From positions 12,511-76,510 of the forward strand of contig BCIJ01000004.1 in assembly GCA_001599935.1 (NCBI GenBank): a stretch of DNA of 64,000 nucleotides, given 5' to 3'. This DNA is from Holtermannia corniformis (taxonomy: Eukaryota; Basidiomycota; Tremellomycetes; Holtermanniales). Both the position numbers and the translations under genes were made by a program. The notes under the pieces were generated by a model, which saw only the letters and a program-made list of their open reading frames with translations, was not told the DNA's origin and made no database searches. Below, piece by piece: positions 1 through 64,000 of the stretch (positions are counted from its first letter, which is position 1; each line of letters opens with the position of its first letter).

Positions 1-17
1 CCGTTGCCCTAAAAAGG

Positions 18-485
18 TCAATATCGAGAGTTACTAGGAACTCTCGATCCGGACATATCCTGATATGGACTACACATCGGCCGGAGTCGTGACAGAGACA
101 TGGCAGTCTCGAAGCCTGTACTGGCGCCCAGCAGCGTCGTGGCCGGCGGTCTGGGTGCCCAGAGGGGAAGAGGCTCTCCTCCCCATGATGCCGGAGGTGG
201 CTGGCCACTTGTGAGAATCGACGGGCGAGTGATCTGGGACGTAGGTGCCGTTGAAGACGATCGAGCTGGCTCTGAGGGACTGCTGGGCGTGTTGGAGCTG
301 CTTTCACCAGGTTGGATGCGATCTCCCAGCCTCTTGACTTCACCCAAGAGTTCAGTAAGCTTGCCAGGGCGTCAGCGGAGCCGTACGAGAAGATGTTGCA
401 TGATAACAACAAAGTAGACAGTCAATAAACATACCAGTCGAGTTTGCAGCGATAGCACCTCTTGTAGCCCGTCTTGGTTACTCAT
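18..485 (-). CDS. Unrecognised Ser/Pro-rich protein, probably truncated by window edge
   Basis: I do not recognise this protein. Reading leftward, an ATG at 485 opens a short exon (MSNQDGLQEVLSLQTRL). An intron with GTATGT donor, GCTGAC branch site and CAAG acceptor follows, and the frame resumes with LTELLGEVKRLGDRIQ. The first 35 residues look like an amphipathic helix or short coiled coil; the rest is a Ser/Pro/Thr-rich disordered stretch. A TGA lies at 18-20, but a TGAC...TTTTTAG acceptor-like signal sits just beyond it, so the gene may splice on past the left edge. Its start is about 207 bp from the divergent MCMBP start at 693, so the two probably share a promoter region. The reality of the gene is inferred from the clean intron and frame continuity. 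Confidence 0.45.
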
Positions 486-692
486 TGGACCGTGTGCTTG
501 TAGAGCAAGTTGATACGAGTCTGTGGATATGCGAATGAGCCCTGTAGCGTGGTTGGTTGATGATGTACGACCTAACTCGACTGCAGAGGCTTAAGCTAAC
601 TACGGGACCTAAATATGTCCGGTCCCGCGCGCCATAATCACCGTATGCTAATAAAGCACTGGAATCATCATACACTCGGCGGTCGAGACGGA

Positions 693-2595
693 ATGGACAA
701 CGCAGAGATGCTGACAGTGGAGGACATTGTGAGGATCGCACTGGCAGAGGACGAGAATGCGGGCGGGGGTATGTGGAATGAACATGGCCCGTCGTCTAGT
801 CTCATGTCGAAAGCAGTGACAGAGCAAGCTCTGCTCGCTTCGGTCCAGAGCGCGTTGGCTGCCCCGCAAGAGGTCAGTGTTGCTGAGCATACATGCCTGG
901 CGCGAGAACTCACTTGGGTTCAGGTTGCAGCGTTCACATTGGCCTCGGCACCGCTGTCTGTCGTCCGGTTTCGATGCATGCTCCAAGATACCGGCTATCC
1001 ACTCGAGGTCTACATGCCACCTGCAGAGGGCAGCAGCAGGCCAGTCAACGACGCGCAAATCGATTGGAGTCAACTGAAGGAGCGCTCCGTGAGCTGGGGT
1101 GTAGAGTCGGTCTTCTTTCGTAACCGTCGGCATCGCTGACAAGCGCAGAATCCCCGCCGAACAACCGTGGGCGACTGCTGCCGAGCTGGCTGATGGGCTG
1201 GCGGGGCTATCGCTCTCGTCGGAGTCTCATGCTGGTCGTCAGCTACCTGTAGACGTGCACACAAAGTATCCCTTGCACGCACGGCGGTCGAGCTACACCG
1301 GAGCACTGGTCAAGGTATGCTCCACGGTCAAATCAGTAAGATCGACGCTGATATCCAAGGTCTATGCCGATACCTCGTTCAAGCCTGCATCCCTGCACTC
1401 GTTCATCGGTATCGTCTCGACCTCTACACTACCTGCCCCGATCTCAGGCGAGACGTTTGGTGGCGGCGACCAAGTGCAGTCGGTTGTGCCCACCATTCAT
1501 GTCCTGCAAGAGTCAACTGCTGTTTACGCCTCGCCAGTGTCATCGACAAGCCCAGAGACGAGTGATGCGCATCAGTCGATCCCAACGCACGCTAGCAGAG
1601 ATACGTTGATCCAGCACCTCGCGGCCGCGTTTGACCCACCTGACGAGCTCGCGGCCGAACTGCTCCTCCTGCAACTCATCTCGCGTCCTACAGCGCGCCC
1701 AACGTCACTTCCACCCCTTGGCACCCTCGCAGTCAACTACATCTTACCCAGTGGCACACCGCAAACGCTTTATCCGACCCTTGCGACCGTCCAGCCACTG
1801 TTACATTCACTACCCCTGACCCTTGAACTGCTGCACACCTCGGCATTCACGCCATCCGCGGTACACACGCCCGGACAGGACCTAGCTGCCGGCGTGCTCC
1901 AGCTCGCACCAGGTACAGTCTTGATTGTCGAAGAGGACAAGATGGGTGCCGGTGGGCAGCTGACTGAAAAGGCCCTTGGCAACCTGAGGGCTCTGGGCGA
2001 GGTGATCAAGGATCAAGAGTTGCGGTACGAGTACCCGTATATGAACGGGCTCAAGATGCCGGTCGAGACTGCGGTGGCGGTCCTCAGCGAGGGCAAGAGC
2101 TTGCTGCCGGTCCGTTTTGGATCTCCTGGGCAGCACGTAGACTGACAAACCAGGTCGACGTCTACCTGCCGATCGAGGGCAGCGCCGCGTCACAGTCTCC
2201 ACGGCCAACACCAAGCCAACTCCGAACCTGGCGCTCGTACATTCACGCCACCCGCACCGAATCTCTCCAACACCAACCCATCATCCCCGACGCAACGGCC
2301 CAAGCGATCCAAGAATCCTTCGTAGCCGCCCGGCGCGCAGGCGGCGAGTCCGCACAAGGTGGCGAGCAAGGCCTGAAGCGCAGAATGCGGATCGCGCGGT
2401 CAGTCTGCTAGGGTCGTCGTGTCTGTTCAGAGCTGATCCAACGCCCATAGGCTCATGGCGCTCTCGTACCCTTCCAAAACGCTCACGCTGGCAGTCTGGG
2501 ACAAGACGTTGGCACTGGATCTGGAGATTGAGGAGCGGCTGGCGCGGCGATCGGTCAAAGCCAAGTTACCGAACGGGCACGCAAACGGGCACTAG
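693..2595 (+). CDS. MCMBP: Mini-chromosome maintenance complex-binding protein (MCMBP)
   Basis: MCMBP binds MCM3-7 in the nucleus and helps assemble, store and unload MCM helicase. The match runs along the whole family. The N-terminal part has VVRFRCMLQDTGYPLEVYMP (family FRCMIQDMFDPEFYM). Next come a short VEIPAEQPWA block, ALVKVYADTSFKPASLHSFIG, the central AELLLLQLISRP...LPPLGTLAVNY helical region, the LAAGVLQLAPGTVLIVEED block, and a C-terminal helix ending in LARRSVKAK. About six exons fit with short introns, for example after VEI, after ALVK (1315-1359) and after LLP. ATG 693 is chosen because MDNAEMLTVEDIV leads directly into the conserved N-terminus. The stop is TAG 2593-2595, only 15 bp from the convergent esterase-like gene. 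Identity is confident; splice sites are by eye. Confidence 0.88.
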
Positions 2596-2609
2596 GCTCG
2601 GACAATGTA

Positions 2610-4195
2610 TCATATCCTATCTTGTGTGTCATCCACCTGCTGTGCGCGCGCATGCAGTACCGTTCTCAACCCATCGAGGAAAGCGCGCTCGAGGTCGGGC
2701 GACGGCCAGCAGCGATTACTGCAATCGCGACCCGCCTTGCCCATCAGCTTGTACGGTTTACGCCGTTGACGCGCTCGAGGGCGCAGCGCGACAGGCTGGA
2801 GACGATTCGTGTGAATAGGCGAATGCACATGTAGTTGTAGATGCGGGAGAAAGACGATGCCCAGCGGCGCCAGGATTGGGGGCAACAGCCGTCGAAGGAT
2901 CAAGACTCCACAGCCGTCATCAGCATCCATCACGTTCATCCTTCACACTGACCTTGAGCGTTCTGGAACGAGCTCCAGCGATCTACCAACGCTCCATCCG
3001 GTGCAACACCCAGAAACGCGCTCAAGCCGCGCTCCTCACGCCAATGTGAGCGTGACCCGCAACCAATCTCTACCCCCCATTCCTCGCGCCAGACGACGAC
3101 TTTGGACTGCAGCTCGTCGTGATCTCTGATGTCTTTCAAGGTGCGCATCACAGACGGTAGATAGACTTTGAGAACTGTTTCAAACGCGATGGCGAATAGC
3201 TGCGCTTCGGGGTGAACTAGGGTTTGGGACGACCAGCGAGCAATGAGCGGCTGAAAGGGTTTGGCGTCCGTATCCACCAAAGGCAGTACGAAGTGCTCAA
3301 TGTCCCATTGTTGATCCGGATCAGAACCCTGGGAGAGCTCATAGCTCCGCTTCGGCGCCGGTACCGGCCCTTTTGATAGTACCACCACGTCTGCACGTCT
3401 CGCGGCCGAGAGCCACCACTGATGCGGTTGAGCGATCCACTCTACCCCCTCCCGTCCTCTGACGCCCTTGAAAGGCGACAACGCAGTCGACAGCACGAAC
3501 CGTACCGTCGGTCGTTGACTTTCTGGCAGGTCACGCTGGCAGACTACGTGGCTGATACAGCTGTCTGCCGCGATGCAGCCTACGTCGCGCTGGGCTAGAG
3601 CGTCGAGGACGAAGTCGTGGAGCGAGTATTGGATTGTGGAGCCTACGAGCAGGATGGAGCGGTTGGAGAGAAGGTGGCAGAGTGATGGAGGGGCAGGAAA
3701 GGGGTTCTGACAAGTGCCGATCGTTGACGAGACATCTTGCAGCGTTCCGCGCTTGCATTCACGCCCGCGATTCTGGTGGTGGTGGACAGGTCGTACGATG
3801 GTCGAGTTGGACACCAGCGGTTGCGTAGCCTGGCACTCTAGTAGCGTGTTCAGCTGGTGCGTCCTGGCAGCCTGTGAGCCGTGGGGATCGAGCCGAAGGG
3901 ACTGAAGCGCGATTATGACGGCTTCTTCAGTGAAACGGATTGATTCGGCGTAGATTTGCTCCAAGGACGCGAGCGTCGCGTTGTGTGCTGCCGACGGGTG
4001 CGTGTATCGCAGAGTTACAGGTCGAGCTGTCCCTTGCGGAACAGCATGCCATCGCCAGCCAGTGATCAGCAAGACCCCTGTTGCGAGCAGCATCAAACCC
4101 CTGATGATCATGTTGCGCATCGGCGTGCACGTCCCCACTGGAATCAGCAACGTCTCGTGTGACGATTCCCAAACGGGCCGTTTCATCCTATACAT
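2610..4195 (-). CDS. PC-esterase/SGNH-like type II membrane protein
   Basis: This is a predicted Golgi or cell-surface type II membrane protein. A single hydrophobic anchor (IIRGLMLLATGVLLITGWRW) follows a short basic N-terminus. The lumenal part has features of the fungal PC-esterase/TBL-like SGNH family: a first block RSILLVGSTIQYSLHDFVL, which stands where the usual GDS motif lies but reads GST, a middle block ADVVVLSKGPVPAPKRSYE, and the late block WSSFQNAQ. After a 47-nt intron the last exon continues ILRRLLPPILAPLGIVFLP and GRDCSNRCWPSP. Such proteins are thought to esterify or de-esterify glycans; the substrate is unknown. The missing Asp in the GDS-like motif leaves activity uncertain. 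The ATG follows the VPS55 stop by only 3 nt on the same strand. The start could also be the in-frame ATG three codons later. Confidence 0.65.
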
Positions 4196-4198
4196 CCC

Positions 4199-4686
4199 TC
4201 AAAACTCGTCATCGCCACTCCCAAACGCTCCGGCGTAGACCATGATGGTCCCGTAGACCAGGCCGCCGCCGGCCATGGACATCCAGCATGCGGCCGGTTG
4301 GATGATCTCCGAGTGGGCGAGCAGGAGCGGGAGCGCAAGACCGGTGGTGACGAGGATTCCAGTCAGGAAGCGGCCAAAGTCGGTGTAGGATCTGAGGTGT
4401 GAGCTGCCTGTGATAGGTAGTCGGGGGACTGACGAGTTGTACTCGGGTGATACGTCGTCGGCCCCGGCACAGCGCGAGCAGATTGAGTTTGGCAGCGGCG
4501 CGAGCACAAACGTCAGGGCTGCGAGCGGTGTGTCAGCTTGGGATGGCATGGTAGGCACGAGTGCGCACCGACGAGTAGCGGCAGCCAGTTTGCCCATAGT
4601 GCACACGACAGGATCACGAGGAGGAACCCAAGGGCGAGGACGAACGAGAGCAGGATGACGGCTTGAAAGTTGGTGAGAGGAGGCAT
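4199..4686 (-). CDS. VPS55: Vacuolar protein sorting protein 55 (LEPROT family)
   Basis: Vps55 is a small four-span endosomal membrane protein that works with Vps68 in traffic from late endosome to vacuole. Exon 1 encodes two hydrophobic helices (ILLSFVLALGFLLVILSCAL, then WANWLPLLV). After a 50-nt intron comes LTFVLAPLPNSICSRC, which matches the family's LSPIPYCIARR position. A polar loop follows, then the conserved second half DFGRFLTGILVTTGLALPLL and AGGGLVYGTIMVYAGAFGS. The product is about 140 residues, normal for the family. ATG 4684-4686 is chosen because it opens directly into the first membrane helix. The loop between the two halves is slightly longer than in animal LEPROT. The next gene starts 3 nt after this stop, suggesting a shared transcript. 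Confidence 0.9.
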
Positions 4687-5093
4687 AGTTAGCTAGGTCG
4701 CTGGCTGGATGCACTGCTCACTCTTGATGCCGGCGACCATGCTGGCGGAAGGATGTGGGTTCCTTTGTGGTGGCTAGCGTTGGCACTATGGTATGATCCG
4801 GCTGCTCTATGCGATCGATTGCTCTCGGCGTGTCTGCTGTGACTGCCGGCTGTACGCTGGGATGTGCGCCGGTGCTGTCTACGCTGCGTGCTCGGACTGA
4901 ACTCGCCACTGGCTGTGCCCGAGGGGGTTTCTGCCGTCCTGATGATAGCGCGACGGTCAACTCGGCCTGACGTGGATCGCCGATCGCACGTGGCACATCT
5001 TACAAAACCGAGTCGAGTCCGCACCACTCGCTTTTCATAAAGCACAACGCAGTAACATCAGGCAGTTTCAGCAGCAACAGAGCAGCAGTAGGC
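4687..5093 (+). promoter_or_regulatory. Divergent intergenic region VPS55 / DAHP synthase
   Basis: This 407-bp interval lies between two divergent start codons. It must contain the promoter of VPS55 (leftward) and the promoter and leader of the DAHP synthase (rightward). I see no convincing TATA box. Open frames here on the minus strand have no protein-like features. Confidence 0.4.
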
Positions 5094-6687
<1,594 letters not shown>

Positions 6688-6712
6688 TCAATCTAGCCAG
6701 ACATGCATCTGC

Positions 6713-8365
6713 TCAAAACACTCTCAACCCGTCCAGTCCCGCGCCCGCGCTCGTCTCGGCCATCCCAGCGCCACCCAACAGACTCGCAAACAGTTCATCG
6801 ACCTGCTCGTCGTGCCAGCCCTCACTGAGCGGGATCGGGACGGTAAAGTTTTGCGCCTTTTCATGCACCGTGTAGCGCAGTTTACGGCCTTTGGACCCGC
6901 CGCGCTCGGCCTCGCGCTTCTTCTTCTTTTCTTTCCGGAGGTGGGTGAGATCGAGCGCCGAGCCTGGGCGCGTTAGCCGTGTTGCAAGATGAAAGACGTC
7001 GAACGAGACTGACTCTGTCCGGTCCGTGTCTCGATCACTTCGCGCAACAGGGCACGATAGCCCGCTTCTTCACTGTCGACAAATGAGCGGTCCGCCTCGC
7101 GCTGTTACGCGCCGGGTTAGCTTGAGTATCGTGAGGCGGCTGCGCCACGCACCTTGCTAGCCAATCCGGCCTCGATGGCGTCTAGCACCGACTGCCCCCC
7201 GTCACCGACCATGAAGCGACTCGAGCCCGCCTTTTTCCCGTTCGGGACCTGCAGCGTCGCCGCGTGGATCTTTGCACTCCATTTCGCGAGGAGGCCGGTC
7301 ACTTGTGCGTGCGAGCTATCGACGAGCGCGAGTGAATCGAGCGCCGAGTCTTGCCAGTACTGTGCCGACTGCGACTGTTCGGACGACAGTTTACGCCGTT
7401 TCGATGGGCGTTCGGTAGTATTGGGTAGTAGGAGACCCTGGGCGGGTTAGCTATACTGGATGGCTGGAGCATCGCGCTGACGGACCTTGCGCAGGGTAAA
7501 GAGCCGCTCGTTCATCTCGGCTAGGCTCGCGAGGGCTTCCGCTTGCTTTGCTGCGACTTGCTCGTCGGGTGAGGCGAGGCCGCCACGAGGCAGCTTTTGC
7601 GACACCGTGACGGCTTTTTGGAACGTGATACGCAATGTGAGCAGCGTTTCGAACAGCCGCTGCGGGGTGTGAGCCATTGCGCGGGTGAGAGAGGGCACCG
7701 ACCTGCTGCCTGCGGATCGCTTGCCCCTTTTCAATGTCCTTTGCCCGGGAGGCGTGCAGTGACGCCAGCGGGTTTAGCGCCAACTTGGACGAGCTTGCCT
7801 GGGGGACCTGTTCCTCCTCGTCCTCGTCTTCTTCGTCTTCGTCTTCGTCACCCTCTTCCTCTTCCCCGTCGTCTTCATCCTCGTCCTCGCCTTCATCTTC
7901 ATCTTCATCCTCGTCATCCTCGTCCTCATCATCCTCATCAATCCCGTTCAGCGCCTCGTGCTCAGGCTCGCTCTCCTCATCATCCTCGAAAATCTTGACG
8001 CGACTCGACTTTTTCCCGCCATACTTGTCACCGAGTAGCGTCTGTGCCAGATCCGGCTTCATCTTTGATGTCCTGGAGCACACCAGTCAGCCGCAACATT
8101 TAGTACGAAGAGCAACCGCACCCGACCGAGAGGTAATGCTCGCGGCCTTGGTCTGCCTCGCGCTGGATTTTGAGCCCATCGAGAGACGAGTAAGCGTCTT
8201 CTGGGTCCAGAGCTGAAAGGTCAGTCTGGCTTCGATGCAAGTGGCGGCACGTACTGGTCGGCGCTGGGTCCTCGAGCTGCTTGAGCTGATCCGCGAGGGA
8301 GAGACGGGCTGTGAAATGTCAGTTTGCAGCCGACTGAGCTGTAGAGGAAGCTTACGGGCTGCCAT
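6713..8365 (-). CDS. BFR2: Ribosome biogenesis protein BFR2/AATF (TRAUB family)
   Basis: Bfr2/AATF is a nucleolar component of the small-subunit processome needed for early 18S pre-rRNA cleavage. The tiny first exon (ATGGCAGCCC) splices to [16 protein letters not shown], then [20 protein letters not shown] and [20 protein letters not shown], the usual N-terminal AATF motif. A long Asp/Glu tract (about 7800-7980) follows. Next are the AATF helical block [39 protein letters not shown], and the C-terminal TRAUB block [18 protein letters not shown] with [16 protein letters not shown]. About seven exons are needed. The stop at 6713-6715 is 25 bp from the convergent DAHP synthase stop. Confidence is high for the family. 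Confidence 0.88.
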
Positions 8366-8762
8366 GCTGACTGTGAGTGGAAAAGCGATTGCACTACCGC
8401 TCTGCCTGGTGCGTGAGTCTGAAATCTCTGGCTCACGCGATGGCGCTGACGTGGCGGGCGATGACCACGTGGCGATCGAAAGGTGGTATCAATCCAGCAG
8501 CGATCGTCTTCTTACCGTCTCTCAACAGTCTCGCGGGACTGCACTGCCTCGGCGGGACAGTGCAGTTGCAGCCTGTGCATGCAGTGCCAGTCACCGACCT
8601 GCCGTCGCCTCACTGCTACACAGAAGCAGGCGACTCGTACATCAGTGCATCATCAGTGGCATGCTACCAGTCTACACTTGAGCAGTGATCAGCTCGTGTC
8701 AAGCTGTACACTCTTGCTCCTCGCTGTCCACGCACACCGCCGCTCACGCTCCACGGTCGACA
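8366..8762. promoter_or_regulatory. Divergent intergenic region BFR2 / IMD-domain gene
   Basis: About 400 bp separates the divergent starts of BFR2 (minus) and the IMD-domain gene (plus). No RNA gene or repeat is visible. Open frames here lack protein-like features and probably read through promoter and leader DNA. Confidence 0.35.
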
Positions 8763-11700
8763 ATGACCATGGCCGCGCAGCCGATCCGTACGAGACGACG
8801 ACGCCCGCCGCCGCCGCCGCCGCCGCCATAGTGGTGCGTCATTGAACCGGGTTGCATCAGGTTTTGGTTCCGTCACCCTGTCGTCAGTCGCCGAGCTTTG
8901 CAGCGATCCCACTCGGCGACGGCGACGGCGACGGCACAGCAACCACTCGGTCTCAACATCCACGCTCAGATCCGTACCAGGCGCTCGGTCCTACTCTCCG
9001 CGCGGTCGATCCAACACGATGGACACCTTGCTGCCGGGCCATGCGCACCGGAGCAGCAGCGATAGGCTGCTCAACAACTACCTGTCCGTCGTGACGTAGT
9101 GCACTTTCACATCTGCCAGTCGCTGACACGGCACAGGACATCGCAAAAGTCACTCAACACGTCGCTACTGACCCTGCTCTCGCATTCGCACTCGTCGACG
9201 TCGTCCTTGCTAGCCTACGTCACGTCCTCGCCAGGCGTCCATCTCCCCATTCGCCGAGCCGTCCGCCACGCCGCGTTCGAAGGCATTCACGCCGACCACG
9301 CGTCGCCTGATGAGCCAGCGCACCACGGGCCAGGTTGGGCAGCATACATCACCTCGCTCGAGGTGTTTCGTCAAGACTTGAAGGCCATCCACCAGCTCGA
9401 AGAGGAGCTCTCTCGCGTCAAGCGAGATCGCCAGATCCTCGTCACCCGGTTGATCAAGAACACCAAGAGCCGGCCGAGCAAACACGATCTCGCCGTCGTG
9501 GCGAATGGCTACACCAACGAGAACATGAGCTCGAAAGCGAGTAGTCTCAGCGTCGATTCCGCGGGCTCGGCAAAGGAGAGCAAGCGGGCTGGCAAGCTTG
9601 CAGAGGCACAGGCAGAGCTGTTGGGCTGCGAAGAGCATTTGCGGGGGTTGGAGGTCACGATCGAGGGCGAACGGAACAAGGTTGGTGCTAGTATGCTCTC
9701 TAGGACGTGCTCACAGTATCCAGGTCATGCAGCATGGCCTTGCCGATCGGTTCCGGGCCATGGACGAGGTCGGTCGAATGTGGCAGCACCAGGCCAGGCT
9801 AGGGTTGCAAGCTCTCGAGCGAGGTCCGGACGGTGACTTTGGTTCTCACCCTCGGTCCGCGAGGCTAATCAACCCAGACTCTCTGCCGCCCAACGCTTTC
9901 GAGCTCGATTCCAACGGATCGATCGCCCCTTCGCAGTCTGCATCCCAAGTCGGCTATGACGACGCGCCGACGTCGCCGTCTGGCACTCGCCAACTGTTCC
10001 CAAAGCACCTCGCGCATCTCAACGGCCACGGCCATGGGTCCATCACCGGCTCGATCGCAGAGGAGGATGAAGATGGCAGCAGCTCCGGAAGTGAAGCCGG
10101 TGGCAACCTCGTCGTGCACGAGAACAAGCCCAGTGGCCCGAAGAGGTCCAATGGCTCGACGATGGCGGCCAGTCGATCGCAGGCTGCCAGTCACGGCCCT
10201 CGTGGAGTCGCTTCAGTCAACGCTCCCGCTCGGCCGTTGAACTTGCCTCGGCGAGGTTCAGGGTCTGGCTCGGACGACGATCGGACCCATTCAAGGGCCA
10301 GTGGGGTGTTCAACTCGCGCGCCGGTGGCCGCCGCGCCGCCTCGGAACTCGGATACAAGCCGCCTGCATCGCGCATGTCGCTGCGCCGTACAAACTCGAC
10401 GGCTGAGGAACCCCGCCGCGCAGCGTCCGATACTTCGAGTATCGGTTCGACCCGCAAGCGCAAAGGCTTTTTCAGCGCTCTCAAAGGCTTCTTCAAGGGC
10501 AAGGGCCGGAGTGGGTCATCGATCCGTTCAGGTCGTGATTCCCCGCCGTACGGTTCGACTGGACGATCGGGTGGTGGCGGGGGTGGGTGGCAGACGCGTA
10601 CCGACGCCAATGTCAAGCGCGCGACTTCGAGGCTGTCCAAGCCGTCTGGCGCGCGACGGACGCGCAGTGACTCGAGCAGTGACTCGGAAGGCGGTAACCT
10701 CGTCGCTGTTCAGAATGTCGGCAAGGACCGTTGGGCAGTGGACAACGCTGGCATCTCGAGTGGATCCCAGTCGAAGCGGCACTCGACCGGGTCCAAGCTG
10801 CCAGTTGCAAGTGGGTTGATTCCCGAGCCGAGACCGACACGGTCGGATCTCGGCGCTGGCAGCCGTGCAACGAGCACGAGCACGATCACTCCTCGAACGG
10901 CTGGTGCCAAGACGCCGACGCAGTCTGCGCCCGTCTCGCGCAGTAACACGGTCAGGTCGACGACGTCCAAGCGGAACCGAAACAACGGTAGTATTGCGCG
11001 CGCGACATCGACAAGCAGTGCCACGGGACGTACCATCATGTCGCTAGTCGACGCCGATAAGGCTCAAGCGGAGCCCAAGATGATTGAGATCCCAACGGCG
11101 CCACGAAGCCAAGTGACTCCAAACTTGTCACTGCCCAAAGCGCCGGGCTCGAGCTTGGTCCTGCCTTCGCAGATTGACTATTCTGCTAGTCCCTCAAAGT
11201 CTGCTTCGCGTGCGAGCAAACCGCAGGCCGAGCAGAACGAGTCGTCGGATGAGGATAAGTACCTCAGACCGATTACGCCTTCGCTCCCGCCATCGCGCAG
11301 TCTGTCGCCGCCACTGAAGTCTGCCATGAGGCCGTCGAGCCCCGCACCGCCTTCACCGGCCAAGGACTGGACTAAAGCCGTGGTCCCGCCCATGGCGAGC
11401 ATTACGGCGCCTGGGCGTGTCACGTCGGATGCCCCTGCACCGGTACCACAGACGACCCGCCACTCGTACATCTCGGGCGATGACGCCTCGATCTACGAGT
11501 CGGCGCGAGAGGAGGACGATGACGATGACGAGGGCGGAGGGTCTTCAGACGAGGAAGACTTTCGTGGCCTAAAGGTCGTTGAGAACAGTCGTGACAGAAC
11601 GGTGGCGGCGCCGGTCGAGGCCGAACCACCGGTTGAAGAGGAGCACTCGACGCCAAAGGCCAAGCCGGGGCCGCTCCCGCTCCCCGATCTCAACCTTGGC

Positions 11701-12024
11701 GCCCCAGTTGCTTCAAGCAGCGCCGATGGATCACAGACGGCATCTGAAGACGGCGGCGCCAAAGTCACACGCAGGAAGAGTGTGCGCATGGCCGTGCCCG
11801 ATACGCCCGACTCACCCCGCGAAAACCCTCTACAAGACCAACAGCAGACCACGCCGCGTGCCGAGGCTTCGGGCTGGAGTACGCGGATCGGGCGGGTGGC
11901 AGATGATAGTTCGGATGAGGAGCGCACGGCGTACATCAAAGCCAAGCGCAGTCTGAGCAGGAACAGCGGCAAGTGGGAGACTGTGAATGGGGAGCGCGTC
12001 AAGAAGAAGGGATCTAGGGCTTGA
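8763..12024 (+). CDS. IMD/BAR-like domain protein with long disordered tail
   Basis: This is a large membrane-cytoskeleton-type protein. The N-terminal folded part resembles the fungal IMD (IRSp53-MIM homology, BAR superfamily) domain: LNNYLTSQKSLNTSLLTLLS, PIRRAVRHAAFEG, AAYITSLEVFRQDLKAIHQL, EEELSRVKRDRQILVTRLIK, and after an intron VMQHGLADRFRAMDEVGRMW. These are amphipathic, charged helices. The remaining 700 or so residues are Ser/Pro/Arg-rich, with a Lys/Gly-rich patch (RKRKGFFSALKGFFKGKGR) that could bind membrane and an acidic EEDDDDDEGGGSSDEED run. The first exon (ATG 8763, MTMAAQPI) followed by an intron to about 8860 is a guess; ATG 9019 (MDTLLPGHAH) is the alternative. IMD assignment is by pattern memory and should be treated as moderate. 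Confidence 0.65.
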
Positions 12025-12208
12025 GAAGGGTTGCTAGGGCTGGGGATGGCATGAAAGCTATATAGTGTTGCGCAGTGCTAGCAGACGAAGAGTGGCGTGT
12101 GAAAGTGAACGAGCCAAACCCCTTCGACGTGCTGCAGTACGACCATCGCTGTACAGCTAGCTCTAGCACAAGACACGGCTCACCACCACCAGCTAACACC
12201 AAGACAGC

Positions 12209-15200
12209 ATGGCCGCAGCAGCCGTCAAGCCCATCGGGCCAAAGACGGCCTATTCGCTGCCAAAGGTGTCAAAGGCCACGGTCGACAACACGGCGGCCCT
12301 GCTCCGGTTCTCCATCCTCGCCTTCATCTCGGCCGCAGCGGTTGCAGCTCGGTTGTTCGCTGTCATTCGGCATGAGAGTGTCATTCATGAATTGTGGGTG
12401 TGATAAAGCTGGGCTGAACAAGTGCTGATGGTTCGTAGTGACCCGTGGTTCAATTAGTGAGCTGCTGCGCACCAGTGAACGAGCTCGATTCTGATGGTTG
12501 GATTAGCCGCGCTACAAAGCTCTTGGCCAAGGATGGGTTCTATGTAAGCCCAAGCTCGATGGGATCTCGCTGACGCACCCAGGAATTCTGGAACTGGTTC
12601 GACCCAACAGCTTGGTACCCTCTCGGCCGTGTCGTTGGCGGCACCATCTACCCCGGTTTAATGGTCACCTCTGGCATCATCTACAACGTTCTGCACTGGC
12701 TCAACTTTCCCGTCGATATCCGAAACGTCTGCGTCATGCTCGCGCCTGCTTTCTCCGGTCTAACCGCATGGGCGACCTACTTGTGCGTCGCCAAGCTATC
12801 AATCGCAACTCGGCTAACGCCGTCAGGTTCACCAAACAAATGTCAGACGAGTCAGCCGGTCTCCTAGCCGCTGCGTTCATCGGCATTGCACCGGGGTACA
12901 TCTCCCGCTCGGTTGCTGGATCTTACGACAACGAGGCGATCGCCATCTTCCTGCTCATGTTCACATTCTACTTGTGGATCCGGGCTCTGAAAGAGGGTAG
13001 CGCATTCTACGGCATGGTCGCAGCGCTGTTCTACGGCTGGATGGTGGCTGCTTGGGGTGGCTACGTGTTCATCACCAACAGTCAGTCGCGTTGAAGACTA
13101 CCTGGACTTGAGCTGACCTGCGCAGTGGTGCCGCTACATGCGTTTGTGCTGATCCTGATGGGCCGCTTCAACAACAAGCTCTACGTATCGTACTCGGCTT
13201 GGTACATCATCGGCACGCTGGCGTCGATGCAAGTGCCGTTCGTCGGCTTCTTGCCTTTGCGAACCAGCGAGCACATGGCGGCACTCGGTAAGTCTCGTGA
13301 CGCGGTAAGGGCCATTTCTCACAGTCCTCAGGTGTTTTCGGCTTGCTGCAACTCGTCTCCTTTGTCGAGATTGTCCGTGCGCTCGTCCCGGGCAAGCAGT
13401 TCCAGCTGCTGCTCCGCGCCTTTGTCGTCGTCGCCTTTGCCGTCTCGTTCGCTGTACTCGTCCTCCTGACTTTGTCAGGCTGGATCGCACCATGGACGGG
13501 GCGGTTCTACAGTCTCTGGGACACTGGCTATGCCAAGATCCACAGTGCGTCCTCGGCGACTAACGACAACCCACGCTGACTTGCCCAGTCCCCATCATTG
13601 CGTCCGTGTCAGAGCACCAGCCGACCGCGTGGCCATCGTTCTTCTTCGACCTCGAGATGCTCATCTTCTTCTTCCCGGCCGGCGTCTGGTGGTGCTTCAA
13701 GGAGCTTCGGGACGAGCACGTCTTTGTCATCATCTATGCCGTTCTCAGCTCGTACTTTGCTGGTGTCATGGTTCGGGTGAGTGAGCTTGGCAGGCATCAG
13801 ATCGAGCTGACTTGGCGCAGTTGATGCTGGTCATCACGCCGGTGGTTTGGTGCGCAACCAAGACGAGGATTGAACTTGACTGACTTGATAGCGTGACCGG
13901 AGCGATCGCCTTCTCTAGACTGTTGAACGTCTACCTCGACCCGGTCGTGCCAGATGTCATTGACGATACGCCATCAGCCATTGCCGAGGAGTCAGTCCCC
14001 GTCGCTTCCGCGACTTCGGCACCTGGCAAAAAGTCCAAGAAGACCGTCACGCCCACCCCTGTCGCTGAAAAGACTCGCATCCGCGGTCGCAAGCAGCCGT
14101 CTCGCTCGCTCTGGGCCATCCCTGGTATCTACGGTCTCGATACTCGACTGACCGTGCTCGGCGCCATGACCTTTTTCCTCGTGTACTTTGTCTACCACTG
14201 TACCTGGGTCACGTCGTCTGCGTACTCTTCCCCGAGTGTGGTGCTATCGTCGCGCGCGGCGGACGGTAGCCAGAATATCATCGATGACTTTAGAGAGGCG
14301 TATTACTGGTTGCGCCAGAACACGAAGGAAGACGCGGTCGTGATGAGTTGGTGGGATTATGGGTACCAGATTGCGGGCATGGCGGACCGGCCGGTGAGTG
14401 CCAAACGTTACACTGTTGACGGCTGCTGATGGTCATTCAGACGTTGGTAGACAACAACACTTGGAACAACAGTGCGGGACCTGATTGTGGCACCGTGACG
14501 GTTGCTGACTAGCTGCAGCCCACATTGCGACCGTCGGCAAGGCCATGTCGAGCAGTGAAGAGGTCGCATACCCCATCCTGCGAAAGCACGATGTCGATTA
14601 CGTCCTCGTCATCTTCGGTGGTTTGCTTGGCTACAGCGGGTAAGTTGCCAGGAAGCTGCACCAACCACGACTGACATTGCTCAGTGACGACATCAACAAG
14701 GTGCTTTGCCTGTCGTGATACCCACAGATTGCAGCTGACGCTTGCAGTTCCTCTGGATGGTCCGGATCGCTCAAGGCGTATGGCCCGACGAAGTCCAAGA
14801 GGCCAACTACTTCACCCAGCGTGGCGAGTATGCCATTGATGACCGGGCGTACGTCGGCTGGAAGCGTGTGTGAGGCGTGACTAACTTTCGGTAGCACACC
14901 TACGATGAAGAACTCGCTCATGTACAAGATGTCCTACTACCGGTGCGTTCAACGGTGACGTCCGTGCGTGGCTGAATCTCGTAGCTTCGTCGAGCTCTTT
15001 GGCGGGCAGCCTGCGCAAGATCGGGTGCGCCAACAACGACTGCCGGCAGTCGGACCGACGCTCGACGTACTGGGTACGTACCCTTACCGTGACTTGCAGT
15101 CCGCAGACATGACGCTGATCGGTGCAGACGAGGCATTCACGTCGGAAAACTGGATTGTGCGCATCTACCAGGTCAAGAAAGAAGACTCGCTCGGGCGAGA

Positions 15201-15291
15201 GCACAAAGCCGTGTCCGCGTTCAACGCTGGCAAGCGGCTGAAAAAGGCAAAGTCGTCTGTGGGAGCCAAGAAGAAGCGGCCCTCGACATAG
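12209..15291 (+). CDS. STT3: Oligosaccharyltransferase catalytic subunit STT3
   Basis: STT3 transfers the dolichol-linked glycan to Asn of NXS/T sequons in the ER lumen. The start [20 protein letters not shown] leads into the first membrane helix and then the [20 protein letters not shown] block (split by two introns), including the first DxD-type catalytic motif. [19 protein letters not shown], the loop [20 protein letters not shown] and [20 protein letters not shown] follow. The signature catalytic-site motif is present as [19 protein letters not shown]. The C-terminal lumenal part has [27 protein letters not shown] and [16 protein letters not shown], and ends in a basic tail ([16 protein letters not shown]). 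About 13 short introns are needed. All expected landmarks are present in order. Confidence 0.94.
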
Positions 15292-15446
15292 AACGCTGCC
15301 ATAGAAGCATGCATCGAGTGCCCACAGTGAGAGCTGCCGCCGACGCGCCGAGGTTCGCTTCCTCCGCGAACTTTGCCGCTCACTTGTCGTCGTGCTTCCA
15401 TGCTGTTTGTGCACGACGCTTGTAACATCGGTGTAGAACGACAGCA

Positions 15447-17751
15447 ATGGGCCGCGAGATTATCAGTTTATCAGGTATGACGGTCGTACAGTTGAGAACG
15501 GGACCGAGCTGATGGTGTCACAGTCGGCCAAGGTCGGTTGGACGGGCTGAAGCGATGGGCGATGGGCTGACGGTTGCAACGTGTTCAGCTGGCAACCAGC
15601 TTGGCACAGGTGCGTCCACGTCTCTTTCATTCGCGGTAAGGACTGACATGTCTCTTCTCAGCGTTCTGGGACCATATCCTGCAGGTAAGTCGTGCTGGCT
15701 GTCGGAGATATCTCGGTTGTTGACGTCTCGCAGGAGCACAGTCTTGATCGTTCGTATACCGCTGTTGACCTTGTAGTATTTTGCTGATCAGCGATAGAGT
15801 CTGGTCGATACCAAGGCCACGACCAGCAGCAGCTTGACAAAAGTGAGCACTGACCTTGCAGTCAGGCCTCGTGTTGATTCAATCAGTCGGCGTCTACTTT
15901 GACGAGGTCGGTAACAACAAGTATGTTCCTCGGTCCATTCAGATCGATCTCGAACCGGCTGTACTCGATCTTGTCCGCGCCGGTCCGATGGCGCAACTGT
16001 TCCGGCCGGATACCTTTATCCACGGGCAGAGCGGAGCGGGCAACAATTGGGCAAAGGGTTACTACACTGAAGGTGTGTCTTGGCCGGACGGACGCTGCAC
16101 TGTGCTGATGACTCGTAGGTGCGGAATTGATCGACCCGATCTTGGACGTTTTGCGAAGACAAGCGGAGAGTGCGGACAGTCTGCAGGGTTTCCAGGTGCT
16201 GCACTGTGCGTTGGATTGCTTTCCGAGGACTGTGGCTCACGACATTATTTCAAACAGCACTTGGTGGTGGCACTGGTAGTGGTTTGGGCGCGCTCCTGCT
16301 CGGCAAGGTCCGGGAAGAGTACCCAGACCGAATGCTCAGCACGTTCTCGATCTTCCCTAGTCCAAAGGTGTGTACGCGCTGGCCGAGCGGCAACAATACA
16401 CTGACAGTCATAAGGTCTCGGACACTGTGGTCGAGCCGTACAACTCCATCTTGTCAACACACAACCTGGTTGAGAACAGTGACATTACATGCTGTCTTGA
16501 CGTGCGTGATCCGCGAGGACAAAGACGTGAACTAACCTTGCGATGCAGAACGAGGCACTCTACCAGATCTGCACAAACGACCTCAAGATGGCATCGCCTA
16601 CTTACCCTGACCTCAACAACTTGATTGCCAAGGTCATGGCAGGCTTTACCAGTCAGTTGGACAGCCTCGATGCAAGCTCACGCTGACTCGCCACAGCGAC
16701 TCTGCGATTGTATTTCATCGCTAACTTCACAACATCCGCTGACCAAATTGTAGCCCAGGTGTGCTCAACTCTGACTTGCGAAAGCTGGCTGTCAACATGG
16801 GTTCGTAGCACTCCAAGGCGCAATCAATCAAACTGATATTCTATAGTACCCTTCCCACGTCTACATTTCTTCACCGTCGGCTACGCACCGCTCACCTCGG
16901 CCGCGAGTCGCTCGTTCCAGGTGAGACCTCAGTAAGATTGTTGAAGCTTGCCTGACTCCTCAGGCTACCAATGTGCCGCAACTTACTGCCGCGTTGCTGT
17001 CGAAGCGTAGCATGCTTGCGGCTGTTGACCCGGCGCTCGGAAAGTACCTGACCCTCTCGATTGCATACCGTGGCAAGCTCAGCATGCGCGACAGTACGTA
17101 GTACTACTTCATGAGCGGGCAGAGCTGACGTCAACGCAGTCGAGGTTGCCGCTTGGGACTTCCACAACAAGGTGTGTGCATCATGACTTCCCCTTGAAGA
17201 GCTGAGACCCCACAGAACTCGGCGCAATTCGTTCCTTGGGTCAGTCGAGAGTCGGAATGGCGGGAACCCGCTGACCACTATTCAGATCCCCAACAGTGCT
17301 CTTACTACCCTCACCACCGTCCCGCCTGTTGGTCAAACAGCTGCTGCTACTTTGGTTGCCAACACGACCAGCGTCGTCGGTCAGTCGCGAATAAGCCGAG
17401 AGATTGTACGCTGATCAGTCGACTACAGAGGTGTTCAAGCGTAACCACGATGATTTCAGGCAGTTGTTCCGCCGCAGGGCCTACACCCACTGGGTCAGTC
17501 TCGTCTGCCATGATAAATGACGCTGATCGCGCATAGTACACTGGCGAGGGCATGGATGAGATGGAGTTCACCGAGGCCGAGTCCAACTTGGCCGACTTGG
17601 TGTCGGAATACGAGCAATACGCTAGTGAGTTTCGTCGCTACGTTGCCTGTGCACAGCTGATCCATCTATCACAGACGCCGACCTCGAAGACGAGCTGTAC
17701 GAGATCGCCGAGGACGTCGCGGACGAGTCGGCCGAACACTTTGAGGAGTAA
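15447..17751 (+). CDS. Divergent beta-tubulin
   Basis: Beta-tubulin pairs with alpha-tubulin in microtubules. The spliced product begins [18 protein letters not shown], then [20 protein letters not shown]. It carries [32 protein letters not shown], the nucleotide loop [74 protein letters not shown] and an acidic tail. The class is beta ([32 protein letters not shown]), but many normally fixed residues differ, for example [19 protein letters not shown] and [14 protein letters not shown]. The usual N-terminal MREI is MGREI. The 5' part is cut into tiny exons (about 28, 9, 21, 23, 16 and 45 nt). This could be the only beta-tubulin or a specialised paralogue; the window alone cannot tell. Confidence 0.9.
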
Positions 17752-17872
17752 TCCACTCGCGTGCAGAAAGGTACCAGTCAAGAAAATGCAGTACGGATCG
17801 GACGATCTTCGGGCTATAGCGTCATGTCATACATTGCGTCTCATGGTCGTGATGATATCAAGGTCGGGCAGT

Positions 17873-18703
17873 CTAGTACCGAGCTGCCTCGTCTTGGCGT
17901 TTCTTGCGTTCGAGCCGGGCCACGGCGTCTTCCAGTACCTCGACACGCGTGAGGAGGTTCATGAAGGCCTCGGATGCGGTGGATGTCTGTACCCGTTAGG
18001 TTCGAGCTGTCAGGACAGAGGGCGGTACTGTACTGACATAGGTGTTGTACCTCGCCAAGAGCTGTGACAGCTCTCGTTGCCGCTCGTCCATCGCCTTCTT
18101 TTGCACAGCTGCGACTTTGACGGCAGCTTGCAGTTGAGGTCGCAACGGTAGCAGGTCTACGCCAGTAGTCAGTGGTGTAGATAGGCACGTGAACAACGTA
18201 CCCTCGAGCTCCCCGGCGCCCTCGACCTCGCGTTTCTTCAGCACCTCGAGCTCTCTCAAATCTCGTTCGACCGCCTTGATGTCCGCTCCGGCCTCGAGTA
18301 CCAGCGTTGCTTTCACACTCGGCGGTAGCAGATCCCCGACGGTGATTGTATCCTCCTCTGAGGCGCCTTGGGCTTTGTTTGGAGCAGAAGAGGAGGCGAT
18401 GTTTGGGATCGAGAGGAGGGGTCGGTACTGGTCGACTGGTACACGTCAATGGCTGGAATGATAGTGCTAGTCTGAAAAATCCTTACATGTACCGACAAAG
18501 CGTCGCAGCGGCTCATTACCGCTCGAAGCCTTCACCAATCCATCCTCCAAAGCCTTTGTCCGCCGCGTGACCCCTTCAACATCTGTCCCGATTGTCCGGC
18601 GTTCAGAGCTCAAAATTTCCTTGGATGGATCTGCGCCATGAGCGATGGCTTCTAGTTGACGTAGACGGATCTCGAGGGGGATGATGGGTGGCTGGGTTGA
18701 CAT
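17873..18703 (-). CDS. Dynactin p22/p24-like subunit
   Basis: This is a small coiled-coil protein resembling dynactin subunit 3, which sits in the dynactin shoulder and helps couple dynein to cargo. The N-terminus has [17 protein letters not shown], like LQARVEELERWVYG in the family. [34 protein letters not shown] and [20 protein letters not shown] follow, then a long heptad-rich stretch [20 protein letters not shown]. It ends with [20 protein letters not shown]. The product is about 210 residues, close to the family size. Four exons with introns of 45-51 nt fit. It is divergent from MOG1 with 127 bp between starts. Assignment rests on size, coiled-coil layout and weak motif similarity. Confidence 0.6.
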
Positions 18704-18830
18704 TGCTGCTTGGACGTGGACGATAATGCAGAGACGCGTTTACGTGCTGAAAGTCACTTTCACGTGCTTGGCAGAATGTTCGCTCGATCGTGCCAGCGTC
18801 CTGGGCGAGAACGACGACGGTATCAACAGC

Positions 18831-19549
18831 ATGACATTGCCAGCAGCACCAGAACTCGTCAGCAAGCAGCTATTCGGTGGGGCCATCACGGCTTCCCTGC
18901 CACTCTCGTACATCGACGCGAGGTGAGGTCAGAGGATGTCAGACCAGCACGGATGCTGACGCAATCAGTGACCTGCGGCAAATACCAGATACTCAAGAGG
19001 TCTTTCTGTCACAAGAGTCAGACACGAGTGTGGTGCTCGAGATTTTGGAGCTCGTGATAGAAAATGGAGCAGACAAAGACCTGTGGGCGGCGGCACGGTG
19101 AGCACTTGGGCCTATGCGTATCCTGAACCCGTGCTGAAGTCTTCAGCTTCCACTTTGACTCGCTAGCCCGCGACAACGCATCCCTCTCCACGACCCTCAT
19201 CACCCCTTCACCGTCCGAACCCATCCCATCCGGCCCATCTACATCCTCTACCCCCTCAACTCCAAAGCCCATCACTCTCTTCGGGCTGCAAACAATCCAC
19301 AAGTTCTCATACGATGCGTCTGGTGCTCCGCGACTAGGCCACGAGCGCGACGTTCCAGACCAAGTATGGATCGGGATGGCTCTGTGGCGTTGCTGGCGAG
19401 ATCGAAAGCGTGCCGACTTGGTGCTGAGCGTCAATGTCAACTTGTCAGCGGCTGGTGGAGAGGAAGAGCGCGCGGTAGTGGAAAGGTGGTTTGCGCAGAC
19501 GGTGGAAGGGCTGCGAGTGGAGGACTGGGGATTGTTTGCAGACGAGTGA
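18831..19549 (+). CDS. MOG1: Ran-binding nuclear import factor MOG1
   Basis: Mog1 binds the Ran GTPase and promotes nucleotide release, supporting nuclear transport. The conserved N-terminus is clear: KQLFGGAITASLPLSYIDA, then after an intron SDLRQIPDTQEVFLSQESD and SVVLEILELV (human FGGAFSAILP...VSDLRPVPDNQEVF). The third exon gives ARFHFDSLARDN and the C-terminal strand DQVWIGMALWRCWRDRKRAD followed by ADLVLSVNVNL. The product is about 200 residues, normal for the family. Two introns (phase 2 after DA, phase 2 after AAR) fit well. ATG 18831 opens MTLPAAPELVSKQ, about 15 residues ahead of the FGG motif. Confidence 0.9.
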
Positions 19550-20050
19550 GTGATGCATGTTTTGGCTACGGATTGCAGGCGCCACATTGAGCCGGCTCTT
19601 GCCGTCGGGACACGTGGGAAAGCTGATGTTCTCCGCCGCCGTGTCGTAAGCGTCGACGACGCGAGCGTCTCGACTCGTGTGGCGTCCACTTGCTCGGTCG
19701 AGGCGAGGCCATGTTTTGCTTGCCCGATCACACCCTGTGACGCTTAGCAAGTCGCTAACTCGAGGTGTGGAGAGAGCGCTTCTATCTGTGACGAGGATTC
19801 TCAACCTGCTTCACGGAGCGGTTAAACGTCGCCAATACGGAGGCCACCAAGCAACGGTGCGCTCCCGAAGCTCGACTCGCCATGGACGGGTACTGTGTGC
19901 GCCAATTTCCACGCAGATCTCCTGACGTGCCTTTGGCGGTCATCAACATTGCGGTCCTCACAGTCCGTAAAGATCATGAATGACATCTCCACAACAACAA
20001 AGCAAAGCGCAAGCACAAAATTCCGAACCACCTCTAGATCTAGCCACTGC
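19550..20050. other. Intergenic, no gene seen
   Basis: About 500 bp between the stop of MOG1 (plus) and the stop of the first family-A gene (minus). I see no convincing gene, RNA or repeat. It marks the left border of the accessory block. Confidence 0.4.
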
Positions 20051-21394
20051 TCAGAGAACAACGCTCTCGATCATGCCTCTGCCTTCACCCAGTATCGCCT
20101 CGATCGTCCCCGCAGCTAATCGCTTCTTCTCGTCTTCCGCCTTCTCCTCGGCGCTTCTGACATCCACTGGACGCTCCTCGCGGCGTGGCTTCTGCATGCG
20201 CTGCGCAACCCAAGCTGATAGACGACGCAAGCATTGCCAGGGTGTCTTCGGTTGAAGATCCCGTCTGATCTGCTCGATGATGCGCACACACTCCAATGCC
20301 CGCTCGTAGTCGGCATTAGGAGGCGGCACGAAAGAGGTATCCACCTCGTGGACCCCGATCGTACGGATGTGTGAAAAGAGACGCGAAAAGGTCTCGGCAT
20401 TCGCCTTGCGATCGAAACAACTGACCTTATACTGACTTGGCAACTTCTCGAGACAGCCCAACAGATCGAAGCGGAGGGCGGAGTCACTGCTAGGGCGCAA
20501 TGGTGGCGGTAAGCATGTTTCAGGGTCGTCGACAGGCAGGAAGAAGACGGCGGCATTGTAGCCCGATGTGGGGGCCGGTCCGATAAACCTTGCCGTGCAG
20601 CGGGGCTCATAGTCTTCATGAGCGGCAGAGGAAGCGGAGAAAGGCCTGAATCCGCCATCCAGTGGTGTTCCTGTATCTTCAAGGATGCGAACGCTCCTGC
20701 GCCAAAACCATAGCAAGTCTACCGAGTCAGCATGAACTTCTCAATTTGTCGAATAAACTTACCCCGCATACCCTGGACCTACCGGACGGCAGTCAGCCGA
20801 GTTCTGAAGCCGACCAAGCCAATGGACGTACCTCCAAGTTCCATTTAGTCACTGACTCGAAGTCTCCACGACTGCCAGTGGAGAGTGCCGGGCACGGTCC
20901 CTCGCACATCGCCTATGAATACATCAGCTGTGATCACTTGATCTATGAAGTATCGTGAAAAGTACGCAGGGACCCCGTTTCACGTTGCGACAGCAATGTT
21001 TGAACCACCAGTTCCGACGGTCGGCTTCCTTCTCAAGAAGGCTGCCAAGGATTACTAGTTGTCGACTCATGACTACGCTGACTCACTCTGTAAGCAACAA
21101 AATATACTCGCGGTCGATCTCTACGTAGCTGTCTGCTGATTTGGGGTGTGGCAAGAGGAATGTGAGAATGTGGATACGCGGACGGTCGTCGGTCTTGACG
21201 TAGCGGCAAGACGTAGTCGAGTACACTCCGGAGGCGTGCAAGGGTGAGAATCGACTCATGCCAGCGTCGAGGCTAGTCGTAAAATCGAAGTCAGGCATCG
21301 TTGCGTCGGTCGGTTGTTCGCTGCAGAAGGAGGTGTTGGCGAAATCCCAATTGTGAGGCGGAGGATCGGCGTACGTAAGCGACTGTTGACACAT
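20051..21394 (-). CDS. Family-A paralogue A1 (unrecognised family)
   Basis: I do not recognise this protein, but it is clearly related to the genes at 24589-25768 and 28502-29675. Conserved blocks in order are CRYVKTDD with a short strand, SYVEIDREYILLL, an exon with VGTGGSNIAVA, an exon with the Cys-x3-Cys-Pro motif (MCEGPCPAL), then a terminal exon with LEDTGTPLDGGFRPF. A charged helical tail follows (RSAEEKAEDEKKRLAAGTIE). There is no signal peptide or membrane segment, so a cytosolic or nuclear site is likely. Starts at 21394 (MCQQSLTY), 21298 (MPDFDF) or 21259 (MSRFSPL) are possible. The gene is head-to-head with B1, whose ATG is at 21475. It is the longest C-terminus of the family. Function unknown. 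Confidence 0.6.
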
Positions 21395-21474
21395 GAAACA
21401 CAGACACAGCGCACGGACTAAACAGTCTGAGTGCTAGCGAGGACAAGTAGCCAGTACTCAGGCAGCCAGCAATC

Positions 21475-23337
21475 ATGCTGTCAGTACTGAAGAGCGTCGG
21501 TAAATCTCTCTACCAGGCAACCTTGTCATTGTGGCCGAGACGCGAGGATTTGCCAACCGTTCAACCCGCACCTCAATCTTATCCTTTGCGTGAGTTGGAA
21601 AAGCGGTGACGGCTCTCCGGGTCACTCAAGCTTACCTCCCAGAAGCTCTCGGTACATCCTCTCCAAACAGACCCTCGTCGACTACAAGTGCGACCCATCC
21701 ATCACCGACTGGCAGCACCTCTACGACCGTTGCGACAGGCATCGCGCCGGGCGCACAAGGCCAAGGTCCTGGTCAATCTACCGGCTCAAGCACTGCGACC
21801 CGTCGTCATCGTCGGCATGACAGCTGCATCTCAACCATCGGAGCACTCAAGGCGCAGCTCCAGGAGCGGCGAGCTATGAATGATAAGCAAGCCAAGATCA
21901 TCGCCACCAATCCAGGGCATCCGTCGACGGATTTCTGCTTACATAACCTGTCGTACGGATCCGTACCCGCTGAAGTCCGTAACAGACGGATTCGTCTGAT
22001 ACGGACTGTACGGAATCCGTAATCCGTCAGAGGCCTGGGACATGTTACGGATCCTGTTACGGATATACGGACTTACGGATCCGTAACAGTATCCGTAACA
22101 TGTCCCTGCAACTCTGGATACGGCATGTAGTTAGCAGATTCTCTGCAGATCGGCATGCATCATGTGTGACAGTCATTACCTACTTCAACAACAGCATAGA
22201 CAGTCTAGACTGTCGCTGCTTGCAATCACGTGACACAGCTTGAAGCAACCTCTGATTAAATCCGTAAATCCGTATCATACGGAGTCCGTAATCCGTCAGA
22301 GGTTTCCAGGCTGTTACGGATCCGTCAGTACGGATTACGGACTCCGTCCGACGGAAACCCAGGGGCGATTCGCCACGCAGAGCAAGGGGATTGATCGATA
22401 CCAGACACAGACGCGGGGGATCTTGCAAAACCAGATTCGCCCGGCTAAGGACTATGTAGCAGGTCTCGAAGCCGACCTTGCCATCCTCCGTGCCAAAGCT
22501 CTGCGACGCGAGCCACCAATCCACCTTTCGCGTCAGGACGGCATTGGCAAGATCCCCGATGGCAGCCAGTTCCCCCCCGGAACCATCAATGTGGCCAAGG
22601 TCATGAAAGGACTTGGCTGGCTGGCTGAGGGGGAGAAGGCGGCCGTGGCGGCTAAGAGCATGCGCGCACACCCGACGCAAGGTGTTGATGCGGCGCGGTG
22701 TCGTCGAGAAGGGGCTCAATACTGGTGGTATGACTTAACTGCGGACAGATTACAGGTGGGTTGCGACGAGTCTCTACCGCTGTTTGACATGTGACTGATA
22801 CACTGTTACTTTCAGGAAGTGAGCAGAGATTGCTTGGAGCGAGGCGACGCGGCACTGCAAGAAGGCTTGGGCGAGCACCCAAACATCAAGGCGTTGCTGG
22901 ATGGGATGTTAGAGCATAACGGGGCGTCAGGGTGTGTACTGAGCTCCCTTCTTGAGTGAAGAAATCGTCCAGCTGACGGACACGCAGAGCAAATCGAGCC
23001 CTGGCTCTATGGCGCCCTCGTCATCTTATGCAGCATCGCCATTTTCCTCGCGAGCATCTCCCAAGAGCTCATCCTGGCCAAGAAGATTGAGGAGGCGGGA
23101 CATGTGCTGTCGGGTGCCTACTGGACGCTGGTGCTCGGCCTGATGATCTGCATCATGACAAACGTCGTGTTGCTATGGCATCAGTTCCTGCAGAGAGGAT
23201 CGTTTGAGCGCTGGAGCTTGGGCGCGCACGAGGACGTCACAAAGGCTTGCGTGGGCTTGTTCGGCTTCGCGTATTTGATGGTGTATACGCTCGGCAACGG
23301 CTACCATCAGGTATTCTCCAGCTACCTTTTCCGCTAG
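21475..23337 (+). CDS. Family-B paralogue B1, three-span membrane protein (unrecognised family)
   Basis: I do not recognise this protein. It shares its layout with B2 and B3. The short amphipathic N-terminus (MLSVLKSVGKSLYQATLSLW) splices into a Ser/Thr/Gly-rich linker and the helix KAQLQERRAMNDKQAKIIAT. A fold-back repeat (21918-22370) then interrupts the coding sequence, either as an intron or as an insertion. Coding resumes at QNQIRPAKDYVAGLEADLAI. Three membrane segments follow: WLYGALVILCSIAIFLASI, YWTLVLGLMICIMTNVVLLW and ACVGLFGFAYLMVYTL. The family-wide motif GNGYHQVFSSYLF comes next. An in-frame TAG (23335-23337) sits directly before a GTACGT donor. Beyond the next acceptor is an open Ser/His-rich tail (to about 23487) like the tails of B2 and B3, so B1 may be C-terminally truncated. 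Confidence 0.55.
21918..22370. repeat. Fold-back repeat rich in TTACGGAT words, inside B1
   Basis: This stretch of about 450 bp is packed with TTACGGAT/ATCCGTAA words. The best arm pair is 22037-22064 against 22079-22106: 28 nt with one mismatch and a 14-nt loop. A word block around AATCCGTCAGAGG occurs twice (about 22020 and 22293). The outer edges look like imperfect inverted ends: a CCAGGGCATCCGTCGACGGAT side and a TCCGTCCGACGGAAACCCAGG side. It could be a small non-autonomous transposon or a fold-back element. It lies within or between exons of B1. I could not define a target-site duplication. Confidence 0.55.
22199..22214. repeat. Perfect 16-bp palindrome GACAGTCTAGACTGTC
   Basis: A perfect 16-bp inverted repeat lies inside the fold-back repeat of B1. 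It may be part of that element's structure or a protein-binding dyad. No function can be assigned. Confidence 0.5.
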
Positions 23338-23758
23338 GTACGTGTTTTAATTGTTCTGCTACCTGCTCGACCATAGCTGACAGAAGACGGATGCGTCGTT
23401 CAATCACAGGACTACCCAGTCTGTCTTCGAGTCAGCCGCAGCTCATCACCATCACTCATCCGTCGTGTCCACAAGCTTTACTGTTTAATACTTCGGCTCA
23501 GCATGTTCATCAAGCCCCAGCATCGTATCACTCGCTAGCGGTACGTCTGTCGCTTGGCTTGAGTGGCATCGTCGTGATTAGTACTGACGACGCAGTCGTC
23601 CCAACACCTCCGTCCTCTGTGTCACAAAATAATGTGAGACCGCAGTATTGTGTATAAACAGTACGTATGGGTGATAGTCACTGCCGAAACCCAAGCTGAT
23701 CCATGTCCGTAGACCACATCATCATTTTCTCTCGGACTCGGACTCCTGCTCGCGCTCG
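23338..23758. other. B1 3' region with lost-tail exon; otherwise empty
   Basis: A GTACGT donor begins at 23338, directly after the B1 TAG. The next acceptor (TGACAGAAG, near 23387) opens a 33-codon frame containing RTTQSVFESAAAHHHHSS that ends at a TAA near 23487. This resembles the Ser/Thr-rich tails of B2 and B3. The remainder to 23758 shows nothing convincing. Confidence 0.35.
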
Positions 23759-24235
23759 TTATTCCAAAGCATCATCAAGATCCATGTTGTCTCGATTGTA
23801 GGCTAAATGCGAGCTCGAGCTTGGGGTACCGAGCCTGCGATGCACAAGTTCTCGTCGATTTCGGTCTTGATCGGCCGTCCACTTGATCGATGTCAGCGCA
23901 AGTTGAAGGACATGAGACCTGCGAGGCAGAGAGATAAAGTGATCCACGGCCCCACTCGTCAGACTGATGAATGTCACCAGGCGCCTCAAAGCGCACATGT
24001 CGCGATTTCTCCGTTCCTTGTCGACAAACTCATGCAAGGCTTTAGCCACTTGGCGGAGGCCGAAAAGCCAAACAGGGCCGCGACTGCTCATCGCGCTCAG
24101 CCAAACACAGTCACCGACGATGTGATGAACGGTCATGGGACACGCTACGAATGGACTGATTCGAGTCCGCAAGGTCTTTAGGTGAATTAACAGCGGCCAA
24201 CATGAATACAAGTAATCAGGGTCATGCAGCTTCAT
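23759..24235 (-). pseudogene. Decayed family-A terminal-exon fragment
   Basis: An open frame on the minus strand aligns loosely to the terminal exon of A2. YLYSCWPLLIHLKTLRTRIS sits where A2 has IYMFMACIARLEAKDTPLDG. LHEFVDKERRNRDMCALRRL followed by VTFIS matches A2's LFIEYVARERGTLKIPQHLT followed by IS. The upstream exons with the VEIDRE and Cys-x3-Cys-Pro blocks are not found nearby. I read it as a remnant copy left by duplication of the A/B unit. It could instead be a short diverged gene. Similarity is weak and by eye. Confidence 0.35.
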
Positions 24236-24588
24236 GCCAAGAAATACATCCGACAGGGTGATAAAGAGGTGCTAAACGCCTTCAAAGATCATCCAGCAGG
24301 GTCGGATCGAGCGACCATGTCAGTGGTCTGCAGCGGACTGGGGGTCACCACGTGTTGGTGACTTGCGTCCGTGTTTCGGGTTTGCATGCTGATCGCACGG
24401 TTGCGGACCACGACGATGCATCAAGGACATTCCCCATATATCTACACACACATGCATAGCGATGCTTGAAAGGCACAAACGAAAGCAAAGATATCAGACA
24501 CAAGACTCCTTGATCACTCGACAATCGGCTCGAGAGGAACAAATGGCGAAGGGTTGATCCAACAGCGCGATGTCAAGACGGAGGATGT
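24236..24588. other. Intergenic, nothing recognised
   Basis: Between the decayed A fragment and the stop of A2. No motif-bearing frame or RNA gene is visible. Confidence 0.3.
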
Positions 24589-25768
24589 CTAGCGCCGGCG
24601 GACACTGGCGACCACCTCCTCGTACGAGGGCAGCATCGAGCTAGGCTCGTCACTCTTCCTTTTGCGAATCGTCTTCTTCCGCGCGCTCACTGCTCCTTGA
24701 CAGCAGCGGAAGACGGACTCGAGCGGCTGAATGAGATGATGCTTGACCACCCACACCAAGTCGTTATCGATCCAATGAACCGCTCGACAGGGCAGTGGCT
24801 GGGTGCATTGGTCGTATCGTAGCAGAACATGTTTCCAATAGGGCATCCGGCCTTCAAAAGTGCTTATGGTGAGATGCTGGGGTATCTTGAGTGTGCCTCG
24901 TTCACGGGCGACATACTCGATAAACAATTTGACCTCGGCGGAGTATTGGATCCATGGTGGGAGTTGATGATATACCACAATCACGGGGAGCTTGAAGAGT
25001 TTTTGCGAGTAATCACCGGTTGGAATATTACACAGCGGCGAGCCAAGGATGACGTCGACCGTGAGCGTCCGGTGACACTGTTCAAGTGCTTCGAAGTTGG
25101 CGAAGTGGCCGTCTAACGGCGTATCTTTGGCTTCAAGACGAGCAATGCAAGCCATGAACATGTAAATTGGACCTATTTGATGGTCAGACAGCGCTCTCGT
25201 GCGGTGAATCACGGCAAGTGACGTACACAGCTTTTTCTTGATCTTTTTAATTCACTGTGAGTATACAGATTGAGTTGTAGCCTCACATACCTGCTCCACC
25301 CAGTCTCGATCCGGCTTCAGGAGCGACGCATTGAGCCCAAAGGACGGGCATGAGCCTGTGGTGCAGAGCTCCTGTTCGGCTAGTCAGCAGGTGCTAGTCC
25401 TTACAAACAAACACGTACACACGGTCCATCGGATCCGTCACGTTGAAGATGCGTGAGCCACCACTGACGCCTATGTAGTTCTTTCTCGAGACCACTGTCG
25501 GTGCGTGAGCATTCCGTTCGGAATTGGGCTGCGACTTGGCTCACTCCCTGATCATCACCAGCACTTCCCGTTTAATCTCCATCCATCCTTCTTCGTTGAC
25601 GAAGATATATCCCCAGATAATGAATGAGGTTATGAAGAGGGGCGAATCAAGATTGGAGGTGCGCACGTAGCAGCAGGCACTCGTTCTGCGCATAGGTGTC
25701 AGACGACGATGGGTTAGTTTGTCGATGAAGGGCGCCGCAAGTTGCTTTAACCCTTCGTAGCGTTGCAT
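24589..25768 (-). CDS. Family-A paralogue A2 (unrecognised family)
   Basis: This is the second member of family A. ATG 25766-25768 is chosen because it aligns with the A3 start (MQRYEGLKQLAAPFIDKL against MTLLESLQACAEPFQQQL). Blocks in order are CCYVRTSNLDSPLFITSFII, WMEIKREVLVMIRE, an exon SRKNYIGVSGGSRIFNVTD, an exon LCTTGSCPSFGLNASLLKPD with DRDWVEQ, and a terminal exon MFMACIARLEAKDTPLDGHF. The basic C-terminus includes KKTIRKRKSDEP, a possible nuclear-localisation patch. Introns of about 50-60 nt fit. It is head-to-head with B2, with ATGs about 200 bp apart. No known domain is recognised. The conserved CxxxCP may be a metal-binding or disulfide motif, but that is a guess. Confidence 0.6.
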
Positions 25769-25969
25769 CTTGAGGAGTATGAGATAGGAATCGAGGGACT
25801 GAGTACGGTGTACAAGCAATACGGCTCGATTTTTGAAGGTTTGAAGGTCAGACGGGATGAGAAGTAGACCGGTGGTCGGGCACGTGAAAGCATGTCATCT
25901 GAGTGCGCATAGACCGGGTCGGTGTCAACCTCGTCTATCTCGTTTAGGAGCTCTCCTGCAGTTTGCAAG

Positions 25970-27101
25970 ATGTTCACTTCCATGAGTCAGGTCGCCCGCC
26001 GGCTCCGCGGCCTCCTCAGCCATAGTACGCATACGGTTTCTCGCCGCACCACCTTCGACGTGGAATTGGGTCGTCAGCCCGCTTCGGACGCTGCGGACGC
26101 TGCCAACGGTTTGGAGACAGCTCAAGGTCAGCGCATAGTCTGGATTGCTACAGATGATGACATGTTAGCTGATACTATACTCTTCAAGGCATGGCGTGCA
26201 ACCCCGGCTCGCCCATCAGCTCCGCAGATCCACTTGATGCCGACGCGTCTAGGATCCTGCATCCAAGCAACACGACTGTTCCGACGATCCCAAACCTACC
26301 ATCTCTTCCGCAAGCACCGATTCAGAGCGCAGAGATGCACGTCTACATGGAGATCGTCCACGGGATCGCGGCGAGCACTATCGCCCTCGCCACCCGGCAA
26401 GAAACCGAGCTGGCGCATGTACGAAGACAGCTTGAGCGAGCCGGGATCCAGTCGCTTACCAGCACGGAAGCACACTCGACTGAGAACAGAACGCGGGCAA
26501 CAAGCTGTACGTGAAGCTTTTCGCTGTGATATGCCTTGCATTGATCCACATCAGATGCGCCAAGTCTGCCAGTGCTGGTACTGAATGGTGCCGTAGCCTT
26601 GGCTATCGTTGTTCTGCTGGCTGTACGACGCCGCTTAACAACGATGAGCCAGATCGACATGGCGGCGAGCGTATCATTCGCAATGTACATCCTGGCGGCG
26701 TCTGTGGGTGTTATTGGGTTCGGCGAGGTTGCCTGGCAACAACGATGTCACCTTCACACCAGTGAGACGCTCAAGATGGCAAGCGCTGCGTTTCTCACCT
26801 CGGCATCTGCTGCTTTTACTGGCGTCCTGTTATTGGCAGTGATCACCGACGGGACTGGCTTTGACCAGGTGGTCACCTCATACCTCCTGCCCACCTATGG
26901 TACGCCGCTGGCATATAGGTTTTGTCTAAGCTCATGCGTTACTCAGCTGAGAGGAACTCGACAGAGCTCAACTCTTCCGCCAACGCTTCTGTCAACGCTT
27001 CTTCAACCGCCGAACGCTTGGTAAGCGCCATATGTCAAGTCTGCCTTAGCTCGTCAACTTGACAGTCAGTTGTCTATGTCGGCCCAGCTACCAGCGGCTA
27101 A
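25970..27101 (+). CDS. Family-B paralogue B2, three-span membrane protein (unrecognised family)
   Basis: ATG 25970 opens an Arg/Ser-rich amphipathic N-terminus (MFTSMSQVARRLRGLLSHS). After an intron come a Pro/Ser linker and the helix VYMEIVHGIAASTIALATRQ continuing ETELAHVRRQLERAG. Three membrane segments follow: LNGAVALAIVVLLAV, SFAMYILAASVGVIGFGEVA and AAFTGVLLLAVI. The family motif TDGTGFDQVVTSYLL is next, then a Ser/Asn-rich tail (ELNSSANASVNASSTAERL). The end is probably TAA 27099-27101 after a last intron; without that intron the stop would be TGA 27060-27062. LAVRRRL after the first membrane segment is shared exactly with B3. The cell membrane in which it acts is unknown. Confidence 0.6.
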
Positions 27102-27579
27102 ATCACGAGACGTAATCCACAGGCCTCTACCTTCCCTGCGTTCCCTTCCGCTGTAGCATACAATTCGAAGTTTGAGCATCAGTCCCGCACACGCCCCTTC
27201 GCACACTGTACAAAGCATTTTCACTGTGGCACTATCACTTCAATCAGCCAAAAGTACGGCTGTCGTCGGTATGAATTACAATGTGTACAACTTACCACGT
27301 TGACGAGACAACGTTCTGTGTCTCAGCCAACTTTCGCTCCAGCGCGCCCAAGTCCTTCCTGTACAGGTCAATAGCAATAGTGTACTCTACGTGGAGAAAG
27401 TATCACCTAGACTTTGACGATGCACTCTGGTCGATGCAGTTACCGTACGTAGCCTGCTTCCTGACTGCATTGCTACATTGTAAGCGTACGTTGCTGATGA
27501 CGAATGACCGAGCTCTCGCTGCCAACTGGGAGGACCGAGGGGCTGCTAGCATCGCTTGCTTCTGAGTCACTTCGTGATA
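27102..27579. other. Intergenic, nothing recognised
   Basis: Between B2 and a decayed A fragment. A 94-codon plus-strand frame at 27281-27565 shows no relation to families A or B or to any domain I know. Confidence 0.3.
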
Positions 27580-27870
27580 TCAAACAGATTGAACCAGGAC
27601 TGACGCGCCGTTCATAGTGACAACAAAACATACGACATTTTCGCTCCATTCCTCAGCCTCTGCGCTCTGTGAGTCAACCGAGATGTCTATGTGCTGGGTC
27701 CTGGTGAGGCTGACAAGCCGCTCGTATAGATCAGCAAATTCCTCTTCGTGAGATACACCACGCACTTCGAAGCCCCTCAGGTGGCTGACTAGCATTGCGG
27801 TCTTGTACGTTGCCACAGCTAAAGGCTCGTGTTTCTTGCTAACTCTCGAAATCACACCAGCCGTTCGCAC
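27580..27870 (-). pseudogene. Second decayed family-A fragment
   Basis: This minus-strand frame loosely matches the middle of the A1 terminal exon. EEFADLYERLVSLTRTQHID sits opposite A1's AETFSRLFSHIRTIGVHEVD, and EWSENVVCFVV sits near A1's DYERALECVRI. The GTPLDG and Cys-x3-Cys-Pro blocks are missing. It is probably a remnant of a further A copy between B2 and A3. The evidence is weak similarity and position in the array. Confidence 0.3.
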
Positions 27871-28501
27871 CCTTCGATTCTGCCTACCTGTCGCACTGAG
27901 TTTGAGATGAATGACTGTGACTGTGACAAGACTCGTCGAGATGCGCCTGCGACACCGGCAAATGAACCGTTTAAGCTCCTACACACGTATGCGCTTGCAC
28001 TTGGCCCATGACGGTGTTGCGCGAGCGCATTGCATGGAAATCTGAGCGCTTTATGTGCTTCGGCTGGTTGACAGTGATCGGGTCATACCAATGGCAGCCA
28101 TACGTCTCGTTGACAGTCACTGAGCCCCACTATACTGTAAAGTGAGCTTGCTTGTTTTACGGACTGAACTGGACTGTGACTCGGAACAAGGAAGAGAGCC
28201 GACGCAGGAACAAGCGCTTGCAGACGTGGAAACCGGCAGAAAGATATATATATACTAGCTACTGTACGTTGTCTGAGGATATCAAGGCAGAGGTTCGGCT
28301 GATGACAATAGGATGGTAGATGTGGGACGAGATCGGTTTGAATGGATCGCGCCGAGTTAAGCGCGATAGTGAGACTATAGGCTATCAGCTCCCGTGGGGT
28401 TACCTGCTGCCAGCTGAAACACCGGGCAAAGAATTGAGTGCAGGTGAGTCTGACACAGGCTCGGACAAGCGCACGAAGGATGTAACTCACCCTTTTGAAG
28501 A
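27871..28501. other. Intergenic, nothing recognised
   Basis: About 630 bp between a decayed A fragment and the stop of A3. Frames here have no family-A, family-B or other recognisable motif. A short TATATATATA run lies near 28244. Confidence 0.3.
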
Positions 28502-29675
28502 CTAGGTTGTCTTGTGCTGAACATCGCCTGCCTCGATCTTTGATTGGCAACGACCTCTGCTCGTGCGTGTTAGTGCCTTCTTGAATCTTGAGCACAAGCG
28601 CCACTCGGGTATCAACAGGGACCCTAGCGGCGTTCGCTTCTTCACAGACCCCACTGCGTCAGGTGGCGGAGTCTCCGAGGGAGGTACTGCACGCATAGCC
28701 GCAGCATACCGTCGCAACATCTCTTGCCACTTTGGCGAGCTTGGATCCCAGGTACACCTGAGATAACGGTCCTCAATCAGACCACTGCCGCTTGTCGGCA
28801 AAGCATACGCTTCTGTGATATTTTCTGATGTCGCATGGGCGATGTAAGGCGGCAGTCTGCAGCTGTCGCTCAGAATAGGAATGACGAAGACGTCACCTGA
28901 GTAGTATGAGATGGGAAGCGGTGGCGGCGAGTCCATGATGAGGTGGTGGCTGTCGAAAGTAGGATGGAAGCGTGGTCGTATGTCGGCCTCCCAGAAGGGA
29001 CCTTCAAGAGGCGTTCCAGCCGCTTCAAGACGGACCATACAGGCCATGAGGAATAAACCATCTCTGAGCGCGGTCAGCTGTGCTGACGTTCAGAAGTCTC
29101 AAAGCCACGCACGAAGAGATATCTCAACCTGCGCGGACAATATCAGCAGGAGCATTCCGTCGCGTCCGAGCGAGTGACTTACACATTCAACCCACTCACG
29201 ATCCAGATGCAAGAAGCATGCTTCAAGGCCGAAGGCAGGACACCTTCCATTACAAGTGTGCTGTGGGACGCATCAGCACTGACACGAGCATCGTATCTGC
29301 AGTACTTACGCATGGTTCGGACTCGATTGATTTTTGAAGATGGTATAGCCACCATCGACGCCTAGACAGTTCCTGCTCCCACGCCCTAGAGTGAAATTTA
29401 TAAGTCGTTGCCGAGCGTTGCGCTAGCGGAGCGTTTTTTACTCACACTCGTGTAAGGATGAAAAGCTCTCGATCGACTTCCACCCAGCTTTTCTCCATTT
29501 CTGGGCCTGGTAGTAATCCCCAGAAGACAAAAGACTTGATATGGATGGGTTTTGCAAGATCGAAGGTGCGAACGTAGCGACATACGGTCGTTGCCAGTAC
29601 AGGATGCAACAGTCTGTACTGAAGTTGTTGCTGGAACGGCTCAGCGCAAGCCTGGAGACTTTCAAGCAGAGTCAT
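28502..29675 (-). CDS. Family-A paralogue A3 (unrecognised family)
   Basis: This is the third family-A member. ATG 29673-29675 opens MTLLESLQACAEPFQQQL. Blocks in order are CRYVRTFDLAKPIHIKSFVF, WVEVDRELFILTR, an exon SRNCLGVDGGYTIFKNQS, an exon CNGRCPAFGLEACFLHLDRE with EWVEC, and a terminal exon MACMVRLEAAGTPLEGPFWE. The C-terminal third is shorter than in A1. Intron positions match A2 (after VEVDRE...LTR, after the GG block, after DREWVEC), which supports common descent. Its head-to-head partner B3 is now 7.2 kb away behind the Helitron. Confidence 0.6.
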
Positions 29676-29986
29676 TTTTGACACTGCGTGTACTTGTAGT
29701 TAATGTCGCAACGGTTGTACACGAACATTTCACGTTGGCGCTTTGCGCGACCCGAGACCGCGGAGAAAAAGGCACGTGATTCTGCCCACGCCGTCAAGCG
29801 CACTGACCGTTGGGAGCTCAGTAGCTGCCAGCTTCTCCGCGGACAACTCTAGTGGGAGAGATCAAGACCTTCAGCTACCATCAGGATTCATATCCCCGGG
29901 TTCGGCATGCGCCGTTGGGATGAGCGTCGGTCGACTCCGACAGGCGATCCGAACTTGGAGCTAGGCGTCAATGTCGCTGTTATGTA

Positions 29987-30295
29987 TCCCGTTTATGGGC
30001 GGCTTACGGGTTACAGGCATATTTACGGGTTTACGGGCTTTCCCGTAAATTTACGGCTCTGCCCGTAAAGTACCCGTAAAGCGCCCGTAAGAGATCCGTA
30101 AGAGACCTGTGAGAGACCCGCAAGGCATGTAAGGAACCCATAATACACGATGAGGCTTCGAGACACAGTATTTGCAGGTGAGCAGCTTCAGTTTAGCCCG
30201 TAAAAGCTTGGCCACTCTATACGCTCCCGTAAGGATTTACCCCGTAAATTGCCCGCGACTACTTACGTAATAGCGGGCGCAGAACGCTTTTACAT
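29987..30295. repeat. TTACGGG/CCCGTAA-rich 5' end of the Helitron
   Basis: At least a dozen TTACGGG or CCCGTAA words lie in direct and inverted order in about 300 bp (for example TTTACGGGTTTACGGGC and CCCGTAAATTTACGG). They could form hairpins and may be the subterminal sites bound by the element's Rep protein. No coding frame is convincing here. Confidence 0.55.
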
Positions 30296-30467
30296 GGGGG
30301 CTCTGTAATGCACTAGGCCACGTGCGGAGGTCTTTTAAGCGGCTTAAATCAGCTTGCCTATGCGCAGTTTCGGGGGGGAGCCTATGCAACCCCTTTTTTG
30401 TTAGCTGGCTGCCTATGCAGCTTGCAGATCACCGTTTGAAGCTTTGCTGGCTGAACAAAGAAATTGA

Positions 30468-33400
30468 ATGTTGTATACGTACCACTGCAACAAGGCTAGG
30501 CAGTCCCGCTGCCTTGCCCCGCAAGACCTAGCTCTTGAGTTGCAACACTTTTACAGACCTGCTACACGACGCAATGGGCCATCACTATTCAATCAATGCA
30601 GCTTCTGCCGCCAGAAGGATCCTATACCTCCCCCTACGCAGCTCACACCACGCAGTCTTCACCGCCTTCAAGGCAGCTCAACTGTGGTTCAGCTCACACC
30701 AAGCACTGCTCGAAGTCAGCCGCGTCGTCGACTGTCACGCACTCCCTCACCCTCTCCACAACGTCCCAGTCCACCACTTCTGCCTGTGCACACTCCTCCT
30801 CAGCGACCTCAACGCCTGCGACGCCCACCTGTTCGCCCATACGATACCCCGCCAACACCAGAACAGCTGCCGACGCCGCAGCAACTGCCACAACCAAGAT
30901 TGCCACCGCACAGACCACGTGTCCAGCAAGCAAACCTGCACGCTGGCCAGCAGCTATGTAGCACTTGCGGACAGTGGAAATCACTGGAGGGAGACTATGA
31001 TTGCAATCCACGAACTCGGGTGGCATACAGATCTTGCCGTGCATGCTGTGAGGTGCGACGGAACAGAGCCAGAGCAGCCCGGGATGCTCGGGAGCAAGTG
31101 CAACAGCGTGAAGTCTCATCCAGTTCCTCCTCTTCCGACAGCTCAGACTCAGAGGATCTCTCAGCTTGGGACCTCACCAATCTGGATGCCTGTGCTATCT
31201 CCGACGAAGCAATGGATGCCATTGCAGGGTTCCATGCCGAGCTTGACACATTGGACTGGTCAACTTGTACCAACTGCAACGAGCGGTGGTTCGACTTGGA
31301 TGTAAGAGAAGGCATGTGCAAGCCGTGTCGCACAAGCCCACACCGGAAGATCAGGTTTGGACCAGAGAACAATGTTGATCCAGGTACGCTGGGTAGCGTC
31401 TCTCGGTATTGCAACTGACAACTCAGGACCCAATCTGCAGGAGCTGTGCCAAGCAGACGGAAGGCTTGCACCCGAACCTCCAACACAGATAGAGGAGATG
31501 CTTCTGTCTCAAGTGCACGTCCAGCTACAGATCTGGAAAGTCTCCGGTGGGCAGACCAAATACTGTGGACACACGTGTTTATTTGCGCGTGATACCGGGT
31601 CCTTGGCAACAAAGCTGCCATCCATTCCAAGTGAGCTGGATGTCTTGGTGGTCAAGCGCGCCAATGCAACAGGAGAAGACATGCAAAGATTTGCACAGCG
31701 CGCAGAATTTCAAGTCAATCGCGCGCGTCTCCTTCAAAACCTACAAGCACTGCAGACCTATCACCCCGCATACCACATGATCGAGGTAGACTACGCTGCC
31801 CTTGCCACCCTCCCAGAGAATGGCTCCATCTTCCACCTCCTTCCTGTCACTACTCTCACTACCGGTCAAGACACAGACAATACCGGGCCTGATCTGTCCC
31901 AGCACAGTGGCCAGGAGGGAGGGAACTTGGTGTCCGAAGCAGTTGTTCCAAATGTTGGTGCACAGCAAACAGAAATGGCAGCTGCGCGCAATGCTCTTCG
32001 TGCTGTTGCAGGTACCACTGCACGCAATGCACTTGCAGTGTTGTCGGCACCTCCCATCCGAGTCACGCCATACAATGAACACGACCTGAACCAAGAATAT
32101 CTTGTGCGCGCTTTTCCCTTCCTATATCCCTCCGGTCGAGGTGATCTCCACGGTGTCCGCTACTCCAATCCGGAAGAACCAAACAAAAGTTATGCAGTGA
32201 GACCACACGAGTACTACAAGCATCTCATGCGGTACCGAGATGGGCGCTTTGCTGCACATCCGCGCTTCAGGTATGTTTAATCCCCAACAATATACGACGT
32301 GCTGAGTGCATAGATACTATGCGTTCAATAGCTTGCAGCGGTGGCAAGCCAAGAGTATGGCGGGCGTTTATGTTGCGCGCAATACAGAAGACCGCCAGCT
32401 CACAGCTGGCGAGATTGCTGAGCTGCTAGAAGACGATGTGCGGCGATTGGCGCAAAGGGTTCGCAACCATGCAGCCAATCTCACNGGGTCGGCACCATAC
32501 TGGGCAAAGCANGGGAACGACCTGAAAGCAATGAANCGGCAGATTGGACCCCCACACGTGTTCATCACCTTTTCAGCTGCCGACATACAATGGCAGGACC
32601 TGCACCGTCATATGCCGCATGGAGAAGGCCAGGAAGTCCCTCAAGCTGAGGCCCTACGGCAGCGACAAAACAGTCAGAACATAAATGACAATCCGGCGAT
32701 TGCGGCATGGTACTTCCAGCGCCGATGGCAGCTCTTCTTCAAGCAAGTTGTCAATAAGGTGCTGTCAGTGGCAGATCACTGGTACCGTTACGAGTGGCAG
32801 CATCGCGGCTCAAGTCATGTGCACTGTCTCTTATGGTTAGAGAACGCACCATCCGTGGCAGAAATCAATGTTGCCCAGCAGCGCACACAACAAGCCTTTC
32901 GAGCATTCTGGAAACCACTCGTCACTGCGCTCAATCCAAATGCTGCCGAACCACCATCAGCAATCCATCCTTCCGCAATCCCGCACGCCGATCAGGGCTA
33001 CACCCTACATGATTTGGCACAATTGCTCAATCGGGTTCAGCGTCATACCCGATGCTCACCGTACTGTTTGCGCAAACCCAAAGGCGCAGCTGCTGATGCA
33101 CCCCTCTCCTGCCGCTTCAAGTTCCCAAAAGACATTCTCGAGGACATGACACTCACTGTCAATGACAAAGGCAATGTGCAGATGGACCCACCCCGCAACG
33201 ATCCGCTGCTCAATGCATATTGTCCCATCTTTGCCCTGGGATGGCGCGCCAACACGGACATGACTGTTGTCACCAGCAAGTACGCTATTGAGGAGTACCT
33301 GGCCAAGTACGTCTCCAAGGCTGAACGCCCTTCGGAGAATTTTGCAGAGGTCATGCGCGGGGTTAGTCACAATATCGACGAGGATACATCAGCACGGGTT

Positions 33401-35729
33401 GTCTTTCAAAAGATGTTCAGCAAGGTATCCAGCGAGCGGGACTACAGTGCGCAAGAAGTGTGCCATGCGCTACTTGACTGTCACATGCGGTCTTCATCAC
33501 GATCTTTCATCTCGCTTTGCCTTTTGGAGAAACGATCGAGACGCTTGCGAGCACAGCAAGGAAATGACAACAATCAGGATGCGTATGATGAGAGAGTGGA
33601 AGCAGACGACTGGCGCGACCAGTACCTCAAGCGTCCTGAGGTGCTTGAGGGTGTCAGCCTGTACGAGTGGTTCAAGCTGTACCGCAAGAACCGCCATGGC
33701 GAGGCACAGATTGGCCGAGAGAAGATTGTCAATATTTGGCCGCCTTATCATCCAGCAGCAGAGGATACACAGGAATATCAAGACTGGTGTCGTGCAAAAG
33801 TCATGCTGCACCATCCGCACCGCACTGCAGAAGAATTGCGTCAAGAAGCTGAGGGGTGGTCAGACACCTATGCGCGGTGCTTGGCTGATCACCCTGAAGG
33901 ACACAAGGATACGTTACCTACAAGGAGACGCCGCAGCAGAGGGCAGGCTGTTTCGGATTCCGAATTCTCTGATCCCGAAGCAGAGGAGGAGGACCGCGTT
34001 CAAGAGCCATTCCATCACATGGCAGCAGAAGGCGGCATGCGCATGCGAGAGGACGCACACAGTCTTCTTGGCAAACGTGACATTGACCGCAATATGGATT
34101 GGAAACAAGCGGCCCAAGAGTGGGGCCCTGAAGGACTTCAGGAGCGCATCGACTTCTTGCGGATCAAGCGGCAGGAGGTATGTTCGAACAGCAGCAGTAG
34201 CACTTATTGACAAGTCACAGTATACCGAGGTTGCGCAAAGACCAGAGGTTGATTTGACTCTGCTGAATGATACTCAGCGCAGTGTCTTGAACCGAGTGGT
34301 ACATCACGCGGGGCATATCCTCTGTAACCAAGCAGTACCACCGCTTCTGATCAATGTTGATGGCACCGCTGGCACCGGCAAATCGTTTTTGATTGATGCC
34401 ATATCTCAAGAGCTTGAACGTCTGGCATCGGAAGAGCAGCCAGCTGCTGGAAGTTCAATTGTGCGGCGATTGGCACCAACTGGGGTAGCAGCATTCAACA
34501 TTGGCGCACAAACCTACCATGCAGCACTTGGGATTGGGATCGACATCAACAAGCCACTGTCACAGGCGCGCTTGGCAAGACTGCAAGAAGAATGGCAACA
34601 CACGCGCTACCTCATCATTGACGAAAAGAGTATGATCGGCCAAAAGTCGCTGGGTCAGATCAGTGCTCGACTCCAGCTCCTGTTCCCTGTCAGGAGTGCA
34701 GAGCACTTCGGTGGGCTGAGCGTTTTGCTCTTNGGTGATTTCGGACAACTGCCGCCAGTTGGGGACACTGCNCTGTACCAGCCAAGGCCGCGTGCTGGCA
34801 CATCTGAAGCNGCNCGCCTTGCAGCACTTGGNCANGCNGCATATCTCGCTTTCAAAGAGAGTGTCGAACTTNGTCAAGTCATGCGGCAAGCTGGTGTTGA
34901 TCCAGAAACAGTCGCCTTCAAAGCAACCCTGTCACGGCTTCGAGCTGGTAATCCCTCTACTGCCGACTATGCCCTGCTCCGCTCACGATTTGTGGACAAT
35001 CTATCTGCCGATGCTCGCAATCTCCTAACAGATTGCCCAATGCTCTGCAGTAAAGCAGAAGCCGTCGAGGAGCGCAACTACAATGGACTGATTCGGGCGG
35101 GCAATCCAGTCCTTATTGCTCCAGCCCGCAACATTGGTTCTGGCGCAAAGTCTGGTACGGAAGAGCAGGCCGAGCACCTACCAAACAGGTTGCTGCTTAT
35201 GCCAGGCGCCAAGGTAATGCTCACACGTAACCTGTGGACGTCACAAGGCCTTACCAATGGGACAACTGGCTGGATTAGCGCAATAGGATTCACAGAGGAT
35301 GCCCGTCCAGGTCTTGACCCACCGAGTGTGGTGATGGTTGCAATTCCAGGCTACCAAGGTCCGACGAACTGGCGCACCGAAGACGGTATACTGCTTGTGC
35401 CCATTACACCAGTTGCAGCAACTTGGCAACATCGCGGCCACCAATGCCAGCGCTTTCAATTCCCACTGCGCATTGCTTATGCTGTCACTGTGCACAAGTC
35501 ACAGGGCATGACATTGGACAAGGTACGCATCAACATCGGCACCAACGAGTTCTGCAGAGGTCTTCTGTTTGTGGCAACGTCTCGTGTGCGGTCACTACAG
35601 GGGCTCGTCTTTGACCCCGGTTTTGCGGAGGCGCGCCTCATGCAGCTCCAAGGACCCAGCCCTACAATTGCAGATGATGAGCGGCGGCGTCTGTTGGGAC
35701 TGGGTGTCTGCTGGTGTGAATTGCTCTAA
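30468..35729 (+). CDS. Helitron Rep-helicase (HUH endonuclease + PIF1-like helicase)
   Basis: This enzyme nicks, unwinds and transfers one strand of the element. The Pro/Gln-rich N-terminus carries two Cys-rich zinc-binding-like motifs (LCSTCGQWKS...CRACC and CTNCNERWFD...CKPC). The Helitron-like N domain follows (NQEYLVRAFPFLYPSGRGDL). The HUH endonuclease motif is WQHRGSSHVHCLLWL, and the two-tyrosine motif is EEYLAKYVSKAE. The helicase has Walker A GTAGTGKS, Walker B LIIDEKSMIG, GDFGQLPPVGD, and the late motif AYAVTVHKSQGMTLDKV with FVATSRVRSLQGLVF. Four exons with three introns (near 31385, 32274 and 34176) join into one long frame. All catalytic motifs are present and there is no frameshift, so it may be active. 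N bases at about ten sites hide a few residues. Confidence 0.88.
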
Positions 35730-35788
35730 CGTAGGTGAACTACTCAGCACGTGACACTGCTGTAGGCGCGACATAGACGCAATGCATC

Positions 35789-37112
35789 TCACTCGTCCTC
35801 AATCACAAACAAGTTCTCAATCTCCGCCCTCAGCACAATGCGCTTGGTCTCGGTGGCACCGTCCGTCCAGCAGGTGAAAATGTACTGGTCACCCTCGGTG
35901 CCAGCACCAGGGGCTGCCACCAGCCGGTGGAGCTGTTGCTGTGAGAGGAAGGCAACGGCTTGCCCTGGCCGTATCGGAATGTGTCGTCCAAGCTGCGGGA
36001 GCTCCAGCACTGCTGGCTGACCAATGACCGTGATGACTGTGTAGAACAGTGCTACAGCGGTCAGCGTCTTGTTGTATTGCAAGCCACTCACGGTAGTCCC
36101 CCTCATCGTAATGCCAGTCGGTGTCGCCCTTGGAGACAGCCAACATGGTACCCATGCCACCAAGCCGGTAAGCACTGTTGCCTTTGTGTGTCGAGTCTGC
36201 ATTGTTAGCACTTGCAGCTAAGTCACCGCTGTGTTCGCACTTACCGAGCGCCACTCGAGTTGCTCGGAATTGTTTGTCTTGTTTGGCATTCAGATCCGCT
36301 GAAGCAAACAGCCGAAGGTCTTGAGCAATCTGACGATGGTTGATCGTCATCTTGGCAAAGGTTGGCTGGTCCATGTCCCGCATGAAGCCACGGTACTTCC
36401 CGAAGATCTTGTCAAATCTTGCGACCAGCTGCGCAACAGCAGGTTGAATGTGTGTGTTCTTGCGGGAGTCCGCCGAAAGGAATGGGACCGAAGTGTACTT
36501 GGCCCAGACGCCGAACCAGTATTGGTGAAATGACTGGCCTCGAGCGGCAGTGGTGTGGTACTTCAGCCCCTTCTATGCATCTGTCAGCGTTGTTCTGTAG
36601 GCATGAAGACGTACTGTTTCAACGCCTTTGACTGCAGCCAAAAGCCTGCCCTCCTCACGCTTGGAGTAAAGATCAATGCGGAATGCCGACCAACGCGGTG
36701 TTTCGCCCGGAATGAAGTTGGGATTCTCTAAGCAACGCAGTGGGTCAGCGTAATCACAACAGCACAGTAGCGGCAGTATGTACCAATTGCAACGGGTCCT
36801 GATTGAGGCAGCGTCATCTGGCTTGTCGGAGTGGACTCAAAGCGGCTCAGCAGTGTTGATTTTGCCTCGCCTTTGACCTGCATGACAATCAGCAGCGTCC
36901 CCAATCACACCTGCACCCACTTTGTCAGTCGGTTTTACGTCTGCAAAGGTGCTTTCAAAGACGCGAGAGGGTCGCAGTCCGCTTGGCAGCACCAGTCGTA
37001 AGTCCAATCCTGGCGCATTGCTTGAATCCGCAGCACCCCCTGGCTCCTGCAAACCATGACTAGAGCCCGAGGACATTGAAATCCGCGGCATCAGGTCTCG
37101 GTGGGGGTGCAT
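35789..37112 (-). CDS. 2-oxoglutarate/Fe(II)-dependent dioxygenase carried by the Helitron
   Basis: The spliced minus-strand product has the double-stranded beta-helix features of a 2OG-Fe(II) dioxygenase. These are an HxD iron motif in GDTDWHYDEGDYP, a strand pair with ELPQLGRHIPIRPGQAVAFL, and the distal histidine in SQQQLHRLVA. The upstream part has PNFIPGETPRWSAFRIDLYS, KGLKYHTTAARGQSFHQYWF and VAQLVARFDKIFGKYRGFM, a helical N-terminal domain. Exons run from ATG 37110-37112 through introns near 36900, 36760, 36600, 36200 and 36060. It converges on the Rep-helicase gene with about 60 bp between stops. Fungal TET/JBP dioxygenases that oxidise 5-methylcytosine are known to travel with other transposons, so a DNA- or histone-directed role is plausible, but the subfamily is not settled by eye. 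Confidence 0.6.
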
Positions 37113-37187
37113 AGTCAGTAAAGTGGTCAGTAAGATGGTGGATGTCGAAGCTGACAGCCAGGCTGAAAATTTTGAGGGGTTAGAACT

Positions 37188-37221
37188 GCGCCCGCTCGAT
37201 GCGGCGCCGACGTAATCCTAG
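37188..37221 (+). other. Putative Helitron 3' terminus: hairpin plus CTAG
   Basis: The arm GCGCCCGC (37188-37195) pairs with GCGGCGC (37201-37207), leaving one bulged C and a TCGAT loop. Ten nt later CTAG (37218-37221) is followed by T. This spacing matches canonical Helitron 3' ends. Confidence 0.6.
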
Positions 37222-38254
37222 TCATAAAGCCCGTTTACGGTATAACAGTCATCCCCGCTGGTGGAAGCTGCAACACAGAAGCCGGCCAAAGCGAAGACTG
37301 CGAAGGTGATGGCTCCCAGCATAGCGTCTCAGAGCTCGCAACTGTACCGAAGAATAGTCCGCAAGACAAGGACGAAGGTAGCACGGCATGCAGAGCCGCC
37401 GCAGCCGCGTTGTCGACAGCGGTTGACCTGCTTGCCGCGTCGAACCCACCGGCATCGCAAGCTGTCTCAGACTCCTACAGCCTGCACACAGCCGTGCTGG
37501 AAACTTCTTCGGGGCTCATCATGACCCAGAGCGCCGTCATCGTGAGACTTACCGACGAGCTGGCAAGGGTGACTGGGAACGATTCCGCGCCGCCATCCAC
37601 CTGTGAGCATTGCTTTTTAAAGCCCATGTGGTTCAGTCACTGAGATGTCTGACACAGATGTCCCGAGTTACGTCGCGCTCGTTTTCCTCCTGCTCCTCGA
37701 CGTCGCTGTGTGCGTTCTACTCGCTGTGCGCAGGCGTTTGAGCGACGTCGGCAAGACTGTGCAGGCAGCCAAGGTGTCGATGGCAATGCTGTAATTGGCT
37801 CTGGGCGCGGGCTTGATTTGCGCAGCAGATGTGACCTGGCGCCTACGTCGCAATCTCGCACAACGCAGCACCGTCGAGGCCGTCAGGAACGCGTCTTTGA
37901 CAACAGCGTCGGTGGGCCCGTGCCGCTTCGTGGTGTTTGTGGTGGTGACCGATCTTACTGGCTTTGACACGATATCGGCTGCAGTTCTCACACAAGCCTT
38001 CAGTAGCCGTGAGTTCGATGCAGATGGGCAACCAAAACGCTCGCTAATGTGCGCTTGTAGAAAGCTCGACGAGCGCGGTATCGGCAACAGCGACGACTAT
38101 CTCACAGGCAGCGGCAACAAGCCTGACGAGTCCTTTCGCGCATGTAGAGCAAGCAAAAACCCAGACCGGCCTCGATCCCTTCTCTGCAGCGCTCACCTTC
38201 TCAACACAGCCCTTCCACTTGCCGCATATCGACCCCCTCGTAGTCTGTATATAG
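37222..38254 (+). pseudogene. Family-B paralogue B3, disrupted
   Basis: This is the third family-B copy. It has the linker helix SYSLHTAVLETSSGLIMTQS, the first membrane segment YVALVFLLLLDVAVCVLLAV followed by RRRL (as in B2), and the family motif TDLTGFDTISAAVLTQAF. After an intron comes a Ser/Thr/Ala-rich tail ending in LVVCI at TAG 38252-38254. Two lesions are visible. A TAA (37792-37794) falls inside the second membrane segment where B2 has Tyr. The Helitron lies directly upstream. One frame is open to the Helitron junction and, with the element removed, would join an ATG at 29971 five codons away. Alternatively translation starts at ATG 37309 and the Helitron sits in the shared A3/B3 promoter. 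Confidence 0.6.
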
Positions 38255-38626
38255 TTGTGAGTCCGCCTCATCTGGTCCGCCTCGCGTGCATGGCACAGTG
38301 ATGAAGCTGATCAAACGTCGTGTAGCGACTTTTCAATCTACCATACAACGCCCATTCCTTTATTTCCAAACCTGTGTCCCCCCGTCAAGATTCCCGTGCG
38401 TTACGACAGACATGCGTTCGTGATCATTATTGACGACTTCAGCTCAAGCTGCCACTCGTTCAAGCGCAACAGACCTCAACCCGTCGCCGAAGAGTGTTCT
38501 CAAAGAGCGATGTGGTCGGACAGGGTTTAAAGCGAGCGATCGATAGCCAAGCATGTACATGTCCAACACCGGTTCCAAGCATAAATCATAGCATTCATGA
38601 GATCGTCACAATCGTCCCAGGGTCTC
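38255..38626. other. Intergenic, convergent 3' ends
   Basis: Between B3 (plus) and the Rho-type GTPase stop (minus). Nothing recognisable; this is the right border of the accessory block. Confidence 0.35.
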
Positions 38627-40953
38627 TCACAGCACCACACACTTCTTGCTTCCACCCCGCACCATCCTGCCCATCTTGCCACCTCGGCCCAAACTCTCTC
38701 TGATCGCAGCATCAAACACCTCTCGCACGCCGCGCCCCTCTTTCGCCGAGCACTCGAGGTAGCGCTTGGCACCGATCTGCTTGGCGACCTTTTCGCCTTC
38801 AATGGCGGTGATGGGCGTTGTGCCTTGGGCTGACATGAGAGAGAGGGTCGTTTGGTCGTGCCGGAGGTCGGTTTTCGTGCAGATGAGGAGAAGGGGGACA
38901 GCTTCGCAAAAGTGCGCCATCTCGGGATACCACTGCGGGTGGTCAGCACGCGCCGGATTAGGTACGCGGTGCAGGCGAAGCGAGCGACGCCTTTCTGCTT
39001 GGTGTAGGGCTGCCGAATCACAGTCAACCAGAGATTGACTGATTGGACATCCCTGTGCGCTCAATGTAGCGAGGCGGGGACTCTTCTTAGACAGTCAGGC
39101 TTTATATGTGCACGGAAACAGCCTTGGGCCGCCTGAGAGGCCAACGGCGTGATGTGCAGCGCGATAGCCTCGCTACCGCCTGCTGTCCAATCGGCAGACT
39201 AGCGAGTGCCAAATAGTGCGGTCGAAGAACCGCAGCTAGTGCGCTCACGCTGAACCACCGCCGAAAGAGTATAGAGTAACGTCGTGTTCAGTCGGGCCAC
39301 AAATGCGGCGCATGGTTTCACGCGAAGGAGTCGCCATGTTGTGAACTTAGCGCGCCCATAGGATGTACCGACACGCACACATTCGTCTCGCCCACCGCTG
39401 CTGGGCAGTACGCAGGCTAAGAGCAAGTCATTGCGAGACGTCCATTGCGGCATACGACGGAGACGGACGGTCATGGAACAATTCGCAGATTGTCTCGTAC
39501 GTCGGCGCATCCGAGCAACGTTGCGCGTCGCACGGCGATAGATGACTAATCTGATGGCGTGTGACAGTCTCGCTCTCCGAATGCCTGCGAGACCCGTCTC
39601 GTGGGCATCGTGACCTGACGCGCTCCGGGCACGCCTGCAAGGTCTTGATCGCTCAAAGTCCCCGTAGCAACAGCCTAAAACAACAGTTGCGCTGATTGCA
39701 CGAAACTTGAGCAGGGTCACTACATCTCACTCGGGTTTCTTCATCGGCTGCGCGCGGTACGGTGATCAACAAGCTCTCGAGAGCTGAGTTGAAGTCCGGG
39801 GCGCAGCAAACTGACCCAACAAACCATTCAGCTTCGATGCGACATGGAATCACGCTGAACAAGCTTGACAAGCTGGATGACGCTCCACCGAAAATGGCTA
39901 TGAATGTGGTCAAACACGGCAGATCTTTCTAGCCGGGTCACTCGACGAATGCAATGATTCCAAGTCAAGCATCATCTCCGTCAAACAACACGGTTTGAGA
40001 TAGCGAACTGCTGTGCAGATGTTTCGGCCGTCACGATCGACAGGGACTGACTGAGATAACAACGATGATCGCAGCAGTTCAATCAGATGGAAAAGGCAGG
40101 GTCAAGCATGGCGACGCTCGACTTCAGGCAGGCCCAGCTGCATTGAAGCGGCTGGCCAGGGTCCATGTACGTTGGCGGCTATGGTACGTCTAATCAACGG
40201 GGACAAGGGGTATCGTCCGCATAATCCAAAGTTCCTCGTGCTGCCGTGCATGAGACCAGCGTATGTAGGGGTACGGTCTTGGGGGTAGTGCTGGTGTGAC
40301 CAAGCGACAAGCTGCGGTTCAGAGTCGCAGCCGTGCTTAACTATCCAGCACTCCGTGTTGACCAAGCCATGTCCGCTTGATATCAGTCTTGACAATAAGC
40401 AACAAAAGCAATTCACGCCATGCCCCGACAACCAGACCAATCCCACCCAGCCATGGCACACAGCCACTCACCTTATCCAGTACGTTGCCCAAGCTTGGCC
40501 GATGGTTACAAGCAAACACGACGAGGACGACGTCGGTATCGTTGTAGCTCAACGGCCTTAGTCGATCAAAGTCTTCTTGCCCGGCGGTATCCCACAGTGC
40601 GAGCTCGATCGTCTTGTGTGGATCCAGCGGGGACGGGATAAGCGTCAGAGTGTTTTCAAACACTGTTGGGACGTATTCCTGCACATGGTTGTCAACCCTG
40701 AGCGGGAGGTTGGGGATGTGCACGGACCTCGGGGAACCGGTTCTCGGCGTAAACTGTGAGCAGACATGTCTTGCCGCATCCTGAGCATTCACATCAGCCC
40801 TGAAGAGTTGAATTTGCGCCGGCCGACTGACCGCCGTCGCCGACGACGACGAGTTTGCGTTTGATGTCGGGCCGGCGTGAGCTCGAGCCTCCGTCGTAAG
40901 CCTGTTGGGGGTGAGATTGGGTTCGTCGAGTTTGCAGGTGAATCACTGACCAT
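38627..40953 (-). CDS. Rho-family small GTPase
   Basis: Rho GTPases switch between GDP and GTP forms to control actin, polarity and wall synthesis at the plasma membrane. The spliced product has G1 [13 protein letters not shown], the switch I region [11 protein letters not shown]3 [20 protein letters not shown], a G4 motif written ICTKTDLR (TKTD, near the usual TKLD/NKxD), and G5 [14 protein letters not shown]. It ends with basic residues and the CAAX box CVVL, which predicts geranylgeranylation. The only start that fits is ATG 40951-40953, followed at once by an intron, so the first coding exon is just the Met codon. A 1539-nt intron separates LGNVLDK from WYPEMAHF. It is divergent from YRA1 (227 bp). 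The Rho subclass (Rho1, Rho3 or Rho4) is not settled. Confidence 0.85.
38933..40471 (-). other. Unusually long intron (1539 nt) in the Rho gene
   Basis: The donor GTGAGTGG after LGNVLDK and the acceptor GCTGACCACCCGCAG before WYPEMAHF are both good matches to the local consensus and keep the Rho frame. Every other intron I can place is about 40-160 nt. No protein, tRNA or clear repeat is seen inside. It may hold an old insertion, an intronic ncRNA or regulatory DNA. Confidence 0.6.
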
Positions 40954-41180
40954 CCTGAGCGTTCTTCTGCTTGATCAGTTGCTGTCCCTGATGCGCTCTG
41001 CGCTGTCACTGACCCGAATGCTCGCGGCTTGACTTTGTTTGTGCGAAGACGCGTCTCAGGGTCGCACTTGATGTGAATTATCTACGTCATCAACACGTCA
41101 TACATAAACCCGCGAAACCCCCCGTCAGTCCGTTCATCCTCTTGCCGCCCTCATCTTCCATCCCATACATCACCTCGACC

Positions 41181-42425
41181 ATGGACGTAGACCAACCGCT
41201 TGACGCACTCGTCGCACAGAACCAGAAGGGTAGGGGAGGCGGCCCAAGGCGATCGACAGGCGGCGGCGGCGGCGGCGGCGGAGACCGGCGGCAGAGCGGC
41301 GGCCGGCGCGAACGTGATGCCGTCCCGTACGCGGTGTGTTCTCTTTCTCGCTTCGTTCCATTAGCGTGACTGACATGGACCTGTAGCGACCAGCGCCTCG
41401 CTCGACTGACCAACAGTGGGTTCACGACGCTTACTCGGGTCCCGGTGCACAGCGTCCTCGTGCCGCTCCCGGTGCCGGGCCCGCTCAGCCCTTCACCGGC
41501 GTCTCACCGCGCATCATCGTGACCGGTGTACACTACGAAGTGACCACTGCCGATCTCAAGGTCAGTCTCTGTCCAACAGCCGCTTGTTGCCCGACTCACA
41601 CCAGCAGACAATCTTCCAGCAGACCGGCACGCTCGTCGAAGGCCCCACCATCTCCGTAAGAATCTAGCACCCGGCAAACGCTTGGGTGAACTACAAAGAC
41701 AATGATTCTGACCATGGGTTCGCTTGCTCTCTCTTGTCTTGTGTGTAGATCCGGGCTCGATGGGGACCGTGGCTGACAATGGCAGACTGCATGCTCTACC
41801 GCGCATACCGACAGTACGATCGCTCTGGGCGCTCGACCGGTGTCGCGCGCATGGAGTACGCGACCGCTCAACAGGCCAAAGCCGCCGTGAACAAGTTTGA
41901 TGGCGCCATGACAAAGGGTCCGTCGCTTCCACCGACAAGTCAACAGCACTGACACCCCTCAGGCCAAACCATCTCGATCCGCCTCGACTATCCAGCCCGA
42001 TCAAAGCCAGCGGCTCCGACAACCGGCGCGTTCGGCAACTTTGGCGGTGGCAAGGCTCAACAACCCGGCACGGGCGCCAGTCTGCTGAGCCGTATCTCGG
42101 GCGCGGGCGCGACACCGGCTGCGCCACCGCGTGACGGAGCGACACGGGGCCGAGGGCGGGGGTGCGTCCGGTCTAGATCGTCAGGGTAGTGACACCACTG
42201 ACGGTTTACGCAGCAGTGCGCCGCGTGGCCGTGGTGTCGCAGGCGCGGGTGCAGCGGGGGGTGGTAGGCCTCCGCGCAAAGCACCCGCAACGCAAGAAGA
42301 CCTCGACAAGGAGCTGGAAGGCTTCATGGGCCGCGACGCCGTCAGTCGCTCTATCCTCCGTAGAGACCATGCTGACTCGTTGCTAGGCTCCGGCTGCCGC
42401 TGCGGGCGATGTCGAGATGGCTTAG
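41181..42425 (+). CDS. YRA1: mRNA export adaptor YRA1/ALYREF (RRM protein)
   Basis: Yra1/ALYREF binds mRNA in the nucleus as part of TREX and hands it to the Mex67 export receptor. The N-terminal UAP56-binding-like motif MDVDQPLDALVAQNQKGRGG is followed by an RG/Gly-rich stretch with a polyglycine run. The RRM runs SPRIIVTGVHYEVTTADLK, TIFQQTGTLVEGPTIS, YDRSGRSTGVARMEYATAQQ, AVNKFDGAMTKGQTISIRLD. A second RG-rich region (APRGRGVAGAGAAGGGRPP) leads to the C-terminal motif DLDKELEGFMGRDA and MA-stop, the conserved second helicase-binding motif. An intron of about 157 nt in the RRM is longer than usual here. The order RG-RRM-RG with both end motifs is diagnostic. Confidence 0.92.
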
Positions 42426-42637
42426 CTGACTGACGATGGGTGCTTGAGCGAGAAAGAAGTCGGAGTGGAGTGTCTTGATGTTGAGGAATGTACGAGGCTA
42501 TGGACCGCTGTTCTGCTTGGCCTCTGCTGCTCACTACTCTCGGTTCATCTGTACACGACATTACTTTGATGTTGACTGCATATGCGCGCTCAACGAGGAC
42601 TACTCGAAACCTGATGCTCGACTACGCCTCGGCAGCC

Positions 42638-42904
42638 TTACTTGGACTGCTGCGACGACAAGCGCTGCAGCAGCTGCAAGCGCGCCTTGGTGGAAATATA
42701 TTCTGGGAAGACACTGGCGACCTCTTCGCGCTCAGAGACAAGCGTCTCAAAGTCCGTGATCGCAGTCTGTAGCGCGACGGCATCCGTCCCGGCCGTAGCC
42801 GTCGTCATTGCGTCGTGCAGATCAGCTAGTCTCTGCAATTCTTTGATGGACTGTGGGCCAGTACTTGGCGGGGAGATGTTGGTGTAGGAGTACGACTCTG
42901 ACAT
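42638..42904 (-). CDS. Small coiled-coil protein, unrecognised
   Basis: An 88-codon uninterrupted frame starts at ATG 42902-42904 (MSESYSYTNISPPSTGPQS). It continues in strongly helical, charged sequence: IKELQRLADLHDAMTTATAG, LQTAITDFETLVSEREEVAS, EYISTKARLQLLQRLSS. The size and helix content would suit a small subunit of a complex, for example kinetochore or Mediator, but I cannot name it. Its stop faces YRA1, about 210 bp away. Coding reality is inferred from codon use and helix periodicity. Confidence 0.45.
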   Translation of the reverse strand: MSESYSYTNISPPSTGPQSIKELQRLADLHDAMTTATAGTDAVALQTAITDFETLVSEREEVASVFPEYISTKARLQLLQRLSSQQSK

Positions 42905-43154
42905 GTTTAAGCTAGTGGGATGGGCGCTGAGACCCATACGTAAAGTTATCTCATAAAAAGTAGACTAGTCAAAGGTGGTCTGCCGCACGCTGCCGCACGC
43001 TGCGCTCACAATCAAAGGTAAGGACCAGTGTCAAGACCCGTAGCCAGTCGTTGCTTTCCTTTGTGACCGGTTCTTGACCAGCTTAAAGGACTGGTATGCG
43101 AGTAGTTCGAACGTGACTTGCTTGCCTTCCCCGAGAGAGATCTACCACATCCGG

Positions 43155-43427
43155 ATGCTCAAACACCAGCATTACATCAAGATCGCAGCACGCCCACCGA
43201 CGCCGTCGCCGCGCCTGGAGCCGCCGCGTCGTGTTGCAAACGCGAGGTTCTCACCGGTATACCCTGCCATGCGCGTTGTATCGCCGCCGCCGCCGCCGCC
43301 GCTGCTCCAGCCACAAGCACAGCGTGCCGAGACGCGACCTGTTGAGGGTTCCATAGCAGGGGGTGATCGGGTGGAGAAGGTTCTCGAGAGCGTGCACCGG
43401 CGCTTGATGTCGCTGATCGGGCTGTGA
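43155..43427 (+). CDS. Small Pro/Arg-rich ORF, uncertain
   Basis: A 90-codon frame from ATG 43155 (MLKHQHYIKIAARPPTPSPR) contains a run of prolines encoded by CCG repeats and ends in VEKVLESVHRRLMSLIGL. An amphipathic C-terminal helix gives it some protein character. The opposite strand is also open, and the triplet repeat inflates frame length. No homology is recognised. Confidence 0.3.
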   Translation: MLKHQHYIKIAARPPTPSPRLEPPRRVANARFSPVYPAMRVVSPPPPPPLLQPQAQRAETRPVEGSIAGGDRVEKVLESVHRRLMSLIGL

Positions 43428-44295
43428 GGCTTTTGCGGTGCTTGAGGACGGAATTAATCCTTGATGAAAAGATCAGGTAGCATACCATACGTCTGATGTT
43501 CATCGGGCAAGTCGTGATATGCCCATCACACTGTGTGACCGTAGTTGCTGGTACTCGAAACTCGGGTAACACATAACGGGCTGTTCATACGACCATATGC
43601 CTCCTCAGGGAGTTAGGACAAGGCGCAGCCAATATGCCGCTCCACCTGCAGTGCAAAACGAGTACTTATCAGTATTCAGCGCTGCACCCTGAGCATAGAG
43701 GTATGAGCGGCTCGGTGCACAACCTGTGGATCCGTAGTTCCGTAAGCGCGTACATCCGTACAACTGCGCACTAAAGCTGAACCGTACATCCTCAAAGCAG
43801 TGCGACCCATCGAAGTGGCTTCAAGTGAAAAGTGCACCAACAGACGTCGCGCTTGTTCATCATTGCAATCTGCCAACGACTCCGCTACAGTCCGGAATCG
43901 GTAATTGGTTGCAAGCTGAACTAGTCAAAAAAAGGTGTTCGGCCGAGGCGACGTGCCGAAATTGATCGGAGGTGACAGCAAGCCAACGCTTGGGGCGGAC
44001 CACCTCAGGTTTTGTCTACGAGTTCAACTGCCGCCGCGCCTCGCTCGGCCGAGCTACCACAACCTCATGTACTCCTTTGGCCGAGATAAAGCTGACCTCA
44101 AAACTCGACGAAGAGCTGTGGGTCATCGTGAGTGGATCCGTTGACCTCGGTAGCCGATTTGCAATGATCGGCTTTCGTACACACACGTCACAGGCTTGGT
44201 CAAAGAGTATAAAGCACCCGGTCGGTCAACGCAACTAGACACGCACCAGCCTACTCTTGCTCCTCAGTTCGACTTTCACGAAAGCCACAGACACA
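43428..44295. other. Intergenic region, about 870 bp
   Basis: No convincing gene. A short relic of the CCGTA-type words (GGATCCGTAGTTCCGTAAGC, about 43729-43748) resembles the repeat inside B1. A TATAAAG box at about 44209 lies roughly 85 bp upstream of the small ORF at 44296. Confidence 0.35.
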
Positions 44296-44496
44296 ATGCC
44301 TTCCGAGACGACTTCCAACAACGGCACTGCTGCGCCTGCATCAAGCTCACACGGTACACAGTCGTCTAGCACGGCTCCTACCGCAGGCAACGTCCCGCGA
44401 GTCGCGCCCAGCCAGGGTTCGGGCATACTCGACAGCAATGGTGTCGAGCTACCTATGACCATGACGGCGGCGGAGTGGCTCGCCCGCACTCAGTGA
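44296..44496 (+). CDS. Small Ser/Thr-rich ORF with possible TATA box
   Basis: This is a 66-codon frame MPSETTSNNGTAAPASSSHG ending VELPMTMTAAEWLARTQ. A TATAAAG about 85 bp upstream, an A-rich context before the ATG, and high codon bias are in favour of a real, perhaps strongly expressed small protein. It is mostly disordered with one short C-terminal helix. I do not recognise a family. Confidence 0.4.
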   Translation: MPSETTSNNGTAAPASSSHGTQSSSTAPTAGNVPRVAPSQGSGILDSNGVELPMTMTAAEWLARTQ

Positions 44497-44815
44497 ACCG
44501 CGCAGCTTTTCCGATTGTGACTCAGTGTCGGCAGTCTTGTCTTGCCTTCTGGAAATTGCAGTCATGCATGAAATTTTGAAGCCATGTAAAAAACTTCAAA
44601 GAGCTCACGGTCGCGTTACTACACAATTGTGAGCTGTATACGTCTGTGACTGATTGATATCTACCCTATTCCACTCAGCTCGCTCACCTAAACGGCACTG
44701 ACGAACAGGCCGATGCCTTCCAGTCACGCGCCACGGAGATCTGCCACCGATTGCGCACAGGCACGGAACCGAGCTCACCACTTGCCAAGACGCGAACCAC
44801 CATTGTTCAGCAACA
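44497..44815. promoter_or_regulatory. AVL9 upstream region
   Basis: 319 bp before the AVL9 start; presumably its promoter and leader. No distinct motif stands out. Confidence 0.3.
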
Positions 44816-47711
44816 ATGTCAAGCTCCCAAGACCCCTGGAGACGATCAGCGGACGCCGACGACGACGTATATGCTGGGTTCGAAGATGTAGGGCTCACTG
44901 AAGACGCGAGCCACGCTGGGCCGTCGCGTTCAAAGCCCAACTCCTTTCGCTCACCCTCGCCGCCGACACCTTCGGATAGCTATACTTCACTCCAGACTCC
45001 GCTCCGATCAAGTCTTAGTACGGCCTACACAAGTTTGGACACCCCTATCGATGATCAGCATTGGAAGGACGAGGCCACGGAATCGACGTACCCGCCAGCA
45101 CGCTCGTCGGCGTTCCGTACGGCGGACGCGAGCTCGTCCACTGCTACATCCACACCGACACCAACCCGGCGTATTTCGGACGAGGAGATCATCATTGGCG
45201 TAGCCGTTGTTGACTTCAATCATCTGGTCAGTCGATCCAATCATGCGGGTGAGCCGTGCTGATCGTGCGCTCAGATTGGGCCAACTGTCGAGTTCTCCTA
45301 TCCTCAAGCACTGACCGACGCCCTCAGCAACGACGAGGAGCTGTCTAGACTCCTTCCATTTCTGGCTCTACCTGATGGCGCGCATTTGGTCAGTGCCTCC
45401 TAGCGTCAGAACCCCGCTGAGCCTTGCGCAGAGCGAAGAGGACTACTCTTACTTTGTGAGTTCGAGTTCCCATATATTTGCTGTACGAGTCACCCCAGCT
45501 TATACGCGCAGCACTGCACGTACGAACCGCCGAGTCCTGCCGATACCGAACCGATCCCAGCCAACCAGACACTATTTGGCATCTCGTGAGTACCGTGCTC
45601 ACACTGAGGATCATGCTGACGATGGCAGATGCAATCGACAACTGGCCTCTGCCGACCTGAAAGTGCGGCCTGATGATGTGACACGTAGCATGGTGCAAAA
45701 GGCGGTGGTGGTCATAGCCAGCCAGCCAGTGTTCGGTCCTATCCGGTGCGTAGTATGACTGCCCATGACAAGCTGCCCTGACGAGACTTCCGGCAAACAG
45801 GGACAAGCTCGGTGTCGTGACTCGTACTTACTTTGCTCAATGGTACGCTCGGTGATCGTAGAGTTACTCGGCACTCACGTCTAACAGCGACTTCACCGCA
45901 ACAGACATCTTGGTCGATTTCTACAAGAGCTTGGAGAATGGACTTCCGGTACCGACAGATGCAGAGGGTGGGATGTACATTGGCGAGTGCAGCTGTGTGT
46001 GCCGAATATGCAAGCTCACGCCTCGTAGGAACGAGTCTACGAGATCTTGTACACAAGTTCCGACACAAGACCTTGACACTGCTCAAGATGCTCGTCTTGC
46101 AAAAGAGGGTGCGTTTTCATACATCGCTTGTTATTTTAGCTGATGCAGTGCAGATCCTGTTGTTTGGCTACCCCGTGGAACGCTTGTGCACCTACCAGTA
46201 TTCACTTATCTCGCTTATGCCAGGTCAGTCGTCTGTGCAAACCGTCGTGCGGATAACTAACCTTCTTTCACCAGGTCTCTTGACGAGTCTTCAAGACTCT
46301 GGCTCGCCTAATCTTGACTTCCGTCGCAAAAGGCAGCGGCCTACCTCACTTCGCACAAGTGACCGATCTAGCTTGTTGCGATACATGGGGTTGCGTGAGT
46401 CTCCAGATGAGCTTCCAGTACTGCAACTCACCAGCGCAGCCCTGCATGTCTTCGGTCAAGACGCATTCTTCCAGCCCTACCTACCGCTACAGCAGATTGA
46501 CACCTTGAAGACCAAGTCGTGGCTGGCCGGAACGACAAACCAGATTGTTACCCAGCAGCGAGACTGCAAGTATGATCTACTCGTCAATGTCAGTCTGGCA
46601 GACGCTTTTTCTGTTCTGGCTGACCATGGGCAGATCGAACATACTTCTTTCGACTTCAGTGATCCAAAGCTCGAGCGCCTGGTCGCGCTCACACCGGCCG
46701 ACCGCAAGTGGATGGATGATGTTGTGAAGACGGTGGAGGAAAGCTGGAACCCGGTGCGCCTGGAAATCGTCATGGGGATCTGCTTGGCTAACGGACCAGC
46801 AGACTGATCCTTTGAGACCCGGCATGGCGTCCGTTTGCACCATCTGCGTGATCGATCGCTGATGGCAGCTAGGTTCCGGGGCAGTGACGACGACTTGCGG
46901 GCGCGCTTCGAAGAATACATCTGCGCGTTTCTGTCGGCACTTAAGTTTGCCGACTTTGTCAACAGGAGCAAGTCCAGCGACGTTGCGTTGGCTGGCATGG
47001 GTGAATTGCTTTGACCGACGGTCTTGACTGTGGCTGATGTAGTCAGGCTTGGACGGCAATTTCCTGCAGCCCTTCTCAGAGCCTTGGTTGGTGGCCTTTC
47101 GTCAAACACCTGCGTACGAGCAGTGGAACACAACGACCGACGATGCGCTGTTCGACATCTGTGAACCACGGTACGCCAAGTTGAAGTGTCCATCATCATT
47201 GCTGATCTCATCAGACATCCATGTGAAGGTCGCGTCAATGCCGTGTCGGACATTGGATTGCGAGTGGCCGGTCAGTGGTTTGATCGGGACGACAAACCAG
47301 CGCTGACGTATGGCAGAGGGCCTTCACGACCTCCGCATCGACGAACAACTCGCGCCTGCTCGAGAAGCGCTCACCACGGCCTTCACCACGGGCTCGACCA
47401 GCCTCTTTAAAGCGTTTGACGGCGTCCGCAGCGAGGTCTCTTCTCGGCTACGCGAGCGCGAAGCTGCCGCTGAACGAGATCGTCAAGCACGGGCAGTCGA
47501 ACCATCGTCATCGCCGAACGTGCCCACCGTATCGGCAACTCCAGCCGTGGACATTCGTGCCACACTGGGTGGCATCGGTTCGGGCATTGGGAGCTTCTTT
47601 GGCAATCGTGTTGCGTCGTTGCAGAGACCACCGCGCGAGGAGAAGAAGACCGGATTGCGCCCGATGAGTCTGGCGGGTGCTGTTGGAACACATACGAAGC
47701 CACACCCGTGA
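44816..47711 (+). CDS. AVL9: AVL9, late secretory pathway protein with DENN-like fold
   Basis: Avl9 acts in exocytic transport from the Golgi and cell polarity. After a disordered N-terminus (MSSSQDPWRRSADADDD) come the family blocks DEEIIIGVAVVDFNHL, IGPTVEFSYPQAL, RLLPFLALPDGAHL, SEEDYSYF and SCNRQLASADLKVRPDDVTR. VQKAVVVIASQPVFGPIRDK, LVHKFRHKTLTLLKMLVLQK and ILLFGYPVERLCTYQYSLIS complete the DENN-like core. Further on are SWLAGTTNQIVTQQRDCKYD, LTPADRKWMDDVVKTVEESW, RFEEYICAFLSALKFADFV and WLVAFRQTPAYEQWN. It ends with a Ser-rich tail. About ten short introns interrupt it. ATG 44816 is the first in-frame Met. Order and spacing of blocks match the family. Confidence 0.9.
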
Positions 47712-47899
47712 TGCATCCTGCGCAACTACTCTTCTGCGGCGCACACCGTATACATACTGCTCAGTGACTCGCGCCCAGGTCCACGCATGGCCATCAGATC
47801 AACATAGACAGAGGCTTCCATGGTATCATGTGCTGACGATCGAACGGTTCCCCTGACACGTCGTATGGACATCCGACATCCAGGATTGTTAGCACTGTC

Positions 47900-48574
47900 A
47901 TGCGCAAGACGATGTACGGCTGTACATTGAGCATCGGAGTTGTACCCCTAGTCGGCGCACAAGGTCAGGTACGGAGTGTGTGAGCTACTAACAATGTCAT
48001 GATCAAGCTTTCCTAAGCTCTGAAAGTCGAGCTGGTTGAGCGGCCTTGCAACGATGCTCGCGCAAAGTTGATGAAGAAGTATCGTCAGCCGTCAGTAAAA
48101 TGGATAGAGCCATGCACGATGCCAAGTCGTTTCAGTTCCTCGTGCTACGCTTTGATCTTGGAACTGCTCCAGTGAGTATGACCCTCCGGCGCAGAGCCAA
48201 GTCACAACATGAAGTTTGGTATTGGGATGTAAGCGGATGCCCTACATCCTCGAAGATGCTGATGACAACCACGTTGTCGCCAAGCCCGGGGCAACCACGA
48301 TCCAGGCCTATGTTTCCGGCCATGACCGAGCTGCACCCTGACGCAGGTCTTGTTCATGTTGTATTCATCCAGCATGCCGAAGAATGGGTCGCGCTACGTG
48401 GCAGGGGATACCGATTTGACGACAGTTGTGCAACTGCCACCACTGGTAATGACATCAACTAGATGGCCGCAGTACACCTTGCCTGAAACGCACGCCGATG
48501 CGCGGATGAAGCGCCGCGGACTGAAGTTCAGTCGTCTAATGCCCGACGACTTTGTGCAGAGTACTGTGGACTAG
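47900..48574 (+). CDS. Tentative five-exon gene, unrecognised
   Basis: Several short coding-like segments join in one frame with good splice signals. MRKTMYGCTLSIGVVPLVGA splices to LKVELVERPCNDARAKLMKK, then FLVLRFDLGTAP, RMPYILEDADDNHVVAKPGA, and finally SSMPKNGSRYVAGDTDLTTV through to a TAG at 48572. The first segment could be a signal peptide or mitochondrial presequence. No family is recognised. An uninterrupted alternative frame at 48046-48462 reads through the proposed introns. The stop is about 43 bp from the convergent arrestin-like gene. Confidence 0.4.
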
Positions 48575-48617
48575 AGATGCGTACATTCAATTTTGGCAGA
48601 AATGCATCACGTCTGCC

Positions 48618-51600
48618 TCAACGATCCGCCGAATTGCCAGCTTTGTGAATCTGCTGGCTGGCTGCACTCAGACTCGTTCCCCCGGGCATATCAACTTGAA
48701 ACGGCGAGAAAGCACGCTGGATGCCAAGGGGACCGATCGAGGCCCACGGCGGGGCTGCACCATCAACTTGGTCCACGGGCGACAACAGGGTGATGTAGTC
48801 TGCCGGCGGCTTTGCAGGCAGTGGAGGCGGAGGTGCATTGGCCGGGACAGACATTGGTCGTATCGCTTTGGCTTTGCCCGCGCGGATAGCAGGGTCACAG
48901 GAGTACTGTAGCGCCGGAGAGGTTGGCCGCGATGACACTGGTGTTGCCGGTCGAGACGTGTATGGCGTGTTATCTGGGCTCAAGCTTCGCCGGTATCCGC
49001 TTGAACCCGCATTGCGGTTGACGGCGGTTGTCGCCTCCTCGTATCGGCGACGCATCAGGTCTTTCTCCTGCTCGGCAGACATGAACAGTAGGCCACTGCT
49101 CGGTAGCTGTGACGAGTCGCCGTGGGGACTGTTGGGCGTACTACCCGTCTGGTGGGCTTTGACAGCGTTCGTGGCCTCTTCATAGCGACGCCGCGCGAGC
49201 TCCTTCTCCTCAGCGGCCGACGGGTATGTCTGCAACACGCGCGGTCCACTGCTAGATTGCGCAGGCTGTGGGCTTGGAGGCGGACTCATGCTCTGCCGAT
49301 TGCGTTGCACAGCGTTGGTGGCTTCCTCGAAACGGCGGCGCATCAGATCCTTCTCTTCAGCAGCTGACAGATAGGCTTGAGGAGCGCCTGTCGATTGCCA
49401 GGGCAGGCTGGGCGATGCCATCGGAGGGGAATTAGGCGCCGACGAATGCAAGTCAGGACTGGCAAGACTGGGACCCCGACTGTGCGTCTTTGCCACAGCC
49501 TGCGTCGCATCCTCGTATCGCCGCCGCATCTGCTCCTTTTCCTCCTCGGCCGACATGTATGCCTGATTGCCTCTGAATGGCGAGCCGGTGTCGGTCGAGG
49601 CACTGCCCTGAGGCGTTCTGGATGAGCCAGCTTGCTGCTCTGGTCGGGATGGAGAGCCAACACCGACGGCCTGATCGACTTTGTCTCTTGCTTCATGGTA
49701 GAGTCTCATCTGCTCCTTCTCATCCGCAGCCGACAGGATGGGAGCCGGTGAAGCGGCGGTTGAGGATGAGCCAGCAGTAGGGTAAAGAGCGTCGTACGGT
49801 ATTGGGCTTTCTGGTGCTGGTTGTCTCGAGACGGTAGAACCTGACCCGCTCGCGGTCAAGCCGTTTGTGTGTGAAGTGGGTGCACTCGTCGAGGCGCGCA
49901 TCGGCGATGACTCTTCGCCCTCGCCAACCGATGCCAGCGACGACAAGCGGCCAGCCGAGACGACGCGGCGTTGGGCCTGCTCATAGGCCTGGCGCTGGCG
50001 CTCCTTCTCGTCCGCGGCGGACACAAACACTTTCGGGAGAGAAGGAGCAGGGTCGACCGTCCGGCCGGCCGGCGACGCTGGCGGGCTGATAGATGTAGGT
50101 CGAGGGATAGGGAAAGTCGCTTTGGGTGCGTATTCAGGAGGGTCTGTCGGGATGTCGGCGTCAAGACCAATCTGCGTCAGCGACGCGCCGCCCTCTTGCT
50201 GAGTCTGAGCGGCGCGTGCGCGCGCCTCGGCAAACAGTCGCGCCTTTTCGTCCGCAGCCGACTCCCACGGTCTCGCTTGAGGCTGCGGGCTCGAAGTGGC
50301 CGATGGTCCGGTGCTGTTGATTGATGCGGGCCGAGATGCTCTGAGTTTAGGGTCGGCATTGGTGATCGAGAAGCGCGGGCGTGAAGAGTTGGACACGAGA
50401 CTCTGTGACAAATGAGCTTGTCCGAAGACCTGACCGATCCGGCATACCTCGTGATCGCCCAAATCCACTTCATCCTCGATCGGCTGGGTTGTTGGTGGTC
50501 GACCTCCAAAGGTCGCAAACGTCTGGGACGAGTATCGTCTTGGGTCATCATCGCGCACCGGTGTCGAACTCTGTGGGGTCGAGCGCGACGTCAACATGCC
50601 TGGCTGGTATTGTACGCCCGGTGGTGGACCCATTGAAGCGTACGGCCTGTCCGTCATGGTCGGTGAGAAATCGGTGCTGGGGCGGTGTGTCTGGGTAGTT
50701 GTCGTCGTAGAGCCGGATGAAGAAGGTCGACGTCCTTGAGCGGGGAAAGGAGCAACGGGTGGCCGTGCTTGTGGTTGCTGCACTGGTGGACGGTTCCCGT
50801 TCGGCTGTTGCCATTGTTGCTGCTGTATCGGCGGTGAGGCTTGCGCTTGGTATGGAGCTTGCCCGTGTGATGAGTTGCTTGGGGTGGTCTGGAGCGGCGG
50901 AGCGGCAATGTTCGGGCAAAGAGCGCCAAAGTGGCCAATGTCACTAACGAGACTCAGCGCGGCCAGCATCGACGCGTGTCACTCACCGTACAGCCTGTTG
51001 AGCATGTGCTCGTGGCAATACCCCAGCAATATACCGCAAGCGCTCCAGCTTGACCTCGGCACCCTCCAACACAGCCGTCACCGTCATCTCGTACTGCACC
51101 TCGCACGTCTTGGCATTGTTGGTCGTGACCAGCAGATTCTCCGTCGGGATCTCCAATGCCATACGGCGGACTTTTTCTTGCCCCGCGCTCAGCATCTCAT
51201 TGACGGGGACTCGGACTTCGGCGACGACGCGTGTGCGTGTTTGCGTGGATGCTTTGGATCTCTTGACGGGTGGGATGTGAAAGGTGATGACTTCGAACAT
51301 TTGAGCTAGGAATCCTTGGAGCCGAAGTGCATTTGGTCTATCGGATGTGATGGATGCGGATAGCAGGAGACGATCGGTAGGGCCGAAGGCAGTGTTAGGT
51401 CGGTGTACGCTCATGGAAAGACCATCTTTAGCGGTAGATCGTGTGTCTCTGTTACTGTCAGACATAGAATCGTGGTGCACGTCAACGCACGGGATGTGGT
51501 ACAGTGGCCATGCAGAGTGTAGTTCATGCTTCATGACTCGGACTGGTTCCACCGTCTTCATGATAGGGGCCGACTCTTTCTTGAGTATTCCGCTGTCAAG

Positions 51601-52329
51601 TTAGCAAGTGCAAGAGAGAGATGGTGAGATGGTCACCTTTTCTGACGGTAGCAGATGGCGGCGACAAGCTCGTATCGGATCCCGCCGCCCTTGTGGAGTT
51701 CGAGACTAGGAGGGATGTTGTCCGGGAGGGGTAAGAAGAACTAGTCCGCAGATCAGGATGGTCGAAACATGAACATCAGGAGAGTCACCTTGTAGTCGGC
51801 CTGCAGAGACAAAGTCAGCCTTGGTTAGGACGGGTTTGAGACGACACACCGTCTGCAGTAGCTCCCACTCCTTTCCTTCCGAAGCTTTCCACAGAGTACA
51901 GATGTCACCGATATGGGTCCAGACTGTCTGCCCTTGATGAACTGCGAGCTATGAGCAGGCTGATGGATGTACCGCCGTCACTCACTCGAACCCGGGAACA
52001 CTTCGTACTTTCTGAGCTCGACTCGGACCCACTTGGCCTTGACTGGTGCATTCCCGACACGGACCTCGACAGTCTAGCGTGTTCATCAGAGCTATCCCAA
52101 ATTGCAGGGTCGGCAACTCGCCCCATGGACTGCCGGCTGTCTTCTCCCACGACCATCTTCGGGGATGCCAGGGTAGCCTGCGCATGTCAGTTCTATAACG
52201 ATGGCAATGTAGCGCGGAGCCGACCTTGTACAAATGGCAAGTGCGGAGGGGCTCTCAGCGAGCTACGAAGACGTCAGCGGCCGCACTCGCCCAGCGTCGC
52301 TACACTGACACCCTCGCGGATGTCGCCAT
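48618..52329 (-). CDS. Arrestin-domain protein with seven SAxEEKE...RRRYEEAT repeats
   Basis: This is an alpha-arrestin-type trafficking adaptor that probably links cargo to ubiquitin ligase. The N-terminal arrestin fold has LASPKMVVGEDSRQS, TVEVRVGNAPVKAKWVRVEL, FFLPLPDNIPPSLELHKGGG and IRYELVAAICYRQK. The C-terminal fold has VMKHELHSAWPLYHIP, GPTDRLLLSASITSDRPNAL and PTENLLVTTNNAKTCEVQYE. The last 700 or so residues are Gln/Pro/Ser-rich and carry seven copies of a helical unit such as YLSAAEEKDLMRRRFEEATN, spaced 60-140 residues apart (about 50270 down to 49030). The first exons are not resolved; ATG 52327-52329 is the best guess. PPxY-like and proline-rich stretches could bind WW or SH3 domains. 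Function of the repeat unit is unknown. Confidence 0.7.
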
Positions 52330-52626
52330 GATGCCACGTCGACGCGTGTGACAGGCTTGATTGACGCCGTTTCAAGACGCTTGCACTGCGATCCGACGCT
52401 GCTTGTGGTGCCGCTCGACACTGTGAGGTTGTAACAATGTTCTCTCTCAACTGAGTCCGAGCTCGTCGGAAGCAACATGCGATCGGGAATGTCGGACTCC
52501 GGTGTCGGGTGTCGGACTCCGCGATGGAGATTCGGAGATCCGGTTTCTCCGACGGCCTCGCCACCCAGTTGTTACTATGCAAGCTGCGAATCAGGCAGCA
52601 ACATGGGACGAGAAGAGGGCGTGGAG
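52330..52626. promoter_or_regulatory. Divergent region arrestin / sirtuin with a short tandem repeat
   Basis: About 300 bp between divergent starts. It contains a duplicated GTCGGACTCCG word (52492-52502 and 52511-52521) in a TCGG-rich patch. It may hold paired promoter elements. Confidence 0.35.
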
Positions 52627-54015
<1,389 letters not shown>

Positions 54016-54042
54016 CATTGATGTATCGATCAAGCAGATCCG

Positions 54043-57000
54043 CTACTTCTTGCCTTTCTTCTTCGTCTTTGACGTAGCCGAGGACGAGACGGGTTTGGGC
54101 TCCTCGCCGTCGTAGTAGACGGCCTGAACGTCGATCCGCGTCCGCTTGAGTGCTAGCGGGCGGTCCAGGCTGACGAGGTTGCCGTGCTGATCGAGGGACG
54201 GCTACGGCTATCAGCCAGACTGTGGGTACAGAGCACACTCACCCGGATACTCAAGCAGCTTTTCAGCTGTGCGCACTCGCTCGCTCGAGACGAAGCGCGC
54301 GAGCCTCGAATCACGACAAGACCCTTGTCCCACGTCACGTACTTGTTCTTCCGTCCTGCTCCAGCTCGATCACTCGCAGGCGACGAAGCGCCCGACGAAC
54401 AAGCCTCAACATCCGGCGACATCTTTGCTTTCTTGTGCGGTCGCGCTGGCGTCACATAGTCTTCCGCCTCGCCTGGTCCTCGCACATGTGTCGTCCGCAC
54501 CGTCACCTCGTCCACGTCATCACCGTCCGCCTCGGCGCTCTCATCCGACTCTCGCCGCCGCTTGGCTCTAGCATGGCGCCCGCCCTTTTTCTCCTCACCA
54601 TCCCGCTCGGCCACCGTTCGGATCTTGGACGTCGGGCTCGGCGGTCTAGGCCCCTCTTTCCGAACAATGATCCGGTTGATTGCGCACAAGTAGACCTCGT
54701 TGCGCGCAGTGTTGGCATTCGTCTTGGCCTTGAGCTCTTTCTCAGACATGTTGGGTACGACAGAGGGCACGGGCGGTGCGACGGGTCGTCGGGGTCTGGG
54801 AGACGGCGCGAGGCTCGCTTTGGCAGCTTGCGAGGCTGCGCGTGCGGCTCGAGTCGGTCGCTCGGCCTGTTTGACGGGCAGTTTGGACTTGGTGTCGCGT
54901 TTGAGTGGTTGCGGCGCAAGCGCTGGTTCCGCTTTCGACGCGTCGTACGGTGGTGGTGGTGATCCAGAGCTCGAAGAAGCAGCAACGGCCAATGAAGCGT
55001 CCTCGCTCGAGCCGCGCATTGGACCTTGGACTGATGCGCTGGCTACATTCAACTCTGGCATCGTGGCGATGGTATCGCTACTGGCCGGTGAAGCCTGGCT
55101 TTGATACGCCGCAGGCACAACCTCTGGTACCGTTTCAACATGCGATGCCTATCTCGTCAGCCTCGGCCCATCGACGACACAGCAAACTCACAGTGAACAC
55201 GAACGCATTAGCCGGTCGATACGCCGCAAAGACCGGTTCCCGGGGCGCCATGAGCGCCCGCCTAGCAGGGGACGGCATGACTGTGCGCATCCCCTGCACG
55301 GGCCGTGACCCGACCATCCGACTTGGCGCGCCGAGGCCGCCAATGCCAACCAAACTCCTGGATGGCTGAAGGGCAACCACGGGAACGTTCTTGACCGATG
55401 GCGCAGCCGCGACGGGTTTGGGTAGGTGCGATACCGGACGTGCAAGCTTGCTAGTGCTCGCTGCGGGTCGAGTAGGCGCGCCGACTGACACATTTGGGAT
55501 CTGTCTCTGACCGAGAACAGGCCGCGAGACTGATGCAGGCGGTTGAGGGCGCGATACCGAACCTGGGATCGGGCGGATCGGGCGAGGGAGAGATGATGGC
55601 ACGGGCGGTGGCAGACCGGCCGGTCTGAACGCCGTCTTGGTTTTGGGAGTCGCCATGAGTTCAGGTCGAGGATGGAAGACATCTTGAGCGGTTGGAGCTG
55701 CAGGTCGTTGGGTCGACAAAGCCAGTGTCGATCGCTGCGAATCCACGAGCGCGCTAGCCGATCCGGGCACGCGATGGGCAGCGACGGCCGCTGTTAATTG
55801 ACCGCGGATCGCCCTCTCGCGATGTTCCGACCGTTTATCGGCCTTGCGCTGAGCCGGGGTCGCGAGCTGTCCCACGACGGACGATTTCAAGATCTTGCTC
55901 TTGGGCAGTGGCGCGTACGCCGGTTGGAAAGCGCCGGGGCCGAGTGGCGTGCGCGTCGCGAGCGCTTGAACAGTCGGTGATGCCAGCAGCTCATTCGGGC
56001 TCTCGATTGATCGTAGCTTGATCGCGGTCGTGACGGGCGAGGGTGTGAAGTCGCCGAGTGGCAGTGCAGCTGGCTGCGTCGGTGAAGGCGGCATCTCGCG
56101 ATACGGAGACGAGTGGGTCCCGAGCCGGTTCAAGATTGCGGGGATGATGACTGGTCCTGCGCGCGCGACGGGGAGCGGAGAGTCGAGGTCATCGGGGGAA
56201 TCGGCGCGGTGTGGGACGAGATTGAAACTCATGGTGATGCTGGCTACGGCGGCGGCAATGTCGGCGAGGTCGACGTTGTCGTTGGCGGCTAGACGCTCGA
56301 GCTGGGCTTGCGGTGAGAGGGTCGTGTCGATGCGTCGGGGTTGAGCTGGGCCGGAAGACGTGGAAGGCCCGGCTTGGGTTTGCGGCGAGAGAGCGCGGCT
56401 GATTGATCGAGGTTGGACAGGTCCAGCAGACGCAGATGGACCAGCTTTGGCGTTGACGTGTTCGCGTCGCGCTTGCATCTCTTGCGCCCCGTGAAAATCT
56501 GCGCTTGCGGATCCCACCCCCGCCGGTGCGAGTTCAACATCCGAAACCACAGCGTCGACACAATCTCGCTGCAGCTCCTCGACGCCCTCGAATTCGCTCT
56601 CATCGTCAGCATCAAGCGCTACGTGCCGTGTCAGCAATCGCCAAGCCCGATGCCGAGTATCAAACATACAACTCTGGGTCGTATCATCTGTAGGGTCGAC
56701 GAGCGCGGTGACGGGCTCCACAACGTCCGAGCTGTATGCGGCACAGTCTTGACTCTGTAGCTCCGACGTTTGAACTTGGTCGTGGCCTCGGGTGTGAGAT
56801 GAGGTCTTGTCTTTGATCTCGACCCCAGGCCGTGCCGTGTCGAAACCGTCTACAGGATCGAGATAAGCGCGACCTAGCGGTTGCTCGTGAACGTAGACGT
56901 ACCTACAGCCACGGCTTGTTCAACCTCGTTCTCGTCTACACCCGCCGCAAGGTCCAACACGAAGCGCTCGAAATCAAACGTCAGATCGCAGTGATCCTGC

Positions 57001-57577
57001 GTTGTCATGACCGTGGTGGGTGACGCTTGGGCGAGCAGTGGGGTCGGAGGCGATGACGTTGTGGATCTGGATGTGGATGAAGAGGAGCGGCGGTGGCGGT
57101 GGCGGTAGGGTGAGAGATGGAATGTAAAGGGATACGTGGGGTTATGTCGAGGTTCTGCACGGTGCTGGTGTTAGCTTGGGGTGGGCGACTGTGAAAGGAC
57201 GTACCGCTGGCCTCGGTCTCGTTTCCACTCCCGGTGTCGCTCCCGCTCGCATCAGCGACATCGAGCTGGATGACCTGTCCCTGGTCGACTGGCACGAAAC
57301 CGCCCTGCCACCGTCTTCCCTCTGTCTCGTCGTCGGGAGAGCGGTGCAGTACCAGAGTCTTGCGCCGGTGAAACTCTCTCGAATCGCGCTTGAGCACCCT
57401 CGGCCGTGCCGCTGCTGGTTCACCCGCACCCGCCTGGAACCGAGCGAGCACCCGTAGCTCGTGAGCTGATTTCTCGCGACCAAAGAAGACGGGCGCCGTG
57501 TCCGAGTCTGAACCCGAGTCGGAGCTTGCGGTGTGGGACGAGGTGGACGCTGGTGGCGAGAGATGGGCGTGTGCCAT
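54043..57577 (-). CDS. Large disordered nuclear-type protein, unrecognised
   Basis: One long gene is built from several exons on the minus strand: MAHAHLSPPASTSSHTASS, then APVFFGREKSAHELRVLARF, CDLTFDFERFVLDLAAGVDE, and GFDTARPGVEIKD. A very long frame (56721-55135) follows. It is rich in Ala/Pro/Ser with short ordered patches (LADIAAAVASITMSFNLVPH, IIPAILNRLGTHSSPYREMP, KLRSIESPNELLASPTVQAL). The C-terminus has basic nuclear-signal-like RHARAKRRRESDES and ends KSKTKKKGKK. KNKYVTWDKGLVVIRG is a conserved-looking patch. There is no recognised domain. A chromatin or mitotic role is a guess from composition only. The exon joins near 56720 and 55135 are provisional, so two genes remain possible. 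Confidence 0.55.
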
Positions 57578-58094
57578 GGTGAGCGAGTGCAGTTGCTAGC
57601 AGTGCCCAGTAGATTGTCTGTCCGTCGTGGTGCTACAGTGCTTGTTGTTGCTGTTGTTAACCGGGGGTGGGACTCGCACGCGACTGATTTACTTTGCGAG
57701 TGTGGCGGATTGGCGCAGGGGTTTGCCACTCTCGGCGTTACCGGCGATACCATACCACGTGGCATGCCCCAGTGAGGGGTTAGTACGACGCGGTACGACA
57801 TGTACCCAGTGCTGAACTGCATCCTCGACGGTGCACTCGATCCCAACCAGAGTGGGCATCACTCCCGGCACGCACAGATCAAGACACGACACACGCGCTC
57901 ATGACACCCTGAAACGATCCACGAACGAAAAAACCAAACGAGCGTCCCTGTGCGCATCCTGAAAACGACCGACCGCACGGGCCAGCGTGCATGACTGACC
58001 GCAGCCCACCACTCGATGGCCCAACCGTAGCCCAGCCGCAACGTGAGTGCCGTTGTGGGTTCAACGACAGTGTGCAAGCGCTCACTCGCGCCAG
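57578..58094. promoter_or_regulatory. Divergent intergenic region, about 520 bp
   Basis: Between the orphan gene start (minus) and the kinase start (plus). A TGGCGCAGGGG word near 57711 resembles a tRNA A-box, but no cloverleaf or B-box is present. No gene is seen. Confidence 0.35.
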
Positions 58095-61000
58095 CATGAA
58101 CCCCTACGCTCTCTCTTCCTCGTCATCACCATCAACCTCTGCATCGCCATCACGCTCACGACCGACGCCACGATCAACCGAGCTCACCCAGCCGAGCTCA
58201 CCACTGATACCACGCAACAAAGCTCCCGTGGATCCCTTCCCTGTCTCACCGGCCACCGCGAGCCCAGGCGCAGGCGCACTCTCGGCCCACACGCCGCACG
58301 GGCTGATGCAGAGTCCCAGTCGGCGCAGACCACCACCCGCTCTCGAACTCGACAGTCCCCGGAGACCGAGCGGCAGTGTGCACAGTGCGCACGAGACCGA
58401 GGCCAGGCGCGTCTACTCGGCTGCGGTCAGTCTTGGGTACCCGCGATCCGAGGATGACGCTGATAGGCTATCAGGTCCCGAGGACGACGCAGGATGGCAG
58501 TGGATACCCTGCATCACCACGGCATCGTACCGACGACGAGAGGCTCCAACCCCCGGCGTGCGAGCCACCACCACCCGAACGGCTCAGTATAGCCAACAGC
58601 AGTGACGGCGCCGACGCTCGCGTCTCGTAAGCCACCACCGTCCCAGTCATCCGTACTGACCGACTAGACTCGATAGCTACTACCTAGCGGCCTCGCCCTC
58701 GTACTACACCTCCTCGCACCCCCTTTCAACGCCTACACCAGCACCCGCCCAACCGCTCCCAGTCCCTCAAACGCCCGACCCACCCGACCCGACCCAGTTT
58801 GACCGCAACGGCCTCATCGGCGTCGGCGAGCTCGCCACGCCCAGATGGACAACGACGACAAACCACCGGCATATGCGCACCCCGTCCATGCCATCGCATT
58901 CGGCGTATCTCGGGCCGGGGCCTGGCGTCGGGATGAGCACAAGCGCAAGCGTCAATGTCGGCTTGGGGATCCGAGATCGCGACGATCACAGAGGGCTGTC
59001 CTCGTCGACCGCTTCGGACCTCGCGCGCTCCGTATCGAGCACTGCAATCGCGACTACGAGCTCACCCAAGATATCCCAAGCGCAAACGCAAGGAAAAGGC
59101 GTGACCGTTGCCGGCGCAGCCTCGGCACCAGCGACAGCGTCACCTCGGACCGAGAAACTACCCTCGTTGGGATCTCTCGGCTCGTTGGGCGAGTTTGACT
59201 TTGTCGCCGGCATGGAGGAAGCTTTGGCCTCGATGAACGTCAAGGATAGCCCGCCCAAGACGGCGCACGACGTACCGCGCGTCCCGTCGAAATCACCAAG
59301 GCATCTTCATCGCGCTTCAGCGCCCGCACCCACGACGTCGCCACCGAAACAGCCTCCGCCGCTACGCACCGCAGAGACAGACGAACACGTAGTCTACGTC
59401 CCGCCCGAGATCCCAACCCGTCGCTCCTCGCGCACCAGCACCAAGCAATCCCCACCAAACTCTGCCGACAGCGCCAAACTCTCGCACAAGCTCTCACGCA
59501 CCGACCTCGGCCCGCCATCGCGCAAGACACCGCCATCCAGCCCGCACCACGACATCCTGCGTCATTTCGCATCCAAGGATTTCTCTCATCTGCCGCCGTC
59601 GCCGTCGAGCGCTAGCATCAATCAGTTTTTGAGGGGTAGTGGCTCCGTTGGGAATTTTGCAGCTGTAACGGCTTCACCGGCGCCAGCGCAGTCGCAGGGA
59701 TACCCGTTTCCGCACCCTTTGCCGCCCGGAGCTGGGCCCGTCACAACGGCGACGGTACCGGTACCCGGTCCAGGGCCGGGCGCGTCACCAGCCAGTAAAA
59801 CCACGCCATCGTCAAACCAGACTCTACGCCCCGCCGCGTCGGGCTCGTACCTCAAGCAGCAAAACTACAATTCCGAAACGGCCGAAGCGCTCCGCAAGCT
59901 CGATGGCCTCGGTGCGCGCACGGGCGCGACAAAGCCCAAAGGTCGAGCGGCCACGCCGCCTGCCAAGATGCGGAATTCAGCGAGTGCGGCGCTCGGCTCG
60001 CATGAGAAACCAAAGGCGGCTGGGAAGCGTGCGAGTCAGACGAGTCTTGACGCTGGCGCGGGCGCTCACGAGTCGAAGCGCGCGAGCTCGTCGTCGGCTA
60101 GTGCCACCACATCGCACAGTACCGTCGTCACGACCCCGACGTCTTCACGCGCTTCAGCTTCGGGCGGTAAAGGCGCGCGCAGGACGAGTGCTGGCTCAGA
60201 CGTCTCGTCGATCGTCAGTGACTTGACGGGAACGATCACGACGGGCGATCAGAGACCGCCCGTACCGCCGCTCCCGAAAGACTTTCAGGCGCTCAAGCAT
60301 AAAGATGTCGTTGAGCGTGAGCGTGAGCGCGAGCGCGGCCAGGATCTCGACGCACCGCTCGCGTCACCGCCGCTCTCGATCAGTCAAGCGAGCGAAACGT
60401 CCAAGCGCTCGATGAGTAAGAAATGGTCGTTTTCGTCCGCACTCAACCTCAACTTCAACTCCAATTCTAACCCTAGCTCGTCCCCGCTCTCATCGCCGCC
60501 GGCGGGACCGCCTGGTCAGAGCTTTGAACAGCGCCAAGCTAGTCCGCAGACGCCGTGGACATATGTCGACCACGCGGATGCTCAGTCTGCGTCGGCGAGG
60601 GACAGGCCGGGGCCTAGTAGGACTGATACGAGTTCGAGCACGAGCACAACGCTAGCGCCGGCCCCGGCGACGGCGACGGCGACGGCGAAACCAACAAGCG
60701 GGAACAAGCGCCTCACTCCGTCCTCGATCCCATTCTTCCGACGCTCGTCTTCGTCTTTGACAGCTAGCAAACTGGCGGCGCCGACGTCGGCTGGATCACC
60801 GGCTACGGGCGAGATCATCCCGCCGTCGCAGCGCAAGAGTGTTTTGGGCATCGGGATCCCCTCGATGTTGAAGGGAAGTGGATCCAAGCGCAATTTGTCG
60901 GCTCAGGTCGAGCAGCCGCCGGCGCTCGAGGACTCGCGCAAGAGTAGTATGGGTTGGACGGGCCGGAGGAGGGGCAAGGTGCGTCGCGGCTGTGCGTAGG

Positions 61001-63526
61001 CCATGGACAGAGCTGACATGAGCAGACGCTGTCTAGTACCGCCGATTCGCATGTGGCGATGCCGGTAGAAACGGCCGCTAGTACTCGACTACGAGCGTCC
61101 ATCTCCATGGCCACGGACGGCGCTTCAATGCCGCACATGGATGGGAGCAGACTACCGTCGATAGCGGCTTCACCGAGTAAACCGCCTACTACGGCTCCTA
61201 TCCGACCCTCTGACTCGTTTCGTGGACTGCCATCGACGACACCGACAAAGATTCCGAGGATTGCCAGTCGGACAATCGCGCCGTCACCTGCGACCCAGGG
61301 CAGTATGCTGCCGCCGGCTGTCCCTGCGCACGCTCAGCGCAGTGCCACGATGCAGCCTCGAGCGCCTGCAGCGACAGAAGGTGTGAATGAGTTTGGCGTT
61401 GTCGCTGGCCCGTCGACGTCGCAGACTACCGCTCGGGTTCGACCGGTCCAGACGCCGCCTCGGGAAGACGGTCAATACTATAACGGCACCGTCACCCCGC
61501 GCTCAACCCAGCCGGTCGCACCGCCGTCGCGTCGTGCGCTGCCTGTCCCGCCCAGCTCGGCAACCGCCATGACGGCGTCATCGTCTGCGAAAAAGGTCTC
61601 GCGCGAGGGTTCAGTCCCTGCCTCGCGCCGGTCTTCGGCTTCAACACTCGCCAACGGCGACGCGTCGCCGATCAAGCCGTCGCGCTCGCTCCATACAAAG
61701 CTGTCGATCCCTAGCACTGGCCGGATGACGACCTCGACGTCTTCACCCATGTTCGGGACTCCGACCAGTCTACGCCAGTCGCTGATCTCGCGCTCGCCGT
61801 CGTCGAGTCCTTTCGAGGACGAGGAGACGCTAGGTGATAACGAGATGGCGGCCTATGTCAAGAGACGCAAGGCGCGCAAGTCGAGTAGCAGTAAACCCGA
61901 TGACCTGTCCGACTTGCTCGACTTTCCAGAGCCGATCGCGCCGGCCGAAGCGACGTCGCCGCGAAGTGAGTACCTTTCAATAGACTGGGTATCAGCTGAT
62001 GGCCCAGGTTTCATCCAGCAGCATTTCGCCAGCCTGTCCGACTATGAGCGTAAAGAGGTGCTCGACTATTCTGAAATCTTCTATTGCGGCGCCAGCAGTG
62101 GCAAGAATGCGGCGCGGCCAGGCGCACCCCAGAACAACTTTGGGTACGACGACGATCGAGGCGATTACCTCATTGTTGAGCATGATCACCTTGCGTACCG
62201 CTACGAGGTCATTGGCGTTCTCGGCAAGGGCTCGTTTGGCCAGGTGATCCAGTGCCGGGATCACAAGACGGGCGAGTCGGTTGCCGTCAAGATTATCCGC
62301 AACAAGAAGCGCTTCCACCACCAGGCGCTGGTAGAGGTCAAGATCCTCAAGCAGCTCGTTGAATGGGTGAGTGGTCGCCCGGCACCAACAAGGCTGACGG
62401 CCGCAGGATCCCGAGGACAAGCACTACCTGATCCGAATGACGGAAAACTTTTACTTTCGCGGCCACCTCTGCATCGTTACCGAGCTCTTGAGCATCAACT
62501 TGTACGAGCTCATCAAGGCCAACAGCTTTGCTGGGTTCACCACTGTACTCATCCGCCGCTTTACGACGCAGATGCTCGCGTCTCTGCAGCTCATGCGCTC
62601 GCACCGGATCGTCCACTGCGATCTCAAACCTGAAAACATCCTACTGCGTCACCCGGCAAAGAGCGGGATCAAGGTCATTGATTTCGGCAGCAGTTGTCTT
62701 GAGACGGAAAAGGGTCGGTCTCGCGATATGACTAGAGCTATTGCTGACGTGTTAGTCTACACGTATATTCAGTCGCGCTTCTATCGCAGCCCAGAGGTCA
62801 TTCTGGGTATGAACTATCACATGGCTATTGACATGTGGAGTTTAGGGTGAGTTCGGACCGGCCGCGAGGAAGGCGCTGAGCGGCAGGTGCATCTTGGCCG
62901 AGCTCTACACTGGCTTCCCAATCTTTCCGGGTGAAAACGAAAACGAGCAGCTCGCTTGCATCATGGAGGTCGTGGGCTTGCCGGACCGCTATCTGCTTGA
63001 TCGGGCGACGCGAAAGAAGCAGTTTTTTGGTGAGACCATAATCCGAACGACCGCACGGCTGACCGGGCAGACGCCACGGGCGCACCTCGACCGTTTGTCA
63101 ACGCCAAGGGCAAGCGGCGGCGGCCGGGCACCAAGACGCTTGCCCAAGTGCTCAAGTGCGACGACGAGCTGTTTATCGATTTCATTGCAAAGTGCTTGCT
63201 GTGGGACCCGGAGCGGCGACTCAAGCCGCAGGCGGCTCTGCGCCATCCTTGGATCCTTGCTGGTCGCCGTCGCCAGCAGGTCGCACCGAGCCCTGCGCCG
63301 AGCACGAGCAGCAGTCGCGAGCGCAAGCTCGTCATCTCGCCACCGACTGCTCTCGGCACCCGTCAACCCCACTCGAGCCTGACTGCGTCGGCGAGCAAGG
63401 CGCACGTCGGAACCGGTTCGACCGCAAGCCGGCTTGCGCGGAATACGTACCAGGTCAGTCTCGGCCACGGCACCGCACCTGGGCTCTGACCGGTCCAAGC
63501 CACAGAGTACGACGGTCGGGCTTTAG
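58095..63526 (+). CDS. DYRK-family protein kinase, Pom1-like
   Basis: This is a dual-specificity tyrosine-regulated kinase; the closest known fungal type is the polarity kinase Pom1. The first 1100 or so residues are Ser/Pro-rich and disordered. The DYRK homology box reads [20 protein letters not shown]. The kinase domain follows: the ATP loop [13 protein letters not shown], catalytic Lys in [23 protein letters not shown] (HCD in place of HRD, typical for DYRK), DFGSSC, and the activation-loop YxY in [36 protein letters not shown] and [18 protein letters not shown] complete it. ATG 58095 ([10 protein letters not shown]) is chosen. Introns near 58495 and 58626 in the tail are provisional. A last intron probably ends the gene at TAG 63524-63526; otherwise TGA 63487-63489. 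Confidence 0.82.
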
Positions 63527-63640
63527 GCCTCGCATCGTACATTACCCACTTCTATATAGTTTGAGGCTCGCGCACAGAGTGCCGGTGGCCTGCATGCACG
63601 CGTTGCCGACGCGTCGAGAGAACACGCCACCGACGTTTGT

Positions 63641-64000
63641 TCACCCTGTAAGATCTCGACAGCTGCCCTGGACCCCATTCTTTGGTTCTCCCGAGACGGA
63701 CTGCCCTGTGTTGATAGAGATCGGCAGAGCAACGTCGACCTTTGCACTGGTGTAAAACGAGAGACCAGCTGGACTGGGCGCATCACTGCCACTCGGACCC
63801 TGTACCACGACAACGTTCATTTGTTCGACCACATCAACAGCCATGAGATCCATCAAGCACCGCCCAGTCTTTCACATCAACCTCCCCCAGCGGTCGTACG
63901 GGTTCCAGTAAGCCCGATTCAAGCGACGGTGTGCAGATCGCAGACTGATCACAGACGCACAGGCCGAGATCGGAAGACTCGACGCCTTGTACACCTCTGC
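63641..64000 (-). CDS. Unrecognised gene, partial at right edge
   Basis: A minus-strand frame ending at 63641 reads VDVVEQMNVVVVQGPSGSDA, then SPAGLSFYTSAKVDVALPIS and INTGQSVSGEPKNGVQGS. It looks more protein-like than the plus strand. It probably joins an upstream exon across a GTGCGT...GTGAAAG intron and continues beyond 64000. An alternative is a plus-strand start at 63842 (MRSIKHRPVFHINLPQRSYG) followed by an intron. I cannot choose firmly, and no family is recognised. Confidence 0.35.

Follow-up and report, generated by a model that had tools for sequence, protein, structure and literature searches.

Organisation of the A/B locus

The window analysed here is a stretch of 64,000 nucleotides from Holtermannia corniformis (contig BCIJ01000004.1, hereafter C4). 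From 20.05 to ~38.0 kb of this window, three A genes on the minus strand alternate with three B genes on the plus strand, with the fixed polarity described in an earlier, sequence-only reading. The genes, the stretches between their starts and the mobile DNA are listed below in window positions.

20051..21298, minus strand: A1, exons 21298-21087, 21041-20966 and 20912-20832, then a homologous open frame, 20716-20051
21299..21474, no strand: A1/B1 intergenic stretch, 176 bp between putative start codons
21475..23337, plus strand: B1, putative ATG at 21475, membrane-span exon within 22960-23337
24589..25768, minus strand: A2, exons 25768-25545, 25494-25419, 25371-25291 and 25230-24589; 340 aa, no break in frame
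25769..25981, no strand: A2/B2 intergenic stretch, 213 bp between putative start codons
25982..27024, plus strand: B2, ATG at 25982 or alternatively at 25970; tentative introns 26127-26188 and 26507-26554; three membrane spans towards the C-terminus
28502..29675, minus strand: A3, exons 29675-29446, 29385-29310, 29260-29183 and 29077-28502; 319 aa, no break in frame
30265..35688, plus strand: Helitron stretch between A3 and B3, 97.6% identical to C3:755958-761380 (limits are the extent of this similarity, not the true ends of the element)
35814..37119, minus strand: second repeated stretch with a gene of no recognised family, 69% identical to C3:78140-79415; not A
37136..38007, plus strand: B3, pseudogene, first span from 37660, remainder from 37795

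The putative ATGs of A (21298, 25768 and 29675, minus strand) and of B (21475 and 25982, plus strand) leave start-to-start gaps of 176 bp in pair 1 and 213 bp in pair 2. The earlier reading had placed all three pairs of starts about 180-300 bp apart, at 21.4, 25.9 and 29.8 kb. This spacing holds for pairs 1 and 2 and fails for the third: a B start near 29.8 kb was not established, and the recognisable B3 is found at 37.2-38.0 kb, set apart from A3 by ~7 kb of mobile DNA which includes a Helitron.

All three modelled A copies share a four-exon plan (intron phases 2,0,0; exon 2 of 76 nt in each; exon 3 of 81, 81 and 78 nt), an agreement which is partly one of choice since GT-AG boundaries were picked by eye while comparing the copies, and A1 exon 3 leaves three acceptors open. 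Several acceptor sites are also possible for A2 exon 4. Copy-to-copy matches were taken from the best 45 of 98 obtained in a set of 745 segments of the region, with composition correction off. Under these settings, exon 1 links A3 to A2 (E=1.2e-15) and to A1 (E=8e-9), exon 2 links the copies in all three comparisons (E=2e-7, 5e-7 and 1e-5), exon 3 links A2 to A3 (E=8e-7), and exon 4 gives E=2.7e-12 for A2/A3, 1.6e-4 for A2/A1 and 4e-3 for A3/A1. Among the matches listed, A1 exon 3 has none of this kind to A2 or A3 and is identified solely through the cysteine motif together with exon size and position. Furthermore, splicing from the modelled exon 3 of A1 into its homologous exon-4 frame works at 0 of the 11 AG sites between 20641 and 20800, so this copy is possibly decayed. 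The cysteine motif occurs in all three copies; the form CxxxCP proposed before is better written P-C-x2-C-x(3,4)-C-P (PCAMCEGPCP in A1, PCELCTTGSCP in A2, PCHTCNGRCP in A3). A2 and A3 have no membrane span at the hydropathy threshold used, in line with the earlier view of A as a soluble protein.

No splice model of B2 was obtained at strict thresholds and 36 and 32 were obtained from its two ATGs at looser ones, so the introns given above are a choice. As modelled, B2 has ~280-310 aa, and its N-terminal half appears of low complexity by eye. B1 carries repeated elements in its middle (~21908-22369), and at strict thresholds no splice model links its ATG to the span exon. B3 is interrupted by a TAA at 37792-37794, inside the second span. 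Its start and N-terminal part (37136-37650) were assigned by eye only, and the start point of its splice models lay in a different frame from the helix region read by eye, which makes these models uninformative on that region. The description of B as a three-span protein is borne out by B2; B1 shows two spans at the same threshold and a third by eye only. Similarity is clear between B2 and B3 (E=2.3e-14, genome search) and weaker between B1 and B2 (E=9e-5 in the regional set, 0.066 genome-wide).

Pair 2 alone appears intact on both sides; the array looks like one intact-looking pair, one intact A with a dead B and one doubtful pair. The decay and transposon invasion noted before are visible, unequally among the copies, in the stop of B3, the doubtful junction of A1 and the Helitron between A3 and B3. 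The latter stretch contains a Helitron_like_N domain (E=4e-34, within 32306-34210), followed by an open frame (33267-35729) which is putatively helicase-like, by eye only. A fourth A gene considered at 36.6-37.2 kb was rejected, being part of the repeated stretch with a relative on contig C3. Weak matches (E=2e-4 and E=0.0055) mark a candidate third repeated gene at 22.4-22.8 and 23.8-24.2 kb. Flanking genes identified encode tubulin, STT3, a Rho-type GTPase, Avl9 and SIR2.

Distribution and divergence of the two families

Searches of the genome returned the array itself. All matches of A3 (7/7, E up to 0.01) and of A2 (9/9, E up to 1) fall in C4:33464-42185; B2 (E up to 0.01) matched itself and B3, and B1 (E up to 1) matched itself and B2. 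With these four queries, no copy was found elsewhere in this genome, paired or unpaired. Against Pfam, NCBIfam and PDB neither family gave a meaningful match, and no Pfam match of A or B reached the cut-off, housekeeping domains included. The earlier view is upheld in this respect: the array consists of divergent pairs repeated in tandem at a single genomic site, and its two families are dissimilar and unfamiliar.

The orphan status of A and B is weakly tested by these searches. Of the 952 protein-database candidates sharing words with A3, none matched it at E up to 1, a weak null because A2 and A3 themselves have no exact five-residue word in common and relatives as distant as these paralogues would go undetected. 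A Rho-type GTPase exon used as a control matched 6146 proteins, and Tremellomycetes were the first named fungi among the 120 matches listed, so such fungi are present in the database. A second control, the neighbouring single-exon frame 2936-4195, had no Pfam match and nothing in the protein database among 7994 scored candidates. Rfam returned nothing for the whole window. Among the titles and abstract openings listed by keyword searches, a thin test of the printed record, none described a pair of this kind in Tremellomycetes. Structure predictions of A3 exon 4 and of the B2 span region relied on three-row alignments and were unusable (mean pLDDT 38.5 and 52.3), so no fold backs an antidote, toxin or metal-binding role.

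The expectation of fast evolution was not borne out. Between A2 and A3, pN is 0.473 and pS 0.727; the ratio of 0.65 compares with 300 codon-column shuffles averaging 0.95 and never below 0.845, which were not realigned and thereby favour the observed value. Silent changes approach saturation and amino-acid changes lag behind them, which indicates old and constrained copies. Constraint is stronger in exons 1-3 (44% identity, ratio 0.47) than in the last 155 aligned residues (23% identity, ratio 0.82). The array looks real and old. Within the caveats of the gene models, these comparisons show an ancient tandem duplication of a predicted A plus B unit, divergently oriented and with starts ~0.2 kb apart, which gave three diverged pairs at one locus.

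Known paired systems and rival explanations

Published systems are compared here from excerpts of the cited papers. At mushroom homeodomain (HD/MAT-A) loci, dissimilar genes form divergently transcribed pairs, several of which adjoin one another (PMC5100862), and pairs 1 and 2, read from putative starts, resemble them in this geometry. The array could be a self/nonself recognition or mating-compatibility locus whose pairs are alternative specificities, a reading we consider improbable. In its favour, the mat locus of Tetrahymena thermophila also has tandem head-to-head pairs with membrane exons; its germline copies are incomplete and a pair, MTA and MTB, is completed by DNA rearrangement (PMC3608545). 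However, both MTA and MTB carry membrane segments whereas spans occur in B only, and the organisms are unrelated. No homeodomain or STE3 match was found in Pfam scans of the A and B pieces, B is a membrane protein, and neither MIP nor the beta-flanking gene is among the flanking genes identified, which are a subset. In the genome, PF00046 has 7 matches (E up to 0.05), none in C4:12-76 kb and one on the same contig ~0.7 Mb away, and the 5 STE3 matches all lie on contig C1, which places no STE3-type receptor at the array. PF05920 had no genome match, and its control likewise none. In Podospora, het-B similarly joins two adjacent genes that are unlike each other, and in one of them a divergent C-terminal domain sets specificity (PMC10890737), but these encode a HET/lectin-fold and a PII-like protein, do not form an array of pairs, and have no Pfam counterpart in A or B; nor did Pfam match any other HET, NLR or known het domain there. 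Poison-antidote meiotic drivers such as wtf, and toxin-antidote loci in general, resemble the array in having small, intron-containing, lineage-limited membrane proteins, decayed members and, were A an antidote, antidote-only members (PMC5478261, PMC12941216). One wtf gene, however, makes both poison and antidote and has about six spans (PMC5478261), while A and B are two genes known here from sequence alone. Among the Pfam and PDB matches of A and B, none names a driver such as wtf or Spok.

A and B could also be ordinary lineage-specific genes, neighbours copied together and maybe cooperating in an unremarkable membrane or trafficking task. This is possible, if somewhat unlikely. Silent changes close to saturation beside a smaller share of amino-acid replacements are the pattern of old, quietly maintained paralogues, and the pair promoters have no convincing motif in common: they share a few 9-mers, about the chance level by our own estimate, and none of CCAAT, TATAAA and ACAAAGGG. 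Third-position GC spans overlapping ranges in the array and around it, 0.50-0.77 for pieces of A and B and 0.565-0.747 for neighbouring genes, and the lack of matches of the frame 2936-4195 makes that of A nothing special. Yet the occurrence of both families solely as alternating array members, several of them decayed, would be atypical of conserved genes in a routine role. Decay could go further, all three pairs being pseudogenes in a transposon-rich region; the broken B3, the doubtful A1 junction and the repeats interrupting B1 speak for such a dead locus, which we nevertheless hold to be quite unlikely as A2 and A3 are open across four exons and B2 across three under loose splice thresholds. 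Least probable is a trapped, decaying two-gene mobile element. Mobile DNA abounds in the region, but this origin is disfavoured by the lack of dispersed copies in the genome searches, of transposase-like Pfam matches in A or B and of inverted repeats of at least 40 nt in 18-42 kb (12-nt seeds); the four spacers have just one 12-nt match in common (E=0.28).

A possible partnership between A and B

We tentatively favour, at rather less than even confidence, a reading that makes B a membrane effector, with a soluble partner or antidote in A. A and B would be functional partners, probably expressed together, B acting in a membrane and A accompanying it from the cytosol or nucleus. In A, the N-terminal half is the better conserved and contains Cys and Trp residues; it may be the working part common to all pairs, and the specificity of each pair may lie in the variable C-terminal half. 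The common A exon plan, the restriction of copies to the locus, the constraint at the protein level, including its unequal distribution along A2/A3, and the spans in B versus none in A2/A3 point to such a partnership. The few promoter 9-mers in common, the modest B1/B2 link and the exon structure of B1 argue against it, and the pairing signal comes from no more than three copies, all at this locus. In pair 3 it is B that decayed and A that kept an open frame, so B would more likely be the active or harmful component, with A regulating or counteracting it; a single pair carries this asymmetry, and in pair 1 the broken member may be A1.

A bolder version, which we consider unlikely, would have A and B each found a new protein family and jointly form a Tremellomycete module for poison-antidote action or self-recognition with multiple specificities. 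B would be a three-span membrane effector, A its soluble, pair-specific inhibitor and the tandem array a set of alternative specificities. Recognition, drive and ordinary function are each a candidate role for this array. If the bolder version were true, a conflict or recognition module would be made of two unrecognised protein families; if the genes are ordinary, the locus is still a clear case in which a pair belonging to no recognised family was duplicated long ago. With its single locus and one pair that seems intact, the array would lend itself to genetic tests, since it offers two short genes with a shared intergenic stretch in three natural versions.

Gene models of the two families

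Three divergent pairs (A1/B1, A2/B2 and A3/B3) are arrayed at about 20-38 kb of the window, each joining a minus-strand gene for a soluble protein (family A) and a plus-strand gene for a membrane protein (family B). For the A copies, the minus strand was translated in three frames and exons were joined by eye at GT-AG sites. As modelled, A2 (340 aa) and A3 (319 aa) are both stop-free. In A1, A2 and A3, exon 1 measures 212, 224 and 230 nt, exon 2 76 nt throughout, and exon 3 81, 81 and 78 nt, with intron phases 2,0,0 in all three; this common plan is partly a matter of choice since boundaries were picked with the other copies in view. A2 and A3 match in all four exons (34% identity over 311 aligned residues) and A1 matches the other copies in exons 1, 2 and 4. 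The motif P-C-x2-C-x(3,4)-C-P spans the exon 2/3 boundary in every A copy; to read metal binding into it would be guesswork. Exons 1-3 of A1 are open, as is the frame homologous to the last exon. With one exon-3 donor considered, none of the 11 AG sites in 20641-20800 gives an in-frame join between exon 3 and the last exon. Judging from its sequence, A1 is possibly decayed.

With its start at ATG 25982, B2 admits a model with two short introns if splice thresholds are loose, and it shows three hydrophobic spans. Its nearest relative is B3 (38% over 117 residues, E=2.3e-14 with the joined query; E=1e-3 with the second piece as sole query), which lies at 37.2-38.0 kb and has a stop inside the second span. 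The kinship of B1 is weaker (26% over 108 residues; E=9e-5 in one comparison, 0.066 in another), so the three-copy count for B leans partly on position and topology. The middle of B1 contains elements repeated elsewhere in the genome; its short repeats at 21908-22369 have 19 matches beyond their own place, one of them inside the window. Two plus-strand open frames, 22400-22791 within B1 and 23807-24178 between B1 and A2, bear a weak mutual likeness (33%, E=0.0055) and may represent a portion of B1 and a remnant.

Distribution and surroundings

The genome (20.2 Mb, 55 contigs) was searched for best-scoring candidates only, with the first 12.5 kb of the array's contig, C4, outside the searched sequence. 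Only exons of A1-A3 were recovered with A3 (seven matches, E up to 0.01) and with A2 (nine matches, E up to 1). B2 retrieved itself and B3 and missed B1 at E up to 0.01, and B1 retrieved itself and B2 at E up to 1. No A or B match reached the Pfam cut-off. The sub-threshold matches of B1 (LtrA, E=0.0014, 18.4 bits vs a 31.9-bit cut-off) and B2 (Abhydrolase_9_N, E=0.69; DUF3675, E=0.059) look like generic similarity. A PDB search gave no match for A and only E=0.58 and E=0.76 for B2. On these comparisons, A and B appear to fit no family recognised in Pfam or PDB, and relatives as distant as the paralogues would escape a protein-database search. Keyword searches of the literature showed no A/B-like pair in Tremellomycetes among the titles and abstract openings listed.

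The window covers bases 12511-76510 of the 1.03-Mb C4, and genes around the array include those for MCM-binding protein, STT3, tubulin, a Rho-type GTPase, Avl9, SIR2 and a kinase. Among the best 120 of 6146 matches, the Rho-type GTPase exon is 81-87% identical to proteins of Saitozyma, Naematelia, Dioszegia, Kwoniella, Vanrija and Cutaneotrichosporon, with about 35% of the query covered, so the fungus probably belongs to the Tremellomycetes. GC content is 52-56% at 20-38 kb vs 57-63% at 0-14 kb. A single minus-strand open frame at 2936-4195 (419 aa) has no Pfam match and no relative in a protein database search at E up to 0.001.

Age, constraint and invasion of the third pair

The sequence-only reading had described the copies as fast-evolving, which the substitution pattern does not bear out. 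The A2/A3 comparison shows silent sites close to saturation (pS 0.727) and a lower level of amino-acid change (pN 0.473). The observed pN/pS of 0.65 compares with a mean of 0.95 and a minimum of 0.845 in 300 codon-column shuffles, a somewhat flattering contrast since the shuffled columns were left unrealigned. Exons 1-3 are most constrained (0.47) and the C-terminal half least (0.82). Comparisons involving A1 and those among the B genes gave pS 0.65-0.81 and pN 0.40-0.58. Random open frames are disfavoured because silent sites are nearly saturated and amino-acid changes fewer; the copies look like old proteins under selection.

The putative starts of A and B are 176 bp apart in pair 1 and 213 bp in pair 2. 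In pair 3, the first genome-recurrent stretch begins at 30003, about 330 bp away from where A3 starts, and recognisable B3 follows some 7 kb further. Three elements intervene:

Small repeat
30265-35688: Helitron stretch, 97.6% identical to C3:755958-761380
35814-37119: repeated gene, 69% identical to C3:78140-79415

Most simply, mobile DNA would have inserted between A3 and B3, or into the first exon of B3, and a short frame at about 29.92 kb may be the lost start of B3. The Helitron stretch differs from its sister copy by 2.4%, so it arrived long after the pairs were duplicated. Segments of roughly its first 160 bases recur in 21 more of 33 matches, and all 11 ambiguous bases of the window fall within it. 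The repeated gene carries an HxD-type motif, which we take to resemble that of 2-oxoglutarate oxygenases; its scanned pieces gave no Pfam matches or chance-level ones only.

Possible function

A classical mating-type locus is ruled out by domain content, STE3 and homeodomain matches lying elsewhere. Two separate STE3-like receptor regions occur on contig C1 (649900-653421 and 1866556-1867508); homeodomain matches at C4:754022 and C8:625967 could include mating-type HD genes. The array layout is of a known kind, and its geometry is compatible with multi-pair recognition loci. The favoured explanation would make A and B partners, with B a membrane effector and A its soluble counterpart; the likelihood of an ordinary function for the pair is almost as high. 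If they are such partners, an open A3 beside a dead B3 would fit an antidote outlasting its decayed poison, although the evidence is thin and comes from one pair. This state resembles a stage proposed for the wtf system, in which the antidote is left after poison decay (PMC5478261). Antidote-only genes are also described among toxin-antidote loci (PMC12941216).
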